Below are positions 1 to 32,345 of a DNA stretch of 32,345 bases, piece by piece. The notes beneath the pieces were generated by a model that saw only the letters and a list, made by a program, of their open reading frames with translations, was not told where the DNA came from and did no database searches. This stretch comes from Candidatus Daviesbacteria bacterium (GTDB lineage Bacteria; Patescibacteriota; Microgenomatia; Daviesbacterales; UBA10151). The stretch spans positions 1 through 32,345 of the forward strand of contig JACPEZ010000016.1 in NCBI GenBank assembly GCA_016183225.1. The letters run 5' to 3'. A program made the translations under genes and the position numbers. Position 1 is the stretch's first letter. Each line of letters opens with the position of its first letter.

Positions 1-78
1 AGACAAAATACAATAAGATAAATGAAAAGAATTTTTATCCTAAAGCTTGACTTTTGTATAACAGTGTAATACAATAAA

Positions 79-246
79 ATGATGAAAAGAGAGAAATTGA
101 CGGCCGTACTAGTCATCAGGTTACCTAAAGAAGCAATTGATAAACTTGGAGAAATTGCTACAAGTAAAGGTCTAAATATCTCAACTCTAGCCAGAATGTG
201 GCTGATGGAAAAGTTGCAGGAGAATTTAAGGAGATCAAAAATATGA
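79..246 (+). CDS. Small ribbon-helix-helix (CopG/Arc-like) protein, 55 aa
   Basis: Own translation, absent from ORF track: MMKREKLTAVLVIRLPKEAIDKLGEIATSKGLNISTLARMWLMEKLQENLRRSKI*. Beta strand plus two helices typical of RHH. Stop overlaps the trpS ATG (ATGA). Promoter TTGACT 47-52, 17 nt, TACAAT 70-75. Confidence 0.6.
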   Translation: MMKREKLTAVLVIRLPKEAIDKLGEIATSKGLNISTLARMWLMEKLQENLRRSKI

Positions 247-1238
247 AAAGAATTTTGACCGGGGACAGGCCCACATCTGACAGTTTTCATTTGGGAAATT
301 ATGTGGGGTCGTTGGCTAATCGAGTAAAATTGCAAGATGAATATGATGCTTTTATTCTGATCGCGGATCTGCATGCCTTAACAACTCATTTTGATAAAAC
401 AGAAGATCTTGAAAAAAATATCCGTGGCTTGATGCTAGGATATTTATCTGTGGGACTTGACCCTAAAAAAGTTACTTTTGTACTTCAATCTAAAGTGCCG
501 GAGGTTTTGGAACTGGCCTATTTTCTGGGAACACTAACTCCGCGAGCTGTTTTGGAACGCCAGCCGGCTTTAAAAGAAAAACTTGATCAGGGGGAACAGG
601 ACACTTTTGCCCTTTTCCAGTATCCGGTGTTGATGGCAGCTGATATTCTCCTTCCCAAAGCCAATTTGGTGCCTGTTGGTAAAGACCAGAAAGCCCATGT
701 GGAATTTGCCAGAGATGTTGCCATTAAATTTAACAATTTATATGGAGAGGTTTTTCCTTTACCAGAGTCCTTAATAGGGGATGTGCCCACTCTTCCCGGC
801 ACAGACGGCCAGGGGAAAATGAGCAAATCATTAAATAATGCCATTTTTTTGACTGATTCTGCGGAAGAAGTGGAGAAAAAGGTCATGAGTATGTATACAG
901 ATCCCAAAAGAATTCATCCCACAGATCCGGGGACTGTTGAAGGAAATCCGGTTTTTGTTTATCTGGATGCATTTGGGACTGATGCTGACAAACCACAAAC
1001 TACTAACTACAAACTACTTTACTCAAAAGGCCAAGTAGGGGATATTGAGGTAAAAAAGTACCTGGTTAAAATTCTTAATAATTTCCTGGATCCAATCCGC
1101 CAAAGGCGAGATAAATTAGAAAAAGAACCAGAGCTTGTGGATAGAATTTTAAAAGAGGGCACAGCCAAAGCCAGAACAGAGGCCCAAAAAACATTGGCAG
1201 AAGTCAAAAAAGCCATGAAATTGGATTATTTTGTATGA
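243..1238 (+). CDS. trpS: Tryptophanyl-tRNA synthetase
   Basis: MKRILTGDRPTSDSFHLGNYVGS (HIGH-like), GQGKMSKSLNN (KMSKS). ATG at 243 preferred over track start 198, whose first 15 aa are out-of-frame read-through of the RHH ORF. Confidence 0.95.
   Translation: MKRILTGDRPTSDSFHLGNYVGSLANRVKLQDEYDAFILIADLHALTTHFDKTEDLEKNIRGLMLGYLSVGLDPKKVTFVLQSKVPEVLELAYFLGTLTPRAVLERQPALKEKLDQGEQDTFALFQYPVLMAADILLPKANLVPVGKDQKAHVEFARDVAIKFNNLYGEVFPLPESLIGDVPTLPGTDGQGKMSKSLNNAIFLTDSAEEVEKKVMSMYTDPKRIHPTDPGTVEGNPVFVYLDAFGTDADKPQTTNYKLLYSKGQVGDIEVKKYLVKILNNFLDPIRQRRDKLEKEPELVDRILKEGTAKARTEAQKTLAEVKKAMKLDYFV
989..1016 (+). repeat. Heptamer tandem repeat in trpS: CAAACCA CAAACTA CTAACTA CAAACTA
   Basis: Four consecutive 7-nt units read directly; encodes part of DKPQTTNYKLL. 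Confidence 0.7.
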
Positions 1239-1558
1239 TTTCCATAGACGAATTTCAAAAATTAGAATTAAAAGTGGGGACTGTGGTGGAGGCAGAAGAG
1301 GTGGAGGGGAGTGAGAAGTTGATTAAGTTGATGGTTGATTTGGGAGAGGATGAACCTAGACAAGTTTTGGCAGGGGTTAAGAAGTGGTATAAGCCCAAAG
1401 ATTTTGTGGGAAAACAGGTGGTAGTGGTGGTTAATCTGGAACCTAAAATGATGATGGGTTTGGAATCCCAGGGTATGATGCTGGCTGCAAGTTCTGAAGA
1501 TGGTCCTGTTTTCTTAACAGTTCCCAAAAAAGTTCCCTCCGGTACTAAAATCCGCTGA
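1235..1558 (+). CDS. Stand-alone tRNA-binding OB-fold protein (MetG C-terminal / EMAPII-like)
   Basis: ISIDEFQKLELKVGTVVEAEEVEGSEKLIKLMVDLGE...QVLAGVKKWY...NLEPKMMMGLESQGMMLAA is typical of the MetRS C-terminal tRNA-binding domain. Confidence 0.85.
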   Translation: MISIDEFQKLELKVGTVVEAEEVEGSEKLIKLMVDLGEDEPRQVLAGVKKWYKPKDFVGKQVVVVVNLEPKMMMGLESQGMMLAASSEDGPVFLTVPKKVPSGTKIR

Positions 1559-1577
1559 TTTGTGTTAGAATTGCGAG

Positions 1578-4500
1578 GTGGCCAATGGCAGGAAAAAAAT
1601 AAATAATAATAATAAACTGCTTGCCGTTATCAAAGGCGTGCTTGTCTATATTCTAATTGCCGTAACAGCTTTGGTTTTTTTCTACCAAATGTCAGGCGGA
1701 CCATCCAATCAGGCGAATGAAGTGCCTATCTCCCAAATTATCCAGGATATTAAAGATCAAAAAATAGAAAAGATTTCTGTGGAGGGAAATAAAGTGACTG
1801 CCAAGCTGAAAAATGAGACAGAACCGCTTCATTCCCGCAAAGAAGAGGGAGAATCTATTTATAAAATCCTTGAAAGTTCCGGGGTTGATCCCAAATCTGT
1901 GACTATTGAAGTTAAAGATCTCTCCATGCAGCAAGCCTGGATAGGCATAATTTCTGCTATTTTGCCGGTTTTACTTCTGGTTGGTTTGATGTTTTTTCTT
2001 TTTAGAAATGCCCGGGAAGGAGCCCAGGGGATTTTTTCTTTTGCCCAATCAAAAGCCCGCCTTTTTACCAAGGATGCCCCCCAGATTAAATTTACCGACG
2101 TGGCAGGAGCAGGAGAAGCTAAAAAAGAGCTGGAAGAAGTAGTGGATTTTCTAAAAAGTCCGGCCAAATATAAAGAAATTGGGGCAAGGACCCCCAAGGG
2201 CGTGCTTTTAGTTGGTCCTCCCGGATGCGGTAAAACATTAATTTCGAGAGCTGTAGCAGGAGAGGCAGGCGTGCCTTTTTATTCTATTTCCGGTTCGGAA
2301 TTTATGGAAATGCTGGTGGGAGTGGGGGCAGCTAGGGTGCGTGACATGTTTGCCCAGGCCAAAAAAACCGCGCCTGCCATTATTTTTATTGACGAGATTG
2401 AATCAATTGGCAGGATGCGTGGTTTTGGCATGAGTTCCGGCCATGACGAGAGGGAGCAAACTTTAAATCAAATTCTGGTGGAAATGGACGGGTTTGCCCC
2501 TAATGAATCGGTCATAGTAATCGGGGCATCAGTAACTGGCGACACCCCTGTTTTAGTAAAGGATAAAGAGGGGGTTAAACTTTTACCAATTGGAGAGTTT
2601 ATTGATCAATATTATGCAGAAAGTGAAGAAGGTGTTGAAAAGTTTGTAAATGATATTGAAACCTTAGGTTTTGAAAAAAGAGAATTAGCCAGAAAAGATA
2701 ATAGATTATTCTTCCAAAATAGTGCATTTAAAAAGGTCAGAAGCCTTTTTCGCCATCAGGTAAAAGAAATTTATGAGATATTATATCTTGGCGGAAAGAT
2801 GAAAACTACGGGTAATCACTCGGTGTTCGTCAGAACCAACCAAGGCATTATTCCTAAAAAAGTCAGCGAACTTAAAAAAGGTGATGTCCTGGTAAATTTG
2901 CCGCTTAAAGTCAATCGTACGAGTAAACAACTAACAGAAGTTAGGGCTCATAAATTTAACCAGCAGTTCCACTTGAGGTTGCCTGTTTACCAAGATACCA
3001 AAGAAGATTTGCAGTGGGAGGAAAAATATTTGTTTGCCCAAACAAATTATGGTGCGCTCTCTCAATCTCAAATAGGTGGACAAATCGGCGTTTCACAAAC
3101 TACTGTTGGTAATTGGTTGAGAGGAGTATTTTTGCCAAGAAAAATTTCTAGAAATTATTTTAATCATCAACTTCCGAAAGAGATTTTAGTCACGCCAGCC
3201 CTCTGTAGATTGCTTGGTTACTATGTCGCAGAAGGCTATGCCAGAAAAGGAGTGGATTTTTGCTTTAACATTAAAGAAACTCAATTGGTTGCTGATGTTA
3301 AAACCTTGATGAGAGAGATATTCGGACTTTCTCCTGATCGTGAGCGTAATATCACTAGTAATGCCGTAAATATTGTTTATTATTCAACTCCTGTGGGATT
3401 GTTCTTTGCTCAACATGGAGGAAAAGGTGCCCCAGGAAAGCGTGTACCAGCATTTTTATTTGAGGCTCCCAGAGAGTATTTTATTGAATTTTTAAGAGGG
3501 GTATTCCTGGGGGATGGATATTTGGATGAAAGTGGTAAAGGAGAGATTACTTCAATATCAAAACAGTTGATCTTACAGTTAAACTGGCTTTGCCGAATGC
3601 ACAAAATTAAAACTTATCTTACTTCATTCACCACTCAAGAGGGAAGAAGGATAAAAAATGGTCAACCTCTGTCTAAAAATGTTGCATATAGGTTAGGATT
3701 TGGTAAGTCTAATAATCCCTTTATTAAAGTCAAGACAATTAAGGATAATCCAATTAAAAGACCAATTGTGCAAAAAATTGAAAAAAGGCCATTCAATGGA
3801 TATGTCTATGATTTATGTGGGGTGGAAAACGAGGCTTTCTTTGGAGGAGATTCACCAATTCTTTTGCATAACACCAACCGGCCTGACCTTTTGGATCCGG
3901 CTTTGGTCCGCCCGGGCAGATTTGACAGAAGAGTGATGCTAAGCATGCCGGACATTGAAGAAAGAAAATCTATAATCGAACTGCACATGAAAGGTAAGCC
4001 TTTTACAAAAGAAGTGGATACGGGAAGATTGGCCCGGCGGACAGTGGGATTTTCCGGAGCGGATCTTGCGAATATGTTAAATGAAGCGGCCATTTTGGCA
4101 GCTCGGGAAGCCAAAAAAGCCATTGAACCTAAAGATTTGGAAGAAGCTGCTACCAAGGTTAAACTGGGGCCGCAAAGAAAAAGAATGCAAACTGAAACAG
4201 ACAGAAAATTGTCTGCTTATCATGAAGCCGGCCATGCCATTGTGGGCCATCATTTGCCTTTGGTTGATCCGGTTCACAGGATTTCCATTGTGTCGCGGGG
4301 CATGACCGGTGGTCACACCATGTTTCCACCAACTGAAGATCGCTCCAATGAAACCAGATCAAGACTCCTTCAGCAAATTACCACTGCTTTGGGTGGTCGG
4401 GCAGCCGAGGAAATGGTTTTTAAGGATATTTCAACCGGCGCAGCGAGTGACTTGGAAATAGCGACCTCAATTGCCCGGGAAATGGTGACAGAATATGGCA

Positions 4501-4766
4501 TGTCTGATTTAGGCCCGATTAATGTCAAATCCCGGCCCATGTTTGGCATGTGGCCCATGGGGGATGAAGGGGGAGCATCCCAAACCATGCAAACCGGTAT
4601 TGATAAAGAAGTTAAAAAAATCATTGATGTATGCTATAAAGATGCTCAAAAGATTTTAAAAGCAGAAAAAACAAAACTTGATAAAGTGGCCAAGGCTTTA
4701 CTGGAGAAAGAGACTTTAGATACGGATGAGTTTGAAAAACTGGTGGGGAAAAAGAAAAGTATCTAA
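1578..4766 (+). CDS. ftsH: ATP-dependent zinc metalloprotease FtsH, interrupted by an in-frame intein
   Basis: N-terminal TM segments, Walker A GPPGCGKT, Walker [29 protein letters not shown] (SRH), zinc site HEAGH. GTG start. About 614 aa after intein removal. Confidence 0.95.
2529..3872 (+). other. Intein (about 448 aa) with LAGLIDADG homing endonuclease, Ser1 ... His-Asn / Thr+1
   Basis: Junctions [16 protein letters not shown] and [15 protein letters not shown]. Block [18 protein letters not shown]-like [13 protein letters not shown] and [13 protein letters not shown]; blocks [27 protein letters not shown]. Confidence 0.93.
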
Positions 4767-5005
4767 CGGATTCTGTTGAGGATGGGAGTTGAGTAATCTA
4801 AAGAAGTAGGTTTAAACCCCAGTTTTGTGCCTAAAACTCTAGAGGCATTTAGGATTTCAATGCCTAAAAGCTCACCCTTTTTATTCAGCTCCACACTGAC
4901 CCCTGGAGATATCTCGCGATATTCATCTTCTGCTCCGGAGCGGATATTAAACCACAAAACATCAGTTTTTTTATCATAATAAATTTTTTGCTTAGTTTTT
5001 TTCAT
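4763..5005 (-). CDS. DUF2283 family protein
   Basis: [52 protein letters not shown] matches the DUF2283 pattern. Confidence 0.75.
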
Positions 5006-5282
5006 TTTTAATCCACCTTCTCCTTTGTAATTTATTGTTAATTTCCTGTTCAGTGACAGGATGGATAGTGATTGCTTCTATGGTGTCTTCTATTATATCA
5101 TAAGCCACCGCCATTAGTCGTAGTTTCCCATAATACCGCAAAGTTTTAATGGCGATTTTACGATTAGTTAGGGTATCAAAATAATTTTCTTCGGGATCTG
5201 ATAAAATCTTTTTGGGATAGTCTTGAGGAATTAGCCTTTGTTGTAAACGGATTTTTAAATGAGGTTTTAAAATAATTTTCAT
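4992..5282 (-). CDS. DUF4258 family protein, partner of DUF2283 (toxin-like)
   Basis: MKIILKPHLKIRLQQRLIPQDYPKKILSDPEENYFDT... overlaps the downstream DUF2283 ORF by 14 nt. Start trimmed to the ATG at 5282. Confidence 0.65.
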   Translation of the reverse strand: MKIILKPHLKIRLQQRLIPQDYPKKILSDPEENYFDTLTNRKIAIKTLRYYGKLRLMAVAYDIIEDTIEAITIHPVTEQEINNKLQRRRWIKNEKN

Positions 5283-5305
5283 TAATTTTAGTCTATCAGA
5301 AGTTA

Positions 5306-5365
5306 ATGAGTTTGAAAAACTGGCCCGCCTGCCATGACTGGCATTGTCGGGCAGGTTGGGAAAAA
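5306..5365 (+). repeat. Displaced copy of the ftsH 3' tail, split by a palindromic insert
   Basis: ATGAGTTTGAAAAACTGG 5306-5323 is identical to ftsH 4726-4743. After a 32-bp insert, TTGGGAAAAAAGAAAAC resembles the ftsH end TGGGGAAAAAGAAAAG. Confidence 0.8.
5324..5355. repeat. Palindromic element inserted in the displaced ftsH tail
   Basis: CCCGCCTGCCATGACTGGCATTGTCGGGCAGG; arms CCTGCC/GGCAGG plus inner GCCA-TGAC-TGGC. Confidence 0.5.
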
Positions 5366-5408
5366 AGAAAACTTGATAAGCAGGAGGATATAATATATAG
5401 TTAGCATT

Positions 5409-5795
5409 ATGGAGAACGAACAACAAATCGGAGGAAATAACGGGGCGGTACAGGCGGTGATGGGGGAACCAGACCTATTTGCGATTCTAGGGTTAATCCA
5501 CATGGAGGGAGGTACTACTACAGAGGAATTAATTCGCGATGTTGAATCCCCCTTTGTACTGGTTCGCGATCTCGTCGACCGCCTAGCTGCGCTCAGGATG
5601 GTTTTTCAATACCCGGTCGGGGACGCCCAACGCGTGGTTGTTGCTCCAAGAGGGTTGGGACTACTCGCCCGGGCAGGCTTTGACATAGGGGGTCCTGGTC
5701 GCACTTTGGATTCATGGATTCACCTTCTACCCACGCATTTGTACCCTGCACCGAACGAGGTAGCGACTCAAATGGCAAACATGTTGTTAAGGTGA
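5409..5795 (+). CDS. Hypothetical protein, possibly winged-helix-like
   Basis: 128 aa ORF; HMEGGTTTEELIRDVESPFVLVRDLVDRLAALRMV suggests a winged helix. Family not recognised. Confidence 0.5.
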   Translation: MENEQQIGGNNGAVQAVMGEPDLFAILGLIHMEGGTTTEELIRDVESPFVLVRDLVDRLAALRMVFQYPVGDAQRVVVAPRGLGLLARAGFDIGGPGRTLDSWIHLLPTHLYPAPNEVATQMANMLLR

Positions 5796-5944
5796 ACACC
5801 ATTTCCTTCTTTTTTTGATTTATTTTAGCTCTCCAATTTAGCTTTCCAATCCGGGATTGGAGATTCAAAATCTATTCAATTCTGTGAGTAATGGCATTTA
5901 AGATTTTAATTCCATTTGTGCTATATTGATATTGAATTAAGGGG

Positions 5945-5973
5945 TTGACATAATATATCAAATTTGATATAAT
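5945..5973 (+). promoter_or_regulatory. higBA promoter with embedded 18-bp palindromic operator
   Basis: TTGACA 5945-5950, 17-nt spacer, TATAAT 5968-5973. Perfect palindrome TATATCAAATTTGATATA 5954-5971. Confidence 0.7.
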
Positions 5974-5977
5974 TAAT

Positions 5978-6313
5978 ATGGAATTTGAAATAGACTTTTA
6001 TAAAAATAGTTCTGGGGAAAGTCCGGTTGAGAAAGCACTAGATCAATTGAAGGTCGCAAACATTATTTTGTGGCGTAAGGCATTAAAAGGGATTGAAAAA
6101 ATAAAAAGAAGGGAATATCATAAAGAGCCTTTATCAAAATATTTAGAGCCTGGATTATGGGAGTTGAGGGTAAAATCAGGTACAGACATATTGAGAATTG
6201 TCTATACTTTTCAGAAAGGTCGGATTATTATATTGTTGCATCTATTTGTTAAAAAGAAGCAGAAAACGCCAGCGGATGAGCTTAATATTGCCAGAAAAAG
6301 ATTATCGAAATAA
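5978..6313 (+). CDS. higB: HigB/RelE-like toxin (Gp49 family)
   Basis: MEFEIDFYKNSSGESPVEKALDQL...LWELRVKSGTDILRIVYTFQKGRIIILLHLFVKKKQKTPADEL. Confidence 0.85.
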   Translation: MEFEIDFYKNSSGESPVEKALDQLKVANIILWRKALKGIEKIKRREYHKEPLSKYLEPGLWELRVKSGTDILRIVYTFQKGRIIILLHLFVKKKQKTPADELNIARKRLSK

Positions 6314-6331
6314 AAATGGAGGTTAATTAAA

Positions 6332-6658
6332 ATGAAAAGAAGAAAAGATGATTTTGATAGATACCTGGAGAAGGCCTTAAAGGCAGATCCTTTTTTGGCA
6401 GAAGAACTGGAAAAAGCTGATAGGGCATGGGATATTGCCTTTCAAATTTATGATTTAAGAAAAAAAGCGGGTTTAACCCAAACAGATCTGGCCAAACTGG
6501 TGGGTACCAGACAATCAAACATTGCCCGGATAGAGGACGCCGATTATACCGGCTATACCTTGAAAACCCTGGAAAAAGTAACTAAAGCCTTAAAAGCCAA
6601 ACTGGAAATTAAAATTGTGCCTTTGGATTCCCGCCAAAATTTCTTTATGACCGGATGA
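6332..6658 (+). CDS. higA: HigA-like antitoxin, XRE family HTH
   Basis: IYDLRKKAGLTQTDLAKLVGTRQSNIARIEDADYTGYTLKTLEKVTKAL, directly after higB. Confidence 0.88.
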   Translation: MKRRKDDFDRYLEKALKADPFLAEELEKADRAWDIAFQIYDLRKKAGLTQTDLAKLVGTRQSNIARIEDADYTGYTLKTLEKVTKALKAKLEIKIVPLDSRQNFFMTG

Positions 6659-6666
6659 ATTTCTTC

Positions 6667-6703
6667 TTGACAGCGTATGATGAAATTTGATAAAATCATC
6701 ATA
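6667..6703 (+). promoter_or_regulatory. vapBC promoter with inverted repeat
   Basis: TTGACA 6667-6672, 18 nt, TAAAAT 6691-6696. Inverted arms TATGATGA 6676-6683 / TCATCATA 6696-6703. Confidence 0.6.
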
Positions 6704-6705
6704 TT

Positions 6706-6954
6706 ATGCAACTTGTGACAGTTGGTTCCAGATATCAAATAGTTATTCCCAAAGAGGTTAGGGAAAAAATGAACGGGTTAAGACCCGGTTTAAAAGTGGC
6801 TGTTCGTTTTGAAAAAGAAAATATTCTTACCATAAAAACTAAACCTGTTAATTGGTTAGAACAAAACCAAGGTATTGCCCGAAAAGCATGGAAAAATATT
6901 AATACAACTAAATATCTTGAGGATTTAAGAAATGAATGGGATCAAAAAGTTTAA
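6706..6954 (+). CDS. vapB: AbrB/SpoVT-domain antitoxin (VapB-like)
   Basis: MQLVTVGSRYQIVIPKEVREKMNGLRPGLKVAVRFEKENILTIK. Confidence 0.85.
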   Translation: MQLVTVGSRYQIVIPKEVREKMNGLRPGLKVAVRFEKENILTIKTKPVNWLEQNQGIARKAWKNINTTKYLEDLRNEWDQKV

Positions 6955-7357
6955 ACTTGTAGGCCTGGATAGCAATATTTTTATCTACCTTTTTGAAAAG
7001 AATCCGGAGTTTATTAAAATCTGTCAAGTGATAGTCGATCTTCTTGAAAAAGATCAGATTCAATCTGTTACCAGCGTTGTTAGCATTATTGAGACTTTAT
7101 CATTCCCATCTCCGCTTAAAGTATTAAAAGGAATTGAAACAGGTTTTAAGAGTATGCCTAATTTAACAATTATTGATGTTGATCAGGGGATTGCAATTGA
7201 GGCGGCCAAATTGCGAAGAAAATACGGCTTTAGAACTCCGGATGCTATCCAATTGGCCACGGCCAAATTAAACCGGGCCAAGGCTTTTGTGACTAATGAT
7301 GAGAGATTAAAGGCATATCAAGGATTAAAAGTGATTGCGCTTGCGGATATTAAATGA
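6932..7357 (+). CDS. vapC: PIN-domain toxin (VapC-like)
   Basis: LDSNIFIYLFEK ... RTPDAIQLATAKLNRAKAFVTNDERL; overlaps the upstream antitoxin. Confidence 0.9.
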   Translation: MNGIKKFKLVGLDSNIFIYLFEKNPEFIKICQVIVDLLEKDQIQSVTSVVSIIETLSFPSPLKVLKGIETGFKSMPNLTIIDVDQGIAIEAAKLRRKYGFRTPDAIQLATAKLNRAKAFVTNDERLKAYQGLKVIALADIK

Positions 7358-7376
7358 TCTTGCTAAACTATATGCG

Positions 7377-8027
7377 ATGCGTATTTCTCTGATATTTATC
7401 TCCACAGCTTTACTGGGGTTTATTTTTTTAGGTTTTTGCCAAAATGCCTTGGCCAAAGAGATAACCCCGATTGCCACTGAAGAAGCCAAGCTATCTTATC
7501 TCGGGAAATCCTTAATTCATCCGGCCCAGCCTTTATATTTTTTAAAACGAATCAGGGAAATTTTGGAGCTTAAATTTGCTCCCACCAGCGAAATTCAAGC
7601 CATCCGCTATCTGGAATTTAGTCAAAGAAGGATCAGGGAAGTCAGAAGCTTGAAGGAGGCAGGGCGGCCGGATTTAATTCCTCCAGCTCTGGAGCACTAC
7701 CTTTTTAATTTACAAAAAGCCACAGCTTTAACCGATTTTAAAAACGAGGCCAAAGTTAGACAACTGGAAGATGCGGTATCGCTGCATCTTAAGGTGCTGG
7801 GCGGGATTTCTCAAAGATCGGTCAGAACCACCATTTTCAAGCTGTCCGAGTGGAACAGAGATTTTCAGGCCAGATTAACTCCCGAAATCCGTGATGCTCT
7901 TTATGATGATTTATCAAAATTGCAGGGCAAAATTTGCGATTTTTTAATTAAAGAAGCCTCGAACTCCGGCTTAAATGAGGTAGAAATTGCAGTTTACCAA
8001 GAAAGAGCGGAGGCATGCTTACGATAA
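7377..8027 (+). CDS. Secreted DUF5667-like protein
   Basis: Signal peptide MRISLIFISTALLGFIFLGFCQNALA, then HPAQPLYFLKRIREILELKFAPTSEIQAIRYLEFSQRRIREV. Start moved from 7335. Confidence 0.6.
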   Translation: MRISLIFISTALLGFIFLGFCQNALAKEITPIATEEAKLSYLGKSLIHPAQPLYFLKRIREILELKFAPTSEIQAIRYLEFSQRRIREVRSLKEAGRPDLIPPALEHYLFNLQKATALTDFKNEAKVRQLEDAVSLHLKVLGGISQRSVRTTIFKLSEWNRDFQARLTPEIRDALYDDLSKLQGKICDFLIKEASNSGLNEVEIAVYQERAEACLR

Positions 8028-8804
8028 AAATTTATGCAAGCTGGGCATATTTTCAATTCTTTCTCCAAAGACATGACGCATAGATACTGCCACATCTTTC
8101 TTTCTTTGACTTCGATCATGATGTGAAGCATAAAAGTTTGGGGAGTAAAATCTGTTTTTAAGCCAAATTGTTCTGCGTCCTGGAATCAAATAAATTTTAT
8201 TGGGATTTTTCAAAACCTTGATAACCTGCAGAGTAAAAACACTTTCAAAAATGGAGATTTTGGTATGAGCCCATTGTAAAGGTTTATACCTGTTGATGAT
8301 ATGCGTAAAGTGTAAAGGGAAAACTTTCCGTGCCAGTTCCGGGGTTATCAGAAAAAATTCTGTTGATAACATCACCCCAAACCATAAAGATGTAGCCAGT
8401 TGTAAGCGCCTCCTGGCGCATGTTAAAATAACCCCCTTTAATTTCTTTGGATCATAAAACCAAGTATCGGCAGAGGTGGCAATAATAAAATCGTATTTTT
8501 TGCCTGATTCCAAAATGCGTTTCATTCCCTGATTCAACATGTGATTTGCACCAATAAAATGAGACATGTTTTTGTGTCTGTGCAAAAAGTCCTCTTGATA
8601 TTTTTCAGGATACCAGTTTTTTTCACCGTTAAACTCATGATAAATATCAATTTTGTCAAGCAGTGGCTGCCAAGCTTCCCGGATAATATCCATTTGGGCT
8701 TTAGCTTCCGCCACCCGGTTATAGGTAATGATGAGGGATGCCAGTTTAATTTTTTTGGCCTGCATCTTAAGCTTTATTTTATTGTAAAATATTGTTTGAT
8801 GCAA
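8019..8804 (-). CDS. Glycosyltransferase-like protein (start could be 8765)
   Basis: KLASLIITYNRVAEAK..., IIATSADTWFYDPKKLKG resembles a nucleotide-diphospho-sugar transferase fold. Confidence 0.45.
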   Translation of the reverse strand: MHQTIFYNKIKLKMQAKKIKLASLIITYNRVAEAKAQMDIIREAWQPLLDKIDIYHEFNGEKNWYPEKYQEDFLHRHKNMSHFIGANHMLNQGMKRILESGKKYDFIIATSADTWFYDPKKLKGVILTCARRRLQLATSLWFGVMLSTEFFLITPELARKVFPLHFTHIINRYKPLQWAHTKISIFESVFTLQVIKVLKNPNKIYLIPGRRTIWLKNRFYSPNFYASHHDRSQRKKDVAVSMRHVFGERIENMPSLHKFLS

Positions 8805-9233
8805 ATGACAGAAAAGTTGTTCAGAATATTTTTAATTTTTTTGGCCGTCTACTTAATAGGGGACGGGCTAATTCATTTGTTCAATATCAGATTGCTATCT
8901 GTTTCAAGTTTTTGGCCCGTATCTGCCATCTCTTATGCCGTTTTAATGAATTCCATCTATGCCTCATTTGTTTTGCTGGCAGCCACTTTGATTTTAGTAG
9001 CTCAAGCAAACCTGAAAAAATACAGGGAATTAATTTTGGCCTCTGCTATATGGGCAATTTTCCATGGAATCCTGCTGCTATTTTTAAACTCAACTCAAAA
9101 TTTTGCCCAAGATTTTTCCGACTATCCTTCTTTATCTGTCTGGTTGCCTTTTTATAATCATTATCTTTTTTTTGAGGCTATCCTGGCATTTATTTATGCC
9201 ATAGTTGTTTTCGTCCGACACAAAAAATTATGA
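8799..9233 (+). CDS. Small integral membrane protein (about 4 TM)
   Basis: Hydrophobic segments in MQMTEKLFRIFLIFLAVYLIGDGLI... Track start 8541 lies antisense in the neighbouring gene, so trimmed. Confidence 0.55.
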   Translation: MQMTEKLFRIFLIFLAVYLIGDGLIHLFNIRLLSVSSFWPVSAISYAVLMNSIYASFVLLAATLILVAQANLKKYRELILASAIWAIFHGILLLFLNSTQNFAQDFSDYPSLSVWLPFYNHYLFFEAILAFIYAIVVFVRHKKL

Positions 9234-9946
9234 AAGATATAGAGGTTTCGATTGTTATCCCTGCCTACAATGAGGAAAAATATTTGTCCTTTGTTTTGCA
9301 ATCTTTAACTCATCTGCAAACTAAAAAAAATTTTGAGGTAATTGTGGTGGATAATAACTCCAGTGACAATACTGCCAAACTGGCCAAAAGCTTTCAGGAT
9401 AAGCTTAATTTAAGGGTAATTTTAGAGAAAACAAAAGGTAGGGGTGCTGCCAGAAAAAGAGGATTTGATGAAGCTTTGGGAGAGGTAGTTGTCTCTTTGG
9501 ATGCAGACGCCACTATCTATCCGGATTGGCTTGATACAATAACAGATCCTTTGCAAGATGGAGTGGTAGCCACCACCACCTCCTGCAAAATAGTGGATTG
9601 TTCTTCTTTAACAAATGCCCTATTTAATTTTATCCAGCCCAAAGCCATGGTTTTGTACAGATGGGTACTGGGCCATTATTGGCTGTCCGGCTTTAGTTTT
9701 GGGATTTTAAAATCGGTTTATCAAAAAAGCGGCGGGTTTGATGCCAATTTGCAAGCGCAGGAGGATCTGGATCTATCCTTTAGAGTGGCCAATTTGGGGA
9801 AAATTAAGTTTATAAACAAGCCTGTTACATTTTCCGGCAGAAGATTCAAAGACGGGTTATTGGTTGGAATGTATGATTATATCCGCAGTTTCATTGAGGC
9901 TTTTATTTTCAAGAAAACAAGTGTTTACCTGGATAATCCCAGGTAA
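9230..9946 (+). CDS. Glycosyltransferase family 2
   Basis: VSIVIPAYNEEKYL...FEVIVVDNNSSDNTAKLA...VVSLDADATIYPDWL. Confidence 0.92.
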   Translation: MKDIEVSIVIPAYNEEKYLSFVLQSLTHLQTKKNFEVIVVDNNSSDNTAKLAKSFQDKLNLRVILEKTKGRGAARKRGFDEALGEVVVSLDADATIYPDWLDTITDPLQDGVVATTTSCKIVDCSSLTNALFNFIQPKAMVLYRWVLGHYWLSGFSFGILKSVYQKSGGFDANLQAQEDLDLSFRVANLGKIKFINKPVTFSGRRFKDGLLVGMYDYIRSFIEAFIFKKTSVYLDNPR

Positions 9947-9948
9947 AA

Positions 9949-10869
9949 TTATCGGGCGGTTGAAGCTTGGATTCTTTGAATAGCTGGCCCTGTTAATTTT
10001 TCCGGTTCAACAGCCATCCATAAGTGGTTATATTCAGAAACAATGGTTAACCTGGCATTGGGGAATAACCCTAACATTTTTTCCCCGGTCCAAGATGGAA
10101 TGTAGCGGTCATCTCTTCCCCAAAGTAAATCAACAGGTTGGTTAATATCTTGCATCTGTTCTCTTTGGTCAACAGCCATGGTTATTTTTAATCCATGTAA
10201 AACACTTCTAAGATCTGCTATAGATCTTTTAACCATCAGTCCAGAGCCTGGATCTCTTTTTCTAAGATCTTCTGGGATGGGAACTCTTGGTGGTAAAAGA
10301 AATTCTCTAACAAAAGCTCCCATCCATTCAACTAAGGATCTTTTAAGCGGCCAGCCAGTTGGACTTCCTGCCACATTCCATTCAACTTCTTGAGGATGCT
10401 GGAGAGTATATTCCCAGGCAACACTACCTCCAAAAGAGGAGGATACTATACCGGTTTTTTCTTTTTTATTGAGTATATCTAAATGGAAAATTTCATAAGC
10501 AATATCCGCAAAGCTGGGATTTGCATTCCCCTTTAGTTGCAAAGACCTGATTATGTCAAAGATATTAGGAGCAACTACCTGTACCTGCCCAGCTTCAGCC
10601 AGATTTCCAATGTGTTCAGTCATTCCTTCGGGCACTTGCCCAGCATTATGAAGAAATATAATATTTGGGCCTTCCTTGCCGGCGCTGACTATCTCAACTC
10701 CGCCAACCTTACTGACCTCAACTCCTAAATCGCTCATAGAGCCATTATACCACAAACTATGAGACTTTTTTCGATCAGGTACATTCCCTACCAGACCGCC
10801 AAGAATACCTGCCCCTACAAGCTTGGCAAGATTTCTTCTCGAAATACCAAATTCTGTAGCCATGAGCAT
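9949..10869 (-). CDS. Alpha/beta hydrolase with possible Tat-like N-terminus
   Basis: ISRRNLAKLVGAGILGGLVGNV N-terminus; NIIFLHNAGQ, VSSSFGGSVAWEY, DLLWGRDDRYIPS, YNHLWMAVEP. Confidence 0.75.
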   Translation of the reverse strand: MLMATEFGISRRNLAKLVGAGILGGLVGNVPDRKKSHSLWYNGSMSDLGVEVSKVGGVEIVSAGKEGPNIIFLHNAGQVPEGMTEHIGNLAEAGQVQVVAPNIFDIIRSLQLKGNANPSFADIAYEIFHLDILNKKEKTGIVSSSFGGSVAWEYTLQHPQEVEWNVAGSPTGWPLKRSLVEWMGAFVREFLLPPRVPIPEDLRKRDPGSGLMVKRSIADLRSVLHGLKITMAVDQREQMQDINQPVDLLWGRDDRYIPSWTGEKMLGLFPNARLTIVSEYNHLWMAVEPEKLTGPAIQRIQASTAR

Positions 10870-10885
10870 TATTCTACTATGCCTG

Positions 10886-11710
10886 CTAAATAAAATGAAT
10901 CTTTTTAAGAAATTGCGTTATTGATTTTTCTAAATCCTGGGGATTATTTAAAACCAGAATATGATTGGCTTCTTCTATCAGATCCAGCTCTGATTTTTTG
11001 ATCCTCTGGTGAAGGTATTCTGCTATATTGGGCGGGAAAATAGAATCTTCCGTGCCTTCTATGATTAAAGTTGGAACATTAATTTTGGAAAGCAGCTGTT
11101 TTGAATCAAGTTTAATTAATTGATCGCACAAAAGGAGATAACTTTTTAAAGAAGTGTGCAAAATATCGGATAATAGTCTTTTTAAATCTATATCAGGAGT
11201 GCCTATAAATTGATCAAAATCGCTGTGTCCGTAAAGTTTAATATTAGGAACGACTTTTATCAAAAGACAAAATAAATGTTTTAAAAAAACCTGAGGAATC
11301 CCATGCGGGGAAATAAACGGGGGCTTAAAACTGGTATCAACCAGAACCAGGGCTTTTGATTGGTGGGGAAATTTAGCCTGGAAATAAATTGCCACCATGC
11401 CCCCAAAGCAATGACCTAAAATAACAGGATCTTTGATTTTTTCTTCTTCAATTAATGCTTTTACATCTTTGGCAAAATTCTCCAGTTTGTAAAAATCTTC
11501 CTTTTCGCTTCGCTCTGATAATCCATGGCCCCGCAAATCCATGGCTATTGAGGAAATCCCCAGTTTGCTAAAATAGGCCCGCTCTTTTTTCCAGGCAGTC
11601 AAATCTCCCCCAAAGCCGTGCAAAAAAATTAACCATCTGTTTTTATCCTTTTCGGTTTTATGATAATAAATCTTCGCTCCATCAAAACTGGTAAAGTATT
11701 GCCCATTCAT
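10886..11710 (-). CDS. Alpha/beta hydrolase with Cys in the nucleophile elbow (GHCFGG)
   Basis: WLIFLHGFGGDLTAW, SIAMDLRGHGLSERSEK, VILGHCFGGMVAIYF, LIIEGTEDSIFPP, EANHILVLNNP. Start trimmed to MNGQYF. Confidence 0.85.
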   Translation of the reverse strand: MNGQYFTSFDGAKIYYHKTEKDKNRWLIFLHGFGGDLTAWKKERAYFSKLGISSIAMDLRGHGLSERSEKEDFYKLENFAKDVKALIEEEKIKDPVILGHCFGGMVAIYFQAKFPHQSKALVLVDTSFKPPFISPHGIPQVFLKHLFCLLIKVVPNIKLYGHSDFDQFIGTPDIDLKRLLSDILHTSLKSYLLLCDQLIKLDSKQLLSKINVPTLIIEGTEDSIFPPNIAEYLHQRIKKSELDLIEEANHILVLNNPQDLEKSITQFLKKIHFI

Positions 11711-11746
11711 ATGGAAATAGTCTATCACATCAGTTAAAATGGCAGC

Positions 11747-13894
11747 ATGAAACGTTTGGTTTTGATTGATGGCAATGCTCTGCTCCATCGGGCATATCAT
11801 GCCACCCCTCCATTTACTACCTCCAAAGGAGAGTTAGTCAATGCGGTTTATGGATTTTCCTCTATGATCCTGAAGGTTATGAGCGAGCTAAAGCCGGATT
11901 TTTTGGCTGTGGCCTGGGATGAGAAAGGGCCAACTTTCCGCCATCAGGCCTATACCCAGTATAAAGCCACCCGTGGGCCGGCTGACGAGGGATTATTGAA
12001 TCAATATAAACGGATTCACGAAATTGATAAGGCTTTTAATATTCCTGAATTTAGTTTGTCTGGTTACGAAGCTGATGATTTAATTGGAACTTTAGCAATA
12101 CAAGCTAAAAATTTGGAAATTATTATTGTGACCGGTGATCGGGATATTATGCAGCTTATAAATGGCAGGGTCAAAGTTTTTATGCCTAAAAAAACCATCA
12201 ATGATGTGGGAATGTATGGGGAAGAGGAATTTATGGCCAAGTACGGCTTTGAACCCAAATTGCTGGTTGATTATAAAGCCCTAGCCGGGGATGCCTCGGA
12301 TAACATTCCCGGAGTTTCCGGAATAGGGGATGTATCTGCCACCAAGTTAATCCATCAATTTGGTGAAATAGAAAATATTTATAAACTGGAAAACCTAAAA
12401 ACTTTGCCCGAAAGATTGCAAAAACTGCTGGCAGAGGGGGCAGAAGATGCGGTTCTGTCTAAAAAACTGGCCACATTAGATTTCAAAGCCCCCATCAAAC
12501 TGGATTTAAAAAAATGTGTCCTGTCAGACTATGATAAAAACAAAGTAATTAAACTTTTTGAAGAGTTGGAGTTTAAAAGTTTAATAAACAGAATTTCAGG
12601 AGAAAAGACTGTTGTTAATCACACTATGAATGATTTAGACCAACAGGTTGAACCGATCCTTAAAAAAATGTCCCAGACAGGAGTTTTAATAGATTTAAAG
12701 TTCTTAAATAAAATGGGAGTTGATTTAAAAGCCAGGCTTAAAAAACTTGAACAGGAAATTTACTCTAGTATTGGGCATGAGATAAACCTCAATAGTCCAA
12801 AGCAGCTGCAAATAGTATTATTTGATGAATTAAAATTACCTGTTTTTAAAAAAACAAAAACCGGCAGAAGTACTGATGAGGAAACTTTGCATGAACTGGC
12901 TGATGCTCATCCTGTGATGCCTTTGCTTTTGGAATACAGACAGCTTTTTAAACTGGTTTCCACTTATGTTGATGCTTTGCCAAAATCAGTTGGGGAGGAT
13001 AACAGAATTCATTCCACTTTTAATGTAGAGGGAGCTGCCACAGGCAGAATTTCTTCCCAAGACCCTAACATGCAAAACATTCCTGTGAGGGGGGAAATAG
13101 GCGGGGAAATCCGCAAAGCTTTTGTGGCTCCCAAAGCTAAAATTTTGCTGGCAGCTGATTATTCCCAAATAGAACTTCGCATTATGGCCCATTTATCCGC
13201 TGATCCTAACTTAAAAAAAGCTTTTGCAAAGGGTTTGGATATTCACACTGCAACAGCAGCCAAGATTTTTAATGTGCCGCTGGAAAAAGTTAGTAAGCAG
13301 CAGAGGGCAGTTGGTAAGACCATGAATTTTGCCACTTTATATGGTCAGGGGCCCCATGCCCTGTCCCGTAGCTTAAAAGTGCCTTTTGAAATTGCCAGAT
13401 CATATATTGAAGAATATTTTGCCCAGTTTCCCAAAATTGCGGAATGGATGCAGGAAACTTTGCAGTTTGGCTATGAAAAAGGCTATGTGGAAACTTTAAT
13501 GGGAAGGAAAAGATATATTCCGGAACTGAAAGCAGATAACAGGATGATTAAGGCAGCAGGCGAGCGGGCAGCTGTCAATCATCCGATTCAAGGCTGCGCA
13601 GCTGACATGATTAAGCAGGCCATGGTGGAAATAGATAAGAGTCAAGAGTCAAGAGTCAAGAGTCAAGATAAAGGGCAGAAAAATTCTAGACCCTCGACTC
13701 TAGCGACTAGCGACTTCTTAATGATTTTGCAAGTGCATGATGAACTGCTTTTTGAATGCACCCCGCGAAGCCTTGGCGAAGTGGGGAAAATGGTTAAAGA
13801 TAAAATGGAAAATGCCCTAAAATTATCTGTACCTGTGGTGGTTGATTTAAAGGTAGGTATTAATTGGGGAGAGATGACATTATTGAAAATTTGA
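11747..13894 (+). CDS. polA: DNA polymerase I: 5'-3' nuclease plus polymerase, no 3'-5' exonuclease domain
   Basis: MKRLVLIDGNALLHRAYHA, GYEADDLIGTLA, DASDNIPGVSGIG; polymerase motifs DYSQIELRIMAHLS, KTMNFATLYGQG, QVHDELLFE. Confidence 0.95.
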   Translation: MKRLVLIDGNALLHRAYHATPPFTTSKGELVNAVYGFSSMILKVMSELKPDFLAVAWDEKGPTFRHQAYTQYKATRGPADEGLLNQYKRIHEIDKAFNIPEFSLSGYEADDLIGTLAIQAKNLEIIIVTGDRDIMQLINGRVKVFMPKKTINDVGMYGEEEFMAKYGFEPKLLVDYKALAGDASDNIPGVSGIGDVSATKLIHQFGEIENIYKLENLKTLPERLQKLLAEGAEDAVLSKKLATLDFKAPIKLDLKKCVLSDYDKNKVIKLFEELEFKSLINRISGEKTVVNHTMNDLDQQVEPILKKMSQTGVLIDLKFLNKMGVDLKARLKKLEQEIYSSIGHEINLNSPKQLQIVLFDELKLPVFKKTKTGRSTDEETLHELADAHPVMPLLLEYRQLFKLVSTYVDALPKSVGEDNRIHSTFNVEGAATGRISSQDPNMQNIPVRGEIGGEIRKAFVAPKAKILLAADYSQIELRIMAHLSADPNLKKAFAKGLDIHTATAAKIFNVPLEKVSKQQRAVGKTMNFATLYGQGPHALSRSLKVPFEIARSYIEEYFAQFPKIAEWMQETLQFGYEKGYVETLMGRKRYIPELKADNRMIKAAGERAAVNHPIQGCAADMIKQAMVEIDKSQESRVKSQDKGQKNSRPSTLATSDFLMILQVHDELLFECTPRSLGEVGKMVKDKMENALKLSVPVVVDLKVGINWGEMTLLKI
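13639..13717 (+). repeat. In-frame repeat element in polA: (GAGTCAA)x4 ... GACTCTAGCGACTAGCGACTT
   Basis: Heptamers 13639-13666 read directly. Distal arm shares GACTCTAGCGACTAG with carA. Encodes SQESRVKSQDKGQKNSRPSTLATS. Confidence 0.85.
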
Positions 13895-13966
13895 CAAAAA
13901 ATAATTAAGAGTTTATAAATTCAGTTTGAAGTTTTATTACCGTCTACCTTTTATATCGCTAGGAGG

Positions 13967-14206
13967 ATGAGAGAATTTTTTCTAAGATTGGCAGTTGATG
14001 CGAGCGGAGATTTAGCTGCCATAAGCGCCGCATGGATACTGCAAAATCAATCCGGGAATTTGATAGAATCCGCAGCTGGAGGGGCGGCTGTTAAATTAGG
14101 TATAAATTTTATGTCCCATCTCGGTAGTTTAGCATTGATAAGACCAGAAATAAGAAGTCATCCTAGTCCTAATCCTTGGCGGAATACGTACATTATTATG
14201 CCTTAG
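13967..14206 (+). CDS. Short hypothetical protein
   Basis: 79 aa ORF preceded by AGGAGG; no family recognised. May not be coding. Confidence 0.3.
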   Translation: MREFFLRLAVDASGDLAAISAAWILQNQSGNLIESAAGGAAVKLGINFMSHLGSLALIRPEIRSHPSPNPWRNTYIIMP

Positions 14207-14273
14207 AATTTCTAACCCTGTAATTCTTAATGGACAAAAATCCCATGCCGTGGGAAAATGTTATTATTTATTT

Positions 14274-14540
14274 GTGAAGATTATTTATACTAAACATGCT
14301 CTGGGGAAATTTGATAGTTTAGCTATATTGGGGTGGAAATTTACCAAAAGGGATATTAAAAATACTCTATCAAAACCCGACCTATTATTGGAGGATCCAA
14401 ACCGTGAAGTAAAAATTGCCTTGAAGAGAATAGACCAAAAACACAATCTTAGAATAATATTTACTTTGAAAAGTGGTATAATAACCATAATCACATTTTA
14501 TCCAAGGGAGAAAGAAAGAGATGAAATTTCCTCAAATTAA
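14274..14540 (+). CDS. DUF4258 family protein (toxin-like)
   Basis: VKIIYTKHALGKFDSLAILGWKFTKRDIKNTLSKPDLLLEDPNREVKIALKRIDQKHNLRIIFTLKSGIITIITFYP. Internal GTG start chosen. Confidence 0.75.
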   Translation: MKIIYTKHALGKFDSLAILGWKFTKRDIKNTLSKPDLLLEDPNREVKIALKRIDQKHNLRIIFTLKSGIITIITFYPREKERDEISSN

Positions 14541-14769
14541 GTACGAGAGCAAAGATGATGTCTTAAATATCTGGCTTTCCCACAAACGCATTGATGATGC
14601 GGACGATATCAATGGTGTAATTATTCATTATACAAAAGACAGAGAACCGGTTTATATTGAGATTTTAGATGCCAGCAGGTTATTAGGAAAGGAACCCAAG
14701 TCTTTCTCTGCAAGTGAAACTAAATTCAGAGAGTCTGCTGTTGCAACTCTCCATCAAATCAGAAAATAA
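14521..14769 (+). CDS. DUF2283 family protein
   Basis: IKYESKDDVLNIWLSHKRIDDADDINGVIIHYTKDREPVYIEILDASRLLG; overlaps the DUF4258 ORF by 20 nt. Confidence 0.75.
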   Translation: MKFPQIKYESKDDVLNIWLSHKRIDDADDINGVIIHYTKDREPVYIEILDASRLLGKEPKSFSASETKFRESAVATLHQIRK

Positions 14770-14802
14770 ACTGTCCCAGAACTTGGGGAGAGATGACAGT
14801 TT
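14768..14802. terminator. Putative terminator-like hairpin between convergent genes
   Basis: AAACTGTC 14768-14775 / GACAGTTT 14795-14802, followed by a T/A-rich stretch. Confidence 0.4.
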
Positions 14803-14816
14803 TAAAGATTATTTAA
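14783..14816 (+). repeat. Displaced copy of the polA 3' tail
   Basis: TTGGGGAGAGATGACA identical to polA 13864-13879. In polA's frame it reads WGEMTVLKII*, versus the polA end WGEMTLLKI*. Confidence 0.85.
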
Positions 14817-15745
14817 GCAGCAGTTTTAAGTTTTACACCGGCTATTCTGGCTGCAATCCTGCCTATCTGACCATTTATTGCCGGGTTATGAATTCGGTCT
14901 GCGATAGATAAAACTACTCTAAGGGGTGGAGGAACATCATTGCGGATGAGCCCAGATGTAGCAACTTGTCCTAATCCCTGATATCCAGCCTGCTCCACTA
15001 TTCCAGTTGCCAAAGTTTGCCGCATTCTCCTGAAGTTAAATCCTAACTTACGAGCCCACCCGGTAGATTGTTGTTGAAGTTCAGGACTGGTTATGTGTCC
15101 GGGCATTAGAAAATTTTCTGTAGCTTCAACAGTGTCTCCTGGTGTGGCAACTCTTTCTCTAAATTGATCATACATCCAACTATGAAACATCTCCTGGGCT
15201 GCCAAATCAGCTAAAGCCTCTCGGAGTACCGGATCCTGCGTATTGTTCCTCATGGCTATATAGAACAGGTGAGTAATAAGCTCCTGTATCCAGCCATAAG
15301 TAGTTGCCTTTCCGGCCGTATAACCTCTACCTATTGGAAAATCTAATTGATCAATTCTGGCAAGATCTCGATCAAGTTCTTCTTCTGATACAGCTCCATA
15401 TGCGATTGCAGCTTGGCGCAGCAATACTCCGTGTTGTGTTTCCTCGGGTAACCAGGTTTTTACTATAAAACGTCTAAGTGATGTCACGCCGTCTCTATCT
15501 GCTGCTTTCAGTATTGGAGCTGCGTATGACTTTGGAGGACGCTCTACTTTAGCAACAAATTCCAAAGCCCGTATTACCGTAGGACTGACTAAATCAGGAT
15601 TAACTTTTCCCCATTGATAGTCGTCTACCTGAAGAGGTCTACGCGTTCTTTTAGTCAAGGCCATTTTTTCATAACCCTCAAGCAGCCCATGCATTTCCTG
15701 ATCAGCCCGTGCTATCTGTTCTCTATATTCTATTGTTGCTGGCAT
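14813..15745 (-). CDS. Ferritin-like di-iron protein, acyl-ACP desaturase-like
   Basis: Helical protein with WLPEETQHGVLLRQ (EExxH) and LAAQEMFHSWMYDQ (ExxH), spaced as in plant-type acyl-ACP desaturases. Confidence 0.65.
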   Translation of the reverse strand: MPATIEYREQIARADQEMHGLLEGYEKMALTKRTRRPLQVDDYQWGKVNPDLVSPTVIRALEFVAKVERPPKSYAAPILKAADRDGVTSLRRFIVKTWLPEETQHGVLLRQAAIAYGAVSEEELDRDLARIDQLDFPIGRGYTAGKATTYGWIQELITHLFYIAMRNNTQDPVLREALADLAAQEMFHSWMYDQFRERVATPGDTVEATENFLMPGHITSPELQQQSTGWARKLGFNFRRMRQTLATGIVEQAGYQGLGQVATSGLIRNDVPPPLRVVLSIADRIHNPAINGQIGRIAARIAGVKLKTAA

Positions 15746-15757
15746 AGTTGATATATT

Positions 15758-16171
15758 TTAACTCATTACCATTTTTTTTACAGGTCGCATTTCGGTTGTG
15801 AATTTTATAAATCCTGTTTTTTCCAGAACATAAAAAATAATCCAGAGCAGGGGATGGAGTAAAAGATTAATGACAGAAGCTATAGATTGGAGGGAAATAA
15901 ATAGAAGTAATGCCAAAACAGCAGGGATAAAATTTAAGTAAGGTTTTATTAAATTTTGTATTTGATCCTTGAGTGTTTGTTTAATTAAATTGGTAGCAGA
16001 ATTTTGTTTGAAAAGTTCAAGCTGCTCTGGGGGCGTAGAAGATTCAATTGGCGCGAATTTTAAAGCAGTATCAATTAAAGAATCAGGGATCCGGAAACCC
16101 TTGCCCGAAGCAACATCTGAAGAGATAACTTTATTAATAGAGAAAAAATGGAGCAAAGATGAGTTTTTCAA
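15758..16171 (-). CDS. Membrane protein, possibly N-terminally truncated
   Basis: Two hydrophobic segments FIPAVLALLLFISLQSIASVINLLLHPLLWIIFYVL; TTG start directly after an in-frame stop. Confidence 0.45.
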   Translation of the reverse strand: MKNSSLLHFFSINKVISSDVASGKGFRIPDSLIDTALKFAPIESSTPPEQLELFKQNSATNLIKQTLKDQIQNLIKPYLNFIPAVLALLLFISLQSIASVINLLLHPLLWIIFYVLEKTGFIKFTTEMRPVKKMVMS

Positions 16172-16201
16172 CTACAGGCATGATATACTTTCTATCATAA
16201 C

Positions 16202-17026
16202 ATGAAAATTTTAGTTACACATATTAACCCGCATCTGGATGATATTTTGGCTATTTGGCTTTTTAAAAAATTCCACCCCGAATTTAAAGAAGCCAAAATA
16301 GAGTTTTTATCAGCTGCCAAAAAAGGGGTGACATATCAGGGAAAACCGGTTGACTCTGATCCGGAAGTTATTCATTTTGGCATTGGCAGGGGTAAATTTG
16401 ATGAGCACAAAGGAGATTTAGGGCAAAGTGCCGGATCGCTGGTCTGGCAGGAGATTAAAAATAGCAGTCTTGCCCCCAAAGACGGGATGGAGCTGGGGGC
16501 TTTGGATGAGCTGGTGGCATGGAATAATTTGATTGATACGGGTAAAGCTCCAAATTATGAATTCGCCGAATTTAGCGTCCAGTCATTTCTTCGCCCGCTT
16601 GACAGCAAACCTGAAACCTCTCAAAAAGCTATTGATTTAGGGAGCGAGATTTTAGATAGAATTTTGGAAGTCTTAAAAAAGAAGCAAAGATCCCTGAAAG
16701 ATTGGAACAAAAGAATGGAATTTCAAACCCGCTTTGGCCAAACAAAGGCCATATCTTCGGGAACAGTAGATCGGGCTTTTTGCAAAATGCGGGAAGGGGA
16801 TTTGTTTATAATTTTTAATCCCAAATATCATTCTATCCAGTATTTTACCCCCAAAGACTTGGATCTTGAACCGATTTATCAGCAGGCCAAAAAACTTGAT
16901 CCGGAGGCTGACTGGTATTTTCATCATTCCAAACATATTATTATCTGTGGCTCTCACTCTGCTCCCGGCTCCAAACCCACTAAATTGAGTTTTGAACAGT
17001 TGATTGAACTGGCAAAGAGTGTTTAA
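16202..17026 (+). CDS. DHH/MYG1-like phosphoesterase domain protein
   Basis: THINPHLDDILAIWLFKKF and GRGKFDEHKGD metal-binding-like motifs. Confidence 0.5.
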   Translation: MKILVTHINPHLDDILAIWLFKKFHPEFKEAKIEFLSAAKKGVTYQGKPVDSDPEVIHFGIGRGKFDEHKGDLGQSAGSLVWQEIKNSSLAPKDGMELGALDELVAWNNLIDTGKAPNYEFAEFSVQSFLRPLDSKPETSQKAIDLGSEILDRILEVLKKKQRSLKDWNKRMEFQTRFGQTKAISSGTVDRAFCKMREGDLFIIFNPKYHSIQYFTPKDLDLEPIYQQAKKLDPEADWYFHHSKHIIICGSHSAPGSKPTKLSFEQLIELAKSV

Positions 17027-17035
17027 TATTAAGTT

Positions 17036-17575
17036 GTGGGACTTATTTTAAACATTGCCATTCGTCTTTCTATCTTTTATTTCCTGGGAGAAGTTTTGCT
17101 ATTTCCGGATGATCCAAGGTTTGCAGGGAAAGCAATACCAATTAGGAATTTTATTATAGTTATTACTTTAAGTTTGTTATTCCCAATTTTGTATTTCTGG
17201 CAAAAGAAATGGGGCAGGTATCCTTTTTGGTGGGATAACCTTTATCTTTCAATATTCTGGTTGGATATGGCAGGAAATTCTTTTAACCTATATGATAGCT
17301 ATTTTTACTTTGATTTAGTTCCACACCTTCACTCCACAGCCGCATTTGCAGCAGTACTTTTAGGAGCCTTTGGATTTTCCTTTTGGGCTGGAGTGGGGCT
17401 TGCCAATATTGTTCATATGCTTTTAGAAGCACAAGAATATTACACGGATGTACTTTTAAAAACTCACAATGTACGGGGAACTTTTGATACAGTTAATGAT
17501 CTGACAGTGGGTCTTTTAGGGACAATTATTTATGGTCTAATTTATCTGGGTCTGACCAGATGGCGTAGAAGATGA
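17036..17575 (+). CDS. Multi-pass membrane protein (DUF2238/YjdF-like)
   Basis: Several TM segments; DLVPHLHSTAAFAAVLLGAF and DTVNDLTVGLLGTIIYGLIY. Confidence 0.5.
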   Translation: MGLILNIAIRLSIFYFLGEVLLFPDDPRFAGKAIPIRNFIIVITLSLLFPILYFWQKKWGRYPFWWDNLYLSIFWLDMAGNSFNLYDSYFYFDLVPHLHSTAAFAAVLLGAFGFSFWAGVGLANIVHMLLEAQEYYTDVLLKTHNVRGTFDTVNDLTVGLLGTIIYGLIYLGLTRWRRR

Positions 17576-18549
17576 AAAAAATAGCCTTAATTCTGCTGGT
17601 GGTGTTACTTTCTGCCGTTATCTTTCAAAAACCACTGGCTACCCATTTAAAAATCATCCTTTTTATCACAGAAGAATTCCCCCAGATTCCCATTAAACCC
17701 TTAGGACTTTTAACTGGTCGGCCCATCCATCAAAAAGTAGAGTTAAATTCATCCAGTGGCAAAATAGTTGGAGATTTATTCATACCCATAACTCCCTTAA
17801 ACCAAAATCCTTCTATTATCTTGGCAATGGGCATTAAAACATCCGAGAAAGATAAACCGATTCTTTTGCATTTTGGGCAGACTTTAGCCCGTCTGGGATA
17901 TATGACATTTTGGCCAAGGCTTGAAGTTTTAGATAAGGGAGAATCCTTGCCTGAAGAAGCAGAAACTTTTATAGAGGCTTTTAAATATCTTGAAGAGAGA
18001 TCAGCAAGAATATCTTTTGTAGGTTTTTCAGTTGGTTCTTCAACTGCCTTTATTGCTGCAAGTAATCCCGAGATTGCAGATAAGGTGCATTCTTTAGTAT
18101 TTTTTGGAGGATATTTTGATCTTTTTGATTATTTAATGGCTCTATCTTCAAAGATGATAGTTAATGGGGAAAAAGTCCCTTGGGAGCCTGTCCAGGACGC
18201 AATAGATCATACCGGCGGGCTCTTGGGACTTGCAGGAATTAAACTTGAGGAATTTAAGTCTGGTAATTTGGATTATGGGCAAGAATCAAAGTACCAATCA
18301 TTACTTCGTTTTTCACCAAGCCAAAAAATTAAAGATTTTAAGGGTAAAATTTTTATACTTCATGATAAATCAGATAGTTATGTGCCGTACACAGAGTCTA
18401 TAAAACTTTTTAAGGCTTTGCCTAAAAATCAGATTGCGGCCTATCACATATCCGATCTTTTTGAGCACGTTCAGCCAAACAGGCCAATAAATATTTTTGA
18501 GCTTGTCAAACTTTATGGATTTTTGTATAAAGTATTAAGTTCTCTTTAA
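17572..18549 (+). CDS. Alpha/beta hydrolase (dienelactone hydrolase-like)
   Basis: SFVGFSVGSSTAFIAASNP, IFILHDKSDSYVPYTES, LFEHVQP. Confidence 0.7.
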   Translation: MKKIALILLVVLLSAVIFQKPLATHLKIILFITEEFPQIPIKPLGLLTGRPIHQKVELNSSSGKIVGDLFIPITPLNQNPSIILAMGIKTSEKDKPILLHFGQTLARLGYMTFWPRLEVLDKGESLPEEAETFIEAFKYLEERSARISFVGFSVGSSTAFIAASNPEIADKVHSLVFFGGYFDLFDYLMALSSKMIVNGEKVPWEPVQDAIDHTGGLLGLAGIKLEEFKSGNLDYGQESKYQSLLRFSPSQKIKDFKGKIFILHDKSDSYVPYTESIKLFKALPKNQIAAYHISDLFEHVQPNRPINIFELVKLYGFLYKVLSSL

Positions 18550-18926
18550 ACATTGACAGTTTTTCCGCCCTCGCCGGTAACAACTCCCATGGCCAAATAA
18601 TCTATGTCTTCATCCGAGAGATTTTCGAAAGTGTGAATTTCTCCCTCTTTGGCAATGACTAAATCTCCTTTTTCCAAAATGGCCTCATCCTGACCTATTT
18701 TTGCTTTGACTTTACCATTCATAATGATAAAAACTTCCATCATCTGTTCATGGTAATGGGGGGTAAAAGTTTTACTTTTGGGCAATCTGGCCCAGTTGAT
18801 CATCTGTACCCGGCCCGCAGGCAAATCATCCCTTTTTAGTAATACTTTTTTCAAAGCTCCGGGATCTTTTGGGTCTTCATGGGAAGCCGGAATAAAATTT
18901 AAGTTCTTGAAATGGACTATTTTCAT
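18546..18926 (-). CDS. Cupin domain protein
   Basis: FTPHYHEQMMEVFIIMNGKVKAKIGQDEAILEKGDLVIAKEGEIHTFEN. Confidence 0.88.
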   Translation of the reverse strand: MKIVHFKNLNFIPASHEDPKDPGALKKVLLKRDDLPAGRVQMINWARLPKSKTFTPHYHEQMMEVFIIMNGKVKAKIGQDEAILEKGDLVIAKEGEIHTFENLSDEDIDYLAMGVVTGEGGKTVNV

Positions 18927-18944
18927 AGGATATAATTATACCCT

Positions 18945-19115
18945 ATGTGTTACAACTGCGGATGCGGAGTGCCCAATGACGATATGGGCAATCCGGATAA
19001 TATTACAGAGGAGACTGTTAAAAAGGCTGCCAAAGCTTCGGGTCAAAGCGTGGAAGAAGCCAAAAAGAACATGCTGGAAGAGCTAAAAAAACAACTGGGG
19101 CAAAAAAGTCAGTAA
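18945..19115 (+). CDS. Small CxxCxC protein (56 aa)
   Basis: Own translation, absent from ORF track: MCYNCGCGVPNDDMGNPDNITEETVKKAAKASGQSVEEAKKNMLEELKKQLGQKSQ*. Promoter TTGAAA 18907-18912, 18 nt, TATAAT 18931-18936. Confidence 0.7.
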   Translation: MCYNCGCGVPNDDMGNPDNITEETVKKAAKASGQSVEEAKKNMLEELKKQLGQKSQ

Positions 19116-19160
19116 TCGGTAATTTGAATCCAAAGTAAAGCTGCTATATAATGAGCAGTC

Positions 19161-19871
19161 ATGAGAATTGATGCTCAAAAGACACTAGGTTTGGTATCTG
19201 CTTTAGCGATTGCTGCTGAGGCCTGTAGTTCTGTTCATCCTTCTGAGGCAATCACTATTCCGGAACAATGCAGGAGGATAAATACTGAAGCTTTAAGACC
19301 GCCAACCTTAAGTAGACAGTCAGTCATCACCTATCCAGGAGGGGCGATCATTAATCAAGCTGGGAGTATGGTGGATTTGTCTGTCAACATCCCCACTCTG
19401 CTACGAATTAATAACTCGCCTGATCTAGCTTTAAATTTCACTCCAGATACTCAAAATTTCACTTACTTTTTTGCGGGAAGTTTTAGACGGCCTGATGCGA
19501 GAGAACAGATCGTAGAGTTTATTAAACGAGATAGGACCTATTTGCTCTATAGATATTGTCAGGAACAGGGTGTGGCATCAGGTAGAGCGCGCTTTAGCGT
19601 AATATCCGTGGCAGATGAGTTCAAAACAGTACAGGTTGACAACCCGCGGACGTATCCGCTAACAGATCCGTTTTGGACAAGGGCATTGACGGTGCAATTT
19701 GCTTTGTCCTATGCGGCAAGAACCAAGGCAAGTACTCATGATCCGGAGCAGATCCCGACAGAGACCCCACCTCTTTCCTCTCAAGAAAGAGTAGTCCTGA
19801 TAGGATTAGGATTACCATTTTCCATTACTCGATTGAATCCAGCGCTACTGTCCCCCGTAAGATTTGATTAA
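19161..19871 (+). CDS. Hypothetical exported protein
   Basis: 236 aa, hydrophobic N-terminus MRIDAQKTLGLVSALAIAAEACSS. Promoter TTGAAT 19124-19129, 17 nt, TATAAT 19147-19152. Confidence 0.55.
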   Translation: MRIDAQKTLGLVSALAIAAEACSSVHPSEAITIPEQCRRINTEALRPPTLSRQSVITYPGGAIINQAGSMVDLSVNIPTLLRINNSPDLALNFTPDTQNFTYFFAGSFRRPDAREQIVEFIKRDRTYLLYRYCQEQGVASGRARFSVISVADEFKTVQVDNPRTYPLTDPFWTRALTVQFALSYAARTKASTHDPEQIPTETPPLSSQERVVLIGLGLPFSITRLNPALLSPVRFD

Positions 19872-19904
19872 AAAATTTATCTTCAAAATGATACAATTGA
19901 TGGA

Positions 19905-21023
19905 ATGAAAGTAGCCTTGGTTCATGATTATTTAAGGGAATATGGTGGTGCTGAAAGAGTATTGGAAGTTTTACATGAGATTTGGCCTGATGCTCCCATT
20001 TTTACTGCTTATCTCAATTTAGATGCCATGGGGGAGAATGGGAAGCGTTTTAAGGATTGGGATATAAGACCTTCCTGGTTTCAAAAATTCCCCTTTGCCA
20101 AAAGATTGCTTTCCCCATTTAGAATCTTCGGCCCTATGATGTTTGAAAGTTTTGATCTGTCAGATTACGATCTGGTCATCTCCTCTTCTTCTGCCACCCA
20201 TTTGGCCAAATCAGTTATCACCAAACCGGAAACTCTCCACATAAGCTATATCCATACGCCGCCCCGATTTTTATATGGCTATACCACTTCTTTTAATTAT
20301 AAAAAGCACTGGTGGACCAGAATTGGGGGAGAGATCATAAACCATTTTATGAGAATTTATGATTTTGAGGTCAGCCAGCGGCCGGATATTCTGGTAGCTA
20401 ATTCTAAAAATGTGCAGGCCAGAATTAAGAAATTTTATAGAAGAGATAGTATAATAATTTATCCGCCGGTTACCCTCCCTGTCATTCCGAGGAATCTCAA
20501 GACTAAAAAAAACTATTTTTTGACAGTTGGGAGATTGGTGAGGGGAAAGGGTGTGGATGTAATAGTAGAAGCGTGTACCAGATTAAATCTACCTCTAAAA
20601 ATAGTTGGTACTGGTCCCGAGTTCGACAATATCAAATATCAAATATCAAAAATCAAAAATATTGAACTATTGGGGCAGGTTAGCGACGAAGAGCTGGCCA
20701 GATTATATGCCGGAGCTAAGGCTACCATTGTGGCGAGCGAAGATGAAGATTTTGGCATTGTACCGGTGGAATCAATGGCATATGGCACTCCTGTAATTGC
20801 TCCAAAAGCGGGCGGATTTCTGGAAACAGTGATAGCAGGCCAAACCGGTGAATTTTTCAATAACAATAATGACGCGGCCGCGCAGTTAATGAAAGTTTTA
20901 CAAAATTTTGATCCTAAAAAATACAGGGCAGAGGATTGCCGGAAACAGGCCCAAAAATTTTCCAAGGAAAGATTTAAAAAAGAAATTTGGGAATTAATTG
21001 ACAAAAATTTACGAGTAAGTTAG
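19905..21023 (+). CDS. Glycosyltransferase family 4
   Basis: MKVALVHDYLREYGGAERVLEVLHEIWPDAPIFTAY, YFLTVGRLVRGKGVDVIVEAC, EDEDFGIVPVESMAYGTPVIAPKAGG. Confidence 0.93.
   Translation: MKVALVHDYLREYGGAERVLEVLHEIWPDAPIFTAYLNLDAMGENGKRFKDWDIRPSWFQKFPFAKRLLSPFRIFGPMMFESFDLSDYDLVISSSSATHLAKSVITKPETLHISYIHTPPRFLYGYTTSFNYKKHWWTRIGGEIINHFMRIYDFEVSQRPDILVANSKNVQARIKKFYRRDSIIIYPPVTLPVIPRNLKTKKNYFLTVGRLVRGKGVDVIVEACTRLNLPLKIVGTGPEFDNIKYQISKIKNIELLGQVSDEELARLYAGAKATIVASEDEDFGIVPVESMAYGTPVIAPKAGGFLETVIAGQTGEFFNNNNDAAAQLMKVLQNFDPKKYRAEDCRKQAQKFSKERFKKEIWELIDKNLRVS
20629..20656 (+). repeat. Heptamer tandem repeat in GT4 gene: ATATCAA x3 + AAATCAA
   Basis: Four 7-nt units read directly; encodes NIKYQISKI. 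Confidence 0.75.
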
Positions 21024-21032
21024 TGTAGTTTT

Positions 21033-21980
21033 ATGCTTCAAACTATTATTTCCCGCCTCCTTGCTTCTACTAAAGGCATTCTGGCTGCTGATGAATCTTC
21101 TAAAACCATCCAAAAAAGGTTTGATAAAATTGGCTTGCAATCTACCCCGGAAACAAATCTGGCCTACAGAAAAATGCTTTTTACCACTCCCGGAGTGGAG
21201 GAGTTTTTATCGGGTGTGATTTTATACGATGAAACCATCAGGCAGGAAATTGATGGTGTACCTGTCCCGCAGTATCTGGAAAAAAGAGGCATTTTGCCCG
21301 GCATTAAAGTTGATCAGGGGATAGTAGACGAGATTACTACTGGTCTTGATGGGTTAAGCGAGCGTTTAACCGAATATAGGAATCTGGGGGCAAAGTTTGC
21401 CAAATGGCGGGCAGTTATCGTTGCAAACCAGGAAGATGCTTTTATTGAGAAAAACGCTGAAAACTTGGCAAAATATGCCAGTCTCTGTCAGGAACAGGAT
21501 ATTGTGCCAATTGTAGAGCCTGAAGTGTTGATGGACGGGGATCATGATCTGCAGAAATGCCAAGAAGTAACAGCTAAAACCTTGAAAACAGTTTTTGCCA
21601 AACTGGTTGGGCAGGGAGTAGTTTTGGAAGGAGTGATCTTAAAGCCAAACATGGTCATTTCCGGAAAAGATGCTCCCAACAAAGCCAGCCCCAAAGAAAT
21701 AGCAGAGGCCACAGTCAAAACTTTTCTGGAAGTAGTGCCAACGCAAGTGCCGGGGATAGTTTTTCTCTCGGGTGGCCAGACACCTGATGAAGCCACGGAA
21801 AATCTGGCTGCCATTAATAAAATTGGCGGTCCATGGCAATTAAGTTTTTCCTATGGCCGGGCTTTGCAGGATGAAGCCCTAAAAGCATGGGCCGGGAAAG
21901 AAGAAAATGTAGAAGCAGCCCAAAAAGCCTTTTTTGACCGGTGCAAAAAAGTCTCCCTTGCCCGTCAAGGAAAACTCTAA
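21033..21980 (+). CDS. Fructose-bisphosphate aldolase, class I
   Basis: GILAADESSKTIQKRFDKIG...GVEEFLSGVILYDETIRQ...VEPEVLMDGDHDLQ...VILKPNMV...FLSGGQTPDEATENLAAIN. Confidence 0.95.
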   Translation: MLQTIISRLLASTKGILAADESSKTIQKRFDKIGLQSTPETNLAYRKMLFTTPGVEEFLSGVILYDETIRQEIDGVPVPQYLEKRGILPGIKVDQGIVDEITTGLDGLSERLTEYRNLGAKFAKWRAVIVANQEDAFIEKNAENLAKYASLCQEQDIVPIVEPEVLMDGDHDLQKCQEVTAKTLKTVFAKLVGQGVVLEGVILKPNMVISGKDAPNKASPKEIAEATVKTFLEVVPTQVPGIVFLSGGQTPDEATENLAAINKIGGPWQLSFSYGRALQDEALKAWAGKEENVEAAQKAFFDRCKKVSLARQGKL

Positions 21981-22734
21981 ATGCCAGCCATATTTTTTGC
22001 CTTTTTATCATATTTTTCTTGGGGAACAGGAGTATTTGCAGAAGCGATTGTGGCCCGAAAATTAAATTCCTACTCCCTTGTTTTTTGGAGCGCTTTTTTC
22101 AGGGACTTTAGTTTATTTTGAGGCACTCAAGCGAGCTAACCGGGCACTGGTTGGAACAATTGCTTCGTCTTTCCCCTTTGTCACAGTTATAGCATCTTTT
22201 TTATTTTTGGGAGAGCGGATTTCTCTTACCCAGTCAGGGGCAATATTGATAATTTTTGCAGGACTTATTCTTTCCATAGTAAGTTTGAAAACAATCAATA
22301 AGAAATTGGTGGTCAACAACGGGTTAATATTGGCAGGGGTAACTATGGTGAGTTGGGGATTGTACTTTGCCTTTCTGAAGATTATTGTTGCCAAAGTTGG
22401 CTGGTTTTGGCCCAATTATATCCCCTTTATATTTTTCCCAGCGGTGCTTTTTTACATGAGAGCAAGAGGGATTAAGTTGGAGAAGGTTACAAAAAATAAG
22501 GCATTCCTCATTTTAGTTATTGCAACAGTGCTTGTTCGTCTGGCAGAATTTGCCTATAGCCTGGGCATAAGTTATGGTCAGGTAGCCATTGTGGCTCCCA
22601 TTGCAGGAGCCAATCCCACCCTTTTTGTCCTTTTGTCCTTTTTAATTTTTAAAGACCCAATTACCAGACAGCAAATTGCAGGGATTATTACTACTTTAAT
22701 CGGTATTGTGCTGCTGTCTGTATTTAGTGTATAA
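21981..22734 (+). pseudogene. EamA/DMT-family transporter, disrupted by frameshift and apparent internal deletion
   Basis: Frame 1 from 21981: MPAIFFAFLSYFSWGTGVFAEAIVARKLNSYSLVFWSAFFRDFSLF*. The rest is in another frame from about 22078: ...FSGTLVYFEALKRANRALVGTIASSFPFVTVIASFLFLGERIS... Confidence 0.7.
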
Positions 22735-22741
22735 CTTTGTT

Positions 22742-23578
22742 ATGCCTGAGCTTCCTGAAGTTGAAGTCATAAAATTAAGCCTGCAGAGAAAAATTATTGG
22801 ATTAACCATTAAAAAAATCCAGATTCTTTCTCCTAAATCATTCATAGGAAATCCAAATTTAGCACAGGGACAAAAAGTACTCAAAATTGAAAGAAAAGCT
22901 AAGCTGTTATTAATTAATTTAGATAAGAATTTACTATTATTTCATCTGAAAATGACAGGACAATTAATTTTGGAAGATGGCAAAAGATTCATCGGAGGCC
23001 ATCCTACTGAAGACATGATGGGAAAAATGCCCAATAATCATACAAGGGTGATTTTTAGTTTCTCGGATGGTTCGCATTTATATTTTAATGACCAGAGAAG
23101 ATTTGGATGGGTGAAGATAATTGATAATGGAAAATTGACAATTGACAATTTAGGCCCAGAACCTCTGGAAAAAGAATTTACCTGGGAAATTCTAAAAAAT
23201 AATTTATTAAAACATAAAAGTATGCCTGTGAAAGTGGCTATTATGGACCAGAAAGTTGTTTCCGGGGTGGGTAATATTTACTCTAATGAGGCTTGTTTTA
23301 ATGCCGGAATTGATCCCAGAACAAAAATAAGTAACTTAAGTGACTTGCAATTCAAAAGACTGCACTTAGGGGTACTTAAGTCTTTAAAAGATGGGATAGC
23401 TCACGGGGGTTCAACCAGAGCCCATTTTCGCGACCCTGAAGGCCACAGAGGCTATTTTCTGGACTATGCCTATGTTTACGGCCGTGACAAACATCCCTGC
23501 AAGGTTTGCGGAACCATTATCAAAAAAATCTCCCTAGGGGGTAGGGGAACATATTTTTGCCCCCAATGCCAGAAATGA
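22742..23578 (+). CDS. mutM: Formamidopyrimidine-DNA glycosylase
   Basis: MPELPEVEVIKLSLQ, HLKMTGQL, GVGNIYSNEACFNAGIDP, C-terminal zinc finger CKVCGTIIKKISLGGRGTYFCPQCQK. Confidence 0.96.
   Translation: MPELPEVEVIKLSLQRKIIGLTIKKIQILSPKSFIGNPNLAQGQKVLKIERKAKLLLINLDKNLLLFHLKMTGQLILEDGKRFIGGHPTEDMMGKMPNNHTRVIFSFSDGSHLYFNDQRRFGWVKIIDNGKLTIDNLGPEPLEKEFTWEILKNNLLKHKSMPVKVAIMDQKVVSGVGNIYSNEACFNAGIDPRTKISNLSDLQFKRLHLGVLKSLKDGIAHGGSTRAHFRDPEGHRGYFLDYAYVYGRDKHPCKVCGTIIKKISLGGRGTYFCPQCQK
23120..23147 (+). repeat. Degenerate heptamer repeat in mutM: ATTGATA ATGGAAA ATTGACA ATTGACA
   Basis: 7-nt periodicity read directly; encodes IDNGKLTIDN. Confidence 0.55.
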
Positions 23579-23623
23579 CCTATAGCTTGACTTTGGTAAC
23601 TCTGTTTGTTATTATTATAGCCT

Positions 23624-24202
23624 ATGAATAAAGAAGAAGAAGTGGGAGTAGGCCTCGACCTTCAAGGCATTAGACAACGATTAGAAAGAGCAAGACAGCT
23701 AAGAGAGTTGATGGGGACAATACGTAATCCCATGCTTGCAGCAGTTTTTAATGTTCCTACCACAGAGGCTAAATCTGAATATTATGCAGATGAAGAATCT
23801 AAAGCTTTACTTCGACAGAAAGCTTCAAGAATAAGAGAGTGGGTTATGGTTAATGGTAGTCTTTATCAAGTTGAACCTGAAATTGAACCCTTAGATAGGA
23901 AGGCACGCTCTTTCCAAGATGACAGCTTTTCAGTAGGGGCAGATCTGCAACCGTCTAGAGGAACTTTTTATGGAGACGGCACCACAGGTGATCTACTTTC
24001 CCTAGCTGCTTTTAGTCAACCAGAGGGTATTCATTTTGATTTAACCTTAAGTTTTGAAGGAGGATATCAGATTACAATAGACTTTTCGGGGGGAATAAGA
24101 TATGAGTCAGCCATGATTGAGCTTGCCGAAATGACAGATATTGAATGTAAACTAGCTAATCATTATTTAGATCGATTTATCGAAGGCCACATGACCAATT
24201 GA
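23624..24202 (+). CDS. Hypothetical protein (cassette gene)
   Basis: 192 aa ORF; promoter TTGACT 23587-23592, 17 nt, TATTAT 23610-23615. Lies between mutM and the first displaced mutM tail. Confidence 0.5.
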   Translation: MNKEEEVGVGLDLQGIRQRLERARQLRELMGTIRNPMLAAVFNVPTTEAKSEYYADEESKALLRQKASRIREWVMVNGSLYQVEPEIEPLDRKARSFQDDSFSVGADLQPSRGTFYGDGTTGDLLSLAAFSQPEGIHFDLTLSFEGGYQITIDFSGGIRYESAMIELAEMTDIECKLANHYLDRFIEGHMTN

Positions 24203-24282
24203 AGGAACTGAAATTTCCACCTGAATTTCTATGAATTTCTACCTGGAGGGTGGAATAGCTTAGTACCTCGGGATTTTGCCTG

Positions 24283-24348
24283 GACAACCACCCCTGCAAA
24301 GTTTGCCAAGCCATCATTAAAAAAATCTCTCTTGGGGGTAGGGGAACA
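24283..24348 (+). repeat. Displaced mutM 3'-tail fragment, 5' part (zinc finger)
   Basis: Encodes DNHPCKVCQAIIKKISLGGRGT. The 33-nt segment 24316-24348 matches mutM 23519-23551 at 30/33. Confidence 0.9.
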
Positions 24349-24420
24349 AAACCACGCCTTACTACACCATAATATATTCAGGTATTGACATGTAGCGTTA
24401 AGTAGTGATAAATTATAATC

Positions 24421-25344
24421 ATGGACAACAAATTAAAGCAGTTAACCGCTAAAAAGAGAAAGCTGGATACTTATAGACCGCTACCCCCGGAGCTGGTCAA
24501 AAACCTTGATGAGTGGTTTAAGATAGAACTTACCTACACCTCAAATGCCATTGAAGGAAATACCCTGACTCGCGCAGAAACAGCTTTGGTGGTGGAAAAA
24601 GGCCTGACTGTGCAAGGGAAGAGTTTAACGGAACATTTAGAAGCGACCAATCATGCCGAGGCGTTAGACTATGTTAAAACATTAGTTAGTAAAAAAAGAC
24701 AGGATATAACAGAACAAGACATTTTAGACATACACAGACTAATTTTAAATAAAATAGAAGCGGACAATGTGGGAAGGTATCGAACACAACATGCCAGGCT
24801 GACGCAGACCGATGTAGTTTTACCCAACCCCGTTAAGGTTCCCTGGCTGATGGAAGAGTTTGTGGAATGGCTTGCAGGCGATAATCATGACCACATAGTG
24901 AAAATTGGGGCAGATGCTCACTACAAATTAGTAAGTATTCACCCTTTTTCAGACGGCAATGGCAGGACTTCCCGTCTTTTAATGAACTTAACTTTAATGC
25001 AGGAAGGTTATCCGCCTGCCATAATCCGCAAAGAGGACAGGTTAGTTTATATAAACTCTTTGGAAAAAGCCCAAAAAGGTATGGGTTTAGACAATTTCTA
25101 TGGTCTTATCTACGGCGCAGTTGACCGTTCACTGGATATTTACTTAAAGGCGCTGCAGCCGGAAGGGGAGCAGATATTTTATACTACAGATGAGGTGGCA
25201 AAGTTGTTGCGGGTAGATCCGGAAAGTGTCAGGCGGTATGTCAGGAGGGGTACATTAAGAGCAGTTAAGTTGGGCGGTAAATTTATTAGGATAGACAGAG
25301 CTGATTTAGACCGATTTATAGAGAAACTTAAGACAAAACAGTAA
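24421..25344 (+). CDS. Fic/DOC family protein with C-terminal excisionase/MerR-type HTH
   Basis: HPFSDGNGRTSR Fic motif; TSNAIEGN inhibitory-helix motif upstream; C-terminal FYTTDEVAKLLRVDPESVRRYVRRGTLRAVKLGGKFIRIDRADLDRFI. Confidence 0.93.
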   Translation: MDNKLKQLTAKKRKLDTYRPLPPELVKNLDEWFKIELTYTSNAIEGNTLTRAETALVVEKGLTVQGKSLTEHLEATNHAEALDYVKTLVSKKRQDITEQDILDIHRLILNKIEADNVGRYRTQHARLTQTDVVLPNPVKVPWLMEEFVEWLAGDNHDHIVKIGADAHYKLVSIHPFSDGNGRTSRLLMNLTLMQEGYPPAIIRKEDRLVYINSLEKAQKGMGLDNFYGLIYGAVDRSLDIYLKALQPEGEQIFYTTDEVAKLLRVDPESVRRYVRRGTLRAVKLGGKFIRIDRADLDRFIEKLKTKQ

Positions 25345-25403
25345 TTAAAAAAATCTCTCTGGGGGGCCGGGGAACATACTTTTGTCCCGCCTGCCAAAAA
25401 TAA
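25344..25403 (+). repeat. Displaced mutM 3'-tail fragment, 3' part
   Basis: Encodes IKKISLGGRGTYFCPACQK*, i.e. the MutM C-terminus. 25344-25376 matches 24316-24348 at 30/33 as a direct repeat flanking fic. Confidence 0.9.
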
Positions 25404-25439
25404 ATAGTTGATAACTCCCTAAAGTGATGTATAATGGTG

Positions 25440-25751
25440 ATGTATATGCATCAAATGTCCAGAACCCAGATTTATCTGCCTTATGAGCTTCGTCAAGCCA
25501 TTGACAAAGATCGCCGCGCAAACGGCGAGAGTCTGGCAGAGTATTTGCGCCAGGCGGCAGAGGAACATTTGAAAAGCCGGAAAAAGAAAAAGGTAGATCT
25601 TAAAAAATTGGCTGATGAGGTAATAGGTTCTTTAAAGGGTTACAGAACCAAAAAAGAAGTGCTGGAATGGGAGAGAGAAATACGAAGGGATCGCAAATTA
25701 GCAGATCAGCACTGGATTAAACGTTGGGATGAAGCTTTGAAAATACGATGA
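25440..25751 (+). CDS. vapB: RHH-type antitoxin (VapB-like)
   Basis: MSRTQIYLPYELRQAIDKDRRANGESLAEYLRQAAEEHL. Start is one of the in-frame ATGs 25440/25446/25455, given -10 TATAAT at 25430-25435. Confidence 0.75.
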   Translation: MYMHQMSRTQIYLPYELRQAIDKDRRANGESLAEYLRQAAEEHLKSRKKKKVDLKKLADEVIGSLKGYRTKKEVLEWEREIRRDRKLADQHWIKRWDEALKIR

Positions 25752-26122
25752 AATATCTGCCGGATACTAACATTTTTATTAGGGCGCTATTTGGTTTTAA
25801 AAAAGAAGAGGCATTTTTGAATAAAGCATTCTCAAAAAATGAAGTGGCTATATCAGTGGTAGTGATTGGTGAGTTTTATGCCAAGTCAGATTCTAAAGAA
25901 GCAGAGACTTTTGAGCGATTAGTTTCTGTGGCGCCTATTTTAGGTATTGACCTAATAACTGCCAGAGTTGCGGCAGATTATAGAAAGCAGTCTTTAAAAC
26001 AAAGCAGAGTTCAGTTATTGGATTGTTTTCTGGCTGCCCAAGCCAAATTGAATCATTTAATTTTAGTGACAGGCAATAAATCCGACTTTTCCATGAAAGA
26101 CATTAATGTCAAAAAGGTGTAA
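25748..26122 (+). CDS. vapC: PIN-domain toxin (VapC-like)
   Basis: MKYLPDTNIFIRALFG...QLLDCFLAAQAKLNHLILVTGNKSDF; overlaps the antitoxin by ATGA. Confidence 0.9.
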   Translation: MKYLPDTNIFIRALFGFKKEEAFLNKAFSKNEVAISVVVIGEFYAKSDSKEAETFERLVSVAPILGIDLITARVAADYRKQSLKQSRVQLLDCFLAAQAKLNHLILVTGNKSDFSMKDINVKKV

Positions 26123-26189
26123 GAACCCTCGCTGCGCTCGGAACCTTGCCTTTTGCTGACGCAAAACGTAAAATAACCTTTGGGTAATT

Positions 26190-27536
26190 ATGGAACAAAA
26201 ACCGTCCTTTGCCTCGGTTTTGGGAAACCGGGGATTTTTAAACCTGTGGATCAATCAGATTCTGGTCCAGCTTTCCTACAATTCCCTGAACTTTGCTTTA
26301 ATTATCTGGGTTTTTCAGCTGACCGGCTCCAATACGGCAGTGGCTGCCCTTTTACTGGCAGTTTATTTGCCGGCAGTGTTGCTGGGTCTTTTTACCGGTG
26401 TTTTAGTGGATTTAATGGATCGTAAAAAAATTATTTTAATGATTAATTTCTTTTTATGCCTGGCCTTTTTCAGCCTGATTTTTCTAAAAGATATTTATCC
26501 GGCTATTTTGGCCGTGGCTTTTTTTGTTAATGCTTTGGGCCAGTTTTATGCTCCTGCCGAAGCTTCGGCCATCCCTTTGATTGTCAAAAGACCCCAGCTT
26601 TTAACGGCCAATTCTTTTTTTTCCATCACCCTGTATTCCTGTTTTTTGCTGGGATTTGGTCTGGCCGGGCCGTTTATTAACCATTTTGGCATAAATTTTG
26701 TTTTTAGTCTGGGAGGAATATTTTTAGGAATAGCCTTTTTTCTGGCCCTGTTTTTTCCCTCTATCAGGGCAGAACCGGACAGCCAGGGTAAAAAACTGAT
26801 CCTGGCTTTGAAATCAAGCAGATTTAAACAGATTAAAGAGGTTGGTTTGTATGAAATCAGGGAAACTATTCATCTGATCAGAGGTAAGCTACCGGTTTTA
26901 TCATCGATTATTATTTTGGCAGGAGTGCAAATGGTGATTGGGATTTTGGCAGTGTTGATGCCGGCGCTTCTTGAGCGATCACTTAACATTAAAGCTACTG
27001 ATGCTTCGTATATTTTGATTATTCCTTTGGGAGCGGGCATTGTGACCGGAGGTTTGATTTTAAGCAGGATCGGGCATCTGTTGGTCAGGAGGCGGCTGGT
27101 TGCCAAGGCTACTATTTTTGGGGGGTTGCTGTTTTTTCTGATGGGAGTGGCTCCGATTCGCCCCCAGCCGTTACCGTTTTTTTCCCAGCTGCCTCTTTCA
27201 TCTGTGGTGGCAGTTGGTTCGTTTTTGCTAGGTATGGTGATGGTCTCTATTTTGGTGCCTTCCCAGACAGTTTTGCAGGAAAATACCCCGGAAGATATGA
27301 GGGGTAAGGTTTATTCCGTTCTGGGAGTGGCCATGGCCGGTCTTTCTTTGATTCCGGTTTTGCTGTCCGGTATTCTGGCAGATATTTTTGGCCCCATGCC
27401 GATTGTTTTGGCCATGGGCGCAATCATTATGCTGGCGGGCGCATTCGGACTTAAACCAAATTTATTTTTTGCCAAAAAAAGTTTACCTTATCATATGAGA
27501 GAATTTTTGGGGTTAGGACATTGGGAAGGAAAGTAG
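26190..27536 (+). CDS. MFS transporter
   Basis: 448 aa, about 12 TM segments; FTGVLVDLMDRKKIILMINF is an MFS loop 2-3-like motif. Confidence 0.85.
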   Translation: MEQKPSFASVLGNRGFLNLWINQILVQLSYNSLNFALIIWVFQLTGSNTAVAALLLAVYLPAVLLGLFTGVLVDLMDRKKIILMINFFLCLAFFSLIFLKDIYPAILAVAFFVNALGQFYAPAEASAIPLIVKRPQLLTANSFFSITLYSCFLLGFGLAGPFINHFGINFVFSLGGIFLGIAFFLALFFPSIRAEPDSQGKKLILALKSSRFKQIKEVGLYEIRETIHLIRGKLPVLSSIIILAGVQMVIGILAVLMPALLERSLNIKATDASYILIIPLGAGIVTGGLILSRIGHLLVRRRLVAKATIFGGLLFFLMGVAPIRPQPLPFFSQLPLSSVVAVGSFLLGMVMVSILVPSQTVLQENTPEDMRGKVYSVLGVAMAGLSLIPVLLSGILADIFGPMPIVLAMGAIIMLAGAFGLKPNLFFAKKSLPYHMREFLGLGHWEGK

Positions 27537-28574
27537 ATGTTTCTCAAGCATCTTTCGCTAACGAATTTTCGCAATTATTCTAGTCTGTCCCTGGAATTTA
27601 ATGAAAAATCTACCATTTTTGTGGGTAATAATGCCGTAGGTAAATCCAATCTTTTGGAAGCGGTTTATTTTTTGTCTACTACTAAATCGGGTCGGGTTGA
27701 TGAAGAAGGGGAATTGATAAAATCAGGTGAAAGCATAACTAGGGTACAGGGTACAGGTGACAGTAATTTGGAGATTACGCTGCAAAATACCCGGAACCAA
27801 TTTTCTAAAAGAGTCAAAGTTAATGGGGTGGCCAGAAGAGTAGTTGATTATATTGGCAATATGCCGGTGGTGTTGTTTTCCCCCTCTGATATCAATATGG
27901 TAACAGGCAGTCCATCCTTAAGGAGATGGCATTTGGATATGGCCTTGGCCCAAATTGATCCCCAATATAAAAAAGCCCTTACATTATATGAGCAGGTTTT
28001 AGTAAATAGAAATAGAGTTTTAAAAAGAATCAGAGAGGGGCAGGGAAGAGTAGATGAGCTGGGTTACTGGACAGATGAGTTGATTAAATATGCCAGGGTG
28101 GTATCAGACGCTAGAATTGCTTTTCTGGAATCAATGAATAATTTTCAGAGTCCTTTGGGAAAATTTGTTTTTGAATATAAACAAAGTTTCTTAAATAAAG
28201 AGAGATTACTTCAATATAATGGCAGGGAAGTGGCTGCAGCTGTTACGCTGATTGGCCCACACCGAGACGACTTTGTCGTTCAACTGGGTGATCGCAATCT
28301 GGATCATTTCGGATCAAGAGGCGAACAGCGAACAGCTACTTTGGCTTTTAAGCTGGCTACTTTGGAATACATGGCTCTTTCATTGGGCAAAAGGCCAATT
28401 TTACTGCTTGATGATGTTTTTTCCGAACTGGATCGAAGTCATCGGGCCCATGTAGTAGAGGTTGTCTCCCGCCAGCAAACCCTGATTGCCACAGTGGAGC
28501 TGGAAAATCTGTCTAAAAACTTTCTAAAAAATGCCAGAATTTTAAGGGTAGAGGATGGGAAGATTATTTTTTAA
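27537..28574 (+). CDS. recF: DNA replication/repair protein RecF
   Basis: MFLKHLSLTNFRNYSSLSLEFNEKSTIFVGNNAVGKSNLLEAVYFLST, GPHRDDFVV, SRGEQRTATLAFKLA, LLLDDVFSELDRSHR. Confidence 0.95.
   Translation: MFLKHLSLTNFRNYSSLSLEFNEKSTIFVGNNAVGKSNLLEAVYFLSTTKSGRVDEEGELIKSGESITRVQGTGDSNLEITLQNTRNQFSKRVKVNGVARRVVDYIGNMPVVLFSPSDINMVTGSPSLRRWHLDMALAQIDPQYKKALTLYEQVLVNRNRVLKRIREGQGRVDELGYWTDELIKYARVVSDARIAFLESMNNFQSPLGKFVFEYKQSFLNKERLLQYNGREVAAAVTLIGPHRDDFVVQLGDRNLDHFGSRGEQRTATLAFKLATLEYMALSLGKRPILLLDDVFSELDRSHRAHVVEVVSRQQTLIATVELENLSKNFLKNARILRVEDGKIIF
27741..27761 (+). repeat. Short heptamer run in recF: AGGGTAC AGGGTAC AGGTGAC
   Basis: Read directly; encodes RVQGTGD. Only about 2.5 good units. Confidence 0.4.
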
Positions 28575-28655
28575 CCCCCCATTTGGAGGCTAATTTGGAG
28601 AGCTGGTAGGTGATGAAGACGGCAAAAGCGGTGAGGTGGATAAGGTCACAAATTT
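28564..28655 (-). pseudogene. C-terminal remnant of a small membrane protein
   Basis: Minus-strand translation ICDLIHLTAFAVFITYQLSKLASKWGVKK*, preceded by an in-frame stop. Confidence 0.35.
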
Positions 28656-28665
28656 AGTTGCCATA

Positions 28666-28694
28666 TTGACATTTTATATTAATCTTTCTAAACT
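28666..28694 (+). promoter_or_regulatory. pyrB promoter
   Basis: TTGACA 28666-28671, 17 nt, TAAACT 28689-28694; start codon TTG at 28704. Confidence 0.55.
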
Positions 28695-28703
28695 AGCAAT
28701 AAT

Positions 28704-29660
28704 TTGGGCATCATATTTAAAAGTAGAGACATAATAGATATTAATGATTTTTCTAAAGAAGAATTGCTTTTCATTTTAAAAACAGCCAGGAAATTTGATC
28801 CCGAATATGTTAAAAAAGACAGATCCAACTACACCATAGCCCAGGGGAAAATTGCCGCTTTACTCTTTTTTGAACCCTCCACCAGAACAGAGCAATCTTT
28901 TAAATCGGCAGCTCAAAAAATAGGCATGGGCATTATTGGCTTTGACGATCCCGAAGCCACCAGTATTCACAAAGGTGAATCTTTTTCCGATACTATCAGA
29001 ATCATGAATTCATATGCCGATGTGTTGATTATGAGGCATCCGGAAAGCGGTGCTGCCGGGAAAGCCGCAGATGTGGCAGATATTCCGGTCATCAATGCCG
29101 GTGACGGGGCTAACCAGCATCCCACTCAAACCATGCTAGATCTGTACACCATGATGAAAGAAGCAGGCCCGCCTAGCCGCGAGGCTGGCCGTTTGGACGG
29201 CATTACAGTGGCCTTGATGGGAGATTTAAAATACGGCCGGACTGTTCATGCGCTGTCCATTGCCCTGTCCCATTTTAAAGTCAAACAAATTTTTATCTCG
29301 CATCCCAGCTTGGCTATGCCGGCTGAATTTTTGCAAATTTTGGACAAAAGAGGAGTTAAATACGAACAGTTGGATCAAATGCCTTCTGATTTGCAGGCGG
29401 ATTTTCTTTATCAAACCCGGGTGCAGAAAGAAAGATTTAAGAATTTAAGCGAATACAAAAAAATCAAAGATAAATTTGTGCTGGATGCCTCTTTTAAGAA
29501 ATTTTTGGATAGGGGGGTGAAGTTGATGCATGCTTTGCCAAGAGTAAATGAAATAGATCCGTCTTTAGATGCCCATCCCAATGCCATTTATTTTGCCCAG
29601 GCCAGAAATGGCTTGTATATCCGGGAAGCGCTGCTGGCATTAGTTTTGGGAAGAATTTAA
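28704..29660 (+). CDS. pyrB: Aspartate carbamoyltransferase catalytic chain
   Basis: FFEPSTRTEQSFKSAAQKIG, DADVLIMRHPESG-like segment, NAGDGANQHPTQTMLDLYT, ALMGDLKYGRTVHALS, HALPRVNEID. Confidence 0.95.
   Translation: MGIIFKSRDIIDINDFSKEELLFILKTARKFDPEYVKKDRSNYTIAQGKIAALLFFEPSTRTEQSFKSAAQKIGMGIIGFDDPEATSIHKGESFSDTIRIMNSYADVLIMRHPESGAAGKAADVADIPVINAGDGANQHPTQTMLDLYTMMKEAGPPSREAGRLDGITVALMGDLKYGRTVHALSIALSHFKVKQIFISHPSLAMPAEFLQILDKRGVKYEQLDQMPSDLQADFLYQTRVQKERFKNLSEYKKIKDKFVLDASFKKFLDRGVKLMHALPRVNEIDPSLDAHPNAIYFAQARNGLYIREALLALVLGRI
29166..29191. repeat. GC-rich hairpin inserted in the pyrB coding sequence
   Basis: GGCCCGCCTAGCCGCGAGGCTGGCCG; stem GCC-(T)-AGCC / GGCT-GGC, loop GCGA; encodes GPPSREAG. 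Confidence 0.5.
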
Positions 29661-29674
29661 CAAGAAAGGGAACT

Positions 29675-30769
29675 ATGAAGGGTCGGTTAATTCTGTCCGA
29701 CGGGACAGTTTTTTTAGGGGAAAGTTTTGGTAGCAAGCTCACCACCTCCGGCGAGGTGGTTTTTAATACCGGCATGGTCGGATACCCTGAAGCTTTAACA
29801 GATCCTTCATATTTTGGTCAGATTCTCACTTTAACTTATCCGCTGCAGGGTAATTACGGAGTGCCGGATAAAAACTTTTGGGAATCCGACAGAATTCAGA
29901 TTAAAGGTTTGATTGTGCAAAATTACATTGATCATCCGTCTCATTTTGAAAATCAGCGAACTTTAGGTGAATGGTTGAAGCAGGAGGGAATACCTGCTCT
30001 TGCCGGAATAGATACCAGAGAGTTGACTATTAAGCTAAGAGAGCATGGGGTGATGTTGGGCAGGATTGAGATAGAGTCAAGAGTCAAGAGTCAAGAGTCA
30101 AGGAATGAAAAAATTAGATTCTTGACTCTAGCGACTAGTCACTCTATTTATGATCCTAATCAAGAAAATCTTTTGCCCTTTGTAAGTACTGACAAGGTAC
30201 TGACATATGGGGAAGGTAGAAAACATATTATTCTCATAGATTGCGGGGCTAAAGAGAATATTATTAGAAGTTTGGTTAAAAGAAGAGTAAAGGTTACCAG
30301 AGTGCCATGGGATTTTAATTTACCGGCTGCAAAAATGGATTTTGACGGAGTGTTGATTTCTCCCGGCCCGGGAGATCCCAAAATGGCCAAAGCAACCATT
30401 AATACTGTTAAAGCATTACTGAAAGCTAACATCCCCATTTTTGGTATTTGTCTGGGCAGCCAGATTTTAGCGCTAGCTTCGGGGGGCAATACCTATAAAT
30501 TAAAATTTGGCCACAGAGGCCAAAATCAACCGGTAATGGATCAAACCAGCAAAAAAGCTATCATTACATCTCAAAACCACGGCTTTGCAGTAGATATAAA
30601 AAGTTTAAGTTCTGACTGGAAAGAATGGTTTGTTAATTTAAATGACAAGACAAATGAAGGAATAAGACACAAAACAAAACCGCTCATGTCAGTACAATTT
30701 CACCCGGAAGCCTCACCTGGCCCAATGGAAGCAGGATATTTATTTGATGAGTTTATCTCAATCTTATGA
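29675..30769 (+). CDS. carA: Carbamoyl phosphate synthase small subunit
   Basis: GRLILSDGTVFLGESFG...GEVVFNTGMVGYPEALTDPSYFGQILTLTYPLQGNYG; GATase FGICLGSQILALASGGNTYKLKFGHRGQNQPV, FHPEASPGP. Confidence 0.96.
   Translation: MKGRLILSDGTVFLGESFGSKLTTSGEVVFNTGMVGYPEALTDPSYFGQILTLTYPLQGNYGVPDKNFWESDRIQIKGLIVQNYIDHPSHFENQRTLGEWLKQEGIPALAGIDTRELTIKLREHGVMLGRIEIESRVKSQESRNEKIRFLTLATSHSIYDPNQENLLPFVSTDKVLTYGEGRKHIILIDCGAKENIIRSLVKRRVKVTRVPWDFNLPAAKMDFDGVLISPGPGDPKMAKATINTVKALLKANIPIFGICLGSQILALASGGNTYKLKFGHRGQNQPVMDQTSKKAIITSQNHGFAVDIKSLSSDWKEWFVNLNDKTNEGIRHKTKPLMSVQFHPEASPGPMEAGYLFDEFISIL
30074..30144 (+). repeat. In-frame repeat element in carA: (GAGTCAA)x4 ... CTTGACTCTAGCGACTAG
   Basis: Heptamers 30074-30101; distal arm 30121-30144 complementary to them and shared with polA. 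Encodes ESRVKSQESRNEKIRFLTLATS. Confidence 0.85.
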
Positions 30770-32345
30770 AAAAGATTCTTATTCTAGGTTCAGGAGCATT
30801 GAAAATAGGAGAAGCCGGAGAGTTTGATTATTCCGGTTCGCAAGCCTTGAAAGCTTTAAAAGAAGAAAAAATTCAGGCTGTTTTAATTAATCCTAATATA
30901 GCGACTATTCAGACTTCCAAAGATTTGGCAGATAAAATTTATTTTTTGCCTGTGAACCCCTATTTTGTAGAACAAATTATTAAAAAAGAAAGACCGGATG
31001 GCATTTTTTTATCTTTTGGTGGCCAAACAGCCCTAAATTGCGGTCTGGCTCTGGTTAACATTTTCAAAAAATATCAAGTTAAAGTTTTGGGCACACCGAT
31101 TGAAAGTATAAAAGCTACGGAAGACAGAAAACTTTTTGCCAGGGAGCTTTCTGCAATTAAGATTCAGATTCCCAAAGGAGGGTTTGCCAGTTCAACAGAT
31201 CAGGCCGTTAAAATTGCCAATCAGCTTGGTTATCCTCTTCTAATACGATCGGGTTTTTCCCTGGGAGGTTTAGGATCAGGAGTAGTGAATACTCAAGAGG
31301 AGCTGGTTAAAAAAGTTGCAGTTAATTTAAAGCATGTCTCCCAAGTGGCAGTGGAGGAATATTTAAAACACTGGAAAGAAATAGAGTATGAAGTAGTCAG
31401 AGACAAAAATGGCAATAAATTAGCTGTTTGCAATATGGAAAATATGGATCCTTTAGGGGTTCATACAGGGGAAAGTATTGTGGTGGCTCCCTCGCAAACA
31501 TTGAATAATTATCAGTATCATTTTTTGCGAAAAATTTCTTTGCAGGTGATTGATACACTGGGGATTGTGGGTGAGTGCAACATCCAGTTTGCTCTTAACC
31601 CTAAAAATAATGATTACCGGGTGATTGAGGTCAATGCCAGATTATCCCGATCTTCGGCTTTGGCTTCCAAAGCCACCGGTTATCCTTTAGCCTACATTGC
31701 TGCCAAACTGGCTTTGGGTTATAGCCTGCCGGAGCTTAAAAACAGCGTGACTTTATCAACCTCTGCCTTTTTTGAACCAAGCCTGGATTATCTGGTAGTG
31801 AAAATTCCCCGATGGGACTTGCAAAAATTTGCAGGAGGCAAGGATGAAATTGGTTCGGAAATGAAAAGCGTAGGGGAGGTCATGGCCATTGGCAGAAGTT
31901 TTCCCGAGGCTTTGCAAAAAGCCATCCGATGCCTGGAAACCGGCCAAGATGGTTTACTGGGAAACGGAATAGATCAAACAAAGCTTTTGCCAACAACAGA
32001 GAGGTTATTTGTAATTGCTCAAAGATTGTCCAAAGGGGAGTCGGTTGAAAGTATTTATCAAGCCACCGGCATTGATCCTTGGTTTTTGCATCAGATCAAG
32101 GAGATAGTTGAGTTTGAAAAAAGTCTTCAGCTATCAGTCTTCAGCTATCAGACTATCGCAAAAGCAAAAGAATTAGGATTCTTGGATAAGCAATTAGCCA
32201 AAGTATTTAAGAAAACAGAGGATGAAGTTAGGAAATTTAGAAAAAAACATGGGATTTTGCCCAAAGTTAAACATATTGATACTCTGGCAGGGGAATTCCC
32301 GGCTAAAACCAATTATTTATATCTGACTTATCATGGAGAAGAATC
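30766..32345 (+). CDS. carB: Carbamoyl phosphate synthase large subunit (truncated by window end)
   Basis: Own translation: ATG 30766 overlaps the carA stop (ATGA); MKKILILGSGALKIGEAGEFDYSGSQALKALKEE...; open to the window end. Confidence 0.95.
   Translation, partial: MKKILILGSGALKIGEAGEFDYSGSQALKALKEEKIQAVLINPNIATIQTSKDLADKIYFLPVNPYFVEQIIKKERPDGIFLSFGGQTALNCGLALVNIFKKYQVKVLGTPIESIKATEDRKLFARELSAIKIQIPKGGFASSTDQAVKIANQLGYPLLIRSGFSLGGLGSGVVNTQEELVKKVAVNLKHVSQVAVEEYLKHWKEIEYEVVRDKNGNKLAVCNMENMDPLGVHTGESIVVAPSQTLNNYQYHFLRKISLQVIDTLGIVGECNIQFALNPKNNDYRVIEVNARLSRSSALASKATGYPLAYIAAKLALGYSLPELKNSVTLSTSAFFEPSLDYLVVKIPRWDLQKFAGGKDEIGSEMKSVGEVMAIGRSFPEALQKAIRCLETGQDGLLGNGIDQTKLLPTTERLFVIAQRLSKGESVESIYQATGIDPWFLHQIKEIVEFEKSLQLSVFSYQTIAKAKELGFLDKQLAKVFKKTEDEVRKFRKKHGILPKVKHIDTLAGEFPAKTNYLYLTYHGEE
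32122..32156 (+). repeat. Heptamer tandem repeat in carB: (AGTCTTC AGCTATC)x2 AGACTAT
   Basis: Five 7-nt units read directly; encodes SLQLSVFSYQTI. Confidence 0.75.

Follow-up and report, generated by a model that had tools for sequence, protein, structure and literature searches.

The window, by which we mean the whole 32,345-nt stretch of DNA analysed, contains an intact mutM gene whose product displays the Fapy_DNA_glyco, H2TH and zf-FPG_IleRS (C-terminal zinc finger) Pfam domains, followed by an array in which further copies of the mutM 3' end alternate with other genes (Table 1). These copies, hereafter called tails, comprise the in-place end of mutM (T1) and two displaced pieces (T2 and T3). 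Homology of T2 to mutM begins at ~24278, a few bases ahead of the listed start, and T2 ends without its final ~24 bp and stop codon. In all three inserts of the window, a sigma-70-like promoter, recognised by consensus match only, stands right after the preceding tail. The 192-aa ORF that forms the first cargo was assigned to no family in Pfam, NCBIfam, PADLOC or PHROGs and had one weak match among 382 genomes, while the RHH antitoxin gene of the last insert was also observed behind mutM in four relatives (G001, G299, G016 and G017). The window holds at least two tail-plus-cargo cassettes.

Table 1. Features of the mutM array in the source genome (G000), in coordinates of the 32,345-nt window; G001 is a congener.
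Feature	Position	Strand	Basis or remark
mutM (Fpg), host gene of the insertion site (3' end)	22742..23578	+	Pfam/NCBIfam
T1, in-place mutM tail (zinc finger)	23483..23578	+	identity to G001: body 87%, last 93 bp 70%
Promoter-like site of cassette 1, TTGACT-17-TATTAT	23587..23615	+	consensus match only
Cargo 1, 192-aa ORF	23624..24202	+	without family match
T2, displaced mutM tail DNHPCKVCQAIIKKISLGGRGT	24283..24348	+	3' 24 bp missing
Promoter-like site of the fic cassette, TTGACA-18-TAAATT	24385..24414	+	consensus match only
Cargo 2, fic (Fic domain + HTH_17)	24421..25344	+	PADLOC candidate defence family PDC-S04
T3, displaced mutM tail IKKISLGGRGTYFCPACQK with stop codon	25344..25403	+	mutM homology from ~25337
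Promoter-like site of the RHH-vapC pair, TTGATA-16-TATAAT	25408..25435	+	consensus match only
RHH (CopG-type) antitoxin, most distal insert of the array	25434..25751	+	Pfam
PIN-domain VapC-like toxin	25748..26122	+	Pfam/NCBIfam
MFS gene, ancestral right neighbour of mutM in the family	26190..27536	+	gene order in relatives

An earlier note on this DNA had reported three copies of the mutM 3' end, and these are indeed present, with 33-bp blocks at 23519-23551, 24316-24348 and 25344-25376 showing pairwise identities of 30/33, 30/33 and 28/33. Since fic ends at 25344, its stop codon overlaps the first base of the distal repeat, as had also been described. Searched across the 784,855-bp assembly as a degenerate pattern (up to 3 mismatches), the 33-mer matched only these three blocks and its reversed control gave 0 matches. 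With a mutM-tail profile, the displaced pieces scored E = 2.9e-14 and 8e-11 for one genome.

The ancestral gene order in the family is mutM-MFS-recF, and the mutM-recF adjacency was also found in a Collierbacteria contig (L052), which, along with the 0.78-Mb assembly and the small genomes of relatives across the class, suggests a patescibacterial class, probably Microgenomatia. mutM and the MFS gene occur together at 33 loci; the junction is shorter than 100 bp in 17 of these and longer in 16, empty sites and inserts of 0.2-5.5 kb alternating across relatives. The mutM 3' flanks of relatives include empty mutM-MFS sites and other cassettes, both of which the earlier note had suggested looking for, as well as longer arrays. 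For instance, G001, which belongs to the same genus, carries 4 displaced mutM tails in the order mutM, a 348-aa twin-arginine (Tat)-like protein, tail, HicBA, tail, a HigBA-like pair on the other strand, tail, a short non-coding unit, tail, RHH-VapC and MFS. The vapC gene of this genome (L034 6534-6827) has an in-frame TAG after 97 codons, and the reading frame runs on behind it. Displaced mutM tails were also recovered from four other members of the family (G021, G299, and two each in G316 and G012) and from four other families of the class (G126, G377, G202 and G159), forming arrays in G001, G316, G012, G126 and G377; degenerate tails in G005 and G013 are plausible and were left out of the count.

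These displaced pieces have a fixed direction. A profile scan of 94 mutM loci detected more than 12 short extra tails downstream on the same strand and none above 10 bits upstream or on the opposite strand, and among 56 loci of the family displaced-tail matches numbered 13 downstream and 0 upstream. A control set of 80 mutM loci (1,053 genes), taken from diverse named bacteria, contained neither a displaced mutM tail nor a displaced recF tail. The genomes compared are mostly metagenome assemblies, and prevalence figures outside the family come from sampled genomes. Several genomes, mostly of one family (f30; L188, L193, L197, L228), have two full-length mutM-like genes on the same strand, 1-3 kb apart.

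The pattern extends beyond mutM. G012, a complete single-contig genome of 1,096,538 bp (~1,070 ORFs, a gene number obtained from a simple ORF caller) and the sole complete genome scanned without bias, was searched for any gene fragment standing alone within 3 kb. Downstream matches were the 3' ends of only four genes, namely mutM, ychF, the ATP-dependent DNA ligase and an Xer-like recombinase gene, and upstream matches were weak internal or low-complexity ones, with no convincing displaced 5' end. recF was identified as a fifth target, with displaced tails in G001, G031, G021 (two), G023 and G377; ychF tails were also displaced in G020, G021 and G305, and G024 has two full displaced ligase tails. 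In total, we counted 32 displaced tails (mutM 18, recF 6, ychF 4, lig 3, Xer 1), every one of them the extreme 3' end of its gene, lying downstream of it and, in the 26 that were measured, spanning 23-93 bp. Targets recur across genomes, with recF hit in 4/38 and ychF in 3/42 beyond the discovery genome, against ~0.4% expected per gene. Whole-genome searches placed tail copies only 0.03-5.5 kb away, with the exception of one orphan ligase tail in G001 (G001:C7:14738-14812), whose contig is not that of the ligase gene and which reflects either a larger insert or a broken array.

Comparison of in-place and displaced tails points to their origin. In 26 such comparisons, 160 of the 265 differences are synonymous (pS 0.55, pN 0.11), an excess with p ~ 3e-40 against neutral decay or random change, the pairs being partly non-independent. 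As the differences are mostly synonymous, both tails diverged as working gene ends, one of them in another genome. The mutM gene itself bears a comparable trace: the fall in identity between G000 and G001 from the gene body to the in-place tail (Table 1; Fisher p = 2e-4) ranks 7th of 528 pairs, which makes it no more than suggestive by itself, and the tract of divergence begins ~95 bp before the stop codon, approximately where displaced tails start. Between these two genomes, the most distal displaced tails agree better (about 35/41 positions, by eye), in keeping with the distal tail being native. This agrees with the claim of the earlier note that a cassette landed at the mutM end, supplied a new tail and displaced the old one, the tails differing like orthologues from different genomes. 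Judged from sequence comparison, we consider it highly probable that the anatomy is as described and that tails were imported along with cargo; in the window, T1 would have come in together with the nearest cassette.

Two further elements of the earlier note fared less well. It had placed the 192-aa cassette first and the fic cassette second, in the displaced tail. This order is possible, but the reverse would fit equally well, with fic arriving first, the 192-aa cassette second and a later loss of 24 bp from T2 at 24348. The note had also proposed insertion at one specific target sequence, which finds no support: tail starts vary from 23 to 93 bp before the stop codon, a junction motif search found nothing common across insertion events, and recF, ychF, lig and Xer are additional targets. 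No fixed crossover core is apparent from these left edges. Two pairs of inserts do have the same insertion point: the IKKIS codons received fic in G000 and a HigBA-like pair in G001, and in G020 and G305 ychF is followed by homologous Fic genes; they would fit either cassette-specific enzymes or shared descent.

A single tyrosine-recombinase core at the FCPxCQK codons (TTTTGYCC-N4-TGYCAAAA) was also considered, as G001 and G012 have a common 77-bp unit with CTTATTTTT at both its ends. It was rejected, given that its inverted repeat arises from the codons F-C...C-Q-K, that other events cut elsewhere and that a portion of the 77-bp unit is a dispersed REP-like hairpin. This hairpin, GTCGCCTTGAAC..GTTCAATGGCGC (L163-L169, L171-L172), was observed in several genomes of the family and in one other family, and it also occurs between displaced mutM tails in G001 and G012.

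Cargo is mostly of toxin-antitoxin type, in units of one to three genes. Such pairs include HicA with a HicB-like partner, HTH_3 with Gp49 (HigBA-like), BrnT with a CopG antitoxin (two loci) and RHH with PIN (several). In addition, we identified DUF433 with DUF5615, three Fic proteins, AAA_14/DUF4143 ATPases, an abhydrolase, a CDP-alcohol phosphatidyltransferase, a cyclase and a melibiase-like protein. The Fic of the window and an ATPase of G316 fall into PADLOC candidate defence families (PDC-S04 and PDC-S01, respectively). Direct tail repeats should permit the loss of cassettes by recombination, which toxin-antitoxin pairs could counter. In several relatives, a -35-like box of the next gene lies within the mutM tail (seen by eye); promoter retention as the sole cause of the duplicate tail fails, as T3 of G001 precedes a gene on the other strand.

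Pfam and ORF lists revealed no recombinase gene in any cassette examined, and no Resolvase-family match was obtained in the cassettes or in the G000 assembly (85% complete). Outside cassettes, the small genomes of this group encode many tyrosine and large serine recombinases, those of the family (~1 Mb) having up to seven Resolvase-domain matches each, mostly large serine recombinases. In four genomes (G338:C16, G009:C25, G139:C13 and G322:C12), a large serine recombinase ORF appears directly upstream of ychF and possibly represents a candidate enzyme acting at this gene. No link was found that would make an Xer-like gene on contig C31 of G000 the responsible integrase; there (L161, 3199-4889), behind the Xer-like recombinase gene (354 aa) comes an HNH endonuclease ORF, which overlaps a separate fragment of a recombinase C-terminus, and recombinase matches on contig C19 of G001 look broken in much the same way. 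Viral carriers were discarded as well: one match was a phage-encoded mutM, the two ychF matches were chance hits in a methyltransferase, and no viral contig with an attP-like tail was found. The MutM homologue encoded on a 181-kb viral contig (L173 7275-8078) has a degenerate first zinc-finger cysteine pair.

To account for these arrays, we propose site-specific integration at gene ends, a recombinase model that we rate at about an even chance of being right. Insertion concentrates on a few hot spots, the 3' ends of mutM, recF, ychF, lig and the Xer-type recombinase gene. Each cassette starts with the final 23-93 bp of the host gene in a foreign version, continues with one to three cargo genes, mostly with their own promoter, and enters the resident tail at the homologous position, splitting it 23-93 bp before the stop codon. 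The host gene then ends in the foreign tail and remains intact, the old tail is stranded behind the cargo, and repeated insertion generates arrays. This much can be read from the sequences; for the rest, we infer that the joining step is a site-specific recombination at conserved gene ends, similar to that of e14 at icd, mediated by recombinases that would be encoded outside the cassettes and would act in trans or from a co-resident element, each enzyme having its own point of entry within a tail. That integrases are abundant in these genomes is the one observation that suggests such a trans-acting enzyme. Attachment-site integration is favoured by the findings that only gene ends are used, that orientation is fixed, that gene starts are not displaced and that the same few genes are hit again. 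On the other hand, the absence of a recombinase from cassettes, the varying insertion points and the missing junction motif speak against a single sequence-specific enzyme and would allow for capture anchored by homology, while very small units, such as those that follow the Xer gene and lig in G012 (about 28-60 bp), are hard to reconcile with an active mobile element.

Homology-anchored capture would require no site-specific recombinase: a break or gap at a gene 3' end would be extended by copying the tail and the next gene of a related species, and then be rejoined to the resident end, so that the old tail ends up downstream of the captured gene. It would explain why recombinases are absent, why the left edge varies over 23-93 bp with no junction motif, why some units are so small and why tails are foreign and synonymously diverged; nevertheless, alone it leaves unexplained that only the last <100 bp are concerned, that 5' ends are never displaced and that the same few genes are affected, and we regard it as a possible but doubtful route. 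The arrays might otherwise be remnants of ordinary integrative elements or prophages, attached at these gene ends, from which deletion has removed the integrase and most genes and spared the cargo and the displaced tail. This would be in line with the e14/icd-like anatomy and with the many tyrosine and large serine recombinases found elsewhere in these small genomes. We find this unlikely, as 0/32 displaced tails lay beyond an integrase-bearing element in the data seen, tail copies stay within the short distances given above (bar the orphan ligase tail of G001 on another contig) and cargo is tightly packed between tails, with one to three complete genes each. Lastly, local tandem duplication of the gene end, or an assembly artefact, with a second copy decaying neutrally, is very improbable: slippage can make short direct repeats and the genomes are mostly metagenome assemblies, but the synonymous excess leads us to reject duplication, four such sites occur in the complete single-contig G012, and the pattern recurs in many independent assemblies.

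The displaced tails represent a recurrent scar from which gene acquisition can be read in streamlined bacteria that are uncultured and whose means of horizontal transfer are little understood. They reveal where insertions took place, in what order and possibly from which donors, in a class for which island prediction otherwise relies on composition. Furthermore, toxin-antitoxin and candidate defence genes gather in compact arrays at DNA-repair genes, between direct repeats able to delete them, providing a concrete setting for asking whether toxin-antitoxin pairs stabilise arrays. If a recombinase were found, it would belong to a system able to add cargo of gene size without disrupting conserved genes.

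Several known systems offer points of comparison. SCC elements stack at rlmH of staphylococci, carry ccr serine recombinases and have one common core. The arrays described here resemble them as tandem composites at the 3' end of one gene with repeated attachment sequences, but they differ by the lack of ccr, the incomplete G000 assembly and the cassettes being devoid of Resolvase-family matches, and by their variable insertion points. Integron cassette arrays are likewise stacks of gene-sized units, with 1-2 ORFs each, rich in toxin-antitoxin pairs. The stacked gene-sized units and numerous toxin-antitoxin pairs observed here are similar, whereas the repeated element is host-gene coding sequence and the platform is the host gene itself; the occupied sites examined had no intI integrase in the mutM-MFS interval. 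An integron-like system with the 3' ends of conserved host genes (mutM, recF, ychF, lig, xer) as attachment sites, in which a functional copy of the host-gene tail serves as cassette recombination site, with the recombinase encoded elsewhere and a load of mainly toxin-antitoxin and candidate defence genes, is conceivable, and we advance it tentatively.

The literature searched contained no description of the tail-replacing cassette pattern. The words 'integrase' and 'recombinase' are absent from the main text of a study of islands in 125 Patescibacteria genomes (PMC12455944). It is common for a genomic island to restore the gene into which it inserts (PMC12884075), and e14 supplies the icd 3' end, leaving a 163-bp icd' fragment (PMC6379469). 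The likeness to e14 at icd of E. coli, and to phage 21, lies in an insert that gives a conserved protein gene a new 3' end and displaces the old one. Here too the host gene is restored by the 3' end of the insert, mutM being intact with tails that differ mainly at synonymous sites (pS 0.55 vs pN 0.11), and the old 3' end lies at the far end of the insert in the same orientation; unlike e14, no integrase gene was found inside the element, none being present among the cargo. Moreover, e14 is a 15-kb prophage inserted once, whereas these cassettes measure 0.03-5.5 kb, have no recombinase, are stacked and occupy several genes. The arrays therefore match tail-replacing integration of the e14/icd style, and differ from it in being gene-sized, recombinase-less, arrayed and loaded with mostly toxin-antitoxin-type cargo.
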